In this document: in pieces, positions 1-64,000 of the stretch
Numbering within the stretch: the first letter of the stretch is position 1
Layout of the letters: each line of letters begins with the position of its first letter
NCBI GenBank assembly: GCA_903926465.1
Contig: CAIYJE010000119.1
Location: 1-64,000 of the forward strand
Direction: 5' to 3'
DNA: 64,000 nucleotides
Origin: an uncultured Planctomycetales bacterium
Lineage (GTDB): Bacteria > Planctomycetota > Planctomycetia > Isosphaerales > Isosphaeraceae
Notes under the pieces: model-generated
Told to the model about the DNA's origin: nothing
Database searches by the model: none
Seen by the model: only the letters and a program-made list of their open reading frames with translations
Position numbers and translations under genes: made by a program

Positions 1-297
1 CCCTCTCTCATCGAACGATCAGGGCCAGCAACACAAGGTTCCCCAGACACGCGATTTCTTCATACACAGCCGCGAATGGCAATGAGCGACCCTCTCTCAT
101 CGAACGATCAGGGCCAGCAACACAAGGTCGATGGCGGACGCGTTTTGATTTTCCGCGATGGCCATGAACCTGGTGTTCACGGCCCGGAGATGTCCTGCTG
201 AGAGGGTCGCTCATTGCCATTCGCGGCTCTGACTAGGAAAATACGTGTCCACGCTATCCCCAAAGATGTGGGTAATCGACAGGATCCGCCCCCAGGC
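1..297. repeat. Repeat-rich gene-free segment (direct and inverted repeats)
   Basis: A 39-base stretch at 1-39 is repeated directly at 90-128. A 29-base stretch at 68-96 (starting AGCCGCGAATGG) is repeated as its exact reverse complement at 200-228. The copies flank about 100 bases. No convincing gene is present; a 42-codon frame from 77 lies inside the repeats. The arrangement resembles a small non-autonomous mobile element or its remnant. The window edge cuts the first direct-repeat copy, so the full extent is unknown. Confidence 0.6.
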
Positions 298-1758
298 TCA
301 GGCGAAGAGCCGAGTGAGAACACGCCCGCCGACATCGGTCAGCCGTTCATCTCTTCCGCTATGCAGGAACGTGAGCCGCTTATGATCCAGCCCCATCAGG
401 TGCAGAATGGTGGCATGAATGTCATTAACGTGGGCGCGTTCCTCGGTGGCATTCAGGCCAATTTCATCGGTCGCACCCAGAATGGTGCCCCCTTTGATTC
501 CACCGCCGGCCATCCACATGGTGAACCCGGTTGCGTTGTGGTCTCGACCACGACTACCGCCTTGCGATACCGGTGTCCGGCCAAACTCACCACCCCAAAC
601 CACCAGAGTTTCGTCCAGCAGCCCAGAACGTTCCAGGTCTGTCAGAAGCGCAGAGACCGGCTGGTCTGTCAGGCCGCACATTTTCTCATGGTTGGCATCC
701 AGATCGTCGTGAGCATCCCACTGCATGGCCACGGGGCCGCCCCCTGAATACACCTGAACAAACCGCACGCCCCGCTCGACCAACCGCCGCGCCATCAGAC
801 AGCGGCCGCCAAACTCGGCCGTGCGTGCGTTGTCGAGTCCATAAAGCCGACGAACCTCGCTACTCTCGCTGGCAACATCAACCGCTTCAGGAGCCTCGGC
901 CTGCATCCTGAACGCCAGTTCATAGCTGGCAATCCGGGCAGACAGCTCACTATCTGTGGGATCCACTTGGAGGTCGGCCCGATTCATGGCGCCAATCAGG
1001 TTCACAATCCGTTCCTGCTGGACCGAACTGAACTCCTGCGTGGCCGGCTGAAGGTTCAAGATGGGCACCGACCCTGGCCGGAAAAGGGTCCCCTGGTTCT
1101 CAGCCGGTAAGTAACCAGCCCCCCAGCAAGGCGCTCCTCCCTCTGGAGTGCCCTCGGGCTGCGTGAGTACCACAAACGACGGCAAGTTTTGGTTCTCGGT
1201 TCCCAGCCCGTAGCTCAGCCAGCTTCCCAAGCTCGGGTGCCCCATGAACATGCGTCCCGTGTTCATTTGGTAATGTGCCGGCGCATGCACCACACTATCC
1301 ACCGCGCACGAGCGAATCATGGCAATGCGATCAGCATGCTGGTGCATATTCGGAACCAAGTCCGACATATCCATGCCAGACTGACCGTACCGCCCGAACT
1401 TGCGGTGAGTTCCCAGGCAAATCGGGTCGTTTTCCAGGAACTGGCTGGTCACCTTACCGAAGCTAGGCGGGAGCGGCTGGCCGTTCAGCCGATCCAGGGC
1501 CGGCTTGGGGTCAAACATGTCGATGTGGCTCGGCCCACCCACCATGAACAGAAAGATGCAGTGTTTTGCCCGTGCAGGGAAGTGAACGCGTTTGCCTGTG
1601 GTAAGGTCGGGCAAAGAGCCAGGCGAAGCGCCAGCTTCACGTTGCAACAGGTCGGCCAGGGCCAGCATTCCGAACCCTGCACCAGTACTCCGTAAGAAGT
1701 CTCGCCGGCTTCTGGACGGAAACGAACCGGGGCCTGGACAGCGGATTGGACGGCTCAT
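298..1758 (-). CDS. DUF1501 domain-containing protein (alkaline-phosphatase-like fold), Tat-type signal
   Basis: 486 residues. DUF1501 proteins are common in planctomycetes and belong to the alkaline phosphatase/sulfatase superfamily; their substrates are unknown. The N-terminus has a twin-arginine-like [12 protein letters not shown] followed by a hydrophobic stretch, suggesting folded export. Family motifs are visible: [15 protein letters not shown] near residue 75 and GGEFGRTP near residue 390. The start is the ATG at 1758, with AGGTG six bases upstream, rather than the GTG three codons earlier. It lies 24 bases downstream of the DUF1549/DUF1553 gene, and this pairing recurs in planctomycetes, so the two are probably one operon acting together outside the cytoplasm. 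The reaction is unknown. Confidence 0.9.
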
Positions 1759-1782
1759 ACAACGCACCTTTGGGGCTTGGCT

Positions 1783-4104
1783 TCAAGGAACGTAGAGGAA
1801 TTCGGTTCGGTTCAGCATGGCCATGGCCAAATCGACCCAGGCGCCCAGTTGCGCGGGGGTGAGGTCGGCTGGTGCAAAGTCTGGGCGGGCCACTGAGTCT
1901 GCATTGCCAGAATCGAGCCGCTGGGTAATCAGCTCCGATTCCGAGTCCAAAAACTGTTGCGCCAGGGCGAGTTCTTCTGGCCTTGGCAAGCGGGACAGGA
2001 CAACGCGATAAAGCGTTTCGAGCCGGGCACTGGGGGCATGTGCCTCTCGCAGAACCCGACCGGCGAGCCCCTTGGCCTGATCGATGCCGAACTCGCTATT
2101 CAGCAAGATCAGGGGCTGGATGGCGTGCGTGCTGGTTTCTCGCCTTGGGCAGGCCGACTGGGTATCAGGCGCATCGAACGCATCAAACAATGGGTACCGC
2201 ACGTTGCGTTTTCGAAAGAGGTAAAGCGCGCGTCGGTTATGTTCGCGGCGGTCGGGATTCTCTGGCCAGAGGTCAACCACTTCAGCCTCTGTGAAAATCA
2301 ACGCCTCAATCTCCTTTTCGATGCGAGGCCGAACCCCCTGCCCGCCCTGCTTTAGAAAGAGGTTTCCGGAGGCGGCCAGCAGGGAATCTCGAACTCCCTC
2401 CGCGTCCAGCCGTCGCCGATTCATCCGACCGAGCAACTGATTTTCCGGGTCTGCGGTTCGGAGTTCGCTGCTGACTGCGGTCGAGCTTTGCCGATAGGTG
2501 GCGGAAGTCATCATTAGCCGGTGCAGTGGCTTGAGGTTCCAGCCCTTGTCAATCAATTCGGCGGCCAGCCAGTCCAGTAATTCCGGGTGGGTTGGCGACT
2601 CGCCCCGCACACCGAAATCACTCGATGTTGCCACAATTCCCTTGCCGAAGTGGTACTGCCAGAGGCGGTTCACAATCACCCGCGCCGGGAGTGGGTTCTG
2701 TGTTGAGGTTATCCAGGCGGCTAGGCGAATCCGACGGTCGCTGGGAACCGAGTCTTCAAACGTGGCCGATTCACCGGGTGCTGTCAGAACCCGCAAGGAG
2801 CCAGGCTTGACCTTCTCTCCCTTGCTCCGGGTATCGCCACGATTGAGCACAAAGGTGAGCGGCGGCTCCCCCTCGTCGGTAAGCAGAGCCATGGCCGAGG
2901 CAGGAGGCGCGGGCAGTGTTTGCTCAACTTCAAAGATCTCTCGCTTGATCTTTTCCCGTTCCGCATGGACCGTGGAATCATGGGCCACCGCCTCGGCCAC
3001 CTCTTCCCAGGTCACGTTGAGCGCTTTCTCTGCGCCGGCAATTTGTTTCGTTTGAAGGGGCGTGCGTTCCGCAGCCGGAATGGCGAGTAGCGCCTTTTCA
3101 GCTTCAGACAGCCCCTGCTCCTTCTGCGCTCGCAAGGCGTTCCGGAACGGGGCCTCTAGCTCTGCCTGGCGGGCGCGTAACGGAGCCAGGCGTGCATCGG
3201 CAGCTTTTTTGGCCGAATCATAGGCCGCGCGTTCTTCTTCGGTTGCAATGGGGTGGTCTGCAAATTGCGCAGCGGCAAAAACCGCCTGGAACCGGAAGTA
3301 ATCTTTAGCTGAAATTGCGTCAAACTTGTGGTCATGGCAGCGGGCGCACGCCAGGGTCAGGCCCAGAAAAACCGAGCCCACGGTTCCCGTAACCTCGGTC
3401 AATTCCGACTGGCGTCTGACCTCGGGGTCAATATTGCCAGACACCACTTCTCGGGGGCCACACCGGCCGAATCCGGTGGCGATCAGAGCTTGAGCATTGC
3501 CAGGGTGCAGTTCATCCCCCGCAAGCTGAAGGCGCACAAAGTCTGTGTAGGGAAGGTCTTGGTTCAAGGACTCCACAACCCAGTCTCTGAACCGCCAGGC
3601 GTCTGGGCGGTCGGCATCGAGTTCAAAGCCGTTGGAATCTGCGTAGTGGGCCAGGTCTAGCCAATGCTGGGCCCACCGCTCACCGTAGGCTGGGCTGGCC
3701 AGCAGACGATCAATCAAGCGTTCATACGCATCGACCCGCGTATCGGCCACAAAGGAATCGACCGCCTCAGGGGTTGGCGGCAAACCGGTCAGGTCATAGG
3801 TCGCGCGACGGATCAGAGAAATCCGATCGGCTTGTGGCGAGGGGGAAAGCGCGAGTTCCTCCAGCCCTTGCTGAATGAACTGGTCGATTGGATTCCTGGC
3901 TCCCCCTGCCTGCTTCAGTTCTGGCGGAGTGGGCCGCTGGATCGGCTGATACGCCCAGTGCTTCTTCTGGGCCTCGCTTGGCGGCGGCTCTGACAAGGAG
4001 GGATCGTCGGCCTGAGTTACCGTCATGAAGACGGTCAGGAACATCAGTGCGACCAGTGTGCCAGGAACGATCAGGACCTGGCGATAGTATGCCTGGCGTG
4101 TCAT
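1783..4104 (-). CDS. DUF1549 and DUF1553 domain-containing protein (planctomycete PSCyt/PSD1 type)
   Basis: 773 residues. An N-terminal hydrophobic segment (about residues 10-30) ending VTQADD is a signal peptide or anchor. DUF1549 covers roughly residues 70-280 and includes a heme-c-like CARCH (CxxCH). A charged, probably helical stretch follows, and DUF1553 occupies about residues 480-740. These large exported proteins are a planctomycete hallmark, often suggested to bind heme or take part in polysaccharide-related processes, without proof. The ATG at 4104 (MTRQAYYRQ) was chosen because AGGGGAAG precedes it and the signal segment then falls at the N-terminus; an in-frame ATG 30 codons upstream would bury it. 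It is the first gene of an operon with the DUF1501 gene. Confidence 0.88.
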   Translation of the reverse strand: MTRQAYYRQVLIVPGTLVALMFLTVFMTVTQADDPSLSEPPPSEAQKKHWAYQPIQRPTPPELKQAGGARNPIDQFIQQGLEELALSPSPQADRISLIRRATYDLTGLPPTPEAVDSFVADTRVDAYERLIDRLLASPAYGERWAQHWLDLAHYADSNGFELDADRPDAWRFRDWVVESLNQDLPYTDFVRLQLAGDELHPGNAQALIATGFGRCGPREVVSGNIDPEVRRQSELTEVTGTVGSVFLGLTLACARCHDHKFDAISAKDYFRFQAVFAAAQFADHPIATEEERAAYDSAKKAADARLAPLRARQAELEAPFRNALRAQKEQGLSEAEKALLAIPAAERTPLQTKQIAGAEKALNVTWEEVAEAVAHDSTVHAEREKIKREIFEVEQTLPAPPASAMALLTDEGEPPLTFVLNRGDTRSKGEKVKPGSLRVLTAPGESATFEDSVPSDRRIRLAAWITSTQNPLPARVIVNRLWQYHFGKGIVATSSDFGVRGESPTHPELLDWLAAELIDKGWNLKPLHRLMMTSATYRQSSTAVSSELRTADPENQLLGRMNRRRLDAEGVRDSLLAASGNLFLKQGGQGVRPRIEKEIEALIFTEAEVVDLWPENPDRREHNRRALYLFRKRNVRYPLFDAFDAPDTQSACPRRETSTHAIQPLILLNSEFGIDQAKGLAGRVLREAHAPSARLETLYRVVLSRLPRPEELALAQQFLDSESELITQRLDSGNADSVARPDFAPADLTPAQLGAWVDLAMAMLNRTEFLYVP

Positions 4105-4246
4105 CAGGGCGGCTTCCCCTTGCCTGGAAAACTCAATTAAGTTGATTATGAAGTAAGTTGATTCTTTTGTCACGCGGTCCGAGTGGCTGATCACTGCTTG
4201 CCAGCAGCGCGAAGTGCCGGGTGGAGGTCTTGCGCGAGTCTTTTGA

Positions 4247-5377
4247 ATGCTCGAGCTAGCGAACGTTTCTCAACGATACGGCCAGGAACCTTGGGTTTTG
4301 CAGTCGGTTTCGTTCCAGCTTGGGGCGGGCGAGCGACTTGCCGTTGTTGGACCGTCGGGGGTGGGAAAGTCCTCCCTTTTACGGCTGATTGCCGGGCTGG
4401 AAAGCCCGGTCTCGGGCAGCATCCGGATCAACGGCCAGGTCATGGAAGGGGTTCCACCCTACCAGCGTGGCGTGGCACTGATGACGCAGCAGGCGGTTTT
4501 ATTTCCCCACTGGACGGTTCGCCAGAACCTGGCTCTGGGCCTGACTGGACGCGATGAACCACGCCAGGCGGCCGAGGCACGCGCCGAAGCCATGGCGAGC
4601 AAACTGGGAATTCGCGACCTGCTGGATCGGAAGCCGGTTGGACTCTCGGGCGGCCAGCAGAAGCGGGTGGCACTTGGCCGAGCATTAATTGGCGAATGCC
4701 CGCTGTTGTTACTTGACGAGCCTTTCAGTTCGCTCGATTCCTACTTGCGCCTGGGGCTGGCTTCTGAGCTAAGCTCACTCTTGGACCAATCTCAGGCCTC
4801 GGCCATTCTGGTGACCCACGATGTGGCCGAGGCACTTAGTTTTGGAAGTCGACTGATGGTTCTACTCAACGGACAAATGGCCCAGTCGGGCCCAACCCGA
4901 GAGGTCTACCGCCGGCCCGCCACGCTGGCCGTCGCCAGATTTTTGGGAGATCCCCCCTGTTCCGTTTTGCCCGTGCGTCTGGATCCCCTGGGCGAACGGC
5001 AACGTCTGACGTTTGATGGTGAGCCCAACACGGATGCCCCCCCAGATGGAGACGAACGAACCCAAGCGTTCACAGGGCTGAAGCCTGGAGCGTGGTGGGT
5101 TGGTGTTCGTCCCGAGCATGTCGGCCTGTTCCGAGATCGTCCCCGGAGCACAGCCCCAAACACTCTGCATGCCAGGGTCACCGTCAGCAAGGTCATGCTT
5201 CGCGGACCGGCCACTCTGGTGGAACTGAAACTTGGGTCCAGCCTTTTACGGGCATGGACACCGCCCGATGCCCGCTGGACGCCCGGCGACCAGGCATTCG
5301 TGGCGTTTGACCTGAGTCGCCTGCTCTGGTTTGATCAGGAAACGAGCCAGCTTGCTCATGGCAGTGCCAGTAATTAG
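4247..5377 (+). CDS. ABC transporter ATP-binding protein (Fe3+/spermidine/sulfate importer type)
   Basis: 376 residues. Walker A GPSGVGKSS near residue 36, signature LSGGQQKRVALGRAL near residue 133 and Walker B LLLLDEP near residue 155 are all present. The H-loop is in ILVTHDVAEAL. The roughly 140 residues after the nucleotide-binding domain resemble a TOBE-type regulatory extension (VGVRPEHVGLF near residue 285), as in ATPases of the PotA/FbpC/CysA/ModC group. The substrate cannot be named. No permease or binding-protein gene lies next to it, so it is an orphan or serves components encoded elsewhere. No strong ribosome-binding site precedes the ATG. It diverges from the DUF1553 gene across 142 bases. 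Confidence 0.88.
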   Translation: MLELANVSQRYGQEPWVLQSVSFQLGAGERLAVVGPSGVGKSSLLRLIAGLESPVSGSIRINGQVMEGVPPYQRGVALMTQQAVLFPHWTVRQNLALGLTGRDEPRQAAEARAEAMASKLGIRDLLDRKPVGLSGGQQKRVALGRALIGECPLLLLDEPFSSLDSYLRLGLASELSSLLDQSQASAILVTHDVAEALSFGSRLMVLLNGQMAQSGPTREVYRRPATLAVARFLGDPPCSVLPVRLDPLGERQRLTFDGEPNTDAPPDGDERTQAFTGLKPGAWWVGVRPEHVGLFRDRPRSTAPNTLHARVTVSKVMLRGPATLVELKLGSSLLRAWTPPDARWTPGDQAFVAFDLSRLLWFDQETSQLAHGSASN

Positions 5378-5522
5378 CCAGCGGTGCGGAACCCAAACGC
5401 GTTTGCCTGTTGCCCGACCCGTACGCGCCTGGCACACTGAAACGAAATACTTTGTGTCTGGATGCCTGGCCCAAACCGCAGCAACACCAGACCAACGCCT
5501 TTTCATTTTTGGGAGCCGCTTT

Positions 5523-7667
5523 ATGCGTTGTTCTGTACCAGGATTTTTGACCGCCACCGCCACCGCCTGCTGGCTGCTGACAGCCGGACTGCTTCAGGCC
5601 CAGGCCCCGATCGATACGGCCGGGATTGAGAAGAACATTGCCGCGCTTCAGAACCCAGATGGGGGATTCGGAGGCGCGCCTGGCGGTGAATCGACCCTGA
5701 GTACCACCCAGAACGCGATCCGCGTGCTCGGCTTTGTGGCCGGCTCCATTCCTGATCCGCTGAAATGTATCGACTTCCTGCGCTCATGTACCGACCCGGC
5801 AACCGGTGGATTCGCGTCCAAGCCGGGCGGGACACCCGAAGTTGGCACCACAGCCCTGGCCTTGATTGCGCTCGGGGAACTGAACGTGGGTGATAAGGAG
5901 TTGATTGAGAAGGCGGTCAAATTTCTGGGCCAGCGTGCCAAAGGCTACGAAGAAGTTCGAATTGCAGCGGCCGGCCTGGAGGCGGTTGGGGTTCGGCCTT
6001 CGTCTGAGATCTCTGACCGCTGGAAAGAGGTTCTGACCGCCGGTCGGAACCCGGACGGCACCTGGGGCCAAGGCGCGGCCCGCGCCTTTGATACCGGCGG
6101 CCGCGCGGCCGGTTTGCTCAGGATCGGGCTTGAGCCCGAAAATCGAGATGCCATCGCTCAGGCGTTAATTCAGGCGCAGCAGGCCGATGGTGGCTGGACC
6201 ACCAAAGACGCGAGCGCTTCGGATCTGGGCACGAGCTACCGCATTGTTCGGGCCATGTACATGATGCGCGTTCGTCCTGACCTGGCCAAACTGCGTGGAT
6301 TTGTGGCCAAATTCAAGCGTCCGAGCGGGCTGTATGGTGCTGGAGAAAGCTTTGGCGACCTGGGCACAACCTACACGGCCCTGATTCTTAGCCGCTGGGC
6401 CGACCTGCTGGAAGGGCAAGAGCCCAGGGCAGAAACGGCCGGCTTCAAGCCACTGTTCAACGGCCAGAATCTTGAAGGGTGGGATGGCGAAAAAGCCTAC
6501 TGGACGGCCGAGAATGGGATGCTGATGGGCAAGTCAGACGGCCTGGACCACAACACGTTTCTGACCGCGCCCGGGACCTACCGAGATTTCGTGCTCAAGT
6601 TCAGCTTCCGGCTCAAGGATGGCGCGGGCAACAGCGGAGTTCAGTTCCGCAGCAAGCGAGTACCACCACATGAGATGTCTGGCTACCAGGCCGATATCGG
6701 TGAGCAGTACTGGGGCTGCCTCTACGACGAATCGAGACGGAACAAGATTCTGGCCAACGGCTCAGACGCCGCCCAGAAGGCGGTTCGACCGGCCGACTGG
6801 AACCATTACTCCTTGCGCATCTTTGGCAACCGCATCAGTGAGACTGTCAACGGAGTGAACTCGTACGAATTCACAGACACCGATGAGGGGATTGCGCCTG
6901 ACGGTCAAATTGCCACCCAGATCCACGCCGGTGGACCGATGGAAATTGATTTCAAGAATCTGTTGATTCAAGTGGTTCCATCGCCAGAAGCAGACGACAA
7001 GCTAACTCCTGGCTTCCACCTTCGCACGCTGACTGTGAACGGTCAGGACCGGAGGTACACCCTTTACATCCCGCCCGGCTATGACGGCACGAAACTATTC
7101 CCAGCTGTCATGTTTCTACACGGGTCTGGCGAACGTGGTGAAGACGGCGTGATCTGCGCTCGGGTGGGACTGGGAGCGGCAATTGCGGGGAATCCTGAGC
7201 AGTATCCGTTCATTGGTGTGTTTCCTCAGGCCCGTAAAACCTGGGAAGCCGGCTCCGATGACGCGAAAGCCGCGCTCGCGACCCTCGAAGAAGTGAACAA
7301 TCTTTGCAAAGTTGACACGAACCGCGTGGTTTTGACGGGGCTTTCCATGGGCGGTGGCGGTGCCTGGTCCATTGGGGCCGCCATGCCCGAGCGGTTCTCG
7401 GCCATTGTTCCGGTTTGCGGTTACGGAGACGCGGACATGGCCCTCAAGCTCAAGAACAAGCCGGTCTGGACCCTCATTGGAGACTCGGATGCGGAGCGAC
7501 TGCTGCAGAGCACCAGATCCATGACCCGAGCCCTGAAAAACGCAGGAAGCTCCATCCGTTACACCGAGTACCGGACCGTGGGCCATAACAGCTGGGACCG
7601 CGCCTACAATTCTCCCGAGGTCATTTCCTGGATGCTCAAGCACAACCGTGCCGAGGGTTCGAAATGA
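5523..7667 (+). CDS. Secreted three-domain protein: prenyltransferase/squalene-cyclase-like repeats, DUF1080, alpha/beta-hydrolase esterase
   Basis: 714 residues. The signal peptide is about residues 1-27 (hydrophobic, ending LLQAQA). Residues about 30-280 carry alpha-toroid repeats of the prenyltransferase/terpene-cyclase type (NPDGGFGG, ADGGWTTKDASASDLGTSY). Residues about 295-460 form a DUF1080 (3-keto-disaccharide hydrolase-like, concanavalin fold) domain beginning FKPLFNGQNLEGWDG, with GNSGVQFRS inside. Residues about 480-712 are an alpha/beta hydrolase with GLSMGGGGAW as nucleophile elbow, GDSDAE as probable acid region and GHNSWDRAY supplying the histidine. The ATG at 5523 was preferred because the signal peptide starts there; an in-frame ATG 64 codons upstream overlaps the previous gene. 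It overlaps the next gene by four bases (ATGA). The combination suggests extracellular carbohydrate ester degradation, which is an inference. Confidence 0.85.
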   Translation: MRCSVPGFLTATATACWLLTAGLLQAQAPIDTAGIEKNIAALQNPDGGFGGAPGGESTLSTTQNAIRVLGFVAGSIPDPLKCIDFLRSCTDPATGGFASKPGGTPEVGTTALALIALGELNVGDKELIEKAVKFLGQRAKGYEEVRIAAAGLEAVGVRPSSEISDRWKEVLTAGRNPDGTWGQGAARAFDTGGRAAGLLRIGLEPENRDAIAQALIQAQQADGGWTTKDASASDLGTSYRIVRAMYMMRVRPDLAKLRGFVAKFKRPSGLYGAGESFGDLGTTYTALILSRWADLLEGQEPRAETAGFKPLFNGQNLEGWDGEKAYWTAENGMLMGKSDGLDHNTFLTAPGTYRDFVLKFSFRLKDGAGNSGVQFRSKRVPPHEMSGYQADIGEQYWGCLYDESRRNKILANGSDAAQKAVRPADWNHYSLRIFGNRISETVNGVNSYEFTDTDEGIAPDGQIATQIHAGGPMEIDFKNLLIQVVPSPEADDKLTPGFHLRTLTVNGQDRRYTLYIPPGYDGTKLFPAVMFLHGSGERGEDGVICARVGLGAAIAGNPEQYPFIGVFPQARKTWEAGSDDAKAALATLEEVNNLCKVDTNRVVLTGLSMGGGGAWSIGAAMPERFSAIVPVCGYGDADMALKLKNKPVWTLIGDSDAERLLQSTRSMTRALKNAGSSIRYTEYRTVGHNSWDRAYNSPEVISWMLKHNRAEGSK

Positions 7668-8293
7668 TCACGCTCACACCAACCGCGCTGCCAACCTCGG
7701 GATGGATGCCGGCGGCCAGAGTTCTCTCTGGCCTGCTGCTCATGGTTAGCTTTTCCGGTTCCAGGGCTTTGGCCCAGGAACCAACCTCGAAGGCTTCAGA
7801 CGAGCCGACGCAACCCGCGCACCTGATCCTCAACCAGGTTCATCTGACCCTGGCTGGCGCAGAGGCGGCAGTCAAGGCAGGGCAGGCCAAAGCCACGGCC
7901 CTGAACCTGAAGGTGAATATTGCGGTTGTGGATGATGGTGGCCACCTGCTCGCATTTGCCAGGATGGATGGTGCCCGCCCGGCAAGCGGTTACACCGCGA
8001 TCACCAAGGCCACAACTGCCGCGACCTTCAGGCGCGAGACCGGCCGAGTGGACCCCAGCGGCACCGACCCCACCGCAGCGATCCTTCTGAACCTGAGCCT
8101 TCAAAATGCGGCTGGGGCCAGTGGTGGCAAGATTACCACTCTCTCTGGCGGCGTGCCCATTGTGGTTGACCAGCAGGTGGTGGGCGCCGTGGGCGTGGGC
8201 GGTGGGACCGGCGAACAGGATGCCGAGATTGCCAGAGCCGGAATTCTTGCAATTCGACAAATTCCGCTCCCCGAAACCGATTCAAAACGTTAG
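7664..8293 (+). CDS. GlcG/HbpS family (DUF336) exported protein
   Basis: 209 residues. The N-terminus is a long signal peptide (hydrophobic core ARVLSGLLLMVSF, likely cut after ALAQ). The rest matches the GlcG/HbpS fold: LNLKVNIAVVDDGGHLLAFARMDGA, then a GG-rich SGGVPIVV and VGAVGVGGGTGEQDAEIARAG at the end. Characterised relatives bind heme or are part of glycolate or propanediol utilisation loci. This one is exported and translationally coupled to the preceding three-domain hydrolase by an ATGA overlap, so the two are probably made together. A periplasmic or extracellular small-molecule or heme binding role is likely; the ligand is not visible. Confidence 0.85.
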   Translation: MITLTPTALPTSGWMPAARVLSGLLLMVSFSGSRALAQEPTSKASDEPTQPAHLILNQVHLTLAGAEAAVKAGQAKATALNLKVNIAVVDDGGHLLAFARMDGARPASGYTAITKATTAATFRRETGRVDPSGTDPTAAILLNLSLQNAAGASGGKITTLSGGVPIVVDQQVVGAVGVGGGTGEQDAEIARAGILAIRQIPLPETDSKR

Positions 8294-8370
8294 ATTCCAT
8301 CAATCCATCCAAGCTCTCCATCTCATCGCTTCCGCCCATACTCTTGAAGCGACTACAGGCAATACCCCCC

Positions 8371-9438
8371 ATGGCCGAGAGCGTTCACCCAACCAAAGCC
8401 AGGCCCCCGGCCCGATCTGCCAGGTTTCTGCTGCTTTCGATTGGATTATTTACCCTTTGCGCCATCGGGGTGGGAATTTGGTCTCTGCTGGGGCTAGGCT
8501 CGCCCCGAGCTCAGCCGTTGCCGCCACCGCCGCCGGGCAAAACCGGAACCGTGATTCCAGAACTGGTCAGGATTGAGCCAGGGACCGACATTGGCACCAA
8601 GCTGCCCGCCGGTTGGACCCACAAGATGGTTTGCACCGGAATGTCGATTGATTCTGGAGACTTGCACCTGTTGCCGGAACCGGCACGGGCCACGGCGTCT
8701 CGGATGCGAACGGCGATGCTGGTGGAAGTCCGAAAAACCCCCGAGGACAGTGGCATTTACCAGATCCACCGCGTGGGTGTAGGCCTGACCATGCAGCACC
8801 AAGGGGTGAACATGGTGGTCACGCCCAACACGGTTGATGAGCTTGGCATTCCGATGTCCATTGTGGATCGGTTTGTCCTTGGCCGCTCGGAGGAGGCCGT
8901 GACGCGAGGGCGACTGGCGGCTCGAACCTCAACATTTGCCCTTTATGATGCTTCGGTGGAATTCACCGAGGGAACAAATAACGATCATAAGGCCATGTTT
9001 TTGCGCCATGCCCTGATCTTGGATCCTGATACGGGATCTCTGAGGGAACTTGTTTGGCGGATCTCCATGAAGCCAGAAGAGCGAACTCCTGCGGTCGAGG
9101 TGATTCAGGTGGCCTGCCCACTGGATTTCCAGTGTGGGATTCACGTGAAGGCCAAGACCATTGCCGGTAAGATTCCGGTTGGCTGGCACTTTGCCATGAC
9201 CAAGCTGCCGACCGGCACGCCGATCGCAGTGAGCAAAACCTCGGCGGTCAGTCTGGTTGGCGATCCAGCAACCCTGGAGGAATCTGAGCAGCTTGAGTCA
9301 CTCTTACGCGAGATTCTCGATAGCCAGCCCCGCGACCAGCCAAGCCTGGTCGCTCCCGATACGGCCGCCGCAATGCAGCGGACCGGGCCGGGAGCCAAGC
9401 CAGGGGCTCAGAGTTCGCCGTCTACGCCAAGCTTGTGA
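8371..9438 (+). CDS. Hypothetical protein with one N-terminal membrane anchor
   Basis: 355 residues, not recognised as a named family. A basic N-terminus precedes one hydrophobic segment at about residues 20-45 (FLLLSIGLFTLCAIGVGIWSLLGLG), then a proline-rich linker and a soluble beta-rich region of about 290 residues. The topology suggests a membrane-anchored protein with an outer soluble domain. The ATG at 8371 was chosen over an upstream in-frame TTG because the anchor then follows a short basic leader. It begins 77 bases after the GlcG-like gene on the same strand. Its 3' end overlaps the convergent Fae-like gene by 31 bases. Confidence 0.65.
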   Translation: MAESVHPTKARPPARSARFLLLSIGLFTLCAIGVGIWSLLGLGSPRAQPLPPPPPGKTGTVIPELVRIEPGTDIGTKLPAGWTHKMVCTGMSIDSGDLHLLPEPARATASRMRTAMLVEVRKTPEDSGIYQIHRVGVGLTMQHQGVNMVVTPNTVDELGIPMSIVDRFVLGRSEEAVTRGRLAARTSTFALYDASVEFTEGTNNDHKAMFLRHALILDPDTGSLRELVWRISMKPEERTPAVEVIQVACPLDFQCGIHVKAKTIAGKIPVGWHFAMTKLPTGTPIAVSKTSAVSLVGDPATLEESEQLESLLREILDSQPRDQPSLVAPDTAAAMQRTGPGAKPGAQSSPSTPSL

Positions 9439-9956
9439 AAGTAATGCTCAACGGAATCCTGGTTGTCGAGCAACCAGTCAATCGTTGGCTCACCCCGCAT
9501 TGCCTTGCGGATGACCTTGGCGGTTGCCTCTCGGTGCACTCGAAAGAGCGCCTCGTGATCCACCTTGTCTTGCTTCAAGACCGCTGGATCTAGCCAAACC
9601 GAGTAGATGATACCCAGGTCATTCACCTTTGAGCGTGGGATGTCGCCCGCCCGAACCGCGTCTAACACACCATGGGCAATGGCGGCCTGAACCGTGCCCA
9701 TCAAGATGTTGGTATACGCCGAATCTTGCACGGTCACCTTGCTCACCATCACCGTGGCCGGCTTCACCTGCACATCACTGTTCAGGATCGCAAAGACCTT
9801 GGTATGCCCCTTGACCTGATCACCGATCAGGTTGGCAAGGGCATGGCCCACGGGCCCGTCTAGCTCACCAATGACCACTTCGGGCTCTGCACACAGGTAA
9901 TCGGCATCGCCCTCCACCAGGGCCTCACCGGTGCGCATCACAATTCGATCGCTCAA
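9408..9956 (-). CDS. Formaldehyde-activating enzyme (Fae) family protein, lacking the usual active-site histidine
   Basis: 182 residues. Fae condenses formaldehyde with tetrahydromethanopterin in C1 metabolism, a pathway also found in planctomycetes. Family landmarks are GEALVEGD at residue 9, EVVIGELDGPVGHALANL, VKPATVMVSKVT, MGTVQAAIAHGVLDAV and the REATAKVIRKAMRGEP region. In well-studied Fae the segment after GEALV reads AHIDLIIG, with a catalytic histidine. Here the aligned segment is AEPEVVIG, so that histidine appears to be glutamate. It also has a C-terminal tail of about 25 residues. This looks like a Fae paralogue that may bind a pterin or sense formaldehyde without full activity. 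No other C1 genes are adjacent. Confidence 0.82.
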   Translation of the reverse strand: MSDRIVMRTGEALVEGDADYLCAEPEVVIGELDGPVGHALANLIGDQVKGHTKVFAILNSDVQVKPATVMVSKVTVQDSAYTNILMGTVQAAIAHGVLDAVRAGDIPRSKVNDLGIIYSVWLDPAVLKQDKVDHEALFRVHREATAKVIRKAMRGEPTIDWLLDNQDSVEHYFHKLGVDGEL

Positions 9957-10007
9957 AACAGGCTCCTCTCCAGTCTGGGCCTCGGATTTTCAACCGGGGG
10001 TCAGACT

Positions 10008-10415
10008 TCAGGGCTGGGTGAGGTAAGAATCAAAAACGAGAACCTTGGACCAAAGATCCTTACCCGATTCCACGAACTGAACGTGACGGGGATGGACCAG
10101 GTACTTCTCTTTGGCTTCTTTGCTGGTAAACACCACGTGAAGCGCGACATCGAAATCTTTCACGCTCACGGGCTCGTCCACGTCATCGGCACGAACACCC
10201 ACTGAGAAGTATGTAGTTCCTTCGAAGTTGCTCAGATACTTGTGGCTGATATCGAGCATCTTCTTGAGATTTTCAGGGGTACGCTCTTTCAAGGTGAAGA
10301 ACACCATGTGTGCCAGTGGCTTGTCAGCCTTTGGCATGGCCTTGGCCAGGCCGATGGCCGAGACCGAAAGAAGCAGGGCGGTCCCAAGGAATCGAGTCAT
10401 GGTTCGTCGGCTCAC
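10008..10415 (-). CDS. Dabb (stress-responsive alpha/beta-barrel) domain protein, exported
   Basis: 135 residues. After an N-terminal leader with SRRTMTRFLGTALLLSVSAIGLAKA (two halves: SRRTMTRFL and a hydrophobic run), the mature part is a Dabb ferredoxin-like barrel: HMVFFTLKERTPENLKKML, then YFSVGVRADD and FDVALHVVFTSKEAKEKYL, ending HVQFV. Dabb proteins dimerise; some are small-molecule lyases or stress proteins. The GTG at 10415 is preferred because GGGGAG sits eight bases upstream; ATG starts at 10400 and 10436 are possible. The leader may be Sec or Tat type. It stands 51 bases downstream of the Fae-like gene's start on the same strand, with the order reversed. Confidence 0.82.
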   Translation of the reverse strand: MSRRTMTRFLGTALLLSVSAIGLAKAMPKADKPLAHMVFFTLKERTPENLKKMLDISHKYLSNFEGTTYFSVGVRADDVDEPVSVKDFDVALHVVFTSKEAKEKYLVHPRHVQFVESGKDLWSKVLVFDSYLTQP

Positions 10416-10704
10416 GAGATAATCTCCCCAGTTCAATTCAGATCAAAGAAAGGTTAACGACGCCCACCATGATGACTCTCGTGGTTCGTGGACGCAATCG
10501 AACGACGGCCCATGGTCGGGCCGGATTGAAGAAATCCGAAGATTGAAGCCAGGTCCAGAACCTGATACTCGCAATTGAACCTGGGTTAATCAGGCGGGAA
10601 AGACTACCCAGCGCTTCGCAGGCTACTGAAACGTCGCGGCATTGAGCAGCATCCGGGTTCGCTTCCTCTACCGAGCCACTTCACCCGGTACTGCCTGCCG
10701 CGTT

Positions 10705-11511
10705 CTAGGCTACCGCCATCAAAGCCAGGCAGGTGGTTTCTACGTTGGACAGCCCTCGGGGCTTCAAACTGGCGTCGTAGTCCGTAATCCAGCCCCCATG
10801 CTCGTTCTGGAGCGGCTGGAGCCTGGCCAGGATCGGTTCGAGTTCCTTCGCCATCGATCCGATCCGCTTCGCGGCCAGCAACGCCAGAGCCAGCTTGTAG
10901 GTGGCGTATAAGCCGCTGAGCGCCTGAACCTTGTCGGCGAATCCTTTCCCGTCCCACATCTTCATCCCTGCCTCAAACTGGAGTTTTGCCAGTTCGAGGT
11001 TTCGAGACGCCAGAGAAATTGTGGCCAGAAATCGCAGGTCGGCATACTCGCCCCAACCTTCATTCAGCCGATCCGTGACCTGTTCGGTCTTGATCTGCCG
11101 ATTCCCCACGCGACCGACTTCCAAAAGCTCATGGTGGTGAAACGGCGGTGCGGTGGCATCGTTCTGGAACAAGATCTCGATCTTGCCCGATCGTTTCACC
11201 CCCCATTTTTCGATGGCCTGATCAATTTTCCTTGCGAGCTCCGGGCGCTCTTTTTCCAGCAGGCGAGCCGCCAGAAAGTTGTCATGGTAGAGCCAGTAAG
11301 TGGTAGAGCCCTGAAATTCTGGCAGCAGATCGACCTGGTCATCAAATAATTCGACCAGAAATTTCAGACCTCGCCGTGTGGCTGGGGTCTCCGCTTGAAA
11401 GTCGTCGGCACGAACCAGCGAGCAACTTCCCAGGAGGACAGTTGCTGCGGAATACAAGAATTGGCGACGGTGAAACCCGTCATGGCCTCGGAAGGCGAGA
11501 AAATGCGACAT
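10705..11511 (-). CDS. Hypothetical exported protein, helical-repeat type
   Basis: 268 residues, family not recognised. The leader contains HRRQFLYSAATVLLGSCSLVRA, a twin-arginine-like export signal. The mature part is largely helical (LARKIDQAIEKWGV, LASRNLELAKLQFEAGMKMW, TYKLALALLAAKRIG) and ends with GGWITDYD and NVETTCLALMAVA, which recall glycoside-hydrolase or terpene-cyclase-type alpha/alpha toroids. The reading frame follows tRNA-Thr on the same strand by only 22 bases, so it may be read from the tRNA transcript. Starts at 11511, 11520 and 11526 are possible; none has a clear ribosome-binding site. Confidence 0.7.
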   Translation of the reverse strand: MSHFLAFRGHDGFHRRQFLYSAATVLLGSCSLVRADDFQAETPATRRGLKFLVELFDDQVDLLPEFQGSTTYWLYHDNFLAARLLEKERPELARKIDQAIEKWGVKRSGKIEILFQNDATAPPFHHHELLEVGRVGNRQIKTEQVTDRLNEGWGEYADLRFLATISLASRNLELAKLQFEAGMKMWDGKGFADKVQALSGLYATYKLALALLAAKRIGSMAKELEPILARLQPLQNEHGGWITDYDASLKPRGLSNVETTCLALMAVA

Positions 11512-11533
11512 GGCAAACATCGCCACAAGAAAA

Positions 11534-11605
11534 GCCGACTCGGGGACTCGAACCCCGGACCTATGCTTTACGAAAGCATTGCTCTACCAGCTGAGCTAAG
11601 TCGGC
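11534..11605 (-). tRNA. tRNA-Thr (anticodon CGT)
   Basis: Read on the minus strand, the segment folds as a full cloverleaf: acceptor GCCGACT pairs with AGTCGGC, the D arm is GCTCAGCTGGTAGAGC, the anticodon stem ATGCT/AGCAT encloses TTCGTAA (anticodon CGT, codon ACG), and the T arm is CGGGGTTCGAGTCCCCG. No CCA is encoded. It lies directly upstream of the exported-protein gene that starts at 11511. Confidence 0.96.
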
Positions 11606-11934
11606 AAGAAGACAAAGCAAGGTCCAGAGGCCAAGACTGCATCAAAAGGGCCGGACGGTAATCCAAGATACCTCACGAAACGCCTTATTCAACTCTGGAC
11701 GGGTATAACTTACTGAACCGACCCCAGGGTCGTCAACCGAAGCGTGCCAATCTCATTGCGTTGACACAACTGCGGATCTGGCTCTAGAATCGTCCCAAAC
11801 ATGGTCAAGGTAGTGTGATAGTTACTTTGGCTGACTGTTGATTTGGCCCTCTCGGTTCCTGAACATTCTGTCGTTCAACCCTTTCCGGTTGATTCCCGCC
11901 AGGGTGTGGTCCATTTGACGAGGAGTGTTTTCTG
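11606..11934. other. Intergenic region carrying divergent promoters of gap and tRNA-Thr
   Basis: Holds no gene. It separates the minus-strand tRNA-Thr from the plus-strand gap gene and contains the strong promoter-like sequence at 11761-11790. The long leader between that promoter and gap (about 140 bases) shows no recognised riboswitch. Confidence 0.6.
11761..11790 (+). promoter_or_regulatory. Sigma-70-type promoter upstream of gap
   Basis: TTGACA at 11761-11766 is a perfect -35 element. TAGAAT at 11785-11790 is a near-consensus -10, with an 18-base spacer. It points towards gap, whose start lies about 145 bases downstream. Confidence 0.6.
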
Positions 11935-12942
11935 ATGGCGGTGCGCGTTGGTATTAACGGGTTTGGTCGGATTGGGCGTCTTGTTTTCCGCGTGATGGCT
12001 GCCCGCCCGAATGATTTCGAGGTGGTTGCTATTAACGATCTTTCGAGCGCAGAGCATCTGGCGATGCTCTTGAAGTACGATAGCGCTCAGGGCCGTTTTG
12101 ATGGAACCGTTGAGGCTGGCGACAAGGCTTTGATCGTCAACGGCAAGAAGATTCCGATCACCGCCGAGCGTGACCCCGCCAACCTCCCCTGGAAAGCACT
12201 GAACTGCGAGATCGCGCTTGAGTCTACCGGTTTCTTCACGAACCGGGCCTCACTGGAAAAGCACCTGGCCGCTGGTGCCCACAAGGTGGTACTGAGCGCT
12301 CCTGCCAAGGACAAGCTTGACCAGACCGTGGTCATGGGCGTGAATGATTCCAAGCTCAAGACTTCGGATCGGATCGTGTCCAACGCCAGCTGCACGACCA
12401 ACTGCCTGGCACCGATGGCCAAGGTTCTCAATGACACCTTCGGCATCGTGAAGGGTCTGATGACCACGGTTCACGCCTACACCAACGACCAGCGCGTGGC
12501 CGACCAGATTCACGAAGATCTTTATCGTCAGCGTGCCGCTGCCGTGAATATCATTCCCACCAAGACGGGTGCCGCAAAGGCCGTGGGTGAAGTGATTCCA
12601 GAACTCGATGGCAAGCTCACCGGCTTTGCCCTTCGCGTTCCGGTTCTCACCGGCTCGGTCACCGACCTCACGGTCGAACTGGCCCGCAACGTGACCCGCG
12701 ATGAAATCAACCACGCCATCAAGGCAGCCTCCGAAGGTCACCTCAAGGGGATCATCGAGTACTGCACAGACCCGATCGTTTCCAGCGACATCATTGGGAA
12801 CCCACACTCCAACATCTTCGTTCCAGACCAGACGCTTGTCATTGGCGGCAACCTCGCCAAGGTCATCGCATGGTATGACAACGAGTGGGGTTATTCGAGC
12901 CGGACCGCTGAGCTCATCTCGCTGCTGTCCAAGCTGGGTTGA
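11935..12942 (+). CDS. gap: Glyceraldehyde-3-phosphate dehydrogenase, type I
   Basis: 335 residues, the usual length. It oxidises glyceraldehyde 3-phosphate to 1,3-bisphosphoglycerate with NAD in glycolysis. The NAD-binding [15 protein letters not shown] is at the N-terminus, and the catalytic [12 protein letters not shown] (Cys near residue 153) and the C-terminal [11 protein letters not shown] are intact. GAGGAG stands about ten bases before the ATG. It is followed by pgk on the same strand, but an intrinsic terminator lies between them. Confidence 0.98.
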
Positions 12943-13084
12943 TCTTGCTTGCTCTGACGAGATTCACCGTGTCAAAACCGGGACGGGCTCCAGAAGTTTC
13001 AGGTGCCAGTTTAGGTTTGATCGGAGTCATTTCAGAGCCACACCGATCAAAAGCTGGCACTGTTCTTTGTGATAGACGCACAGT

Positions 13085-13117
13085 GGCACCGTTGAGTCTC
13101 AACGGTGCCCTTTTTTT
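13085..13117 (+). terminator. Intrinsic terminator between gap and pgk
   Basis: A perfect 11-base-pair stem, GGCACCGTTGA with TCAACGGTGCC, encloses a GTC loop and is followed by C and seven T. It ends 43 bases before the pgk start and 175 bases after the gap stop codon. Confidence 0.9.
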
Positions 13118-13160
13118 GATTCAGACCAACATTCTCAAGATCTTGCCGAGGTGAGTGAAC

Positions 13161-14402
13161 GTGGCCAAACAGACCGTGCGTGATCTGGACCTCAAGGGTA
13201 AAAAGGTTCTTGTACGAGTCGATTTCAACGTGCCCCAGGGCAAGGATGGGTCGATCTCCGATGATCGCCGCATTCGCGCCGCACTCCCAACGCTGCAGCA
13301 CATTCTGGATCAGGGTGGCAGCCTGATTCTGATCAGCCACCTTGGCCGCCCTTCTGGAGACCCAGAGGCAGACAAGCCGTTCCGGATGGACCGGATTGGC
13401 CAGCGGCTTGCGGAACTCATTGGCAGGCCCGTGAAGAAGGTTGATGACACCGTAGGCGAAGCGGCCAAGGCGGCCTGCGCGGCTCTTCAGCCTGGAGAGA
13501 TCGTACTGCTTGAGAACGTTCGCTTTAACAAGGGCGAAAAGGTTCCCAAGAAGGATGAGGCCACGGGTTCAGTGGACCCCAAGTCTGCGGCCAAGCACGA
13601 AGAATTTGCCAAGGAACTCGCTTCGCTGGGCGATGCCTACGTGAACGACGCGTTTGGCACCTGTCACCGCGACGAAGCTTCCATGGTGACATTGCCACGC
13701 CAGTACGCTCCCGAGCAGCGTGCCATTGGTACGCTGGTAGAGAAGGAAGTGCAGATTCTGGCAACGCTGCTCGGTCATCCAGAGCGTCCGATGGTGGCGA
13801 TCATGGGTGGCTCCAAGGTTTCGACCAAGTTCGAGCTGATCGAAAACCTGCTGCCAAATGTTGATAAACTGCTGATCGGCGGCGCCATGACTTACACCTT
13901 CTTGCTGGCCCAAGGCCGCAAGACGGGTAACAGCCTGGTTGAGCCAGACTGGGTTGATAAGGCCCGCGATCTCTTGAAGCGAGCCGCCTCAAAGATTGTT
14001 CTGGCCGACGATGTTCTGATTGCCAACAAGATGAGCGAGGACGCGGAAACCCGCTATATCTCGACCTCCCAGGATATCCCGGACGGCTGGGAAGGGTTTG
14101 ACATCGGCCCTGAAACCGTCAAGCACTTCTCAGAGATTATCAAGACCGCCAAGACCGTGGTCTGGAACGGCCCGGTTGGTAAATTTGAAATCGACGCCTT
14201 TTCCAAGGGTACGCGTGGAATTGCCAAGGCCATGGCCGAATCCTCGGCCGTCACGGCCATCGGAGGCGGAGAGACCGCCGAGGCTGTCGATAAATATGGC
14301 GTGGCCGAGAGCATGAGCCACGTGTCAACCGGCGGTGGAGCGTTCCTGGAATCGCTCGAAGGTAAACAGTTTAATTCACTCAAGGTCATCCCCGACCGTT
14401 GA
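13161..14402 (+). CDS. pgk: Phosphoglycerate kinase
   Basis: 413 residues. It transfers phosphate from 1,3-bisphosphoglycerate to ADP in glycolysis. Landmarks: VLVRVDFNVPQ at the N-terminus, LILISHLGRPSG, AYVNDAFGTCHR, AIMGGSKVSTK, WNGPVGKFE and the C-terminal GGGETAEAV and STGGGAFLE. The GTG at 13161 is chosen because GAGGTGAG ends five bases upstream; a GTG two codons earlier overlaps that site. It directly follows gap, separated by a terminator, so its transcription depends on read-through or on an unseen promoter in the short gap. Confidence 0.97.
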   Translation: MAKQTVRDLDLKGKKVLVRVDFNVPQGKDGSISDDRRIRAALPTLQHILDQGGSLILISHLGRPSGDPEADKPFRMDRIGQRLAELIGRPVKKVDDTVGEAAKAACAALQPGEIVLLENVRFNKGEKVPKKDEATGSVDPKSAAKHEEFAKELASLGDAYVNDAFGTCHRDEASMVTLPRQYAPEQRAIGTLVEKEVQILATLLGHPERPMVAIMGGSKVSTKFELIENLLPNVDKLLIGGAMTYTFLLAQGRKTGNSLVEPDWVDKARDLLKRAASKIVLADDVLIANKMSEDAETRYISTSQDIPDGWEGFDIGPETVKHFSEIIKTAKTVVWNGPVGKFEIDAFSKGTRGIAKAMAESSAVTAIGGGETAEAVDKYGVAESMSHVSTGGGAFLESLEGKQFNSLKVIPDR

Positions 14403-14423
14403 GTTTCAGCCGGAATGGATTCC

Positions 14424-14453
14424 GTTCCCTCTGCGCACACGTGCAGAGGGAAC
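14424..14453 (+). terminator. Hairpin between pgk and rpe
   Basis: GTTCCCTCTGC at 14424-14434 pairs perfectly with GCAGAGGGAAC at 14443-14453 around an eight-base loop. No T run follows, so it may be a Rho-independent-like pause, an mRNA stability element or a processing site. It also argues that rpe starts downstream of it. Confidence 0.55.
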
Positions 14454-14483
14454 GGGCTCTCACTTTGCAGGTGCCAATATCCC

Positions 14484-15212
14484 GTGGATCACGCGGACAG
14501 ACTCGCTCAGATCGAGGCGGCACAACTTCCCTTGGTGATGCCGTCGCTCCTGAACTGTGATTTCTCCAGGGTCGGTGAACAGCTTGACATCCTGAAGGAT
14601 GCAGGCGTGACAGCCGTGCATCTGGACGTGATGGATGGCCATTTCGTCCCGAACTTATCGTACGGACCACCGGTCATTGCCGACTGGCGAAAACGTTCGC
14701 CGCTGTTTTTTGATACCCATCTGATGATCTCCGAGCCGGCCCGCTACGTTGAAGCGTTTGCCGACGCAGGTTGTGATTCTCTGGTGTTTCACATCGAAAC
14801 CGTCAAAGATCCTGTTCCCCTTCTGCGCAAGATTCGCGCACTGGGGTGCCAGGCCGGCCTTTCGCTCAACCCGCCAACCCCGTTCGAGGCCATTGAACCG
14901 TTCCTGACCGAGGTCGACAAGATCTTGGTCATGAGCGTGATGCCCGGGTTTGGTGGCCAGCAGTTCGACCCCGAAGTGCTCTCCAAAGTGAAACGAATTC
15001 GCCTGGCTCGCCCGTCGCTTCCGATTTGCATCGACGGCGGTATCAAGGCAACCAACGCGGCAACCGTGGTTTCCGCAGGCGTAACCCAGCTTGTGGTTGG
15101 GTCTGCCATCTTCCGCCCCGACGGCGATTTTGCCGCGGCCTATCAAGAGATCCTGCAAGCAGGCTCTCTGGGCCGTCATTCCGCGTCCTCCCGGAGTTCT
15201 GAACCCGCATGA
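14484..15212 (+). CDS. rpe: Ribulose-phosphate 3-epimerase
   Basis: 242 residues from the GTG at 14484. It interconverts ribulose 5-phosphate and xylulose 5-phosphate in the pentose phosphate pathway. The TIM-barrel signatures are all present: MPSLLNCDFSRVGEQL, VHLDVMDGHFVPNLSYGP, VMSVMPGFGGQQF and ICIDGGIKATNA. Start choice is uncertain: the ATG at 14538 would give the classic short N-terminus but has no good ribosome-binding site, while 14484 has CAGGTG ten bases upstream. Its stop overlaps the next gene's start (ATGA), so the two are translationally coupled. Confidence 0.93.
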   Translation: MDHADRLAQIEAAQLPLVMPSLLNCDFSRVGEQLDILKDAGVTAVHLDVMDGHFVPNLSYGPPVIADWRKRSPLFFDTHLMISEPARYVEAFADAGCDSLVFHIETVKDPVPLLRKIRALGCQAGLSLNPPTPFEAIEPFLTEVDKILVMSVMPGFGGQQFDPEVLSKVKRIRLARPSLPICIDGGIKATNAATVVSAGVTQLVVGSAIFRPDGDFAAAYQEILQAGSLGRHSASSRSSEPA

Positions 15213-15799
15213 GCGTTCAGGTGGTCTTGGTTCGTCCTGGCGCAACGTCTTATGATGAACAGGCCCGAGTTCAGGGGATTCTGGATCTACCCCTGAGCGA
15301 TCGAGGCACCGAGGAAGCCATCCAACTCGCAACCGATCTTCAGCATCTGGGCCTGACTGCCGTTTACTCTGGGCCAAGCCAGAACGCGGTCCAAACAGCG
15401 GCGCACATTTCGGCCAAGGCGGAAGTTCGGCCCAGACAGCTTGATGAACTGCGGAATCTTGATCAGGGACTCTGGCAAGGTTTGCAGTTCGAGGATATTC
15501 GAAGGCGTAACCACAAGGTCTATCGCCAGTGGCTTGAAGACCCTCGAACCGTTTGTCCGCCCCAGGGAGAGACAATCGAGGAGGCGCTGAACCGGGTCAA
15601 GCAAACTCTCCGGGCGCTACTCAAGCGGCACCGAGATCAGACGATCGCCATTGTGGTGGCAGAACCGATGGCCAAGTTGATTGCGGCTTACCTGCAAGGC
15701 TCTTGCCGATTCCAGTTTGAAGAAGAGGTTCGCACGGGCCATTTTGAAACCTTGGAAGTTCACTGGTCGCTGGAACGAAACGGTCATTCCGTCTCTTGA
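15209..15799 (+). CDS. Histidine-phosphatase-fold protein lacking the catalytic histidines (probable pseudoenzyme)
   Basis: 196 residues. The layout is that of the phosphoglycerate-mutase/histidine-phosphatase superfamily: an N-terminal strand and RHG loop, ILDLPLSDRGTEEA, AVYSGPSQNAVQTA, ELRNLDQGLWQGLQFEDI and a final strand. The defining RHG is RPG (codons CGT CCT GGC), and the second histidine, normally in VVSHG, is replaced in IVVAEPMAK. The arginine of the SxxxxRARQTA helix is also absent. It therefore cannot use the standard phosphohistidine mechanism. It is coupled to rpe by a four-base overlap, which suggests a structural or regulatory role in sugar-phosphate metabolism; that role is an inference. 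Confidence 0.8.
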   Translation: MSVQVVLVRPGATSYDEQARVQGILDLPLSDRGTEEAIQLATDLQHLGLTAVYSGPSQNAVQTAAHISAKAEVRPRQLDELRNLDQGLWQGLQFEDIRRRNHKVYRQWLEDPRTVCPPQGETIEEALNRVKQTLRALLKRHRDQTIAIVVAEPMAKLIAAYLQGSCRFQFEEEVRTGHFETLEVHWSLERNGHSVS

Positions 15800-15974
15800 G
15801 GGTAGAGCCTGCGGAACCCGGTCTGGCTTGAACGGCCGACCAACGGTGCTTCGCAACTGCCGTTGAACTTGCAATAATCATTTTCATTCGATCCGAAGAT
15901 CCGGGGCCCGGATGCTCGGATTGAGCCCCTGGCCGCAAGACCGGCCCCCGCACCGCGACGAGGAGTGTTCGCAC

Positions 15975-16823
15975 ATGGCACAGAAGCGGCCCGGATCTGC
16001 AAGCACCTGGCAAGAGCACAGTGAATCCAAACGCGTCCCAGAAGGGGTCTGGATGCGTTGCGACGGTTGCCAGGCCACGCTCTACCGGAAAGAGGTCGAA
16101 CGGAATCTGAGTGTCTGCCCGCAGTGCCAGCACCATTTCTCAATCAACGCCTGGGAGCGAATCTCCCAGATTTTGGATCAGGATACGTTCGAGGAATGGG
16201 ACGCCAACATGCGGCCCGGTGACCCACTGTCGTTCAATGATCGTCGCCCTTACCCAGACCGCATCAAAGCCGAACAAGAGCGAACTGGCCTGAAAGAAGC
16301 CGCCGTCACCGGCCAGGGCTTCATCAAGGGCATGCGGGTGGTTCTGGGTGTGACAGACTCTGGCTTTATCATGGGCAGCATGGGCTCGGTGGTGGGCGAA
16401 AAGCTAACCAGAGCCCTTGAACGCGCCACAGAACAACTTCTCCCCGTGGTAATTATCTCTGGCTCGGGCGGCGGCGCCCGCATGCACGAGGGAATCTTTT
16501 CCTTGATGCAAATGGCCAAGGTTTCCGCGGCCATCGCGCGTCATAGCAAGGCGGGATGCCTGTTCACCAGCGTTTTGACGCATCCCACCATGGGCGGAGT
16601 GGCAGCCAGCTTTGCCTCGCTGGGAGACGTCATCCTGGCCGAACCCAAGGCCCTGATCGGCTTCGCCGGCCCCAAGGTTATTCAGCAAACCGTCCGGGTG
16701 CAGCTTCCCGAAGGATTCCAGACCAGCGAGTTCCTGCTCGAACATGGCTTCATTGACCGGATCGTCCAGCGCTCGGAACTTCGGAGCACACTCGCCGAAC
16801 TGCTAGACTACGCATCAGCCTGA
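15975..16823 (+). CDS. accD: Acetyl-CoA carboxylase carboxyltransferase, beta subunit
   Basis: 282 residues. It forms, with AccA, the carboxyltransferase that makes malonyl-CoA for fatty acid synthesis. The N-terminal zinc ribbon is visible as CDGC and CPQC near residues 27-50, followed by the crotonase-like core with [45 protein letters not shown] and the [12 protein letters not shown] region. The ATG at 15975 has GAGGAG eleven bases upstream. accA is not in the window. Confidence 0.96.
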
Positions 16824-16836
16824 ATCGCAAACCGCT

Positions 16837-16870
16837 AAAAAGCTTACCGCAACACGCGGTCTCAGCTTTT
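16837..16870 (+). terminator. Hairpin terminator after accD
   Basis: AAAAGCT pairs with AGCTTTT, and the inner CCGC pairs with GCGG around an AACAC loop, followed by CC. It lies 14 bases past the accD stop, in the space between accD and the convergent deacetylase gene. Confidence 0.65.
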
Positions 16871-17031
16871 CCGCCCGGCCCGTTTCGTTGCCCCGCAAGC
16901 CAGAGAAATCAGGCGGATTTCCCATCACCCGGAGCCACTTCCCCGAAGTGGCCCGGGCGAAAATTCGCATGCTGAACGATGAGCGGGTTCCGGGCGTCAC
17001 GAATTCTGGTGCCCAATCTCCAGCTTCTGCT

Positions 17032-17817
17032 TCAGGCCTCGGATTTCCCTCGGCCGTCTTGGCCAAGCAGTTTCAGCAAGAGATTGTCATGCGGGTAGGC
17101 GTGGCCGCGGTACTGCCGAAACCCTTCGGCAAAGCTCACGCCAACCTCCTGCCCGCGTGCCTGGGCCCAGCTCGTCATGCTATCAATGTATTCATCAATG
17201 CCATGCTGACGGAGCAGCCAGTCTCTCTGGCTGGCATGACAGGCGAGCATCTGACGCTTGGTCTCAAAGACCGGCGTGATATCGACATGAAAATGGGGCA
17301 TCACTGCCTGGCCGTCCCGGTCATGCCCTTCGATGGGGTCGACAAAATACAGGTGAGGAATCTTTGCGAGTGGAGCGGCCGGCTCCCACTGGTGTGTTCG
17401 ATAGTTCGGAATGGGACCCGCAAAACAGGCGTCCCGCACCAGCCGACTGGTGATTTCATGGTCGCAAAGATAATCCACGGGTGGCGCAGTCAGAATCAGG
17501 TCGGGGCGGACCCGACGAATGGTTTCGGTAACACGCCTCCGCGCAGCATCATCCTCAAAAATCGCCAGATCACGGAACTCCAAGCAGAGATAGTGGGCCC
17601 CAAGAAGTTCGGCCGATCGTCGCGCCTCGGCCCGTCGAAGCTCGGCGATCTTCTCGGATTCCAGCTCGGCCGACCCGCAATCTCCGGGCGTCATCGTGGC
17701 AAGAGTCAATGAACAGCCTGCACGCCCAAGCAAGGCCAGGGTGCCCGCGCACTGAAGTTCGATATCGTCGGGATGGGCGTGAATGGCAAGCACGCGAATC
17801 GTTTCGTTCGCCGGCAT
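17032..17817 (-). CDS. PIG-L/LmbE family N-acetylglucosamine-type deacetylase
   Basis: 261 residues. Members are zinc-dependent deacetylases acting on GlcNAc-linked substrates, such as BshB in bacillithiol synthesis or MshB/Mca in mycothiol pathways. The zinc motif HAHPDDIE is near residue 12, and the typical second ligand region [21 protein letters not shown] follows. The C-terminus contains YAEG-like [10 protein letters not shown]. The ATG at 17817 has GGGGAG about six bases upstream. BshB1 is a plausible assignment from size and motif order, but no other bacillithiol gene is nearby, so the substrate is unresolved. Confidence 0.87.
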
Positions 17818-17940
17818 GGCGATCTCCCCTGACACTAGCCTATGATGTTGGAATCTGTTTGACTTCTACCGGCCACTGAGACGGCGGGCAAGCGGGTTCT
17901 CTCTCTCCGCCCCCTCACCTTGATCAAGGATCCTACGCGG

Positions 17941-19167
17941 ATGTGCAGGCTCCGCCTTCGCCCTTACTTTCGTTCGATCATACTGGGCACGTCGCTCACT
18001 GGCCTCTTTTTCCCTGGCTGCGGCTGGGAACAGACAAAAAACGGGGCCGGAACGGCCGAAAACGCTGGCCCCAGCCGTAATGGCTACAAAGCCATGACCG
18101 ACGGACCGATCTACCAGCGCATGACCCATATCGATGCCCTGGCTCGCCAGTTCATGAGCACCGATGAGGGGGATCCAGTTCAGGCTCGGGCCGCTCTCCA
18201 GAACTCTTCCACTGCCATCATCGCCACGGCCAAGTCTGTGCTTGAGTCGGATTCGCTTGACGAATTCGATCGGACCAGAGCCGCCAAGGCGTTGTTCGAA
18301 GCCTACGGCAAGCAGGTGAACGCCGACTCTTCCAGGTATACGGAATTCCTGTCCGCCTGCGACGACCTGATTCAGCGGTTCCCAAAAACCGACCTCGCAA
18401 CCCAGGCAGCCTTCGTTCGCCTGAATGTGCTGGGAACTCTCCGATCTGACAAGCTGAGCGAGTCTGACGAGCTAAGGGATCCGAAGAAACGCCTGAATCG
18501 GGTGAGCGAAGCCGCCCTGCTCCTGGCTGAGCAAGAACCCCCGCATCCGAGCACTCCCGAGGTGCTGCTGAACCTTGCAAGACAGCTCGAACAGGACAAA
18601 GATTTTGAGCGATCGGCCAAGGTATACGGAATCCTCAACGAGAAATTTCCAGACCCTGAAAAACGCCGATTCGTACCCGGACACCTTCGCCGGATCTCGA
18701 TGGTTGGACAACCCGTGCAAGGAATTCAAGGGAAAGACTTCGAGGGCCAGGAAATCACGATCGAGCAGTTCAAGGGAAAAGTTGTGCTTATCGACTTCTG
18801 GGCAAGCTGGTGCCCCCCTTGCCTGGCCGAACTTGACGGCATGAAGCAACTGCGTGAGGAACTCGGCCCCAAGGGATTCGAAATTCTCGGCATGAATGCC
18901 GATGACGACGCTGCAGCAGCACGAAAAATTATCAATGACCGGAAGCTGAACTGGCCGGAAATTGTCGTGCGTTCACAAACCGATGAAATGATCAACCCGG
19001 AAGAAACGCTGGAATTCAAACTAGGGATCGAATACCTACCGACAAAGCTCCTCATCAACCGTGAGGGAATCCTGGTCTGGTGCGGATCTCAGCTTGAGCT
19101 GGCTCGACCAGAAATTGAGAAATTGATAGCCGAAACGACCGAACTTCCCGCCACTGCCGAGAAATGA
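17941..19167 (+). CDS. TlpA-like thioredoxin-fold lipoprotein
   Basis: 408 residues. The leader has a hydrophobic run ending LFFPGC, a possible lipobox placing a lipidated cysteine near residue 30. The middle (about residues 50-270) is helical and unrecognised. The C-terminal domain from about residue 265 is a TlpA/ResA-type thioredoxin: KVVLIDFWASWCPPCLAEL with the CPPC redox motif and GIEYLPTKLLINREG with the conserved cis-proline. Such proteins reduce disulfides outside the cytoplasm, for example in cytochrome c maturation. No cytochrome maturation genes are adjacent. Start chosen at the ATG at 17941. Confidence 0.85.
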   Translation: MCRLRLRPYFRSIILGTSLTGLFFPGCGWEQTKNGAGTAENAGPSRNGYKAMTDGPIYQRMTHIDALARQFMSTDEGDPVQARAALQNSSTAIIATAKSVLESDSLDEFDRTRAAKALFEAYGKQVNADSSRYTEFLSACDDLIQRFPKTDLATQAAFVRLNVLGTLRSDKLSESDELRDPKKRLNRVSEAALLLAEQEPPHPSTPEVLLNLARQLEQDKDFERSAKVYGILNEKFPDPEKRRFVPGHLRRISMVGQPVQGIQGKDFEGQEITIEQFKGKVVLIDFWASWCPPCLAELDGMKQLREELGPKGFEILGMNADDDAAAARKIINDRKLNWPEIVVRSQTDEMINPEETLEFKLGIEYLPTKLLINREGILVWCGSQLELARPEIEKLIAETTELPATAEK

Positions 19168-19331
19168 CCGGCACCCGGCCGGTTCCTCACCCAGTGGCCG
19201 GCCCCTCCAGCGGTTCAGACCCGTTTCACTCTGGATTTCAGGCCAGACCTGAATCAATCCAGGGCTCCAGATTGGAGATTGCGGCACCTGAACCTCTGGC
19301 GGTTTCCCAAAGAATGTTCTCGCGTGCGCTA

Positions 19332-19345
19332 GAACACCTGTGTAC
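19332..19345. promoter_or_regulatory. Candidate LexA operator upstream of lexA
   Basis: GAACACCTGTGTAC is an imperfect palindrome resembling the GAAC-N-GTTC-type SOS boxes of several phyla. It lies about 90 bases before lexA, which fits autoregulation. The planctomycete SOS box was not verified, so this is tentative. Confidence 0.35.
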
Positions 19346-19430
19346 ATTAGAGGGCATAGGGTCAGTGTGATCGTCTGTCACCTGCCCTGTGTGATTGACG
19401 TTCAACAAGTTCCTCGCCAGGACAGCTCCC

Positions 19431-20039
19431 ATGGCCGACCTGAATACGCTGACTTCACGACAGCGTGAAATTTACCGGTTCATCCGCGAGAAGATCCAAT
19501 CTCGAGGCTACGGACCGACTGTTCGTGAAATCGGATCTCATTTTGAGATCAAGAGCCCGAACGGGGTGATGTGCCACCTGAAGGCGCTCCAGAAAAAAGG
19601 CCTGATTCACCGCGAGGCAAACATGTCTCGCGCCATCCAGTTGCTTCAAGATTCCACGAGTGCCCCGAGCCCAACCGGCCTCAAGCTGAGAGGCCGAATT
19701 GCGGCCGGTCAACCTCTTGAGGCTATTGAGAACGCCGAAGAGTTCGGAATCGACGACTGGCAGCGTGGCGACGGCACCTTTGTGCTCCAGGTCACCGGCG
19801 ACTCGATGATCGAGGAACATATTGCCGATGGCGACTACGTGGTGATCAAAAGCCAGGACCATTGCCGAGACGGTCAGATTGCGGCCGTCCTTGACGATGA
19901 CGGCGGAGCAACCCTGAAGCGGGTTTTCCGAGAAAAAAACAGGGTACGGCTAGAGCCGGCCAACGCCACCATGAAGCCGATCTTCCGAGACAACGTCAAA
20001 ATTATCGGAACCCTGGCAGGTGTTGTTCGGAAGTATTGA
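19431..20039 (+). CDS. lexA: LexA repressor
   Basis: 202 residues. It represses SOS genes and self-cleaves when RecA filaments form. The N-terminal winged helix (LTSRQREIYRFIREKIQ, GPTVREIGSHFEIKS) is followed by the cleavage region GRIAAGQPLEA (Ala-Gly). The catalytic serine is in VTGDSMIEEHIADGD and the lysine in ATLKRVFREKN. The ATG at 19431 gives the usual MADLNTLTSRQ start. It stands alone, with rnhA 315 bases downstream on the same strand. Confidence 0.97.
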   Translation: MADLNTLTSRQREIYRFIREKIQSRGYGPTVREIGSHFEIKSPNGVMCHLKALQKKGLIHREANMSRAIQLLQDSTSAPSPTGLKLRGRIAAGQPLEAIENAEEFGIDDWQRGDGTFVLQVTGDSMIEEHIADGDYVVIKSQDHCRDGQIAAVLDDDGGATLKRVFREKNRVRLEPANATMKPIFRDNVKIIGTLAGVVRKY

Positions 20040-20354
20040 GACACAACCAAAAGCTACCACCTGGCCCAAAACAGGCTGCTTGCTACCCAAGGTGAAGCTC
20101 CTGGGGCTTGAAACAGCTCCTGGGCCTTGTGTTCATCACGGTTCAGAACATGCGATGGCGGTTGGTTTTGGTGGCTTCTGGCCATTGGAATCGACCGCCA
20201 ATTTTTTTGAACATGACCAGCCAACAATCTGCCAATCCCGAGATATCTCGACCCGGGTAGATCCCTCGACTCCACTCCATTTGCTATGATCTCGAATTCA
20301 GAGAATTCCTGATTGCCGCTGATCGGCGGCCTGCATTTGAAGGACCTCCGGGCC
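20040..20354. other. Intergenic region between lexA and rnhA
   Basis: No gene, clear promoter or strong hairpin was seen in this 315-base stretch. Confidence 0.5.
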
Positions 20355-20840
20355 ATGACGGCACCCGCAAAACATCCAGAGAATCTGGTTCGCCTTTACT
20401 CAGATGGGGCCTGTAGCGGTAACCCAGGCCCTGGAGGCTGGGCCTACATCCTGGACCATCCGGCGACCGGTAAATCTCGTGAGTCCTGGGGCGCAGAGCC
20501 ACACACCACGAATAACCGGATGGAGCTGATGGGGGTAATTGAAGGGCTGGCGAGTCTCAAACGCCACTGCCAGGTACAGGTGGTGACCGATAGCCAGTAC
20601 GTTGCCAAGGGAATCAGCGACTGGATGAAGAAGTGGAAAGCCCAGGGCTGGAAACGGAAAGACGGTAGTCAGTTCAAGCCGGTCATCAATGAAGACCTCT
20701 GGCGCAGGCTTGATGAGCTGCTCGCAAAACATACCGTTAAGGTCTCGCACGTGCTCGGGCACAATGGGCACCCAGAGAACGAAGCCTGCGACCGAATGGC
20801 GGTTGCCGCCTACAAGGCACTGATCGCGGATCGCCGATAA
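20355..20840 (+). CDS. rnhA: Ribonuclease HI
   Basis: 161 residues. It cleaves the RNA strand of RNA-DNA hybrids. The catalytic acidic residues are visible in YSDGACSGNPGPGGW, NNRMELMGVIEGL, VTDSQYV and the C-terminal GHNGHPENEACDRMA. The basic handle (WMKKWKAQGWKRKDG) of type HI enzymes is present. The ATG at 20355 gives a short N-terminal extension; an in-frame ATG 14 codons upstream has no supporting ribosome-binding site. Confidence 0.95.
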   Translation: MTAPAKHPENLVRLYSDGACSGNPGPGGWAYILDHPATGKSRESWGAEPHTTNNRMELMGVIEGLASLKRHCQVQVVTDSQYVAKGISDWMKKWKAQGWKRKDGSQFKPVINEDLWRRLDELLAKHTVKVSHVLGHNGHPENEACDRMAVAAYKALIADRR

Positions 20841-20983
20841 CCAGTGGTCCCACCATACTGCGTCCCAAAGTGAAACTTCATCGGCTTATCGCGGTTCAAG
20901 AAGGGCTTCAATCCCAGCGCGTTCAAGGTGCTCTATACCCGAATTCTGCTGTGCCTGTTGAGGTTCCCCCCACCCGCCAACAA

Positions 20984-21922
20984 TCATGATTCCGGGGCGG
21001 CACTCCGTGTCGAAATTCGCGGGGCGAGCCGTTCCGAGGAGACCAGGAAGATACCCAGCCCCACCGCGGTGGCCGAGGCAAGCAATGGCCAGTTTAAAGG
21101 CTCACCCTGAAAGACTCGACTGAAGCCAATTCCGAACAAGGGGGTGAGAAAGGCAATGGTTGCCAGCCGACCCGCCGGGTAATGCCTCAAGAGCCAGAGC
21201 CAGAGGCTATAACAAATTCCGAGTGCCGCCAGTCCCTGATAGGCCAGTCCCCACATAGCGGCAGGCGTGAAGCGGTATTCGGACCCACCTTCAAAAAGCA
21301 GGCTGATTCCCAGGAAGAGTGGGACCGCGACCAGCGATTGTGTGAACAGCAACGTGATGGGCGGTATGAACGGGAACGACTTCTTCTGGACGATGGTCTG
21401 GAATCCAAAGATCACGCCCGACGCGAAAACGATCAGATCTCCCAGCAAACCAGGACCAACCACGCCACCCTGCGCAAGATACGTGCTCAGCAGCAATAAG
21501 CCGACCCCAAGCGCAGCCGAAAACAGACCTATCCAGCCTCGCGGCCCTAGCCGTTCATGCAGGAAAATGGCAGCCAGAGGCGCAACCACAAGCGGATGAA
21601 CATTGATAAGCACCGAGGCACGCCCGGCCAGGCTCAGGTTGGTGCCCAGATTGAACGTGCCGATTTGAGCCACCGTGAACAGGGCATTGATCAACACCAA
21701 CCACCACAGTGACGGTGCTACCCAGAGCGGCTGGCGAGAGCGAAGGCAGACGAGCGCAACCACCGGCAGTCCGATCAGAAATCGAAATCCGGCACAGGCA
21801 AAGGGGGGAATGTCACCAACAACAAACTTGACGGCAACGGCATTGCCGCCCCAAAGAGCGCAACATGCCACGGCTCCGGCAATCCCGACCATATCGAGTG
21901 AGCCGGACGACGATCTCGACAT
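20984..21922 (-). CDS. EamA/DMT-family transporter
   Basis: 312 residues with about ten hydrophobic segments arranged as two EamA repeats (AVACCALWGGNAVAVKFVVG in the first; the second begins near residue 155 with GLLGDLIVFASGVIFGFQ). Drug/metabolite transporters of this type export amino acids, nucleotides or other metabolites; the substrate is unknown. AAGGA lies seven bases before the ATG. It starts 19 bases after the NtrC-type regulator on the same strand and is probably co-transcribed with it. Confidence 0.9.
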   Translation of the reverse strand: MSRSSSGSLDMVGIAGAVACCALWGGNAVAVKFVVGDIPPFACAGFRFLIGLPVVALVCLRSRQPLWVAPSLWWLVLINALFTVAQIGTFNLGTNLSLAGRASVLINVHPLVVAPLAAIFLHERLGPRGWIGLFSAALGVGLLLLSTYLAQGGVVGPGLLGDLIVFASGVIFGFQTIVQKKSFPFIPPITLLFTQSLVAVPLFLGISLLFEGGSEYRFTPAAMWGLAYQGLAALGICYSLWLWLLRHYPAGRLATIAFLTPLFGIGFSRVFQGEPLNWPLLASATAVGLGIFLVSSERLAPRISTRSAAPES

Positions 21923-21941
21923 GAACAGATCCTTGAATCGT

Positions 21942-23381
21942 TCAACCCTGCTGTAACTGGTTGATCTTGTTGTACAGGGTCTTCAGGCTAATTCCCAGTT
22001 CTCGGGAAGCGGCCGGCTTGTTGCCATTATGCTTTTCCAGCACGATCTGAATATAACGCATTTCGATATCTCGAAGGCTGAGGTTCCCGTCTTGAGACAT
22101 CGAGAAGTGAGGGCCAGCAAGCGCGGGACTGTTCGCGGCCTGGCTGCTGGCAGACGTTGACGCAGAGGCAAAGGCCGACGGCTGGAGTGGCCTTCGCGAC
22201 GAATTTGTGTTCGGGAGGAATTCAGGCAGCAACGGCCCGGCGCCGGCCAAGATTGCAGCACGTTCAATGGCGTTGGCAAGTTCGCGTACGTTGCCCGGCC
22301 ATTCATGACCTTTGAGTGCGTCTAGGAACTCGGGCGTGAGTGATTCCGGGCTCTTCTTGGCGGCATACCGCTTGAGCATGTGCCGCGCAAGATCAGGGAT
22401 GTCTTCGCGACGGTCACGAAGAGACGGCAAGTGGATCTCGAACGTGTTAAGCCGGAAGAAGAGGTCTTCACGGAAGAGTTCGTTGGCCACCATCTCGCGA
22501 AGGTCGCGGTTGGTTGCGCACAAGACTCGAACATCGACCCGGAACGGATCATTTTCGCCCACGCGTCGAATTTCACCCGACTCCAAAAACCGCAGCAGCT
22601 TGACCTGCAAGCTCTTGTCGAGCTCACCCACTTCGTCAAGGAACAGGGTGCCGCCATTGGCCACCTCGAACAATCCTTTGCGGTTATTGTCAGCGCCGGT
22701 GAAGGCCCCCTTACGATGGCCGAACAGTTCGCTTTCAACCAGGTTCTCTGGAAGCGCACCGCAATTCACAGGAATGAACGGGCCACCCACGCGAAGACTG
22801 CGATCGTGCAGATTCCTCGCAATCAATTCTTTACCTGTTCCGGTCTCACCCAAAATCATCACGGTCGCATCGGTGGGGGCCACCGTGCCAATCAGGCGGC
22901 GGATCTCACCCATCGCGTCGCTATCGCCCACAAGCGTAGGAGAGCCCTCAGCTGCCTTGAGCCGAGTCTCCAAAGCCGTAGCCTTGTTGGTCAGGTCTCG
23001 CCGTTCCATGATCCGGCCAAGCAAAACCTCAAGCTCTGCCCATTTACAAGGCTTGGTCAGGTAATCAAAAGCGCCTAGCCGCAAGGCCTGAACCGCAGTA
23101 TCTACCGAAGCCTGACCGGTCAGAATCACCACCTGCGTTTCAGGACTGAGCCGTCGAATTTCGCCCAGCACCTCGATTCCAGTCAGACCCGGCATTCTCA
23201 GGTCAAGCAAGGCCGCATCGAACGGTCCGCCCCGCTCAAGTGCCTTCAGCGCGGCGGTGCCATCTGGGCAAACCGTGACCTCATGCCCCATCCGAGGAAG
23301 CTCCATCTGCATCAACTCTCGCAGGTGCGCTTCATCATCGGCAAATAGGATCCGAAGGCCCCCGCTGTGCATCTTGTCCAT
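21942..23381 (-). CDS. Sigma-54-dependent response regulator (NtrC family)
   Basis: 479 residues. A receiver domain (about residues 6-120) has ILFADDEAHL, the phosphoacceptor in DAALLDLRMPG and the conserved lysine in YLTKPCKW. The central AAA+ domain (about 140-375) shows Walker A GETGTGKELIARNLH, the sigma-54 contact GAFTGAD and Walker B GGTLFLDEVGEL. A Fis-type helix-turn-helix ends the protein (NKPAASRELGISLKTLYNKI). The ATG at 23381 has GAGGGA just upstream. It follows the histidine kinase gene by 70 bases, forming a two-component system acting at sigma-54 promoters. Its signal and targets are not evident. Confidence 0.95.
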   Translation of the reverse strand: MDKMHSGGLRILFADDEAHLRELMQMELPRMGHEVTVCPDGTAALKALERGGPFDAALLDLRMPGLTGIEVLGEIRRLSPETQVVILTGQASVDTAVQALRLGAFDYLTKPCKWAELEVLLGRIMERRDLTNKATALETRLKAAEGSPTLVGDSDAMGEIRRLIGTVAPTDATVMILGETGTGKELIARNLHDRSLRVGGPFIPVNCGALPENLVESELFGHRKGAFTGADNNRKGLFEVANGGTLFLDEVGELDKSLQVKLLRFLESGEIRRVGENDPFRVDVRVLCATNRDLREMVANELFREDLFFRLNTFEIHLPSLRDRREDIPDLARHMLKRYAAKKSPESLTPEFLDALKGHEWPGNVRELANAIERAAILAGAGPLLPEFLPNTNSSRRPLQPSAFASASTSASSQAANSPALAGPHFSMSQDGNLSLRDIEMRYIQIVLEKHNGNKPAASRELGISLKTLYNKINQLQQG

Positions 23382-23451
23382 GATTCCCTCTCCCGCTTCC
23401 ATGCGTTTCGCAAGTAATCAGATATGGAACAACCAGCCGCGATGGGCTGGC

Positions 23452-25245
23452 CTATCTTGTTTCCTGGATGGTGACGGACAACGCCAAGACGTCCTGCCCC
23501 GGCACCGTGACGATGGTTAAACTCGCAATGGAATCAGGACCGCCAGCGCTCCCCGCGCCTCTGGCCAGTGAGATTCCGCCCGGAAGAACACCCGCCAAAC
23601 CACAAACCAATGCCATGGCAGCGGTTGCTGCTCCAGCCAGGCTCCGGCTAGAGGGGGTGGCCCCTTCCATGGCTGCAGGTCCATCTGTTCGTATATCAGA
23701 ACGCAGGGGCAACCGGACAGTGAACGTGGCCCCCAGCCCTTCACCCGGACTGCTGGCCGAGATCTCGCCGCCATGCTGACTGATGATCCGGTGCGAGATC
23801 GAAAGCCCCAGCCCTGTCCCCTTCCCTTCCTTACGTCTGGTGAAGAAAGGTTCAAAGATATTCTCAAGGACCTCGCTCGTCATTCCACAGCCATCGTCTG
23901 TGAAGACCAGTTCCGCAAGGCCATGGTTGTATCGAACCTCAATACGCAGAATTCCGCCGGCTTCCATGCAGTCTAGCGCGTTCACCACCAAGTTCAAAAC
24001 AACCTGCTTGATCTCCTGGGCGTCCGCGAACGCAAGAACGGCTTCCCGAGGCTGGAAAATGATTTGCTTGCCACGATACTTGCCCATGTGCTGGACCATT
24101 TCCACCACACCCTGGACCAGGCCAACGATATCGGTTCGCTCGCGATGAATCTCACCACAACGTGAGAAATCCAGCAGCTTTTCCGTGATCCGCTTACAAC
24201 GGAACGCCTCTTCCTGAATCATCCGCAGGTACTGATCAACCCCTTTGGCGTCGGCCGGCGGCGCGAACGGAAGCACGGCACTCAACCGACGCTCCAAGGC
24301 CTCTGAACAGAACGCAATTGACGCCAGCGGATTGTTGATTTCATGGGCAACCCCGGCCGCCAGAAAACCAACCCCGGCCAGCCGCTCAGACCGCACAAGC
24401 TGACGACTGCGAATCTCGACCTGTCGCTCCAGATCCTGGTAGGTTTCACTGAGCCGGATCGTCATATCATTGAACGCCTCGGCCAGAGACTGCATCTCAT
24501 CGCCACTGCGAAGGTCGATTGTGTAAGCAAAGTCGCCACGCGCCACGCGCTTGACGCCTCGGTGCAGCAGACGGACCGGGTAAAGAATCCAGCGGTTAAC
24601 CACCACCATCAGGCCGGCCAGAAGCCCAAGAGCCGTGATGGCCGAGAACCAGACGATGGCGCGGCTAGACTCAAACTGTCCCCGAGATGAGTTCAACACC
24701 TCAAAAAAGTCGCGGTGCAGTATTCCCGGAAGCATCATCACATGCTGGTTCAGCCGATCAATTCGACGAGTGAGCGTCAGAGGCGCTCCCAATGAGGCGG
24801 TATCCAGATCTTTGGCCAGGCTCCGGGTACCGGGCAGCATGGGCTCCACGGTTTCACCGGGGCTCAACTGCGCCTGGATGGACGTGAGATCGTCATCAAT
24901 TTTGAAGGCCAGCGTGAGCTCATCTTGGATATCAAACCGGTTACCGCGGCTCACGTTGCCCCTGAGTTGCATGCAGTAGTCACTCAGGGCCGCACGGGCG
25001 TCTAGCACCTGTCGCTTGAGCACCGTACGGTCAAGCGCAGTATCCGCACGCATCCCCTCAATCTGAACCACGGTGCTAAGCAACCTGGAGGAAGCTCCAA
25101 GTTCTCGCAACTGGTCTGTTAGCTTCAGATTGCTTGTATGAAAAGCGTGCAATCCAGCGATCGAGCCTGCCAGCAGCACCAGGATCATACCCAGCACCAG
25201 GCCCATGCCCATGAAGAGCTTGATACGAAGCGGCCACTGACGCAT
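23452..25245 (-). CDS. Membrane sensor histidine kinase (HAMP) with C-terminal extension
   Basis: 597 residues. Two membrane segments (about residues 10-32 and 195-215) bracket an outer sensor region of about 160 residues. HAMP, HisKA (GVAHEINNPLAS carrying the phosphorylated His) and HATPase domains follow, with N-box VLNLVVNALDCMEAGG, FTDDGCGM and GKGTGLGLSISHRI. After the normal end of the ATPase domain (FTVRLPLRS) there are about 85 more residues containing a hydrophobic Ala/Gly-rich run (AATAAMALVCGLAGVL), which is unusual. GGAGGT lies seven bases before the ATG at 25245. Its partner regulator is the next gene. Confidence 0.93.
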   Translation of the reverse strand: MRQWPLRIKLFMGMGLVLGMILVLLAGSIAGLHAFHTSNLKLTDQLRELGASSRLLSTVVQIEGMRADTALDRTVLKRQVLDARAALSDYCMQLRGNVSRGNRFDIQDELTLAFKIDDDLTSIQAQLSPGETVEPMLPGTRSLAKDLDTASLGAPLTLTRRIDRLNQHVMMLPGILHRDFFEVLNSSRGQFESSRAIVWFSAITALGLLAGLMVVVNRWILYPVRLLHRGVKRVARGDFAYTIDLRSGDEMQSLAEAFNDMTIRLSETYQDLERQVEIRSRQLVRSERLAGVGFLAAGVAHEINNPLASIAFCSEALERRLSAVLPFAPPADAKGVDQYLRMIQEEAFRCKRITEKLLDFSRCGEIHRERTDIVGLVQGVVEMVQHMGKYRGKQIIFQPREAVLAFADAQEIKQVVLNLVVNALDCMEAGGILRIEVRYNHGLAELVFTDDGCGMTSEVLENIFEPFFTRRKEGKGTGLGLSISHRIISQHGGEISASSPGEGLGATFTVRLPLRSDIRTDGPAAMEGATPSSRSLAGAATAAMALVCGLAGVLPGGISLARGAGSAGGPDSIASLTIVTVPGQDVLALSVTIQETR

Positions 25246-25438
25246 GCCGCGGACCTCCGTGTCGCAGGGCAAAAGGATCGACCCGCTGATCAGTAACCGG
25301 ATCTGGCTACTCTACCAGTGGTGGCCCCATCCTGAGGCGCGGCAAAATGTACCACAGGACCTCGAACCACCCAAGTTCGGTTCTGTCGGTTTTTCTCAAG
25401 ACTGGCTCTGACCTGGCCGACGCGGTGTTCGCTACCAG

Positions 25439-26908
25439 TCAAAAGGCCAGAACAGAGCCGTCGTGCAGCAGCAAAGAGGCCAGCGTTCCGAGCACGAGTA
25501 AAACCAGCAACGTCAGCCGGAGCCGCAGGATATGGCGGTCAAAATGGCGAAGAGATTCGGGATGGTTCTCAAGCTTCTCAACAAAGGCAATCCGGTCCGC
25601 AATGCTTCCGTGCCTCCAAGACGGGGCCTGAACAGACATCCCATTGAAGAAGGCCACGCTGGAAAGAGCCTGAGCAAAGATCCTGACCCCACTCGGACAA
25701 ACGGAACGAGGGGCTTCTTCCTGCGCAATTGGACAGTTCGGGTCCAGATGCGGAGGGCACTCTCCGCTTGTGCAAGAAACAGCCCGACACCCGAACACAT
25801 CTGCCTGACGCTCAAACCTGCGCGACAAGAAGCCAAAGACAAAGAAAAAGTAAGTTCCCAGCACCGCCAGCGCAACCCCCCACTCAAGGATTTCGCCCAG
25901 GCTCACGCCCAGCCAAGTCTGCGGCACCATTGGCAGAACGCCTGTCAGAGACTGAAGTCCAACCTCTACCAATGACAGCAGCCCCACGCTCCCCACAAAG
26001 AACAACCCAAAAAACACCAGATGGCGATGCTTCACATGTCCAATTTCATGACCAAAAACCGCCTCGATCTCCGCGGCGTCGAGCCGCTGGATGAGCGCAT
26101 CGGTTAAAAGCACATAGCGAAAGAACGGAAGCGCACCGGTGATTCCGGCGTTCAGCAGCGACCCACCCGTCTCCCAGACCAGAATATCCCGGCAAGGGAA
26201 TCCAGACCGGCGGGCCAGGCGTTCGAGCCGATCTCGCAGGGGACCATCCTCTAGCCTGCGGGTTGGACAGGAAAGCCTGACAAACACTGGGGAGGCAAGC
26301 ATGATGCATGTTGCCACAACGGCAAGCATGCCAAGCTGGCCTGCGGAACTCTCTCGGTAGTCCGGGAAAGCCCTGACCAGCAAATCTTGCCCCAGCCCAT
26401 AGATCAGAAGCAAAGGGAGCAACAATCCCGCAGTCTGTCGGATCCGAAGCCGAAGATAGGGCCAAAATCCGGATCGCGTTCCCCCGTGGCGCAGCAGCCG
26501 CTCAATTGGATATTCGGCCGACCAGAGCACCAGCAACTCGATCAGAAAGGGGGCGATGATCAAGATATCATCAACCAGAATCGTGTTCCTGGCGCCAAGA
26601 TTCCAAGCCACGATCCGAGGCCATTCCAGGCCCAGCATGGCCCAGCCGAACAAAGCGAGTGCCAGAACCTCCAGCACTCGGGCAAGCCAGAGAGTGAACC
26701 GACGAACAGGCAAGCCTTCATAAAGCCTGCTGAATTGCCGGGCCGAGAACCATCCACTACCAATCGCCAGGGCGGCAAACCCTGCCAGTCCGACCATCCA
26801 AAGTGCCACCCGATGCCAGACGCTGGAAAAATCAAGCGCAGAGGTACCAGAGAGATCACCCAGACCAAAGGCCAAAATCAGACCAGCCAGGAGCGGCCAT
26901 GGAAGCAT
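25439..26908 (-). CDS. M48-family membrane metalloprotease
   Basis: 489 residues with about seven membrane segments. The zinc motif HEIGH lies in VFGHEIGHVKHRH, and the third ligand is in RRFERQADVFG. The layout resembles HtpX/CAAX-prenyl-protease-like M48 enzymes that cleave membrane proteins. Directly after the third ligand is a cysteine-rich insertion (five Cys in about 30 residues, GCRAVSCTSGEC to SVC), unlike typical HtpX, suggesting a second metal site or disulfides. AGGA precedes the ATG. It sits between the two-component genes and a secreted unknown, all on one strand. Confidence 0.88.
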   Translation of the reverse strand: MLPWPLLAGLILAFGLGDLSGTSALDFSSVWHRVALWMVGLAGFAALAIGSGWFSARQFSRLYEGLPVRRFTLWLARVLEVLALALFGWAMLGLEWPRIVAWNLGARNTILVDDILIIAPFLIELLVLWSAEYPIERLLRHGGTRSGFWPYLRLRIRQTAGLLLPLLLIYGLGQDLLVRAFPDYRESSAGQLGMLAVVATCIMLASPVFVRLSCPTRRLEDGPLRDRLERLARRSGFPCRDILVWETGGSLLNAGITGALPFFRYVLLTDALIQRLDAAEIEAVFGHEIGHVKHRHLVFFGLFFVGSVGLLSLVEVGLQSLTGVLPMVPQTWLGVSLGEILEWGVALAVLGTYFFFVFGFLSRRFERQADVFGCRAVSCTSGECPPHLDPNCPIAQEEAPRSVCPSGVRIFAQALSSVAFFNGMSVQAPSWRHGSIADRIAFVEKLENHPESLRHFDRHILRLRLTLLVLLVLGTLASLLLHDGSVLAF

Positions 26909-27006
26909 GCGTTCGAATCCTGAACAAGCGATCGTTTGTAACGTGATCCCGAGACTATTTTGAGTTGCTGTTCAACTCAGCAGAACACAGGACCTCCGAT
27001 CCTTGC

Positions 27007-27696
27007 TCATTTTGCAGCGGCACCCGAGAACACCACTTCCATAGGGTAAAGCACCGGTTCGGCCTGGCCAGCTACCTTCAGGTTCAGGCCAACCACCACG
27101 CCCCAGAAGTTCTTCTCTTCATTCCGAACCAGCGAGCCGACCTTCGCTCCACCTTTGACAATCTGCAAGAGCATCACGGCTGGATGGTTCGTCCCAGAAG
27201 CCTCAGCACTCAGAGATTCCAGAGCCTTCCGATCTGGAGGAGCCGGCTTATCATCCTTCTCAGCCGGGAGAAGTAACCCATAATCCCGGAACGGGCTCAC
27301 TCCCAGGTGATCACCGTTGATCGGGTGTAGCCCAAATCGAATGGTGTAGAAGCCCGGAAGAATCGATTGCTCGCGATGGTCATGAACTTCTTGAAGGAAT
27401 CGAACAACACCCAGCAGTTCGCCCTCATTCAAAAAGGGAAACTGAACAGCCCCGTCTGGACCGGCCGGTTTTGCCTTGGCAGATAGCTCTTTTAGCACCC
27501 AGAACTCGGCCACCGGCTTGGAATCTTCGGCGAACACCCGGAAGCCGTTGGGGTTCAGGTCGCGAATCGCTTGAGGAAGTTCCGCCGGAAGTTGATCGAT
27601 TGGCTCAACCCGGAACGCCGCGTCTTGCGCCTGAAGACCTGTGGCAAGAATCCCGTGAAGCAGCAACGCGAATAGCCCGCCAACCAGTCGACGCAT
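27007..27696 (-). CDS. Hypothetical secreted protein
   Basis: 229 residues. A signal peptide (VGGLFALLLHGILATGLQAQ) ends near residue 22. The mature part begins VEPIDQLPAELPQAIRDL and contains GFYTIRFGLHPINGDHLG and NFWGVVVGLNLKV, a beta-rich region. I do not recognise the family; similar proteins seem to occur in planctomycetes. GAGGA stands nine bases before the ATG. It lies in a nine-gene run on the minus strand. Confidence 0.75.
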   Translation of the reverse strand: MRRLVGGLFALLLHGILATGLQAQDAAFRVEPIDQLPAELPQAIRDLNPNGFRVFAEDSKPVAEFWVLKELSAKAKPAGPDGAVQFPFLNEGELLGVVRFLQEVHDHREQSILPGFYTIRFGLHPINGDHLGVSPFRDYGLLLPAEKDDKPAPPDRKALESLSAEASGTNHPAVMLLQIVKGGAKVGSLVRNEEKNFWGVVVGLNLKVAGQAEPVLYPMEVVFSGAAAK

Positions 27697-27795
27697 GGAA
27701 CGTGAATCCTCATACCGTTAGAAACTCAGGACTCGCGGCCCTCTGAAGAGCTTGCGCGGGTCCGCGACTTTTTAATTGTATTCATTGGGCAAACG

Positions 27796-27837
27796 CAGGC
27801 CGGCTTGGCTTCCCAATCAAAGCCTTCAGCCGGCCTG
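27796..27837 (-). terminator. Hairpin after the DUF1326 gene
   Basis: CAGGCCGGCT pairs perfectly with AGCCGGCCTG, and an inner GGCTT/AAGCC pair is nested inside. It lies 41 bases past the stop of the minus-strand DUF1326 gene and before the next gene. No T run follows on the minus strand. Confidence 0.5.
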
Positions 27838-27877
27838 TCGTGTAGCTTCCATCCCAAACTCAGAGTGGAAACAATTC

Positions 27878-28594
27878 TCAGTAGGAGAAATGTCCCACAA
27901 AGCTGCCTCGACTGTTATGGTCAACCCAACGAACGCCCAGTCCATACCCCTTGTAGATGTTGGAAAGCGTGTAGGCGGGCTGGACAGAAACACCCTGGGA
28001 CAGGGGTGAATACTCAACAACCTCATTCCCGCAAAGGTGGTCGGAACCATCGAGAGGGCGGGTCTGAATTTCGGCCAGGCCGGTGGCCCAGAAGGTTCCA
28101 AGTGGAGCCTGCGGCATCATGCGAGCGTGGTGATTTTCGGCCTCATGAGATGCGCTTTCCCCTTCCACATGATTCTCGACAAACAGGTTCATCTTGGTCG
28201 TTTTGACATCGACCACCCGGCTGAGGCGAGCGCCACCCAGTTCCTTGGCCAGTGCAACAAGTGCGGTTCGCTGATCGGCATTGGCCCCGTCATCAAGAAT
28301 CAAAACTGACTCCGCCTGATCGGGAACATCTTTGGAAAAGGTTGTGGTTCCTCGTACGGCTGCGGCAACCACCAGGCCAGACAGGTCCACGCCATTCCAC
28401 TGGCCTTTATTCACTTTCCAGGCCATGACAGCCTGATTTCCCGTGATAAAAACCTGGGCGTTGGCAAAGCAAGGGCCGGTGAATACGTCCGCATTTCGAG
28501 ACTCCATATAATCACCCTCAATTCGTGCCCGCTCAGAGGGAGCGGCACCGGCCAAACTCAGGGCCGTGACCGCCAGAATGAATGAGGTGAACAT
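27878..28594 (-). CDS. DUF1326 domain-containing exported protein
   Basis: 238 residues. A short signal peptide (FILAVTALSLAGAAP) precedes a domain matching DUF1326: RIEGDYMESRNADVFTGPC, MAWKVNKGQWNGVDLSGL and VLILDDGANADQRTALVAL. The function of DUF1326 is unknown. The conserved cysteine (FTGPCFANAQ) and histidines (ENHVEGESASHEAENHHARM) may bind metal, which is an inference. A weak GAGAAG precedes the ATG. Confidence 0.82.
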   Translation of the reverse strand: MFTSFILAVTALSLAGAAPSERARIEGDYMESRNADVFTGPCFANAQVFITGNQAVMAWKVNKGQWNGVDLSGLVVAAAVRGTTTFSKDVPDQAESVLILDDGANADQRTALVALAKELGGARLSRVVDVKTTKMNLFVENHVEGESASHEAENHHARMMPQAPLGTFWATGLAEIQTRPLDGSDHLCGNEVVEYSPLSQGVSVQPAYTLSNIYKGYGLGVRWVDHNSRGSFVGHFSY

Positions 28595-28622
28595 TTTGCT
28601 TCTCTCGGTTTCAAAAAGTTGT

Positions 28623-28642
28623 GGGCTCTCCCGTGGAGACCC
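28623..28642. terminator. Small hairpin between the OmpA-like and DUF1326 genes
   Basis: GGG, bulged C, TCTCC pairs with GGAGA and CCC around CGT. On the minus strand ACAAC and five T follow, which would serve the upstream OmpA-like gene. Confidence 0.35.
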
Positions 28643-28718
28643 TTTGATTTTTTCGGTATTCGACCGCCAAGGTCAATAGCCGGCAAAAAACCGTAGCCGC
28701 ATTTCCAAGGCGTGATCA

Positions 28719-29567
28719 TTACTTTTGCCGACCAAGAACATCAATCACGAAGAGCGATTCATCCCCACCGGTATTGGAACCGACCTGACCTGCGTTCTTC
28801 GAGTCCGCCGCCAAGGTTGTCACTCGTGAGGCCGGCAAACCGGTACGTTCCACCAGTAATTTCTGAATCTGGGTCAATCGTGCGCGACTGAGCCAGGCCG
28901 CTTTGGCTTTTGCTTCCGCCTGACCAGAGACCGTGCCAGTAGCCGGCGAAAGCGTGCTGACCTGGATGCCCGAATTGGAAGAATCTTCGTCTAACCAGCC
29001 AGAAAGCACTCGGCACAGGTCTGCGAATGTGCGTTCCCCGGCTGGCGAAAGCACCACCGAATCGGGCTCAAACAGGCCGTTAATCGGCACCCGAATCCGA
29101 TCGTTCTTACGGTCAACCGTGGGAAGACTGGACCTGGCCGGCTCAAAGCCGGTGAGTTGAACGGCCGAATCTACCCGCCCCCGAGGCTCGTCGAGCGCAG
29201 CCGTAACGGGGGCTTCCGACGCAGCCGTTTTGACCTGGGTCCGAAGGTCGTCCAAGGCGGAAGCCATCCGCTCTCGCTCATCCTGGTAGGCGAGAACGCT
29301 TTTCTCAAGCCTCTGAATCGCTTCATCTTGCGCACGGAGCCGGCGAGAATCTTCAACAGCACGTAGTGCCATGTCTCGATTCTGATTCCGAACGTTCAGG
29401 GCCACGTCGCGAAGCTGCTCATTTTCTGCCTGAACCGCCTGGAGCCTCAGCCGACAATCATCCAGCCGACTCCGAGAAACCGTGGTGCAGGCGCAATCGT
29501 TCAAAGAGACCAGCAAAGCGCCTGCCGGCAATATCACACGACGCATCCAAGCTTTCCGCACAACCAT
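28719..29567 (-). CDS. OmpA-like C-terminal domain protein with coiled coil
   Basis: 282 residues. The leader RRVILPAGALLVSLNDCAC is a hydrophobic segment with cysteines, possibly a lipoprotein signal. Residues about 35-120 form a coiled coil (QAVQAENEQLRDVALNVRNQNRDMALRAVEDSRRL). The C-terminal 130 residues resemble an OmpA-like peptidoglycan-binding fold (FEPDSVVLSPAGERTFADLCRVL and SRARLTQIQKLLVERTGLP), although the classic GHTD motif is not present. It probably tethers the envelope. The ATG at 29567 has GGGAG upstream. It follows the HTH/membrane protein gene by 103 bases. Confidence 0.75.
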   Translation of the reverse strand: MVVRKAWMRRVILPAGALLVSLNDCACTTVSRSRLDDCRLRLQAVQAENEQLRDVALNVRNQNRDMALRAVEDSRRLRAQDEAIQRLEKSVLAYQDERERMASALDDLRTQVKTAASEAPVTAALDEPRGRVDSAVQLTGFEPARSSLPTVDRKNDRIRVPINGLFEPDSVVLSPAGERTFADLCRVLSGWLDEDSSNSGIQVSTLSPATGTVSGQAEAKAKAAWLSRARLTQIQKLLVERTGLPASRVTTLAADSKNAGQVGSNTGGDESLFVIDVLGRQK

Positions 29568-29670
29568 CGGCTCCGACTCCCTTCGAAACCGAGAGCCGAG
29601 GTAGGGAACCAGGATGATTCCCGGTTCCCCACCTATCGACTCATCTCGAGGCCAGACAGACCGGAAGGCG

Positions 29671-31335
29671 TTAGCCCCCGAAGAGTCCGGCAATCGTCTT
29701 CACCAGTCCCGAGGCAGGTCCGTCGCCCCGGAAATCATTAAAATTCTGAACCAGGTCCATGGCCACGAAGCCGCCAAAGAGGGCAAGCAGCGAGGCAACG
29801 CCCAGCAGCACAACCCACGGGGTTCCCCACTCTGGGCCCGAACCGGCCCCGAGCATCGGAGATGCGCCACGAGCACCAGCGGCGGCCGCCGGAACAGCGT
29901 CGTCATCACCCACAGAACCCCAGTCGCCAGCCGATTCATCTTTCTTGCTGGAACGACCATGGGGGACCACAACTTCCTGTTCCGATGAGGCAGCTTCAGC
30001 CTCCATCTCATCGAACTCAGGAGCGGCGGCCATGGCCGTTGCCGCATTCTTATCAACATCTTCCTCGTCGAGAGCGAAGACCTCGGAACCGGAGTCGCCT
30101 TCGTCGATATCGAAGTCGCTCGTCGCTTCCAGTTGCATCGTCCGGTCGTCGCGGCTTGAGTCGAGTGCATCCACTTCGAAATCGGTGTCGTCGAAGATAT
30201 CCTTCTCAGACTTGCTCCGAACGGGCAACGAGGTTGCGCCGGGATCACTGGAGCCGCGTACTGGTAGCGAAGTTGCACCTGGATCGTCCGAACCGGCCCG
30301 GAAAGGCAACGAAGTCGCACCTGGATCGTCGATAGGTTGCGGCTTGACTTTGCCGGCAGCCGGCCTGGAGGGAGCAGGCTTGGACACCGGGATGGCCGGT
30401 CCGGAATCACCGTCAAGCGGTGCCAGTTCGATTGAGTCGGCCGACGAGAAGTCGAACGAACCCTTTACCAGGTTGATCCCGGAGTCGGTCGGGCGACCAA
30501 GGTTGATTCCAGAGTTCGACGCCGATGCGCCTGTGACGTCGGCATTGGCAGACCCCCGCGGGGCAAACCCCGTGGCTTCGAACTCTACGCTTTCACTGCC
30601 ATCCAGCGAGGTTAGTTCGAAATCACTGCCCGAGTCTGGCTGAAGGGCGTCAATCACGCTCGAAGGAGTGAGTTCAAAATCACTCACGCTATCCTCAGAC
30701 GACTTCAGCTCAACTTCACCCGATGAGCCAAGCAAAGGACTGGGCCGGAGTGAGGTTTCACCTGGATCAATGCCTCCAGCCTGCGGCTTGGACGGCTTGC
30801 CAGCGCCAGCCTTACCCACGGTGAAAGCAGGAAGTTCGCCAGATTCTTCCGCCACAAGCGTCCGGTCGAGATCGGTATTTCGCGGACTCGCTGGAAGCAG
30901 GCGAACATCCGAATCGCTTGCGGATCGCCCTTTATCGTGAGGCAGCAGCTTGACGTCGGAATCGCTCGGCTGTTTGCCGGTCGGCTTCATGCCGATGATT
31001 CTCGAACTTGAGCCCGTGATCTCAGCGGGTACGGTGACGTCATCCAGCAAGACGTCTTGCTCACTACTACCGGCGATATCGAGCTGAAAATCTGAAAGGT
31101 CGATATCGCTATCCGAATCACGCGGCACTTCCAGATCGAGATCGGAAAGCGAGAGATCAGGATCGCTACCGAGCCCGATTTTACGCTGGTATTCCAGCAC
31201 ATCGGATTCGCGAAATTGCCAGGAGCCACCGTCCTGGAATGCGCGAATTTCACGCTGCTGAGCCTTCCCCTTCAAAACTTCGGGGCTCATGCCTAGCAAA
31301 CGAGCTGCCTGTTCGAGAGTGATGAACTGAGCCAT
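29671..31335 (-). CDS. MerR-type HTH protein with acidic repeats and a C-terminal membrane segment
   Basis: 554 residues. The N-terminal 55 residues are an excisionase/MerR-type helix-turn-helix (FITLEQAARLLGMSPEVLKG, FQDGGSWQFRESDVLEYQRK). A long Asp/Ser-rich, low-complexity stretch follows with internal repeats: SDSDV(K/R)LLP twice, SDFELT twice, DSGINL twice and DPGATSLP three times. One membrane segment near residue 510 (WVVLLGVASLLALFGGFVAMDL) precedes a short outer tail. This is a membrane-tethered DNA-binding-type protein, a recurring but poorly understood planctomycete architecture. The HTH may bind protein or DNA; neither is shown. GGAG precedes the ATG at 31335. Confidence 0.85.
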   Translation of the reverse strand: MAQFITLEQAARLLGMSPEVLKGKAQQREIRAFQDGGSWQFRESDVLEYQRKIGLGSDPDLSLSDLDLEVPRDSDSDIDLSDFQLDIAGSSEQDVLLDDVTVPAEITGSSSRIIGMKPTGKQPSDSDVKLLPHDKGRSASDSDVRLLPASPRNTDLDRTLVAEESGELPAFTVGKAGAGKPSKPQAGGIDPGETSLRPSPLLGSSGEVELKSSEDSVSDFELTPSSVIDALQPDSGSDFELTSLDGSESVEFEATGFAPRGSANADVTGASASNSGINLGRPTDSGINLVKGSFDFSSADSIELAPLDGDSGPAIPVSKPAPSRPAAGKVKPQPIDDPGATSLPFRAGSDDPGATSLPVRGSSDPGATSLPVRSKSEKDIFDDTDFEVDALDSSRDDRTMQLEATSDFDIDEGDSGSEVFALDEEDVDKNAATAMAAAPEFDEMEAEAASSEQEVVVPHGRSSKKDESAGDWGSVGDDDAVPAAAAGARGASPMLGAGSGPEWGTPWVVLLGVASLLALFGGFVAMDLVQNFNDFRGDGPASGLVKTIAGLFGG

Positions 31336-31438
31336 GAGACGTGGTCTCCTCCGCGGTGGGGAAGGCCCGAAGATCGAGGCGGGTCGGACAACTCTTAACC
31401 CCACGGCGGACCAGCAAGGCAGGACTGGTATCAGAATC

Positions 31439-31816
31439 TCATTTCCGAGGAGATGCCACCATCGATTCGATTGTGGCAACCTCGGGCGCTTGATTATTGA
31501 ACTCAGCCAACTTCAGGTCGTAGCGATACTGCCGCGCGGCTTCGAGTTTAACGGCTCCCTTGGAGTCTCGAGGTTCAACCCGGTAAATGGCAAACGATTG
31601 GGTTCGGGTGTCAATCAAATAAAGATGTTGACTGGCATCAGGGGACGTGGTGGTGAAGGCGATGGTCCCGCCATCTCGTCCACCAGCAGTTTCTCCGGAC
31701 TGGGCCCTGAGTGAAGAGCCTGGGATGGCCCCTCCTCCAAGCAACCAGCACGCAAAAAATCCAGCCAGACCACCTACGCCAAAAATCAACTCGCGGCTCC
31801 AGCGCAATCGAGCCAT
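31439..31816 (-). CDS. Hypothetical membrane-anchored small protein
   Basis: 125 residues, family not recognised. A hydrophobic segment (ELIFGVGGLAGFFACWLLGGGA) after a basic leader anchors or exports it. The rest is a beta-rich region (TIAFTTTSPDASQHLYLIDTRTQSFAIYRV) and a helical tail. GGAGG lies seven bases before the ATG at 31816. It is the first gene of the nine-gene minus-strand run and lies 103 bases upstream of the HTH/membrane gene. Confidence 0.7.
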   Translation of the reverse strand: MARLRWSRELIFGVGGLAGFFACWLLGGGAIPGSSLRAQSGETAGGRDGGTIAFTTTSPDASQHLYLIDTRTQSFAIYRVEPRDSKGAVKLEAARQYRYDLKLAEFNNQAPEVATIESMVASPRK

Positions 31817-32266
31817 GGGCCATCCTCCATGAACCACCCACCGGCGTCAGACCTTCAGGCCAAAACAGCTTGAAGGTTATCCATTTGGTCACCCGACTGC
31901 GTCTAGCACCTACCTATCTTACCACACGATCCCGGTTGTACAGGCAACCAACTCATCCTATAACCGGAACTATTGTGACAAGTAGGCAGTGTGGACGAAT
32001 TAGAGTGACATTTATCATCATGTGGGGAAATCAATTTTTTCTCAAGAGCGTTCGGAGGCTCTAAAACCAATCCTGACCTGGCTATTGTTTAATTTCGCTT
32101 GAAAAATCTACCCAGCAATGGCAAGTTATATTATCCCTCCGCCTTATAGGACTCGGTCCGCACTGAAACGCCCACTGGCTTACCCCGACCGCTCTCCCCG
32201 CCTTTAGACGCTCCCGGATCGGCTTACCCGATTCGTTGTCCCTGCCCACCGAGGAGTTCCCAAACC
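31817..32266. other. Divergent intergenic region
   Basis: This stretch is visibly more AT-rich than the genes on either side and separates the leftward run from the rightward DUF1549/DUF1553 gene. It should hold promoters in both directions. No single pair of elements is convincing, and no gene is seen. Confidence 0.5.
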
Positions 32267-34753
32267 ATGTTTGCCACACGGTTCTTTCCCCGCCAGATGG
32301 CCTTCATTGGTCTTGCACTTGCTCAAGCACTCACGGTGTTTTCAGCAAAAGCAGACACTCCTGGCACACCCGCGCCGGCCGCTGTTCAGGCGGCTCCGGA
32401 AAAGCTCATTCTTGAGCCCGAGAACCCCACCCTCAACGGCCGAAGATCGACCCGGCAACTGATTGTGACAGGGGTTTTCGCCTCCACCGAAATTCGCGAC
32501 TTCACGCGTGCCGTGGAATGGAGCAGCCTTCAGCCTGAAGTGGCCGTGGTCAACCAGCAGGGGCTGGTCCTTCCTGTAAGTAATGGTACAGCCACGATCG
32601 TGGCAAAAACCGGTAGCTTGGAAACCCAGGTTCCAGTGGTTGTCCAGGGCATGGACGTCATGTCTCCCGTCAGCTTCCGGAACGATGTGATTCCCGCCTT
32701 CAGTCAGACCGGTTGCAATATGGGTGCCTGCCACGGCACGCCCACGGGCAAAGGCGGGTTCCGCCTCAGCCTTCGTGGATACCTGCCAGATCAGGATTTC
32801 CAGACCCTCAGCCATGAAGCTGGCGGCCGCCGGATCAATCCGCTGGCGGCAGATCGCAGCCTGCTATTAGCCAAACCGCTTGGCGAAGTCCCACACGAAG
32901 GGGGCCTGAAGCTCATCCGAGGCACCAAGTCTCATGAATTCATGCGAGACTGGATTGCCGAAGGAGCCAAAGACGACCCCGCCGCTCCCAAGCCTGTGAA
33001 GCTGGAGCTGAGACCCGGAAGCCGTGTGCTTCACGCACCAGCAACAACTCAACAGTTGGTTGCCCTGGTTCAGTATTCCGATGGCAGCGTGCGAGACATC
33101 ACCCCGATCTGCTGGTATGACTCCTCCAATAGTGAGATCGCCGAAGTTGCGGTCGATGGTTATGTTCGCTTCAAGCAGCGCGGCGAAGCGGCCATCATTG
33201 CCCACTATCATGACCTGGTTGCCAACGTGCGTCTGACCCACCTGGTTGAAGTGCCTGGCTTCAAGCCGGCCGAGGTCCCTCAAGGCAATCCGATTGATAC
33301 GGCCGTGATTGCCAAGTTGAACCGGATGCGTATTGCACCGTCTGAACTGTGCACGGACGAAGAATTCATCCGTCGCGCCTATCTGGACTCTGTAGGCGTG
33401 CTGCCAAGCCCCGAAGAACTGCAGGCCTTCCGGTCAGACGCCTCGCCCGATAAGCGAACCAAGCTGATTGAGACCTTGCTGGCTCGCCCCGAGTTCAATG
33501 ACTTCTGGGCTCTCAAGTTCGCGGATATCCTTCGCTCCAACAGCCGCCTGATTCAGGCCAAGGGAGCCAACGTATTCCACCGCTGGATTCGTGAGAATAT
33601 TGAGAGCCGGCGCCCGATGAACGAGTTCGTCCGTGACCTGCTCACGGCCGAAGGGTCCTCGTTCCGGAATCCCGCTTCGAACTATTTCCGGATCAGCCGC
33701 GATCCTGAAAACTCGGTCGAAACCACCGCTCAGTTGTTCCTGGGGGTCCGGATTCAGTGTGCCAAGTGCCACAACCATCCGTTTGAGAAGTGGACCCAAG
33801 ACGACTACTACGGGTTTGCTGCGTTCTTCTCTCGCGTTCGACAGAAGAAGGGGCAAGTGCCAGACGAAGAGATCGTGTTCCTGGCCAATGACGGCGACGT
33901 CCGTCAACCGCGAACCGGACAGGTGATGAAGCCCAAGGCCTTGGGTGGCCCCGTGATGGAAGATGGCGCAGACGCACCCTCCCGTAACGCCCGACTGGCC
34001 ACCTGGCTGACCTCGGCCGAGAATCCGTTCTTCGCCAAGAGTCTTTCCAATCGGATCTGGTTCCACCTGGTGGGCCGTGGCGTGGTTGAACCGGTGGATG
34101 ACTTCCGAGACTCCAACCCAGCCGTCAACGACGAGTTGCTTGAGGTGCTGGCCAGCGAGTTCGCGAAGAGCAACTTCGATCTCCGGAGCCTCATCCGTAC
34201 TGTGATGACTAGCCGCACGTACCAGATGAGTGCCCGCCCCAACGAGCTGAATGCCGCCGACACGCTCTACTTCTCTCACGCCTATACGAAGTTGCTGCCC
34301 GCCGAGGTTTTGCTCGACGCAATCTCCTCGGTCACGGGAACCGTGACCAGTTTCAGTAACCTGCCGGGCGGGTCACGAGCCACGCAGATTCCAGACGGTC
34401 AGATGGATAACCCCTTCCTGAAGACCTTCGGGCGGCCTGCTCGTGAACTGGCCTGCGAGTGTGAACGTGAAAGCGATTCGAACCTGTCTCAGGCGTTGCA
34501 GTTGATTGGCGGTTCCACGGTGAACGGCAAACTTCACGACGACAAGGGCCGCATGGCCGTACTCGCCGGCAGTGACAAGTCACCAGAAGTGATCGCCAAA
34601 GAACTTTACGTTGTTTCGCTGAGCCGGGAACCGAATGCCTCGGAGCTGGCTGCGGCTGTCAAGCACATCAGCGAAGCAAAAGACCGTCGCCAGGCGATTG
34701 AAGACCTGGGATGGGTGCTGATCAACACCAAGGAATTCCTGTTCCGCCACTAA
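32267..34753 (+). CDS. Ig-like, DUF1549 and DUF1553 domain-containing exported protein
   Basis: 828 residues. The signal peptide is about residues 1-29 (ending FSAKAD). A bacterial Ig-like region (about 45-130) is followed by a CNMGACHGTPTGKGGFRLSL segment, another Ig-like region (about 245-330), DUF1549 (about 345-560, with CAKCHNHPFEKW, a CxxCH) and DUF1553 (about 585-820). It differs from the DUF1553 protein at 1.8-4.1 kb in having N-terminal Ig-like domains and no adjacent DUF1501 partner. Its role is unknown; envelope or heme-related functions have been proposed for the class. GAGGAG lies upstream of the ATG. Confidence 0.9.
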   Translation: MFATRFFPRQMAFIGLALAQALTVFSAKADTPGTPAPAAVQAAPEKLILEPENPTLNGRRSTRQLIVTGVFASTEIRDFTRAVEWSSLQPEVAVVNQQGLVLPVSNGTATIVAKTGSLETQVPVVVQGMDVMSPVSFRNDVIPAFSQTGCNMGACHGTPTGKGGFRLSLRGYLPDQDFQTLSHEAGGRRINPLAADRSLLLAKPLGEVPHEGGLKLIRGTKSHEFMRDWIAEGAKDDPAAPKPVKLELRPGSRVLHAPATTQQLVALVQYSDGSVRDITPICWYDSSNSEIAEVAVDGYVRFKQRGEAAIIAHYHDLVANVRLTHLVEVPGFKPAEVPQGNPIDTAVIAKLNRMRIAPSELCTDEEFIRRAYLDSVGVLPSPEELQAFRSDASPDKRTKLIETLLARPEFNDFWALKFADILRSNSRLIQAKGANVFHRWIRENIESRRPMNEFVRDLLTAEGSSFRNPASNYFRISRDPENSVETTAQLFLGVRIQCAKCHNHPFEKWTQDDYYGFAAFFSRVRQKKGQVPDEEIVFLANDGDVRQPRTGQVMKPKALGGPVMEDGADAPSRNARLATWLTSAENPFFAKSLSNRIWFHLVGRGVVEPVDDFRDSNPAVNDELLEVLASEFAKSNFDLRSLIRTVMTSRTYQMSARPNELNAADTLYFSHAYTKLLPAEVLLDAISSVTGTVTSFSNLPGGSRATQIPDGQMDNPFLKTFGRPARELACECERESDSNLSQALQLIGGSTVNGKLHDDKGRMAVLAGSDKSPEVIAKELYVVSLSREPNASELAAAVKHISEAKDRRQAIEDLGWVLINTKEFLFRH

Positions 34754-34795
34754 GATCTGCGGGCGGTGTTCCGGCACAAAGAGTTTGGGCATAAT

Positions 34796-34830
34796 AACCA
34801 GGATCAGTCCATTAAGGGCTGATCCTGGTT
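34796..34830 (+). terminator. Terminator after the 32.3-34.8 kb gene
   Basis: AACCAGGATCAG pairs perfectly over 12 bases with CTGATCCTGGTT around an 11-base loop, and TTCATTT follows. It lies 43 bases past the stop codon and just before the dienelactone hydrolase gene. Confidence 0.8.
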
Positions 34831-34855
34831 TCATTTACAGCAAAGGATGCCACCG

Positions 34856-35665
34856 ATGAAGCGACTGTTGATGACCGTCCTGGGCGTTTCACTGCTCATG
34901 GGAACAGGACAATTGGCAACGGCCCAGGATTGGGCCAAGGCCAAGCTGGAGAAGTCTCCTCGGCACCTGGAATACGTGAAGGTTCAGGTTGGCGATCGAC
35001 AGGTCACGTGCCTGGTGGCCTACCCCGAGGTGAAAGAGAAGGCGACCGCCGTCTTGGTCGTCCAGGAGATCTTCGGCCTGAGTGACTGGATCAAGCTGGT
35101 GGCCGACGAGCTGGCGGAGGCTGGTTACATTGCCATTGCTCCCGACCTGCTCTCTGGAACCGGGCCCGATGGGGGCGACACCGACGCCTACAAAGGGATG
35201 GATGACGTGCGTAAGGCTGTGATGGGCCTGAACCCCGCACAGGTGGATAAAGACCTGGATTCGCTTGCCAAGTATGCGGTTGGCTTGCCCGCGTGCAACG
35301 GTAAGGTTGCGGTATCTGGTTTCTGCTGGGGCGGTTCCCAGAGTTTCCGTTACGCCACCCACAACCCAGACATCAAGGCCGCGTTCGTGTTCTACGGAAC
35401 GGGCCCCACGGATGCTCAGCAAATCGCTCAGATCAAGGCGCCGGTTTATGGGTTTTATGGCGGCAACGATGCCCGCGTGAATGCCACGATCCCACAGTCT
35501 GAGCAATTGATGAAGGATGCGGGAAAGTCGTTTTTCCCGACGATCTATGAAGATGCCGGCCATGGCTTCCTGAGAGCCGGTGAGGCTCCAGACACCAACC
35601 AGCCTAACGCCCTCGGGCGTACCAAGGCCTGGGAACGCTGGAAGGAAATCCTGAAGGGGCTCTGA
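34856..35665 (+). CDS. Dienelactone hydrolase family protein, exported
   Basis: 269 residues. A signal peptide ends near residue 23 (GTGQLATAQ). The alpha/beta-hydrolase fold follows: VLVVQEIFGLSDWIK, the nucleophile elbow VSGFCWGGSQSF with a cysteine as in dienelactone hydrolase, the acid region YGFYGGNDARV and DAGHGFLR supplying the histidine. The substrate outside the cytoplasm is unknown; dienelactones are only the type substrate. AAAGGA is eight bases before the ATG at 34856. A terminator separates it from the gene upstream, so it has its own promoter. Confidence 0.9.
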   Translation: MKRLLMTVLGVSLLMGTGQLATAQDWAKAKLEKSPRHLEYVKVQVGDRQVTCLVAYPEVKEKATAVLVVQEIFGLSDWIKLVADELAEAGYIAIAPDLLSGTGPDGGDTDAYKGMDDVRKAVMGLNPAQVDKDLDSLAKYAVGLPACNGKVAVSGFCWGGSQSFRYATHNPDIKAAFVFYGTGPTDAQQIAQIKAPVYGFYGGNDARVNATIPQSEQLMKDAGKSFFPTIYEDAGHGFLRAGEAPDTNQPNALGRTKAWERWKEILKGL

Positions 35666-36704
35666 GCCGAACTCTGGACGAACATGGTGGTCAGGCGACC
35701 GCAGAGGAATTCAGCTCTTGAATCCTGAAGCCTGCCTGATCGCCAACGTTTTTCATGGGTCATTCTGTTGGCGTTTTTAAGGATGAGGAATCCCTTGCTC
35801 ACACATTCTAGAAGTGACGCGGCTTGGGGTTTTGCTAGGTAATAAGCCTGAAATATTAGCCGGATGCGCGAGTGGGAGATTCTGCTTCTGGTACGAGCCC
35901 GAAACGGCAACGAGCAGATCTCTTTTAGCTTCTCTTGGTTGGGATTAAAACCCCTGACAAACAGGCAGAGACGAAGAATCCCTCGCTCACGTGCTTTGAA
36001 GTTGCGCTTTTCTGGGGGCTACTCACGCACTACCCATGAAAAAGAGGTATTCACATACCAATTGAGCCAAATTCAGAATCATTGAGATCCAATAGTTTCC
36101 GTACTATAACGACGGCAATGTCAGCCTAGGACTGCGAAATCCTGATAAAGTCGCACGGCTCTTGCGCGCCGTGAATTGCGTTCACAACGGCCTATGCTTG
36201 AGAGAAGAACTCGACTCGGAGAGTCGAGCGACTTTGCCAGAACCGCCCCTACAGGGCCTGTGGAACCGGGCCTTCAGCCCGGAAAACAGCCAAGTGCCGA
36301 TTGTTTGAGTGACTTCCCTAACGGTTTATATTTTCGCAAAAAAATCTCACTCGCCTACGAGTAGGGCTGTGAGGAGGGAGCCCTGCTCAACTTCTGAGAC
36401 GGTTTCTGGCTCCAAATAACGCAACTTCAAAGCTCACGCGTCGGGCTTACAGAGGTATCGCGTCCGCTGCTATTTTGGGGACTCGGATCCCAAATCCGCG
36501 ACTTTAAAAAGCGTCCGTGAGTTCTGGGTCATCCAGGAACGACCAAGCCACTCGGCTACTAGATTTCGTATGCGGACGATTGCCCCAAAATTCGACTTTG
36601 AAAGCCAAATCTCTTGGAACCATTGTTCAGCACTCAAGGCCGAAAACCCAAAACCTGTTCATCATAGAACAGGACATAAGGCGGAGAGAAACCAACCGCC
36701 TGAG
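35666..36704. other. Long gene-free stretch with degenerate repeats and hairpins
   Basis: No protein frame in these 1.04 kb looks real. Three diverged copies of a short motif ending GCTTTGAAGTTGCG are present: 35788-35820 and 35976-36006 in direct orientation, and 36420-36440 inverted. Five hairpins lie between 36154 and 36384 (listed separately). The stretch is more AT-rich than its surroundings. It may be a decayed mobile element or hold an RNA gene. Confidence 0.55.
36154..36384. ncRNA. Candidate structured RNA (five-hairpin cluster)
   Basis: Five perfect-stem hairpins occur in 230 bases: CACGGC/GCCGTG (36154-36173), CTCGACTC/GAGTCGAG with a GGA loop (36210-36228), CCGGGC/GCCCGG with CTTCA (36266-36282), ACTCG/CGAGT (36349-36362) and AGGGCT/AGCCCT (36363-36384). 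No recognised RNA family motif (tmRNA, SRP, RNase P) was found. Strand is undetermined; chance or repeat origin is possible. Confidence 0.3.
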
Positions 36705-36778
<74 letters not shown>

Positions 36779-37147
36779 GAACTTGAGAGTTTAAGAATAG
36801 CGAAGTGATCTTCAAGAAGGAAGCCCCCTGTCCTGAATATCGGCCCAAATTTCGGTCGCTGCCCGCCTCATTCTCACTGCGGGCCGTCCCTCAATCGCTT
36901 GTTCTCTTGGGCAAACGGCTACGTTTCAGCGCCCCGTTGCAAGGACCGATTTTGTACCGCCATAATACGTTTCATACCGAACCTGCACCCAGACGCGTTC
37001 GTAGTTCGAATGGAATTCTGGGTGCCAGGCTCAACGCTTGGCGGTTGAGCAAGAGACCACCACCAAGGCCTACCAGACTCAGCCTGGCACGCGGGCGGAA
37101 AAATCGCTATTGTAGGCACAAGCACACTTGCGGAGGCTTGCATCAAA
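36779..37147. other. Intergenic region between tRNA-Arg and the gldA-like gene
   Basis: No convincing gene. A 121-codon open frame starting at 36805 has no codon-usage or motif support and overlaps the following gene. Confidence 0.5.
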
Positions 37148-37891
37148 ATGGCGAACAACGTGAAGATTGAGGCAGAAAGCCTCACCAAGCAGTTTGGCTC
37201 ATTTCTCGCCGTCAGAGACGTTTCGTTTGAGATTCCGGCGGGTCAGGTGGTTGCGTTTCTTGGCCCCAACGGGGCAGGCAAAACTACCACCATGCGGTTG
37301 CTGACCGGGTTTATTGCCCCCACACGCGGGCGTGCCCGGATCGCAGGCATTGATGTTCAGGAAGATCGAATCTCCGCCGAGGAGAATCTGGGTTACCTAC
37401 CCGAGAACGGTCCGCTGTACCTGGATATGACGCCAGTCGCCCTTTTGAAGTTTTTCGGGCTGGCCCGCAGCATGAGCAGAGCCCAGCTTCGAGACCGGAT
37501 CGATGCGGTTATTGGCCTCTGCGCCCTGGAACGGGTGGCAACCAAGCCAATCGGTAAGCTCTCCAAGGGGTATCGGCAACGAGTTGCCATGGCCCAGGCC
37601 CTGCTCCACGATCCAGCGGTCCTGATTCTTGACGAACCGACCAGCGGGCTCGACCCGAATCAGATTCGGGGCGTACGTCAATTAATTCGCGATCTGGGCC
37701 GCACCAAGACCGTGCTGGTATCAACGCACATCCTTCAAGAGGTTGAGCCCGTGGCCGACCGGGTTCTGTTCCTTCATGAGGGGCGACTGGTGTTCGATGG
37801 AGCGCCAGCGGCACTCATTGCAGACGGCCTACCGATTGAAGACCAGTTCCATCGGCTGACACACAATCACCCGGCCATCTCCAGACCATAA
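37148..37891 (+). CDS. ABC transporter ATP-binding protein (GldA-like)
   Basis: 247 residues, a single nucleotide-binding domain. Walker A GPNGAGKTTT near residue 39, signature LSKGYRQRVAMAQALLHD near residue 137 and Walker B VLILDEPTSGLDPNQI are intact, and STHILQEVEPVADR carries the H-loop histidine. Family members include GldA and NosF-like ATPases that energise ABC-2 permeases. It is followed on the same strand by a fused permease/GldG protein and a DUF4340 protein, so it is the ATPase of that system. GGAGG stands about 11 bases before the ATG. Confidence 0.92.
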   Translation: MANNVKIEAESLTKQFGSFLAVRDVSFEIPAGQVVAFLGPNGAGKTTTMRLLTGFIAPTRGRARIAGIDVQEDRISAEENLGYLPENGPLYLDMTPVALLKFFGLARSMSRAQLRDRIDAVIGLCALERVATKPIGKLSKGYRQRVAMAQALLHDPAVLILDEPTSGLDPNQIRGVRQLIRDLGRTKTVLVSTHILQEVEPVADRVLFLHEGRLVFDGAPAALIADGLPIEDQFHRLTHNHPAISRP

Positions 37892-38019
37892 CACCGGGAC
37901 GACACGGTGACTGGATGGCCGGTAACGCATCGTTTGGAAATGAAGTTGGTGATCAAGGGCGTTGCTCTTGCTCCCCAACTCAGGACGACAAGTGCAGACG
38001 GTATCAGGAATCTTTCACG

Positions 38020-41000
38020 ATGAGCACCGTTGATTCGCCCTCTTTCGGGAGGTCCGCCCCGCGCCAAGCTTCCTCTACCCGTGCGGCGGCCATGATCCGA
38101 CCACGCGTTGTGGGTGCGGTGTTTGGCCGCAACCTGCTGAGCTATTTCAGTAATCCCGCAGGTTACGTGTTTATCACGCTGTTCGTGCTGGTGTGCTCGT
38201 GGTTCGAGTTCTGGCAACCCCTCTTCTTCAGTCGCAACCTGGCAGATCTCGAACCGCTCAACACCTGGATGCCTTACATCCTGCTGTTCTTCGTGCCCGC
38301 AATCACGATGAGCATCTGGGCCGACGAACGACGCCTGGGCACCGACGAACTTCTGCTCACGCTGCCGGCCAGAGATATTGAGATCGTGCTTGGAAAATAT
38401 CTGGCGGCCGTGGGCATCTATACCGTTTCCCTGATTTTTCTGGCGATCGGCCAGATCATGGTTCTCTCATTTCTTGGGCGGCCAGACCTGGGTGTTTTCA
38501 TCTCCACGGTCTTCGGCTACTGGCTCATGGGGGCCATGCTCATCGCCTTTGGCATGGTAGCCTCCGCGCTCACGAGCAGCGTGACCGTTGGCTTCATCCT
38601 GGGCGCTCTGTTTTGTGCAATTCCGGTGTTTGCCGCCGGACTCGGACCCGTTGCCCAGCTTGTGGGATCGCTCTCCAAGTTCAAGGGGTTCGGCTGGCTC
38701 ACATCCATCAGAAACAGCGACGGAGCCACCCGGCTCTTCGAAAACCTGTCCGTCCCCGCCCAGTTTCGTGACTTTGGATCAGGCGTGATTTCCCTGTCTG
38801 GCCTGTTCTACTTCGTGGCCCTGATTCTGGCCATGATCTATCTGAACATGGTTCTGCTAGGCCGGCGGCACTGGGCTGGAGGCCAGTCTAGCGCAGTCCG
38901 CTGGTTTCATGCCCTCACCCGCGTTGCCGCCGTTGCCGTGGCGCTTGTCAGCCTGGCGGTTCTGCTGGGGCACTGGTTCAACGTGCGTGTGGATGCCACT
39001 GAGGAACGCCTGCACACCCTGTCGCCAGTCACTCGTCAGCTTGTTCGAGAAATCCCCTCGGATCGACCGGTCTATATCGAAGCGTACGTCAGCCCAACCG
39101 TGCCCCGTGAGTTTGTGGAAACCAAGACGAACCTGGTGAACACACTCAAAGAACTGGCTGCGCTGGGTGGAAACCGCGTTCGATTGAACATCGTGGAAAC
39201 CAAGCGATTCTCCACGGAAGCACGCGAGGCGGAGAAGCGGTTTGGCATCAGCGCCAGAGGGGTACCCACAATCCGGGAAAACCGTCAGGAGCTGGAAGAT
39301 ATCTATCTCGGAGTGGCGTTCAGCTCTGGCCTGCAACAGGTGGTGGTTCCCTTTTTCGACCGGGGTTTGCCAGCGGAATATGAACTGACTCGCTCGCTGC
39401 GGGTGGTCTCTGGAACCAAGCGCAAGCGGGTTGGCGTACTGGAAACAGACGCCCACCTGCTGGGCCGGGTTGACTTCAGGACCATGGGATCTGAGCCCGA
39501 ATGGGAAGTGGTCAGCGAACTCAAGAAGCAGTACGACGTCACGCCCGTCTCGGCCGATACGCCGATCCCGCTCGAAGAGGTGCAAACGATCTCCATCTCG
39601 GGAACGCCTACGGCTGGCACGTTCACTCTTTCGGTAGGCGGAAAGACCACAGAAGCCTTGCCGTTCAACGCTGCCTCGCTGGCGGTTCGTGAAGCTTTGG
39701 ATAAGCTCGGGACATTCGAACCTGGCGACCTCAAGGTCGATGGCGGCCCACTTCCCAAAGAGCCAATCCGGCTCACGTTCACCAGCCGATTTCTGGGCAA
39801 AGACGCCCCCGACGTTACGGCCCTGGGAGACCTGAAGGCCGGAGACACAGACCGCCCAACGGTTCGCGTGGGCACCACCACCGAAATTTTAGACGCACTC
39901 ATCGTCCCGCAGGCCGCGTCATTGACCCAACGCCAGGTGGATAACCTGACCAGCTTTGTCCGCCAAGGTGGACCCACACTGCTGCTGATCGACCCCTACC
40001 CCGTTTCCAACCCCCTGCTCGCCCCCTCTCAGCAGCGCCTGCCAGACCAGGCCATGATGATGGGCCGTCCTCAGGAACCCAAAGGGAACCTGAGCCCGCT
40101 ACTGGAGCTACTGGGTATCGACTGGCCTTCCGACGATATCGTCTGGAATGACTACAACCCCCACAAGCAGCTCAAGGTGTCTCCTGAAATCTTGTTCCTG
40201 ACCAGAAATGGTCAGCATAACGGATTTGCAGACGATCCCATTGTCACCAAACTTCAGGAAGTGGTGCTGCTTGCCTCTGGCGTTCTGAAGAGCCGTGAGA
40301 TGCCGGGCGACCCCCGATTCCTCCCGCTGCTCACAACCGATCGGCAGGGCGGAACCATCCGTTACTCCGAGCTTTTCGACCGAGAGGCGATGATGCGGGG
40401 CCAGCAACGCAAACCGCCGTTGTACCTGCCCGGCGATCGCCCCTACACGGTGGCCGCCCGGATTGAGGGAAAGGCACGCCCCACCGAAGGGGCAGCCCCA
40501 ACCGGCGATCCGCTTTCGGTTCATACCATCGTCATTGCCGACCTGGACCTGATTTCCGACACGTTCTTTCAGCTTCGCAGGCGACCGGTTGAAAACTACG
40601 ACGCTTTCAATTTTGACAACGTCACCTTCATCCTGAACTGCGTGGATGTGCTTTCCGGCGATGAGACCTTTCTGGAGCTGCGCAAGAAGCGGCCCCAGTT
40701 CCGAACCCTGACCCGGCTGGAGCAAGCCTCTGGCAAATTCGTCGATCGTGCCCAGGACGAGTTGCGGAAGGCGGAAGGAGATGCCAGGGATCAGCTCGAC
40801 GAGGCCAAGAAACGGCTCTCGGAAGCCGTTGATGGCATTCGCAAAAGCACGGAATATGATGAACGCACCAAGGAAAGCATGGTTCGTTATCGTGAAAAAG
40901 TGGAGCAGGACCGGCTGAAAGTGAAAGAAGCCGAGATCGAAGCCAAGAAGCGTCAGGCGATAGCGGATAGCCTGGCCGAACAGGAACAATCAATCGCCGG

Positions 41001-41130
41001 CCTCCAGGGAATGGTACGACTGGCGGCGATCGCAATCCCGCCCTTACCCGCTTTGCTACTCGGTGCGGTCGTTTATCTGGTTCGCTCCAGGCGAGAAAAC
41101 CTGGGTGCAAACCCTGACCGCATGGCTTGA
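38020..41130 (+). CDS. GldF-GldG-type fusion: ABC-2 permease joined to a GldG-like domain
   Basis: 1036 residues. Residues about 30-280 form an ABC-2 membrane domain with six segments (NPAGYVFITLFVLVCSWFEF, then RLGTDELLLTLPAR after the second). A further segment near residue 305 starts the GldG-like part: VDATEERLHTLSPVTRQLV and IYLGVAFSSG, an IFT52-like or DUF4350-related fold. A charged helical coiled coil (about 900-1000, KRLSEAVDGIRKSTEYDERT) and a final membrane segment (LAAIAIPPLPALLLGAVVYL) end it. In Bacteroidetes gldF and gldG are separate and needed for gliding or secretion; here they are one chain. AGGAA precedes the ATG at 38020. Confidence 0.88.
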   Translation: MSTVDSPSFGRSAPRQASSTRAAAMIRPRVVGAVFGRNLLSYFSNPAGYVFITLFVLVCSWFEFWQPLFFSRNLADLEPLNTWMPYILLFFVPAITMSIWADERRLGTDELLLTLPARDIEIVLGKYLAAVGIYTVSLIFLAIGQIMVLSFLGRPDLGVFISTVFGYWLMGAMLIAFGMVASALTSSVTVGFILGALFCAIPVFAAGLGPVAQLVGSLSKFKGFGWLTSIRNSDGATRLFENLSVPAQFRDFGSGVISLSGLFYFVALILAMIYLNMVLLGRRHWAGGQSSAVRWFHALTRVAAVAVALVSLAVLLGHWFNVRVDATEERLHTLSPVTRQLVREIPSDRPVYIEAYVSPTVPREFVETKTNLVNTLKELAALGGNRVRLNIVETKRFSTEAREAEKRFGISARGVPTIRENRQELEDIYLGVAFSSGLQQVVVPFFDRGLPAEYELTRSLRVVSGTKRKRVGVLETDAHLLGRVDFRTMGSEPEWEVVSELKKQYDVTPVSADTPIPLEEVQTISISGTPTAGTFTLSVGGKTTEALPFNAASLAVREALDKLGTFEPGDLKVDGGPLPKEPIRLTFTSRFLGKDAPDVTALGDLKAGDTDRPTVRVGTTTEILDALIVPQAASLTQRQVDNLTSFVRQGGPTLLLIDPYPVSNPLLAPSQQRLPDQAMMMGRPQEPKGNLSPLLELLGIDWPSDDIVWNDYNPHKQLKVSPEILFLTRNGQHNGFADDPIVTKLQEVVLLASGVLKSREMPGDPRFLPLLTTDRQGGTIRYSELFDREAMMRGQQRKPPLYLPGDRPYTVAARIEGKARPTEGAAPTGDPLSVHTIVIADLDLISDTFFQLRRRPVENYDAFNFDNVTFILNCVDVLSGDETFLELRKKRPQFRTLTRLEQASGKFVDRAQDELRKAEGDARDQLDEAKKRLSEAVDGIRKSTEYDERTKESMVRYREKVEQDRLKVKEAEIEAKKRQAIADSLAEQEQSIAGLQGMVRLAAIAIPPLPALLLGAVVYLVRSRRENLGANPDRMA

Positions 41131-41152
41131 CCCGTCTCACTCTTCCCCGACG

Positions 41153-42712
41153 ATGGATCTCCCTGTCATGAGTGATCTCAAAAGAACCGGAGCGTACGTG
41201 GCTGTGGCGCTAACACTGCTGGCCACAGCCGTGTTAGCGGGCCGCCCTTCCGGAAAAAGCCCGCATGATTTTGACGACCAGGGGCAGAAGTTCTTCCCGG
41301 ACTTCACGTTGCCAGAGCAGGCAACCACTCTGGAGGTTGTGGAGTTTGACCCCTCAACCGGCGATGCCAGGCCGTTCAGCGTGGCCCTGAAAGACGGGCG
41401 CTGGGTCATTCCTTCGCACTATGATTATCCGGCCGACGCCAAGGACCGGCTGGCCAACACGGCTGCGGGGGTTCTGGATCTGACCAAAGACACCATTCGT
41501 TCAGATCGGGCCGAGGATCACAAAGACCTGGGCGTACTGGATCCGCTCGACCCCAAGGCCCTCAGCTATGAGGGGCTTGGAAAACGAATGACCTTGAAGG
41601 ATAAGAGTGACCGCGTGCTCGCGGATCTGATTTTTGGTAAGCCGGTCCCCGGCCAGGCCGACCAGCGGTTTGTGCGAGTTCCTGGCCAGAACCGGGTCTA
41701 TGGTGCCAGAATGGTCGGCGTGGAAATCTCGACCCGGTTCAGTGACTGGATTGAGACAAACCTGCTGCAGATCAATCCCGCAGGTATCCAGACTGTTGCC
41801 TTCTACAACGATAAGGTCGAAATGCGAGGCGGCCGTGCTTCGCTGGTTCCCGGCGACCATATCAAGGCTGAACGAACCCCGGCAGCGGCCCCAGCCAAGC
41901 CTGGTGCCACCGCACCGGCTTCGGTCTGGAAACTGGACGAGGTACCGCCCGGAAAAGAAGTGAATACTCAGGCTTTAGATGCGCTAACGTCGACCCTGGG
42001 CGACCTGCGAATTGTGGGGGTGCGACCAAAACCACCTGGGCTATCCGCCGACCTGAAATCGGCAACGGGCCAGATACAGCAAGACGACGTCAGCTTCCTT
42101 TCGCTGGCGGACAAAGGTTTTTACGTGACCGATCGCGGCTTCTATTCGAGTGAGGGGAACGTTTACACCTCCACCGATGACGGGCTGCTTTACTTGCTGC
42201 ATTTTGGCAAAGTGACGTTTGCAAGAGGCGAAGCCCTGAGCGCGGGGACGAAAGACGCCAAGCAGGACCAAGCCCCAGCGGAGACGGAAGGGACGCCCGA
42301 TGGTGCCGTGGAAAGCCGGTTCTTTTTCGTGACCGTCCAGTTCAAGCCAGAGTTGCTTCCAGCTCCACCTGCGGAACCTGTTGCCAGCGAGTGGCCCTCG
42401 GACCTGTTTGCCAAGTCTGCCGTAGAGCGTGCCGCCTTTGAGAAAGCTGAGGCCGACAAGCGAACTCTGGCCAGTGCCGAGTACGCCCAGAAGGTCGAAG
42501 CCGGTAAGAAGAAAGCCGAAGATCTCAAAACGAGGTTTGCGGGATGGTATTATGTGGTGCCTGGTGAAGCATTCCGGAAAGTTGTCCTCGATCGGGCGTC
42601 GCTGACTCGCGATCCAGTGCCACCAACCCCAGGCGGAGGGCCTTTCCCGGGCGGTCTCCCACCCGGTTTTCAAGGAGGCAGCCTACCCCCTGGTTTGCAA
42701 ATGGGTCGTTGA
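41153..42712 (+). CDS. DUF4340 domain-containing membrane protein
   Basis: 519 residues. An N-terminal membrane segment (AYVAVALTLLATAVLAG) is followed by a DUF4340 region with repeated beta units (LEVVEFDPSTGDARPFSVALKDGRWVI, VFDDPL-like LGVLDPLDPKAL, and WKLDEVPPGKEVNTQALDALTSTL). The C-terminal third has a charged helical stretch and a Pro/Gly-rich tail. DUF4340 proteins commonly follow gldA-gldFG-type genes, so this is probably the third component of the system. The start is either the ATG at 41153 or at 41168; neither has a strong ribosome-binding site. Confidence 0.85.
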   Translation: MDLPVMSDLKRTGAYVAVALTLLATAVLAGRPSGKSPHDFDDQGQKFFPDFTLPEQATTLEVVEFDPSTGDARPFSVALKDGRWVIPSHYDYPADAKDRLANTAAGVLDLTKDTIRSDRAEDHKDLGVLDPLDPKALSYEGLGKRMTLKDKSDRVLADLIFGKPVPGQADQRFVRVPGQNRVYGARMVGVEISTRFSDWIETNLLQINPAGIQTVAFYNDKVEMRGGRASLVPGDHIKAERTPAAAPAKPGATAPASVWKLDEVPPGKEVNTQALDALTSTLGDLRIVGVRPKPPGLSADLKSATGQIQQDDVSFLSLADKGFYVTDRGFYSSEGNVYTSTDDGLLYLLHFGKVTFARGEALSAGTKDAKQDQAPAETEGTPDGAVESRFFFVTVQFKPELLPAPPAEPVASEWPSDLFAKSAVERAAFEKAEADKRTLASAEYAQKVEAGKKKAEDLKTRFAGWYYVVPGEAFRKVVLDRASLTRDPVPPTPGGGPFPGGLPPGFQGGSLPPGLQMGR

Positions 42713-42842
42713 CGATTGACCAGGTGGCGTGGGGCTCCCCTTGCAGCACTTCCGCACGGAAACTTACAGTGTTTCTTGAATTTCGCAGTCAGGCGGTTCC
42801 GGCGACTCCAGGGCTGCTTACTGTTTCGAGCGAGGTCCAGTG

Positions 42843-43424
42843 ATGAGCGTTTCTCCAGATTCCCACACATTCCGAACGGGACGTATGCGGCATGTTCTCT
42901 CGGCCCTGGTGCAAAACCGGCCCGGTGTACTTGCGCACATTTCGGGCATGCTCGCCTCGCGCGGGTTCAACATTGATAGCCTGGCCGTGGGTGAGACCGA
43001 GGATCCTCAACTCTCACGAATCACATTCGTGATCATGGGCGATGACCGCGTGCTCGAACAGGTTCGCAAACAACTGGAAAAAATCGTCACGGTGGTGCGG
43101 GTGATCGACATCTCTCGACAGGACCATGTCGAACGAGACCTGATGCTGATCAAGGTTGAAGCACCAGCCAGTCAGCGGGCCGAGATCATCGGTCTGGTTC
43201 AGGTTTTCCGGGGCCGAATTGTGGACGTTGGCCCAGACCAGCTCATGATTGAGATCTCCGGCCAGGAGAAGAAGATCGAATCCTTCATCGATCTCATGCG
43301 TCCCTATGGGATCTGTGAACTGGCTCGTACCGGACGCATTGCCCTGGTCAGAAGCAGTGCATCGGTTTCCGCGGCAGAAGTTGAAGAGGAAGAAGCTGCC
43401 ATCGTTGGCCCTGTCCATCTTTGA
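42843..43424 (+). CDS. ilvN: Acetolactate synthase small (regulatory) subunit
   Basis: 193 residues. It binds valine and regulates acetolactate synthase in branched-chain amino acid synthesis. The ACT domain starts HVLSALVQNRPGVLAHISGMLASRGFNIDSL, with the effector region following, and the C-terminal regulatory domain contains LMLIKVEAP and IDLMRPYGICELARTGRIAL. The ATG at 42843 has GAGGT six bases upstream. The large subunit gene is not in the window. It is followed by a glycosyltransferase and a methyltransferase, and then by ilvC. Confidence 0.95.
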   Translation: MSVSPDSHTFRTGRMRHVLSALVQNRPGVLAHISGMLASRGFNIDSLAVGETEDPQLSRITFVIMGDDRVLEQVRKQLEKIVTVVRVIDISRQDHVERDLMLIKVEAPASQRAEIIGLVQVFRGRIVDVGPDQLMIEISGQEKKIESFIDLMRPYGICELARTGRIALVRSSASVSAAEVEEEEAAIVGPVHL

Positions 43425-43463
43425 TCCAAGCGCAGCAAATTCGCCATCACCGAGGATCGTGCC

Positions 43464-44447
43464 ATGGCCCAAGATGTGGTCATCTTGATCCCGGTTTACA
43501 ATGACTGGGACGCCGTTGGACTCTTGCTCGCCAAGCTCGACGCTTCGCTTGTCGGTGAGCCTGGCCAGTTTCGGGTGCTGCTCGTGGACGATGGTTCCAC
43601 GCAAGCACCCCCTCCCAATCTGATCGCAAGCCACCTGGACCGGATTAATTCGGTCCAGGTGCTTGGACTCACTCGCAACCTCGGCCATCAGCGGGCGATT
43701 GCGGTGGGTCTTTGCCAGATCCGAGAAAAATTCGCCTGCGATGCCGTGGTTATCATGGACGGCGATGGCGAAGATGCCCCTGCCGATGTCCCTCGGCTAC
43801 TCCATGCGCTCGCTCAGAATCCAAAGAGCTGCATCTTCGCCGAGCGGATCCGCCGTTCCGAGGGGCTCACGTTTCAGATCGGCTACGGTGCCTACCGTTA
43901 CCTGCACCGCCTGTTAACCGGCATCCCGGTCCGGGTCGGTAACTTTAGCGCACTTCCTATCACTCAGCTCAGAAGGCTGGTGACCGTCTCTGACCTCTGG
44001 AATCATTACGCGGCCTCGGTACTCAAGGCCAGATTGCCCGTCGTTCGGGTTCCTAGCGACAGGGCCCACAGGCTTGCCGGTAGCCCGCACATGAATCTGG
44101 TCTCATTAGTGGTGCATGGCCTGAGCGCAATGTCGGTGTTCAGCGACCGCATTGGTGTTCGGCTCCTGATGGCCACAGCCACGCTGGGTACACTGGCGGG
44201 CGGCCTGCTGGCGTTGCTGCTGATGCTCCACTTCTTCACAAGCGTGGCCATTCCCCCCTGGGCCGTCTCTGCCGCCCTGGTCCTTTGCGGCATCTTGCCT
44301 CTTCTCATGCTACTTGTGTTTGTGTTCGTGTTCGTCATTCTGGCTGGCCGCGAAAGTTCAACCGTCTTGCCCATCAGAGACTACGCCTACTTTGTTCAGG
44401 AGCTGCGAACGCTGTGGACGCCAAATCGCAAACCTATGAATACGTAG
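43464..44447 (+). CDS. Family 2 glycosyltransferase with C-terminal membrane segments
   Basis: 327 residues. The GT-A fold begins VVILIPVYNDWDAVGLLL, with DDGST at residue 45 and IMDGDGED near residue 93 as the metal-binding DxD-like region. Two hydrophobic segments near the C-terminus (LMATATLGTLAGGLLALLLM and ILPLLMLLVFVFVFVIL) match the dolichyl- or undecaprenyl-phosphate sugar transferases of the GtrB/DPM1 type. Its acceptor is unknown. GAGGAT is six bases before the ATG. It overlaps the methyltransferase gene by 34 bases. Confidence 0.87.
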   Translation: MAQDVVILIPVYNDWDAVGLLLAKLDASLVGEPGQFRVLLVDDGSTQAPPPNLIASHLDRINSVQVLGLTRNLGHQRAIAVGLCQIREKFACDAVVIMDGDGEDAPADVPRLLHALAQNPKSCIFAERIRRSEGLTFQIGYGAYRYLHRLLTGIPVRVGNFSALPITQLRRLVTVSDLWNHYAASVLKARLPVVRVPSDRAHRLAGSPHMNLVSLVVHGLSAMSVFSDRIGVRLLMATATLGTLAGGLLALLLMLHFFTSVAIPPWAVSAALVLCGILPLLMLLVFVFVFVILAGRESSTVLPIRDYAYFVQELRTLWTPNRKPMNT

Positions 44448-45154
44448 GCCAGGAACTAGACCTCTTCGCTTTGGCGAAACGGTGGAAAGCTTACGTTCGC
44501 TCGGCCCTGGCCCCCTACATCCAGGGTCATGTGCTGGAGGTAGGGGCAGGCATTGGCACCACCACACGGGTGCTAAGAACTTGCACCTCAGGCCCCTGGA
44601 CCTGCCTGGAGCCAGACCCTGGCCTGGCCGCTCGCCTGACCAAAAGCCTGAAGATGACTCCACTTTCACCAGCCCCCTTGGTGCGCACTGGAACCACCAG
44701 CGAACTCGGGCCCGAGGAGTCGTTTGACACCCTGCTCTACATCGACGTACTCGAACATATCGAGCACGATGCCGCGGAGATGCAGCTCGCCGCAAACTTG
44801 CTCAAACCTGGTGGTTGCCTGGTGGTTTTGTGTCCTGCTCACCAGTTTTTCTTCAGCCCGTTCGATGCCGCGATCGGCCATTACCGCCGGTACAATCGCC
44901 CGATGATGAGAAAACTGACCCCGCCAACCCTGACACTCGAAACCTGTTTTTACCTGGATTCGGTGGGAATGCTGCTTTCGCTCGGGAACCGGTTGGTGCT
45001 GAAGAGCGGTAGCCCGACCCCCACGCAAATTGCTTTCTGGGATTCCAAGATTGTTCCGGTTTCCCGGATTGTCGATCGGCTCATTCTTCGCTCGCAGGGA
45101 AAAACCGTGGTCGGAATCTGGCGAAAGCCAACCGCCCTGGACCCAAAACCCTGA
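44414..45154 (+). CDS. Class I SAM-dependent methyltransferase
   Basis: 246 residues. The SAM-binding motif I is VLEVGAGIGTTTRVL near residue 40; LDVLEHIEHD-like YIDVLEHIEHDAAEM and LLKPGGCLVVLCPAH follow in order. The substrate is unknown. The start is the GTG at 44414, inside the previous gene, with AGGAG about 11 bases upstream; no in-frame ATG precedes the SAM domain closely. The 34-base overlap with the glycosyltransferase suggests the two act in one pathway, perhaps on a lipid-linked sugar or polysaccharide. Confidence 0.85.
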   Translation: MDAKSQTYEYVGQELDLFALAKRWKAYVRSALAPYIQGHVLEVGAGIGTTTRVLRTCTSGPWTCLEPDPGLAARLTKSLKMTPLSPAPLVRTGTTSELGPEESFDTLLYIDVLEHIEHDAAEMQLAANLLKPGGCLVVLCPAHQFFFSPFDAAIGHYRRYNRPMMRKLTPPTLTLETCFYLDSVGMLLSLGNRLVLKSGSPTPTQIAFWDSKIVPVSRIVDRLILRSQGKTVVGIWRKPTALDPKP

Positions 45155-45345
45155 AGACAATCCTGGTTCCCACTCTGATCTCTTGCCAATCTGGATGCGA
45201 AACCGGAAACTATGGGGCTTCCTGGCGCACAACCGCCATACCCCAAGAAGATGTTTCAAAACCTGGACAGGTCCGGAGTGCACAACCCGCCCCAATCCGG
45301 TTTTGATATCACCTCTAACGATTGAATCTGCGAGGAATTCCGCTC

Positions 45346-46350
45346 ATGCCGGCCACGATGTACTACGATCAGGATGCCGATCTCGCGCTTTTGAAGGGTA
45401 AGACAGTCGCGATCATCGGCTATGGCAGCCAGGGACATGCCCAGGCGCAAAACCTGCGTGACTCAGGCTGCACTGTGGTCATCGGCCAGCGCCCAGGCTC
45501 TGCCAATTACGACCACGCCGTCAAAGACGGCTTCAAGCCCGTCTCCGCCGCCGAAGCCGCCAAAGCTGGCGACCTCGTGAACGTGTTGCTGCCAGACGAA
45601 GTTGCCGCCGAAATCTACAACCACGACATCAAGCCGAACCTGAAGCCTGGCGACCTGCTGCTGGTTTCCCACGGGTTCAACATTCACTTCGGCCAGATCT
45701 TGGCTCCGCACGGGGTGGATTCCGCCCTGGTTGCCCCCAAGGGACCTGGTCACCTGGTGCGCAGTGAGTTCGTGAAGGGGGGCGGCGTTCCCTGCCTCAT
45801 CGCTTACGGCGAAGGCTGTAGTGAGCCTGGCAAGAAGCTGGCCATGGCCTATGCCAAGGGAATTGGCGGCACCCGAGGTGGCGTGCTTCAGACCACCTTC
45901 GCCGAAGAAACCGAAACCGACCTCTTTGGTGAGCAGGTCGTTCTTTGCGGCGGCGTGAGTGCCCTGGTGAAGATGGGTTTTGAGACCCTGGTGGAAGCCG
46001 GCTACCAGCCTGAAAGTGCCTACTTCGAGTGTATGCACGAACTCAAACTGATTGTTGACCTCATGTACCAGGGCGGCCTGAACTACATGCGTTACAGCAT
46101 TTCCAACACGGCCGAGTACGGTGATTACACCCGCGGACCGCGGATCATCACCGAAGAGACCCGTAAGGAAATGCGGAAGATCCTCAACGAGATCCAGACC
46201 GGCCAGTTCGCCCGCGAATGGATCTTGGAAAACAAGGCCGGCCGGCCTGGCTTCCTTGCCACCAAGCGCCGAGAACGGCAGCACCCGGTGGAAGAGGTCG
46301 GCAAGCGGCTCCGCTCACTCATGACCTGGATCGACGCCAAGGTCGTCTGA
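45346..46350 (+). CDS. ilvC: Ketol-acid reductoisomerase (class I)
   Basis: 334 residues, the short class I length. It converts acetolactate to dihydroxyisovalerate with NADPH. The NADPH loop is [22 protein letters not shown]; the acetolactate-binding KARI domain has [24 protein letters not shown] and the knotted core [45 protein letters not shown] lies nine bases before the ATG at 45346. It stands 191 bases after the methyltransferase gene. Confidence 0.97.
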
Positions 46351-46390
46351 CCTGCGTTGTCCCGAGACTCATGGCTGAATGTCGTTCATC

Positions 46391-46419
46391 GAGGGTACGA
46401 GCCCAATGCTCGTACCCTC
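46391..46419 (+). terminator. Terminator after ilvC
   Basis: GAGGGTACGAGC pairs perfectly over 12 bases with GCTCGTACCCTC around CCAAT, followed by ACTTTC. It lies 40 bases past the ilvC stop. Confidence 0.75.
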
Positions 46420-46511
46420 ACTTTCTTGGTACTCACTGGCATCTGGTCTAGGCTTCTCATGCCAGGAGCTAGAGCCACCGGGTCCAGACTTTTCTCGAAG
46501 GTGGGCAAGTC

Positions 46512-46745
46512 ATGGCCGATCATTCAGACAAGCTCCCTGAAAACGTCCCTGGGCGTTACTTCGTTGACCGGACCTGCATCGATTGCGAACTCTGCCGTGA
46601 AAAAGCTCCTGCGAACTTCGTACGTCAGGATAAGGGTCGGTATAGCTATGTCTTGAGGCAACCTGCGTCTCCCCAGGAGATCGCGGAATGCGAGGCGGCG
46701 TTGCTCGAATGCCCGGTGGAAGCCATCGGCCGCGAAGACGACTGA
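46512..46745 (+). CDS. Small 4Fe-4S ferredoxin
   Basis: 77 residues. The single-cluster motif CIDCELC near residues 22-28 and the distant CPVEAIG at the C-terminus give the C-x2-C-x2-C and C-P arrangement of mono-cluster 4Fe-4S ferredoxins. It probably carries single electrons in the cytoplasm; a redox partner is not identified nearby. AAGGTGGGC precedes the ATG. It stands alone. Confidence 0.9.
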   Translation: MADHSDKLPENVPGRYFVDRTCIDCELCREKAPANFVRQDKGRYSYVLRQPASPQEIAECEAALLECPVEAIGREDD

Positions 46746-47071
46746 CAGGGGCATCCGAGTCTGGAACGCCGACGGTCGCGTTTGCTGCCAGGCTCGGCTC
46801 CAATCACGGGTGATGGACTCCCTTCAGGCATAAACCCATCCAAATCCGCTTCTTCGTGAACTTCTCGTTTCTCGCCAACCCGACTGAATTGCCTGTTTTC
46901 TTGAGTATTTCTTGAATTTTAGTAATCATTACAAAAACCAAATTTGCTTGCGAATTTGAGTCTCCGCACGATCCAGATCCTCGTTACTGGCGGGTGGAGG
47001 CGTAGCGTAAAGTCGTGATCTCTCACGACCACACCTCGCCCCCCAACCCACATGACACGAGGATTTTTGAC
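46746..47071. other. Intergenic region before the His-rich secreted protein
   Basis: No gene is visible in these 326 bases. The part from about 46840 to 46960 is AT-rich and could contain a promoter. Confidence 0.5.
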
Positions 47072-47866
47072 ATGGATTCGTCAACTGCTCGGATACTTGG
47101 CGTCGCATCCACTCAGCGTCAAGTTCGTAAAGCGCAGGGGCCGGTTTGTGAAGCCCTTGAAGGCCGGCAACTCCTGAGCACCGTTCCGACCGCAACCACG
47201 GTTGACGTTCCACCTCCACCATCTTGGTTCGGGCCTGCTCATTTCGACCATGCGGGTGCACCAACCGATGGCTTGGGCACGCATGCATTTGATGCGGCAA
47301 AGCACAACCACGGTCCAAACGGGGCCGGGCTCGGCCGGCACGCTCACAAAACCGGAACCCCTGAAGCATTCCCAAAACACGGAACACCGCCTACGGGAAC
47401 GCCTCCAGCCATGACTGCAACCTTGAAGGCCGATTTCGATAAGCTGCAAACAGACATACAGGCCGTCCGTGCCAATTCCACGGTAACGCCCGCGCAAGAG
47501 CAGGCGGTTCACGCCGATTTTGACCAGATTGCCCAGGCCCTGGTGGCAAACGGTTCCACCCAGCAAGCGGCGTTTGACCAGCTTGCGGCCTTGCGCCCCT
47601 CTGGAAATCCGCTGACCACCCCAGTGGATATGGCCAGCCTGACAACCAAACTGACCGCCTTGGAAAGCCAGGGAGTTTCCGCCACGCTGGTCACCCAGAC
47701 CCTGGCCGACATTCAAACCCTTATTAACGGTTCACCCGTCACCACGGCCCAGCAGCAGACAATTCAGGCCGATATCCAGGCAATCCTGAAAGACTCTGGT
47801 GGCAAGATTGATCTGACCACCAATTCGGGCCACCCGGGCGGGCCTGGTTTTGGTCACGGCTTCTGA
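47072..47866 (+). CDS. Exported protein with N-terminal ALEGRQLLS motif and His-rich linker
   Basis: 264 residues. The N-terminus has basic residues and VCEALEGRQLLST, a LEPR-XLL-like sorting motif of planctomycete large secreted proteins. A Pro/His/Gly-rich linker follows (WFGPAHFDHAGAPTDG and AAKHNHGPNGAGLGRHAH), and the second half is a helical region rich in Gln, Ala and Thr with short repeats (ADFDKLQTDIQAVRANSTVTPAQEQ and QADIQAILKDSGG). The function is unknown; the histidine-rich linker could bind metal. GAGGA precedes the ATG at 47072. It has its own terminator downstream. Confidence 0.75.
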   Translation: MDSSTARILGVASTQRQVRKAQGPVCEALEGRQLLSTVPTATTVDVPPPPSWFGPAHFDHAGAPTDGLGTHAFDAAKHNHGPNGAGLGRHAHKTGTPEAFPKHGTPPTGTPPAMTATLKADFDKLQTDIQAVRANSTVTPAQEQAVHADFDQIAQALVANGSTQQAAFDQLAALRPSGNPLTTPVDMASLTTKLTALESQGVSATLVTQTLADIQTLINGSPVTTAQQQTIQADIQAILKDSGGKIDLTTNSGHPGGPGFGHGF

Positions 47867-47993
47867 ACCTGGTTCCTCTGCGGACACAACCATGAGGAAG
47901 CCGCGCCCGGTGGTTGATTCCTGCAAGGCCCCCCCCTCGCTCAACCTCTAACCCAGGGGGCAATCACTCGGGAAGTAGAATTCAAAAAATGTA

Positions 47994-48025
47994 AAACAGG
48001 CTCCTGGTGCACCAGGAGCCTGTTT
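47994..48025. terminator. Bidirectional terminator between the His-rich gene and cphA
   Basis: AAACAGGCTCCTGG pairs perfectly with CCAGGAGCCTGTTT over 14 bases around TGCA, with T-rich sequence following on one side. It lies between two convergent genes and probably serves both. Confidence 0.8.
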
Positions 48026-48067
48026 CGCATTTTTGAATATGGATAGATCGGCGTGGGCAAATTGCAA

Positions 48068-50737
48068 TCAGTCGGCAACTGGCAGTTCAGAGTGCAACTC
48101 GCTGGCAGCACCGGCCCCAAACTTGAGTTTCACCTCCGACGCATCTTGCAGCACCGTGGTGTGGTCGCGAAGAAAGTCAAAGGTGGTATCAATGGCGTCT
48201 GGCTGAATCAGCAGCAGTTCACCTGGCTCGGCGGCATCGAGCGCTGCCTGTACGGCAAGCAAAGCGTCATAAAACTCGTGGATCACCGCCACCCGGCCGC
48301 TCCCCTCCATCCCCTTACGAAATAGGGCACAGATTTCGCCAGAGGTGCGACCCCGCATGTACTGATCTTCGTACAGATAAACGATATCGAAATGCTCGGC
48401 GAGCATGCCCCCCTGCGCGACCATATCTTCATCACGTCGATCGCCAGCCGCCGAATAAACGGCCACTCGACGCTGGCAGGGAATCTCACGAATGGTTTCG
48501 AGAATCGCACTCAAGGACGAAGGGTTATGGCCATAGTCCAGGATGACCGTGGCCCCTTTGATCTCCAGAACATTGAACCGGCCGGGGACCTGGCCAACCT
48601 CTGCGTCAAAGCTCCGAACCCCCTTGCGGATGGAGTCGAGCGGGAAACCAGCCGACCAGGCAGCAGCCACCGCCGCTAGCAGATTTTCAACCTGAAACCC
48701 AACTCGCCCGCCGTGAGTCAGGGGCGCTTCTTCAACCCCCAGCAGATCGATCTCTCGGGAACCTTCCGCCAGAATCACACGCCCCTCACGCACAAAGATG
48801 GCACGGCCACGCTGAGCACGATGGGACAAAATACCGGGATGAGCCCAGTCTCTGGCGAAAAAGACGACCGAACCTCGGCAGCGTCTGACCATGGCGGCCA
48901 CCAGCGGATCAGCCGCGTTGAGCACGGCAAAACCATGCGGACCGACCGCATCCACAATGGTCCCCTTGACCCAGGCCAGGTCTTCGGGCGTGTTGATGTC
49001 GGAAATACCCAGGTGATCCCCGCCACCAATGTTCGTTACCACCGCAACATCACACTGATCAAAACCTAGCCCGGCCCGCAAGATTCCGCCTCTTGCGGTC
49101 TCAAGCACCGCCACATCCACTTCAGGATTCACCAGCACAGCCCGGGCGCTGGAGGGACCACTGCAATCCCCCGTATCAATCCGGCGATCATTGATGTAAA
49201 CGCCATCGGTGCAGGTCATGCCAACCTTTGCACCGGTTTGCCGAGAAAGATGGGCAATAAACCGGGTGACGGTCGTCTTCCCATTCACCCCGGTGATGGC
49301 AATCAAGGGGATCCGGCCCATCTCATCGGGCCCGAACATCAGATCGACAATGGCCTCTCCAACCGGCCGCGGTCGCCCGCGAGAGGGCTCCAAATGCATC
49401 CGCAACCCCGGTGCGGCGTTGACCTCGACAATCACGCCCCCTTGCTCTTCCAGCGGCTTGCGAACGCTGCGAGCAACCACGTCTATTCCGGCGATGTCCA
49501 GCCCCACCATCTTCGCCGCGGCAATGCACTGAGCCGCAACTTCTGGATGAAGCTCATCCGTAACATCGGTGGCGGTGCCACCCGTGCTTAGATTGGCGTT
49601 CCGCCGAACGAGCACCTTCTGGCCAGCCGGAGGTATCGATTCCGTGCTGTGCCCCTGCGCAGAAAGAACCTGCAGCGATGCCGCGTCCAGGGGAATTTTG
49701 CTGAGCGAGGTTGCGTGATCTTCACCGCGTCGGGGATCGGTATTCTCAAGGGCCACCAATTCGGCCACCGTCCGGGTGCCATCGCCAATCACGTGGGCAG
49801 GTTCGCGGCGGGCTGCGGCAATCACGCGGTCGCCCACAACCAGCACGCGGTAATCGTCTCCCTCGGCGAATTTTTCAACCGTCACCCGGCCCGAAGAACT
49901 GGCGTCGAAGGCTGCGTGGAAGGCCGACTCAATATCCTCTCGGCATTTCAGATTCGTAGCCACGCCTCGACCCTGATTCCCGTCCACCGGTTTCACCACC
50001 ACGGGGAAGCCAATTTCCTGAGCCGCAGCCCAGGCCGCTTCGAAACTGGTCACCGACCAGCCGTCTGGAACCGGTGCGCCAATAGACCGCAGCAGTTGCC
50101 TGGTAAGTTCTTTGTCTTTGGCAATTTCCTGAGCAATCGCGCCGGTCCGATCGGTCTCGGCGGCCTGAATCCGTCGTTGACGGGCCCCCTGGCCAAACTG
50201 GATCAAGCTTCCTGAAGACAGCCGGCGGGCCGGTATGCCGCGGATTTCGGCGGCTTTGACAATGGCCCGGGTGCTTGGGCCAAGGGTGGTGTTTTGATAC
50301 AGGGCCCGGATCTCGGCGATCGTCGCTTCCAGATCGGCGGGAGAGGCGGCCCGTTCGCCAACCAGTAACTTCCGTGCCAGGTCCACCGAAAGGCGAGCCA
50401 CGTTTTCTTCAGGGCAGCCCACGACCACGCGATCGGCACCGGGTTCCGTGGTTGGCCGCGTCAGGCTGAAGGTGACAGGAATTCCAGCCCGTTCCAGCAA
50501 GCCGCGAACCAGGAATTCGAGCAACTGCGCGGGGCGCATCCGCTCAACATGCGGATCGGCCAGGCTCGGGTCTTCGAGCGGCTTCATCAAACCTGGTGGC
50601 GGAAGAACCCGACTCAACCAGGGTGGCGTGGCATCGGCCAGTATCGACCGGCCAGTATCAACCACCCAGATCTCAAGCCCTGGGTGGAGTGACCAGATAT
50701 TCGGACCGCGCAGTGCGAGGACTTTGCGGATTTTCAT
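48068..50737 (-). CDS. cphA: Cyanophycin synthetase
   Basis: 889 residues, the usual length. It polymerises Asp and Arg into cyanophycin, a nitrogen and carbon reserve polymer. An N-terminal region (about 1-165) is followed by an ATP-grasp domain (about 210-470, VVVKPVDGNQGRGVATNL and IAGIDVVARSV) that activates the backbone, and a Mur-ligase-like domain (about 480-880) with P-loop ITGVNGKTTVTRFIAHL and VILDYGHNPSS. No cyanophycinase (cphB) gene is in the window. It is divergent from an ABC exporter and a DUF1854 gene, families often linked with cyanophycin loci. Confidence 0.96.
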   Translation of the reverse strand: MKIRKVLALRGPNIWSLHPGLEIWVVDTGRSILADATPPWLSRVLPPPGLMKPLEDPSLADPHVERMRPAQLLEFLVRGLLERAGIPVTFSLTRPTTEPGADRVVVGCPEENVARLSVDLARKLLVGERAASPADLEATIAEIRALYQNTTLGPSTRAIVKAAEIRGIPARRLSSGSLIQFGQGARQRRIQAAETDRTGAIAQEIAKDKELTRQLLRSIGAPVPDGWSVTSFEAAWAAAQEIGFPVVVKPVDGNQGRGVATNLKCREDIESAFHAAFDASSSGRVTVEKFAEGDDYRVLVVGDRVIAAARREPAHVIGDGTRTVAELVALENTDPRRGEDHATSLSKIPLDAASLQVLSAQGHSTESIPPAGQKVLVRRNANLSTGGTATDVTDELHPEVAAQCIAAAKMVGLDIAGIDVVARSVRKPLEEQGGVIVEVNAAPGLRMHLEPSRGRPRPVGEAIVDLMFGPDEMGRIPLIAITGVNGKTTVTRFIAHLSRQTGAKVGMTCTDGVYINDRRIDTGDCSGPSSARAVLVNPEVDVAVLETARGGILRAGLGFDQCDVAVVTNIGGGDHLGISDINTPEDLAWVKGTIVDAVGPHGFAVLNAADPLVAAMVRRCRGSVVFFARDWAHPGILSHRAQRGRAIFVREGRVILAEGSREIDLLGVEEAPLTHGGRVGFQVENLLAAVAAAWSAGFPLDSIRKGVRSFDAEVGQVPGRFNVLEIKGATVILDYGHNPSSLSAILETIREIPCQRRVAVYSAAGDRRDEDMVAQGGMLAEHFDIVYLYEDQYMRGRTSGEICALFRKGMEGSGRVAVIHEFYDALLAVQAALDAAEPGELLLIQPDAIDTTFDFLRDHTTVLQDASEVKLKFGAGAASELHSELPVAD

Positions 50738-51241
50738 GATTGACCCTGAAGAGGGCTAGGCCCTCTGCCTCAGCTGTTGGCACCAATCGACCGGGTTTTT
50801 CCCATCCGTCCGAATGGCCCCAACGTGTTTTGCCGACCCCACAGTTACTACGCGATCGGTACCCGACCTGGTCGAGCGCCCTTGGAAACTTTCAGAGCGT
50901 TTTTTTCCTGCGTGGTGAACCTTGGGTCAGGCCGATCCTGACCCGATGGCTTATTCCGGCAACATGCAGGTAAACCGACTGACAAGTTCCAAAAACTACC
51001 GATTTCCGCGTAATCTGAGCCGGCTCCGGGTCTGAACCAGGCCATATCGTCCTTGAAAGCCTGTGGCAAACCTGGCTACTCCACATACTCTAACACTTTG
51101 CACGATCTTTCCAGGCAGTACAATAAAGTTCTCGACCGGGCCAAACCTCGTCTATCGGGGCGATGGGGTTTTTCCGGATTGATCCACATTTGCAACTTCT
51201 GCAACTTCTCCAGTTCAAGACCTGCCCAGGAGCGGCTCACT
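50738..51241. other. Divergent regulatory region between cphA and the ABC exporter
   Basis: No gene in these 504 bases. A promoter-like pair is present at 51098-51124 (listed separately). The arrangement allows joint control of cyanophycin synthesis and the exporter. Confidence 0.55.
51098..51124 (+). promoter_or_regulatory. Candidate promoter of the ABC exporter / DUF1854 genes
   Basis: TTGCAC at 51098-51103 and TACAAT at 51119-51124 are separated by 15 bases, slightly short of the ideal. It is 118 bases upstream of the GTG start. Confidence 0.35.
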
Positions 51242-53581
51242 GTGCCAGAGCAGACCAATCCCATCGCGGCAATTCCGCAGCCTTACCGCGAAGAGGTTGA
51301 GCGCCGGCTTGAGCCGGGTGAGAGCATTATTTCCTGGTTCACTCCTGACCTGGAAACCGACTTGCAGTACGCCAGTGGACTGGTTTTGCTCACTAATCGG
51401 CGGGTTCTGGCCTCACACGCCAAATCTCCGGGTGGCCCCCTGGGAGACTGGCGAAGCTGGCCGCTGAGCGATGTGGCCGGCATGAAAGCGAAAGACCGAT
51501 CGGGGCTGGGCCAGGTGGAATTGCTTGGACCCGAGGGTCGGCTTCACCAATGGAGGTACACCGCCGCTCAGTCCAAAGGGGCTTCTCGGCTAGCTCAGCG
51601 CTTTGATGCGCTTCAAAACCATGACGCTCTGGCCGAACAGGGGAACGGATCGACCATTTGCCCGAGTTGTGGCAATGTTTACCCGGCCGAAGAGCTGGAA
51701 TGCCCCGAGTGCGCGGTTGGCACGGAACCTCAGAAGACATCGGGGGCCCTGCTCCGCCTGGTCAAGTTTGCCATGGCCAGGGGTAAGCTGATCGCCCTGG
51801 GTTTTGGCCTCACCGTTGCCGCCACCGCGGTGAGCCTGGTACCTCCCTACCTGACCGAACCCCTGGTCGATAACGTCCTGGTACCTCGGCAATCTGGGGT
51901 ACCGGTGCCATTTTCGGCCGTCTGGGGTTACCTGGGCCTGATGTGCCTGGCCGCGTTGATGGCCTGGGTGCTGGACTGGGGCAAAACGTTTGTGATGGCG
52001 CTCGTGAGCGAGCGGGTATCGGCGGACCTTCGTGACCGAACCTATCGACAGCTCATCGGACTCTCGCTCGAGTTTTTCGGAGGGAAGCGCACGGGCGATC
52101 TGATGGCCAGAATCAGTAACGACACCGACCGAATCAACTACTTCCTTTCGGTTCACCTGCTCGATTTTGCGACCGATGTCCTCATGATCTTGGGAACCGC
52201 GCTCATTCTGGTGACAAAATCACCGATGCTCGCCGCCGCCACCCTGGTTCCTATTCCCCTCGCCCTCTGGATGACGGTACGGGTCCGGAACAGCCTGAGG
52301 CACGGTTTTGATTCCGCAAACCGCGCCTGGTCGGCCATGATGAGTGTTCTCACCGACACCATCCCCGGCATCCGCGTGGTCAAAGCCTTTGCTCAAGAGT
52401 CCAGAGAAGTCGATCGGTTCGAACGGGCGAATAAACACATCGTCCGGACCAATGATCGGGTCAATCGGGTCTGGTCGTTTTTTGATCCCCTTCTTGGTCT
52501 GGTTTCACAGGGCGGCTTGCTGGTGATCTGGGTTGTCGGGGCCTGGCTGGTCTTCTCCAACAACCTGAAAGTTGGCACCCTCACCCTGTTCCTCACCTAC
52601 CTGGCTCGGTTCTACGGGCGTCTGGAATCGATGAGCCGGATGGTTCAGGCCACTCAGAAGGCTGGCGCTAGTGCCCAGCGAATCTTCGAGATCCTGGATC
52701 GGGTACCCAGCGTGGCCGAGCCGGTGCGACCAATCCAGCCCGGCCGCCTGGCCGGCGCAATTGAATTGAAAGATGTCGACTTCCGGTACGGCAACCGCCA
52801 GGTCCTCTTCAACATCAATCTGAAAATCACTCCCGGCGAAATGATCGGCCTGGTCGGACCCACAGGCGCCGGCAAGAGTACCCTGGTGAACCTGATCTGC
52901 CGGTTCTATGACGTTCAATCTGGAATGGTGCTGGCCGATGACACCGATATCCGCAGGTTCCCCATTTCAAGCTATCGCTCGAACATCGGGATCGTGCTTC
53001 AGGAACCGTTCCTGTTCTACGGCAGTATTGCGGAAAACATTGCGTACGGACGGCCAGACGCCTCCCGAGCCGATATCATTGCCGCCGCAAAAGCGGCCCG
53101 TGCTCACGATTTTATTTTGCGGCTTCCAGACGCCTATGACACCCCGGTGGGTGAGCGGGGACAGAATCTCTCGGGTGGCGAGCGGCAGCGGATCTCCATT
53201 GCTCGTGCCCTGCTAATCAACCCCGCAATCTTGATTCTCGATGAAGCCACCAGCGCCGTGGATACTCAGACCGAACGGGAGATTCAGGATGCACTGGAAA
53301 ACCTGATCCAGGGCCGCACCACCATTGCCATTGCCCACCGCCTGAGCACCCTGCGCAAAGCGGACCGCCTGGTGGTTCTGGAACGGGGCCGAATTGTCGA
53401 AGTGGGTCGCCACGACACACTGATCGACAAACCCGACGGAGCGTTCGCACGCCTCCATCGGGCCCAGATCGAACTTGCCGGCCTGGGCGTGAACGCAGGC
53501 CACACTCCAGAAACCCATGAACCAGACGGCCAGGATGTCCACAAATCCGGGGCACCGGTCACGCCGGAGGAATCTCGATGA
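51242..53581 (+). CDS. ABC exporter (fused permease-ATPase) with N-terminal PH-like domain and zinc ribbon
   Basis: 779 residues from the GTG at 51242, which has AGGAG nine bases upstream. Residues about 8-125 form a PH-like (bPH) domain (EVERRLEPGESIISWFTPD and LVLLTNRRVLA). CPSCGNVYPAEELECPEC near residues 138-155 is a zinc ribbon. Six membrane segments (about 180-470) and the ATPase follow: Walker A GPTGAGKST, signature LSGGERQRISIARAL and Walker B ILILDEATSAVD. PGAP names a relative a cyanophycin-metabolism-associated ABC transporter; this family link is from memory. It overlaps the DUF1854 gene by four bases and diverges from cphA, supporting a shared role. Its substrate is unknown. Confidence 0.85.
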   Translation: MPEQTNPIAAIPQPYREEVERRLEPGESIISWFTPDLETDLQYASGLVLLTNRRVLASHAKSPGGPLGDWRSWPLSDVAGMKAKDRSGLGQVELLGPEGRLHQWRYTAAQSKGASRLAQRFDALQNHDALAEQGNGSTICPSCGNVYPAEELECPECAVGTEPQKTSGALLRLVKFAMARGKLIALGFGLTVAATAVSLVPPYLTEPLVDNVLVPRQSGVPVPFSAVWGYLGLMCLAALMAWVLDWGKTFVMALVSERVSADLRDRTYRQLIGLSLEFFGGKRTGDLMARISNDTDRINYFLSVHLLDFATDVLMILGTALILVTKSPMLAAATLVPIPLALWMTVRVRNSLRHGFDSANRAWSAMMSVLTDTIPGIRVVKAFAQESREVDRFERANKHIVRTNDRVNRVWSFFDPLLGLVSQGGLLVIWVVGAWLVFSNNLKVGTLTLFLTYLARFYGRLESMSRMVQATQKAGASAQRIFEILDRVPSVAEPVRPIQPGRLAGAIELKDVDFRYGNRQVLFNINLKITPGEMIGLVGPTGAGKSTLVNLICRFYDVQSGMVLADDTDIRRFPISSYRSNIGIVLQEPFLFYGSIAENIAYGRPDASRADIIAAAKAARAHDFILRLPDAYDTPVGERGQNLSGGERQRISIARALLINPAILILDEATSAVDTQTEREIQDALENLIQGRTTIAIAHRLSTLRKADRLVVLERGRIVEVGRHDTLIDKPDGAFARLHRAQIELAGLGVNAGHTPETHEPDGQDVHKSGAPVTPEESR

Positions 53582-54072
53582 GCAAAGAGGCCGTCAGACT
53601 GACCCAACCCGCGAATTTCTCTCTGGAGCTAGATTCCTGGGGGCGGTTGATACTCACCGATGAAACTGGGACCCGATTCACCGGCGTCGAACCTGTCCGG
53701 GCGTTCCCACTTACGGAACCCCAGCGCTGGATTGCATTGGTGGATGCCGAGGGGCGAGAGCGGGTCATGATCGAGGAACCCGACCAGCTTCCTCTGGAAC
53801 TCCGCAAGATCCTGACCGACGAGATGTCGAAACGCGAATTCTTGCCCGTCATCACCAAGATTGAAAAGGTTGAGGGGGACCCACCAATCTGTTACCTGTC
53901 GGTCATCACCGACCGTGGGCCTGTCCGGTTCTCCGTCGAGGGAGAAGAACTCGTCCGCCGGGTTGGAATCAACCGGATCGTCATTGTGGACCAACGCGGC
54001 CAAAGATACCTGATTCCAGATATCTACAAGCTCGACCCTGCGAGCCTCAAGCTTTTGAATCTGTTCCTTTGA
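53578..54072 (+). CDS. DUF1854 domain-containing protein (cyanophycin-locus associated)
   Basis: 164 residues. The sequence (FSLELDSWGRLILTDETGTRF, FPLTEPQRWIALVDAEGRE, YLSVITDRGPVRFSVEG and VDQRGQRYLIPDIYKLD) matches DUF1854, whose function is unknown and which is often encoded next to a PH-domain ABC exporter and cphA. No membrane segment or signal is seen, so it probably works in the cytoplasm, perhaps as a partner of the exporter. It begins at the exporter's last codons (ATGA overlap), indicating translational coupling. Confidence 0.85.
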   Translation: MSKEAVRLTQPANFSLELDSWGRLILTDETGTRFTGVEPVRAFPLTEPQRWIALVDAEGRERVMIEEPDQLPLELRKILTDEMSKREFLPVITKIEKVEGDPPICYLSVITDRGPVRFSVEGEELVRRVGINRIVIVDQRGQRYLIPDIYKLDPASLKLLNLFL

Positions 54073-54408
54073 CCAGGTTTTGCCCGTCACATCGGTCACG
54101 ATCCAATCAAGCCGCACAATCTCTCAGAGATTCAGCATTGCAGTCATTTGACCTGCAAAGATTTCCCGCCACGTCTGACGATGAACGTGCGGGGTAAGTT
54201 TCTGAGTCCGTCCAAGACGGTACGAGGAAACTCATTCAGGACAGAGAGCCTTGAAGCATGAATGCTTGCAGGCAATGCCTGAAGTACCCTTGCCCGAAAT
54301 GCTGACCCTCAATACACTCCGCACACAATCTCCACCCGGCCGCCCAGCGGATCGGGGGCGGGCAGTCACGGACCGACTGCCTGGCGGGAGGAAGGATTCC
54401 TGCAACCG
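54073..54408. other. Intergenic region after the DUF1854 gene
   Basis: No gene in 336 bases. Short imperfect hairpins are present (TTGCAG/CTGCAA near 54138, GCAGGCAATGCCTG near 54268), none convincing as a terminator. Confidence 0.45.
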
Positions 54409-55593
54409 ATGCAGCCCGCAGTCATTTCGCGCCTGGCCTTCACTGCGTTCACGCTCTTGCTCGTGGTTTTCACGGGCTCTGGGTGTGCTATCACCCGGCA
54501 TATGGCGCCAAATCCGCTCCATCGTCCCTGCACCGAAGAATACACCGTTACCGATGATGGCTGGCGGCTAGGCATTCGCCATGTTCGTCCCGATGTCGAA
54601 GACCCCACCAAGCTTCCCGTGGTGCTGTGTCACGGACTCGGCCTGAACGGTACATTCTGGACGATCACCGATCACCACCTGCCCCAGCAACTGGCAGCGC
54701 AGGGGTACCATGTTTTTATTCCCGATATGAGAGGCTCAGGAGCCAGCCACCGGGTGGGGATGAAGGGAATCATCAACCAGAGGGTCCTTCGTCAGACCAC
54801 CATGCTGGAAATTGGCGACGGCGGCTGGTGCGTGGATGATGAGGTCAACCACGATGTTCCTGCCATTCTGAACCACATTCAGCGAGAAACCGGACACGAA
54901 CGTGTTAACTGGGTGGGCCATAGCCTGGGTGGCATGCTGATGTTTGCCTACCTGGAAACCTCTCCAGAAGCCTGGCGCATTGCCAACTTTGTAGGCATGG
55001 GGAGTACCGTGGTGCAGGCGGAGTGGCCTCAGACGAAGATGCTCAAGGCCAATCGAGCCATCCGTGGCCTGCTGCGAATTGTGAGCACCGGTCGAATCGC
55101 TCGGCCGATGATGTTCGGACGCCCGCCCGGGCTTGAGAGCATTGATCGCTTGTACTACACCGCTTCCAATGTTGACCGTACCACCGTCAATCGGTTCTAT
55201 GGCTACACCCTGGAAAACCCAGGCCGAGGCGCGCTTAAACAGCTAGACCCCTACCTGGAGTACGGCACCTTCGTCTCATCTGATGGCAAAACCGATTACT
55301 ATGATCATCTGGGCCGAGTTTCCACCCCGCTCCTGATGATTGCCGGTGATGGCGATATCATGTCCGACATCGCTTCGACAGAACTTTCGTTCAATGGCGT
55401 TTCAAGCCAGGATAAAACCCTGAAACGTTACGGGCGATCCCAGGGCCACATTCATGACTATGGCCATTGCGACCTGGTCTGGAGCCGCTACGCACCCCGC
55501 GAGATCTTCCCCGAAGTGATTCAATGGCTGAACGCGCGTCAGCCCAAACTCCCGTCGGCCCAGTCGGCCCCTGGCCAAATTGGCCATCACTGA
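54409..55593 (+). CDS. Alpha/beta-fold lipase/esterase, lipoprotein-like signal
   Basis: 394 residues. A hydrophobic leader ends GSGC (about residue 25), a possible lipoprotein signal though the -3 position is unusual. The hydrolase core has LCHGLGLNGTFW, the nucleophile elbow VGHSLGGMLM, a probable acid in MIAGDGDIMSD and a C-terminal GHCDLVWS supplying the histidine. It resembles gastric/lysosomal acid lipase-type hydrolases. The substrate is unknown. It may be anchored in the envelope. GGAAGG lies 12 or more bases before the ATG. Confidence 0.87.
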   Translation: MQPAVISRLAFTAFTLLLVVFTGSGCAITRHMAPNPLHRPCTEEYTVTDDGWRLGIRHVRPDVEDPTKLPVVLCHGLGLNGTFWTITDHHLPQQLAAQGYHVFIPDMRGSGASHRVGMKGIINQRVLRQTTMLEIGDGGWCVDDEVNHDVPAILNHIQRETGHERVNWVGHSLGGMLMFAYLETSPEAWRIANFVGMGSTVVQAEWPQTKMLKANRAIRGLLRIVSTGRIARPMMFGRPPGLESIDRLYYTASNVDRTTVNRFYGYTLENPGRGALKQLDPYLEYGTFVSSDGKTDYYDHLGRVSTPLLMIAGDGDIMSDIASTELSFNGVSSQDKTLKRYGRSQGHIHDYGHCDLVWSRYAPREIFPEVIQWLNARQPKLPSAQSAPGQIGHH

Positions 55594-55703
55594 AATTCCA
55601 TCAGGACGGTCAGTTCTGAGCGAATTCAGCTGACGGCTCCCCTCTGAAGAAATGCCTGAGTGCCTGGCCCTCTTGCTACACTCAAGGTCTCTCAATCAGC
55701 CTT

Positions 55704-56636
55704 TCACTTCCTCAGGTGTGTGTCGAACCAATCTGCAAAAACCTGAAGATCCTCCTGCGATCTCCAGAAGTCTCCCCAGCCGTGCCCCTTGCCGGCCCGA
55801 ACGATCACACGCACCGGCGATCCCCCAACCGCTTCCGCCCGCTCCGCAAAACTAACGGCCTGCTGTAGCGGCACAACCTTGTCCGCATCTCCATGAATGA
55901 GGACGGTGGGCGGTAAGCTCGATGTCACATGGTAAATAGGCGAGATGGCCCGCCCAAGCTCAGGCCGACCAGCCTCGGTCTCAGCACCCGGCCCAAAAGC
56001 GACCTTGAGAGGCTCCATCGGACCAAGTCCCACGGCATCGATTGTTGGCCCACCATAATTCAGGAAGTCGGTTGGCGGAAAGAAAACGGCCACCGCTTGC
56101 ACCAAGCTACTTTGGCGATCAACCGGGTCTAGAGCATCGGCAACTCCAGGACCACCTTGCGCGGCGATCATGAGGGCCAGCTGGCCACCCGAACTAGAAC
56201 CGGTAATTCCAATCCGATCCGCCTGAATTGCAAACCGTTCGGCGTTCGAACGGATAAAGCGCACGGCACGATGGACGTCGGCCACCTGTTCCAGAATCGT
56301 GAACCTGGGCTGCGAGCTGGTTACCACCGCAAATACGGTGTAGCCACGCTCCAGAAACGGTTGATAATCGTCAGGCCGAATCGTGACCATCAACGGTGTG
56401 TCTTTGCTGGAAAGCCAGCCGCCGTTCACCAGAAAAACGATCGCAGACCCGTTGGGCTTAGCCGGCTGGAACAGATCCAGCGTTAGCGCCATACCAAACT
56501 TGCGCCCGTAGATCAGATCCTCGGTCCGACGTACCGTTGCAGCCGGATCATCACCGGCCAGGCACGACACATACGGGGCCAAGGTTGCAACCAGAACCAG
56601 TACATTTAGCCACCACCGTTTGCCAATCGGCTGCAT
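55704..56636 (-). CDS. Alpha/beta hydrolase, BD-FAE-like esterase, exported
   Basis: 310 residues. The leader (LNVLVLVATLAPYVSC) is an export signal. The core has VFLVNGGWLSSKDT in place of the usual HGGG oxyanion motif, the nucleophile elbow GITGSSSGGQLALM, and GDADKVVP and GKGHGWGDFWR for the acid and histidine. Relatives include feruloyl- and acetyl-xylan-type carbohydrate esterases. The ATG at 56636 has GAGGGG six bases upstream; an in-frame ATG 24 codons earlier lacks one. Confidence 0.86.
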   Translation of the reverse strand: MQPIGKRWWLNVLVLVATLAPYVSCLAGDDPAATVRRTEDLIYGRKFGMALTLDLFQPAKPNGSAIVFLVNGGWLSSKDTPLMVTIRPDDYQPFLERGYTVFAVVTSSQPRFTILEQVADVHRAVRFIRSNAERFAIQADRIGITGSSSGGQLALMIAAQGGPGVADALDPVDRQSSLVQAVAVFFPPTDFLNYGGPTIDAVGLGPMEPLKVAFGPGAETEAGRPELGRAISPIYHVTSSLPPTVLIHGDADKVVPLQQAVSFAERAEAVGGSPVRVIVRAGKGHGWGDFWRSQEDLQVFADWFDTHLRK

Positions 56637-56898
56637 TTGGTTGCCCCTCAATGCTTGACAATGCGCAAAACTTCCAGAAAAACTCACGATTGACCAGGCA
56701 ATAACCATGTTTGATCAACTCCAACCCAGAGTCCAGCACTTGCCCTGTGTGGCCCCTGGAAGTGAACCAAGCCACTGAGGCTGCCAGTAACCTGGCACGG
56801 CGAATTCTGGACATGATTCATCAGCCTGTTCGGCACACACGGTCAACCAGCCAGCTCAACAGATCGCTGAAATCACTTGCAGGGAACGGAGAGTCGCA

Positions 56899-59007
56899 AT
56901 GCACAACGCCCACCAAAAAGATCCATGCACGGAATCGGGATCTGCCTCGCTGTTGAGTTTTGCGCTCGCGATTCTCTCTGGAGCCGTTCTGCTCTTTTTA
57001 GTCCAGCCGATGATTGCCAAGTTCATCCTCCCCTGGTTCGGGGGCTCCCCGGCGGTCTGGACCACGTGCATGCTCTTCTTCCAGCTTGTGCTGTTCGGGG
57101 GATATTTGTACGGGCACGCCGTCCAAAGGTATTTGCATGCACGCGGCCAGGCGGTGTTACACCTCGGACTGGTTGTGGCGGCTCTGGCCGTTTTACCAAT
57201 CTCTGCTTCCGAGCGCTGGAAACCGTCTGGAAGCTCGTCGCCAACGGCTCAGATCTTACTGTTGCTGCTCAGTTCTGTGGGGCTGCCATACTTCGTGCTG
57301 GCGGCAACCAGTCCCCTGGTTCAGGCCTGGTTTTCCCATCGCCATCCGACTCGCTCACCGTATCGGCTTTACGCTCTCTCAAATGCCGGCTCCATTGCGG
57401 CTCTGGTCGGTTACCCATTTCTGATCGAGCCCAACCTCGACGTTCGCCAGCAATCGTGGCTCTGGTCGGCCGGGTTCCTGGTGTATGCCACAGCCTGCGG
57501 ATTCTGCCTGGCATCATTGTGGAAGCTGCAAAACCAGGCTCACCGCAACCCAGGCCAGCCACCCGAAACGGGAGAACTTATCCCAGGCACACCCAGCCAC
57601 TGGCAACGGTTCCTCTGGGTTTTCTTACCGGCCACGGCCTCGGTGGTGCTGCTGGCCACCACGAACCAGGTTTGCCAGAACATCGCCGTGGTCCCGTTTT
57701 TGTGGATTGTCCCGCTGACGCTCTACCTGATCACCTTCATTATCGCCTTTGAATATTTGCGCGGGTATGTGAGACCGGTCTGGGCAACGCTGGCCGCCCT
57801 GGCAATTCTGGCGGTCTTGCTCTACAACCAGAATCTCTTTCGATTTGGGCTAAAACTTCAAGGCACCCAGGAACTCGTTCTCGATCTTGCGGCCATGTTT
57901 CTGGCCTGCATGGTCTGTCATGGTGAACTGGTGAGATCTCGGCCAGCGCCTGAACGCTTGACGGAGTTTTACCTGATGCTGGCGGCTGGCGGTGCGCTGG
58001 GTGGAGTCTTCGTAACGCTGGTGGCTCCCCGCGTGTTCGACTCCTACCGCGAGTGGCCCATCGGATTGCTGCTCTCCTTCGGGATCGCCATCATCGCGCT
58101 GACCATGGCTTTACCCAGGGGCGGCTGGGGCTGGATCTGGCGTTCCGCGGTTTTGCTGCCGGCCGCGATCAGTCTTACCTGGATCGTTCCATCCACAAGC
58201 CCTCCACCGAACGTCGTGGCCCAGGCCAGGAATTTCTACGGGATCACCAAGGTCCTGGAGCTTAGTCCCGATGACCCCGTGAACCACTGCCGGATGCTGC
58301 AGCATGGATCGATTCGGCATGGCACCCAGTTTCTGGACCCCGACCGGTCTTGGATTCCAACCGACTACTACACCCAACAGACAGGCGTTGCCCAAACCAT
58401 AGCCCAGCTCTCGTCTAAGGGGCCGATCCGGGTCGGTGTGATTGGGCTGGGAATTGGCACCCTGGCAGCGTACGCCCGCCCCGTTGATTTCTACTGTTTC
58501 TATGAAATCAACCCCGAGGTCGTGCGGATGGCCAACCAGTACTTCACGTATCTGGGGCAATCTGCGGGCCAGTGTGAGACCGTGCTTGGCGATGCTCGAC
58601 TCTCTCTGGAAACCGAGTCGCCCAGAAATTTTGATCTTCTGGTCCTGGACGCGTTCAGCAGTGACGCCATTCCCACGCACTTGCTTACCCGGGAAGCGTT
58701 CCAAATTTACGCCAGGCACCTCAAACCCGCGGGCGTGATTGCGGCCCATATCACCAATAAGTTTTTGGACCTCTCCCCGGTCGTACGTGCGCAGGCCGAC
58801 GCCTTGAAATTTGGCGTACGAGAGGTGATCGTCCAGAAAAATGAGCAGAACCATTTACCGTATACCAACTGGATGATCCTCACCACGAACCAGGAGTTGC
58901 TGAGCCAGCTCCCCCTGGAAACAGAATCCAGCGGCCTGAACCTGACCAAACTCCCGCTCTGGACCGATTTTCATAGCAATTTGTTCGCGATTTTGCGCTG
59001 GCGTTAA
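56899..59007 (+). CDS. Fused MFS-like membrane and spermidine-synthase-like protein
   Basis: 702 residues. The first 430 residues hold about ten or more membrane segments (FALAILSGAVLLFLVQPMIA, IVPLTLYLITFIIAF). The C-terminal 230 residues are a SAM-fold aminopropyltransferase-like domain: VGVIGLGIGTLAAYA, CFYEINPEVV, VLGDARLSL and LVLDAFSSDAIPTHLLT. Such fusions are common in bacteria, but their polyamine activity has rarely been tested. The active-site aspartate region (VLDAFSSD) is visible. GGAGAG precedes the ATG. It stands alone. Confidence 0.88.
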   Translation: MHNAHQKDPCTESGSASLLSFALAILSGAVLLFLVQPMIAKFILPWFGGSPAVWTTCMLFFQLVLFGGYLYGHAVQRYLHARGQAVLHLGLVVAALAVLPISASERWKPSGSSSPTAQILLLLLSSVGLPYFVLAATSPLVQAWFSHRHPTRSPYRLYALSNAGSIAALVGYPFLIEPNLDVRQQSWLWSAGFLVYATACGFCLASLWKLQNQAHRNPGQPPETGELIPGTPSHWQRFLWVFLPATASVVLLATTNQVCQNIAVVPFLWIVPLTLYLITFIIAFEYLRGYVRPVWATLAALAILAVLLYNQNLFRFGLKLQGTQELVLDLAAMFLACMVCHGELVRSRPAPERLTEFYLMLAAGGALGGVFVTLVAPRVFDSYREWPIGLLLSFGIAIIALTMALPRGGWGWIWRSAVLLPAAISLTWIVPSTSPPPNVVAQARNFYGITKVLELSPDDPVNHCRMLQHGSIRHGTQFLDPDRSWIPTDYYTQQTGVAQTIAQLSSKGPIRVGVIGLGIGTLAAYARPVDFYCFYEINPEVVRMANQYFTYLGQSAGQCETVLGDARLSLETESPRNFDLLVLDAFSSDAIPTHLLTREAFQIYARHLKPAGVIAAHITNKFLDLSPVVRAQADALKFGVREVIVQKNEQNHLPYTNWMILTTNQELLSQLPLETESSGLNLTKLPLWTDFHSNLFAILRWR

Positions 59008-59209
59008 AATGCGGGCCCGCGATGCCAGACTGGGTGATATTCACGGCCGGCAGGGCCCTTGGTAGACCGGTGGTAACGATAAACTTGGAGACAAGAAGAC
59101 AACCGCCGTTGAGCCCTGATGCCGAAAGCTCTATTCTGGACAGTTTGATCGGCGACCTCCCGTCGCCACGTGCGAGACGTGCGATCAGTTAGTGAAAGAG
59201 GGGTTGGTC

Positions 59210-60502
59210 GTGGCTTCAGGTGGGAATCAGGGGTCCGGCGGAAAAGAAAACTTGACCCGGTGTGACTATTGCGGCCGACCGACATCGGCCGCTGGGCCGA
59301 TGATCGAGGGAATTGCGCTGGCTCAGGCTGGCGTGAAGCCAGAAAAGGCATTCATCTGCTCAAACTGCGTGGAAGCCTGCGCAGGGTTGTTCAAGCAGCA
59401 TGAACGTGAAAATACGGAAATTGAGGAAGTTCCCACCCCACGAGAACTCGTGGAACATCTGGACGAGTACATCATTGGTCAGGAGACCGTGAAGAAGGTG
59501 CTAGCCGTTGCGGTGGTCAACCACTACAAACGTGTGCTTGCTCCCCCCATTGAAGACGAAGCTCTGCGACAGGTGGAAGTTTCCAAGAGCAACGTCATGC
59601 TGATCGGGCCGACCGGTTGCGGCAAAACTGCCCTTGCCGAGACGCTCGCCAGACGGCTCCACGTGCCGTTTGCCATTGGTGACGCCACCACGCTGACCGA
59701 AGCCGGCTACGTGGGTGAAGACGTTGAGAACCTGATTCTCAAGCTGGTCATGGCGGCCAACTACGATATCAAGGCCGCCGAGCGGGGCATTATTTACATC
59801 GACGAGATCGACAAGATCGGCAAGACGAACCAAAACGTGTCGATCACCCGTGACGTTTCAGGCGAAGGGGTTCAGCAGTCACTGCTCAAACTGCTGGAAG
59901 GGACCGTGGCGAACGTTCCCCCAGCCGGTGGACGTAAACACCCTGAGCAACAGTACCTGCAGGTGAACACGTCCAACATTCTGTTCATCTGCGGTGGTAC
60001 CTTCGTGGGCCTTGAAGACATTATCGCCAAACGACTTAGTCGCAAGTCGATCGGCTTCGGGCGTACCGAAAAGTCTGAAGACCGCGAGCAGGAGCGAGAT
60101 GAACTGGTGGCCCAGGTCCAGCCCGAAGACCTCGAACGGTTTGGCCTGATTCCCGAACTGATCGGCCGACTACCGGTCATCGCCTCCCTCAACCAACTCT
60201 CCGTGCCAGACCTGGCAAGGATTCTGGTTGAACCCAAGAACGCCGTGACCAAACAGTATCAGGTGCTCTTCCACCTCGATGACGCCAAACTCGCGTTCAC
60301 CGGGGGAGCCATTACCGAGATCGCCAAGCGAGCCAAAGAGCGCAAAACTGGCGCCCGCGGACTGCGCTCGATCATGGAAAAACTGATGCTGGACCCCATG
60401 TTCACCCTGCCCGAACGTGAACCCGGTCAGACCTACACCGTGACCGAAGAAGTCGTTCGAGGAGAGAAATCTCTGTTCGACGAGGCCCAGGTCAAGAATT
60501 AA
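59210..60502 (+). CDS. clpX: ATP-dependent Clp protease ATP-binding subunit ClpX
   Basis: 430 residues. It unfolds substrates for the ClpP peptidase. An N-terminal zinc-binding domain has CDYCGRP and CSNCVEAC. The AAA+ core has Walker A GPTGCGKTALAE, Walker B IIYIDEIDKIGK, the pore motif GYVGEDV and the sensor/ClpP-contact region with IGFG. The start is the GTG at 59210, with GAGGGG six bases upstream. clpP is not in the window. A perfect hairpin follows the gene. Confidence 0.97.
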   Translation: MASGGNQGSGGKENLTRCDYCGRPTSAAGPMIEGIALAQAGVKPEKAFICSNCVEACAGLFKQHERENTEIEEVPTPRELVEHLDEYIIGQETVKKVLAVAVVNHYKRVLAPPIEDEALRQVEVSKSNVMLIGPTGCGKTALAETLARRLHVPFAIGDATTLTEAGYVGEDVENLILKLVMAANYDIKAAERGIIYIDEIDKIGKTNQNVSITRDVSGEGVQQSLLKLLEGTVANVPPAGGRKHPEQQYLQVNTSNILFICGGTFVGLEDIIAKRLSRKSIGFGRTEKSEDREQERDELVAQVQPEDLERFGLIPELIGRLPVIASLNQLSVPDLARILVEPKNAVTKQYQVLFHLDDAKLAFTGGAITEIAKRAKERKTGARGLRSIMEKLMLDPMFTLPEREPGQTYTVTEEVVRGEKSLFDEAQVKN

Positions 60503-60533
60503 CTCTGGCCCCGGCTACTCCAAAAATCATGGT

Positions 60534-60566
60534 CCTGCCGGTCCAGACTTGGTCTGGACCGGCAGG
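60534..60566. terminator. Hairpin after clpX
   Basis: CCTGCCGGTCCAGAC pairs perfectly over 15 bases with GTCTGGACCGGCAGG around TTG. It lies 31 bases past the clpX stop. It is followed by GTCTGGCCTTTGAC, without a strong T run. Confidence 0.7.
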
Positions 60567-60585
60567 GTCTGGCCTTTGACGTCGA

Positions 60586-60614
60586 TTGCCAACGGATCGG
60601 CGTTCCTCTAAAAT
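60586..60614 (+). promoter_or_regulatory. Sigma-70-type promoter upstream of the sulfite/nitrite reductase gene
   Basis: TTGCCA at 60586-60591 and TAAAAT at 60609-60614 are separated by 17 bases. It lies 20 bases after the clpX hairpin and about 79 bases before the ATG. Confidence 0.5.
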
Positions 60615-60692
60615 ATCCTTCGTAAGTTTATCGTTTTAGTGATGATTCTTTTGAGTCCTGCGAAGTCAGGCGTTGCCAAGGATTGACACCTC

Positions 60693-62477
60693 ATGGACAA
60701 GCCAGGGGGGAAACCCAGCAAGGTTGAGGCTCTCAAACAAGCCAGCGAATACCTTCGCCTCAGCATTCCTGAAGAGCTCAAAGCGTCAAATACCTCGATC
60801 ACCGAGGATGCCGCCACGCTGCTGAAATTTCACGGTTCTTACCAGCAAGATGACCGTGACGTTCGCACCCAGCGCAAACGTGAAGGCCTTGAAAAAGCAT
60901 TCCAGTTCATGGTCCGCGTCCGGATGCCTGGCGGTAAGATGACCGCTGCCCAGTACCTGACCTGCGACCAGCTTGCCCAGGACTACGGCAACGGAACCCT
61001 GCGAATTACCACTCGCCAGGCCTTCCAGTTCCACGGCATCCTGAAGCAAGACCTGAAGGCCACCATCGCCACCGTAAACCGGGCCCTGCTGTCTACGCTG
61101 GCCGCCTGCGGAGACGTGGAACGGAACGTGCTCGCCTGCCCGGCTCCCAAGCGTGATGGCGTGCATGACGCCGTTCAGGCCGACGCCGATGCCTTTGCCT
61201 CGCATTTCGCGCCTCGGAGCTCGGCGTACTGGGAGATCTGGCTAGATGGCGAGAAGGTGGATAATCCCACCCTGCCACCAGCCGGCCCAGCCCTGGTACC
61301 CACCCCCGGCGATGATTCCGTGGAGCCGATCTACGGCAAGCTCTACATGCCGCGCAAATTCAAAACCGCGTTTGCCCTTCCAGGCGATAACTGCACCGAC
61401 GTCTTCGCAAACGACCTTGGTTTCTTGGCCGTCATCGAAGCCGGCAAACTGGTCGGGTACAACGTCGTTGTGGGCGGCGGGCTGGGCACAACTCCAAGCG
61501 CGGCCAAAACTTTCCCCGCACTCGCCAAACCGCTGGCCTACATCCCCAGAGCAGACCTCTTGCGCGTAGGTGAAGCCATCATCAAGGTCACCCGAGACTT
61601 CGGGAACCGCTCAGACCGCAAACGGGCACGGCTCAAGTACGTGATTCATGATTGGGGCATTGATGCCTTCCGTGAGAAGGTCGAGGAATATCTCAAGGCT
61701 CCGCTCACCCCGGCTCGCGATACCCATGTGACCGATGTTTGCGACCACATGGGCTGGCATCCGCAAGGAGACGGGAAACTTTGGCTAGGAATCCCAGTCG
61801 AAAACGGACGGGTTCGCGACCATGGTGACTTCAGGCTCCTTTCCGGGCTTCGTGAGTTTTTCAAAACTTACGGAACTCCCGCCAGGCTCACCTGCATGCA
61901 GTCGATTGTGCTGGCGGATATCGACCCGGCCCACAAGCCAGAGATCGAAGCCTGGCTCACTCGATTCGGTATCGCCTCGGTGGAACAGGTCAGCACCGTC
62001 AGACGCTGGTCGATGGCGTGCCCGGCCTTTCCCACCTGCGGGCTGGCCGTGACCGAGAGTGAGCGAGTGATGCCCAGGCTCATGGATGATCTTGAACTCG
62101 AACTCAAAAATCAGGGACTTGCGGCCGATCGGTTCACCGTACGCATGACCGGTTGCCCTAACGGTTGCGCCCGCCCCTACAACAGCGACATCGGACTGGT
62201 GGGCCGTTCCGCCATCAAGACCGATGACGGCGGCAACGTGGCCGGGACGTACACCATCTTCCTGGGCGGAAGCACCCTGGGAGAGCGACTCAACGTTCTC
62301 TACAAGGATTACGTTCCCTTCGACCAGATTGTGAACGAACTGCGACCGGTTCTGGAACGATTCCGAGCCGAACGACACAACGGCGAACGGCTCGGCGACT
62401 TCTGCCACAGGGCCGCAATTGCCACCGGAGTTTCGGCCTCGAAGTACCTCGCTCAGGGGAGCGAGACCGTCGACTGA
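60693..62477 (+). CDS. Siroheme-dependent sulfite/nitrite reductase
   Basis: 594 residues. The architecture is ferredoxin-like half domain, siroheme/4Fe-4S domain, repeated: DQLAQDYGNGTLRITTRQAFQFHG in the first half, and CPAFPTC and TGCPNGCARPYNSDIGL in the second. The cysteines (C-x5-C and C-x3-C) hold the 4Fe-4S cluster bridged to siroheme. It reduces sulfite to sulfide, or nitrite to ammonia, most likely in sulfate assimilation. Without adjacent cys genes the two cannot be separated by sequence reading. A small ferredoxin lies elsewhere in the window (46.5 kb). Confidence 0.92.
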   Translation: MDKPGGKPSKVEALKQASEYLRLSIPEELKASNTSITEDAATLLKFHGSYQQDDRDVRTQRKREGLEKAFQFMVRVRMPGGKMTAAQYLTCDQLAQDYGNGTLRITTRQAFQFHGILKQDLKATIATVNRALLSTLAACGDVERNVLACPAPKRDGVHDAVQADADAFASHFAPRSSAYWEIWLDGEKVDNPTLPPAGPALVPTPGDDSVEPIYGKLYMPRKFKTAFALPGDNCTDVFANDLGFLAVIEAGKLVGYNVVVGGGLGTTPSAAKTFPALAKPLAYIPRADLLRVGEAIIKVTRDFGNRSDRKRARLKYVIHDWGIDAFREKVEEYLKAPLTPARDTHVTDVCDHMGWHPQGDGKLWLGIPVENGRVRDHGDFRLLSGLREFFKTYGTPARLTCMQSIVLADIDPAHKPEIEAWLTRFGIASVEQVSTVRRWSMACPAFPTCGLAVTESERVMPRLMDDLELELKNQGLAADRFTVRMTGCPNGCARPYNSDIGLVGRSAIKTDDGGNVAGTYTIFLGGSTLGERLNVLYKDYVPFDQIVNELRPVLERFRAERHNGERLGDFCHRAAIATGVSASKYLAQGSETVD

Positions 62478-62920
62478 CCCAAGCCCGCGTATCCAGCACA
62501 AACGTTAGACGTTCGCAGATCGGCCGGACGAGGCTCCCCTCGCCCGGCCGGTTGCATTTACTGCGGTTCACAACGGGGTTGCCGATGCGGGATAGCCGCC
62601 CTCGGCTGTCTGTTGGGGCTGTTTCTCAGTGCAACCAGTCGAGAACCGCTTAAAGTACCAATCACGGGCTAACCGAGCGGGCCCATGACCCGTGCTGGGT
62701 CAACCCGCCAAGCCACTCTTTCGGCCGATCGCTACAACCCGTCGCACCCCACCCGGCAAGCCGCCTGAACTCGTCATGATTCACCGAAAAGGGACCGATC
62801 AATCTTTACGTACGAAGCGCGAGCCTTGAGGTTGGACCGGTGTCCTCACCGGCCTCAATCTCCCCGCTTCCCATGGACAAAACGCTGGCTGGAGTTGGCC
62901 GGCCCGGGAAGGAGTCCCAG
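62478..62920. other. Intergenic region before the ParA-family gene
   Basis: A hairpin terminator lies at 62522-62549 (listed separately). The remaining 370 or so bases have no gene or clear promoter. Confidence 0.5.
62522..62549 (+). terminator. Terminator after the sulfite/nitrite reductase gene
   Basis: GGCCGG, then a mismatch, CGAGG, loop CTCC, CCTCG, a mismatch and CCGGCC form an 11-base-pair stem with one A-C mismatch, 44 bases past the stop codon. Confidence 0.65.
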
Positions 62921-63955
62921 ATGCGACGGATCGCGATCCTGAACCAGAAGGGCGGCGTCGGTAAGACGACCACCACCGTAAATCTGGCGGCAGCCCTGGC
63001 CAATGAAGGCCACAAAACCCTGGTCCTGGACCTAGATCCCCAGGCTCACGCCACTCTGCACCTGGGCTTGCAGCCCGGCAGATCCGGCCCCTCGCTGTAC
63101 GACGTGCTGGCGCAAGGACTTCCTATTGCCAAGGCCAGACACAAGGTTGCACCCAACCTGTACGTTTGCGGAAGCCACATTGATCTCGCGGCCGCCGAGG
63201 TTGAGCTGATCAACACCGTGGGCCGAGAGATGATCCTGCGTGATCAGCTTGAAGCCGACGAAGAATCGTTTGATTACGTGCTGATGGATTGCTCCCCCTC
63301 ACTCGGCATTCTCTCTATCAATGCCCTGTGCGCAGCCCGAGAAGTAATCATTCCACTTCAGGCACACTTCCTCGCCCTACAGGGGCTCTCCAAGCTCCTG
63401 GAAACCATTCAACTGGTTTCCAGGCGTGTGAATCGAGACCTCAAGGTTGCCGGCGTGGTTCTTTGCCTTTATGAGTCTGGCACTCGTCTTGGCAATGAGG
63501 TTATTGAAGACCTTCAGCAATACTTCAACGGGCCACGCAAGGTGAACGCCCCGTGGGCCGATGCTCGTCTCTTCAAAACCCGCATCAGACGCAACATTCG
63601 GCTGGCGGAAAGCCCCAGCTTTGGCCAGTCCATCTTCCAGTACTCTCCAACCAGCCGGGGCGCAGAAGATTACGCGTCACTGGCGGCCGAACTTCAGTGG
63701 CGTGACCCCGCGCCGATCTGGATGGCCGACGACGATGTTGTGGCAACCACCACCGCCGCAGTTGCGGCCACCGTTCCCGCCGAAATGCCGCCCGCGAAAG
63801 TCAAAGCCAAACCTACCCCCGAGGTAACCCCTGAACCCCCGGCCGTGATTGCCAGCCCCCCTGTTAAATCTGGGTTGCCCGCCATCATCCCCGCGCCCCA
63901 CTTCGGACTTCACGCAAACAGCCACGCGATCCGAACCGACATCTCCAATAACTGA
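62921..63955 (+). CDS. ParA-family ATPase with Pro/Ala-rich C-terminal tail
   Basis: 344 residues. The deviant Walker A is NQKGGVGKTTTTVNLAAALA at the N-terminus; LVLDLDPQAHATLHLGL (switch I) and YVLMDCSPSLGILSINAL (Walker B/switch II) follow. ParA-type ATPases position chromosomes, plasmids or other cargo on the nucleoid. The domain ends near residue 255; the last 90 residues are a Pro/Ala-rich tail. ParB is not visible but the window ends 45 bases after this gene. The ATG at 62921 has AAGGAG seven bases upstream; a further in-frame ATG upstream lacks a ribosome-binding site. Confidence 0.93.
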   Translation: MRRIAILNQKGGVGKTTTTVNLAAALANEGHKTLVLDLDPQAHATLHLGLQPGRSGPSLYDVLAQGLPIAKARHKVAPNLYVCGSHIDLAAAEVELINTVGREMILRDQLEADEESFDYVLMDCSPSLGILSINALCAAREVIIPLQAHFLALQGLSKLLETIQLVSRRVNRDLKVAGVVLCLYESGTRLGNEVIEDLQQYFNGPRKVNAPWADARLFKTRIRRNIRLAESPSFGQSIFQYSPTSRGAEDYASLAAELQWRDPAPIWMADDDVVATTTAAVAATVPAEMPPAKVKAKPTPEVTPEPPAVIASPPVKSGLPAIIPAPHFGLHANSHAIRTDISNN

Positions 63956-64000
63956 AAAAACCGAGCGGCTCTTGCCTCACTTCACAGACAACCGCTGGGT

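Follow-up and report, generated by a model that had tools for sequence, protein, structure and literature searches.

The gene studied here (15209..15799, + strand, 196 amino acids) lies in a window of 64,000 nucleotides from an uncultured Planctomycetales bacterium of the Isosphaeraceae. It belongs to a one-strand run, gap-pgk-rpe-pseudophosphatase-accD, that extends over positions 11935-16823. Its upstream neighbour is rpe, for ribulose-phosphate 3-epimerase (14415..15212, +; TIGR01163, 224.5 bits for a cut-off of 212.6), the true start of which is probably downstream of 14415. The downstream neighbour is accD, for the acetyl-CoA carboxylase carboxyltransferase beta subunit (15912..16823, +; TIGR00515, 394 bits for a cut-off of 317). 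Further upstream, gap (11935-12942, +) and pgk (13155..14402, +) were named from sequence, and pgk is found upstream in most Isosphaeraceae that have rpe at this place. The rpe stop codon ends at 15212, and the ATG of the pseudophosphatase gene is located within the rpe end, which confirms the four-base overlap (ATGA) seen in the initial reading of the sequence. A dead phosphoglycerate-mutase-like fold thus adjoins the glycolytic genes that precede the mutase step.

The 196-residue protein matches PF00300 (His_Phos_1) over residues 5-164 with an E value of 2.3e-35 (122.5 bits, cut-off 21.7), and its AlphaFold2 model has a pLDDT of 94.4 and a pTM of 0.90. Both the fold and the family profile place it in branch 1 of the histidine phosphatase (HP) superfamily, and structure comparison gives Z > 20 to many members. 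The best match is PspA of Hydrogenobacter thermophilus (4ij5/4ij6), a metal-independent phosphoserine phosphatase (phmmer E 6e-23, 27% identity); 4ij6 is also the nearest PDB structure (Z 25.7, 188 residues aligned), and PhoE is near as well. However, the planctomycete protein lacks the catalytic His, the second Arg, the Glu and the second His of PspA, and it reaches 109.8 bits on the PspA model NF045917, whose cut-off is 350. With the PhoE/YhfR phosphatase of Geobacillus (1h2e/1ebb) and the CobC alpha-ribazole phosphatases it has in common the fold and the core motifs GxWxG and PxxGE, whereas every active-site residue but the first Arg is replaced; on the CobC model TIGR03162 it scores 94.7 bits for a cut-off of 162.9. 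More generally, it falls far under the cut-offs of all the NCBIfam equivalog models concerned (PspA, CobC, GpmB and others). A Pfam search of the 196 residues found no DNA-binding or other output domain.

Motif positions were read by alignment to PDB chains (PspA, PhoE) and to active paralogues, and the catalytic roles of the aligned positions are taken to be those established for the superfamily (PhoE, dPGM). The RHG nucleophile motif has become R9-P10-G11 (15233..15241, +), with Pro in place of His. The second His motif, V[ST]H[GT], now reads V149-V150-A151-E152-P153; in the former second catalytic His region, A151-E152-P153 (15659..15667, +), an acidic residue and Pro153 are fixed. The second phosphate-pocket Arg (SxxxxR) is lost, Asn59 (15383..15385, +) standing there in the context YSGPSQNAVQTA, and this position is variable. 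These three changes, described as RPG for RHG, IVVAEP in the second His region and a missing SxxxxRARQTA arginine, had been listed in the sequence-only reading together with an otherwise preserved fold, and alignment, profile and model bear it out on each point. Two further changes were not on that list. The acid/base Glu is replaced by Asn83 (LREI to LRNL; 15455..15457, +), invariant in the 29 sequences of alignment A1 and present in 119 of 132 overall, and the pocket Asn of RHGxTxxN by Asp16 (15254..15256, +), invariant in the Planctomycetia set. The core motif G87-L-W-Q-G91 (15467..15481, +; GxWEG in active enzymes) is near-invariant. Arg9 is therefore the only canonical catalytic residue left, and the nucleophilic His, second His, second pocket Arg and acid/base Glu that characterize histidine phosphatases are all missing. 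This pattern suggests that phosphatase chemistry has been lost, and the protein is very probably a pseudoenzyme with no phosphatase activity.

The source genome contains only two other His_Phos_1 matches, L001 (G000:C79) and L003 (G000:C191). With RHG and the second His both present, they are candidate active HPs.

A search of 59 related genomes recovered orthologues, at 35-59% identity, from each of the 36 other Isosphaeraceae genomes and from the majority of the remaining families sampled within the class. When 84,980 species genomes were scanned with an alignment as query, 285 coding places came up, 80 of which were kept; these bear Planctomycetota names wherever a taxon is given. A scan of genome contigs with the single protein as query yielded no matches. 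Among 132 distinct aligned homologues, residue 10 is P in 106, S in 12, H in 7, A in 3, T in 2, D in 1 and C in 1. The seven His10 sequences are all active paralogues added for contrast (L055-L059, L085, L089), which keep the second His and are not beside accD or rpe. Close homologues with an intact RHG at this locus, which would have pointed to a recent decay, were looked for; the nucleophile His is absent from all of the approximately 125 orthologues. Dozens of genera have orthologues with these same changes, so that sequencing error or chance can be excluded.

The loss is not confined to Planctomycetia. Homologues upstream of accD were also found outside the class (L082-L084, L086-L088, L202-L205, L214, L216, L224, L229, L232), in hosts that are probably Phycisphaerae and members of one further class. 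They have neither the nucleophile nor the second His nor the second Arg, and most retain Glu at 83. At the position of E152-P153 they carry Arg-Pro, Pro-Pro or Ala-Asn, and Arg9 is missing in some. The profiles of the Planctomycetia and other-class groups match from end to end (hhalign E 8e-57), and the fold of an other-class member is predicted with confidence (AlphaFold2 pLDDT 92.2). In a maximum-likelihood tree, all the dead sequences group together to the exclusion of the active HPs (support 99/99); the latter are represented by just nine sequences, two of which sit on long branches. Within the dead clade, the Planctomycetia group (97/87) is sister to the other-class group (94/91). The simplest reading of this tree would be that catalysis was lost once, before these classes diverged.

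Selection was estimated by pairwise Nei-Gojobori dN/dS on orthologue pairs with more than 90% identity. Values for the pseudophosphatase gene were mostly 0.014-0.14, far from the value near 1 expected of a gene free to drift, with one pair at 0.23, for which dS was only 0.05; these pairs all came from other genomes, none of the same genus, and the source-genome protein has an ordinary branch length in the maximum-likelihood tree (0.43). The rpe and accD genes gave a similar range in the same pairs. Residues invariant in A1 (29 sequences) are L7, T13, D16, R20, P28, G33, N83, G87, L88, W89, G91, P112, P118, G120, E121, R129 and P153. Eight former-pocket positions, hand-picked after inspection of the alignment and including the variable positions 59 and 151, have a mean entropy of 0.77 versus 1.72 in random sets (P 0.003). 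The replacement residues D16, N83, E/D152 and P153 show little or no variation in Planctomycetia, which suggests that the former pocket is a re-specified site rather than a drifting one. Enzyme fold, loss of catalytic residues and purifying selection, the general marks of a pseudoenzyme, are thus found together. That the gene could be a pseudogene or in recent decay might be supposed from the disappearance of all canonical catalytic residues but the first Arg. However, the loss is common to classes, the frames are intact, dN/dS is low and no active version was found at the locus; recent decay is ruled out by the position-10 survey, the low dN/dS and the monophyly of the dead clade, and we give decay of any kind practically no weight. 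The proposal of a selected pseudoenzyme, made from the sequence alone, is in this respect strongly supported.

Synteny was compared in 125 non-redundant loci found via the pseudophosphatase gene, which are related loci and not independent events. The accD gene is directly downstream in 120 of them, 99 with rpe upstream, 20 without, and 1 at a contig edge. Directly upstream, rpe is present in 104, among which 4 have accD not adjacent (G045, G054, G015, L159) and 1 has the accD side cut off; the 4-bp overlap with rpe recurs in many loci. In G045, G054 and G015, accD has moved to another place in the genome, and the pseudophosphatase gene remains with rpe. Conversely, in four Isosphaeraceae (L063, L066, L067 and L069, in genomes G004, G013, G016 and G023), the only close Rpe is encoded at another locus and belongs to a different clade, common to family f3, probably Gemmataceae (SH-aLRT 99). 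In these genomes, the pseudophosphatase gene is intact beside accD despite displacement of the native rpe. The dead homologue has accD next to it in the other class too. The coupling to rpe proposed initially therefore holds for most loci, but accD is the commoner neighbour and the gene outlives replacement of the native Rpe.

Many other-class genomes, and G182, have rpe directly on accD without the pseudophosphatase gene (L192, L206, L208, L212, L215, L222, L225, L226 and others). Open reading frames upstream of accD in these genomes that gave no match to the pseudophosphatase profile were considered as very diverged relatives and rejected, since of ten that were scanned nine are rpe and one has no Pfam match. 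The rpe-accD pair itself thus appears to be an old, unexplained linkage. Six f3 genomes have neither the pseudophosphatase gene nor the pair, and the gene is also lost in G041, G044 and G182, so that it is not required for acetyl-CoA carboxylase (ACC) or Rpe in general. From these distributions, the gene would be a resident of the old rpe-accD pair that has been repeatedly lost and that tracks accD somewhat more than rpe. Pairwise distance correlations among the pseudophosphatase, rpe and accD revealed no special link to accD. An interaction is not provable from synteny alone, and adjacency may only mirror the old operon. At W81, Q135, R142 and S150, AccD differs between lineages that have the pseudoenzyme and lineages that lack it, and does so in both classes; the difference is confounded by phylogeny and recorded as a lead only.

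What could such a protein do? If HP chemistry had been exchanged for another reaction built on Arg9, Asp16, Asn83 and Glu152, new residues at the old active-site positions should be fixed, as they are across Planctomycetia. However, the sister group differs at these positions, with Glu at 83, varied residues instead of Glu152-Pro153 and an Arg9 that is sometimes lost. A single new active site would thus not be conserved over the family as a whole, and we consider a repurposed enzyme rather improbable. A comparable, low probability goes to a sensor of some ligand, for example a carboxylated or CoA-linked metabolite, that would act on other targets, the operon position reflecting co-expression only. 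The above-average conservation of the hand-picked pocket positions and the place of the gene in a gap-pgk-rpe-accD run agree with a sensor, but the protein has no output domain within its 196 residues, and the phosphate ligands are mostly lost and an acidic residue gained, which makes the old class of ligand unlikely. The sugar-phosphate sensor suggested in the sequence-only reading is possible in principle, but the same changes speak against phosphate binding of the old style.

An allosteric or structural partner of Rpe, the other early suggestion, appears weaker still. It would account for the adjoining rpe, for the many overlaps and for the three genomes where accD is elsewhere and the gene has remained next to rpe. 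On the other hand, the native Rpe was replaced in the four Isosphaeraceae examined with the gene intact beside accD, many relatives have an Rpe that works with no pseudophosphatase, and the rpe-accD pair lives without the gene. Rpe as the partner is thus quite unlikely. Retention of the gene beside accD after displacement of the native rpe favours ACC instead, and the best reading is that AccD is a likelier partner than Rpe.

Taken as a whole, we give about an even chance to an ancient, selected pseudophosphatase of the rpe-accD operon that acts by binding or regulation rather than by catalysis, with AccD as its likeliest partner. A protein of PspA-type fold would have given up phosphatase chemistry in a single event that predates the split of the classes, and would have been retained for a task other than catalysis. 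Its one-time substrate pocket, today lined by Arg9, Asp16, Asn83 and Glu152-Pro153, is likely to bind either a partner or some ligand other than a phosphate. Co-produced with the enzymes of the operon, the protein would most likely bind one of them and tune it or aid its assembly; the carboxyltransferase AccD, at the entry to fatty-acid synthesis, would be the first candidate and Rpe the second. Of these elements, a binding or regulatory role is probable, while AccD or ACC as the partner is a tentative assignment. A bolder version, possible but on balance unlikely, is a phylum-specific regulatory pseudo-subunit of bacterial ACC, whose pocket would sense a metabolite and tie fatty-acid synthesis in Planctomycetota to the flux through central carbon metabolism.

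Dead relatives of enzymes are known in comparable settings. In the heterodimeric PspA/PspB phosphoserine phosphatase of Hydrogenobacter, an HP paralogue is said to be inactive alone and to work as part of the heteromer. This is a precedent, but the linkage of the planctomycete protein is with accD and rpe and not with an active PspA. BADC proteins are inactive relatives of BCCP that regulate plastid acetyl-CoA carboxylase. With them the analogy is functional only, a dead protein tuning a heteromeric ACC; the fold is unrelated and the interaction with ACC hypothetical here.

In the open-access literature searched, we met with no account of such a protein. A pseudoenzyme of a known superfamily is a known kind of object; what appears undescribed is this set of orthologues and the fact that it is linked to accD. 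Databases probably label these proteins histidine phosphatases or phosphoglycerate mutases, probably wrongly for the whole orthologous family. Conserved beside accD across classes, the pseudoenzyme is a concrete candidate for a so far overlooked step of control over fatty-acid synthesis; the cell biology of the phylum is itself unusual. For Planctopirus limnophila a transposon essentiality data set exists (PMC10632474), and neither a histidine phosphatase nor a phosphoglycerate mutase is mentioned in the main text of that essential-gene paper. This species is one of the laboratory strains in which the candidate can be put to the test.

In one genus (G211 and G231), the dead-family member (L090 / L196) has a very long branch of 2.6 and carries the motifs VQPG and DDP, which points to fast evolution there.
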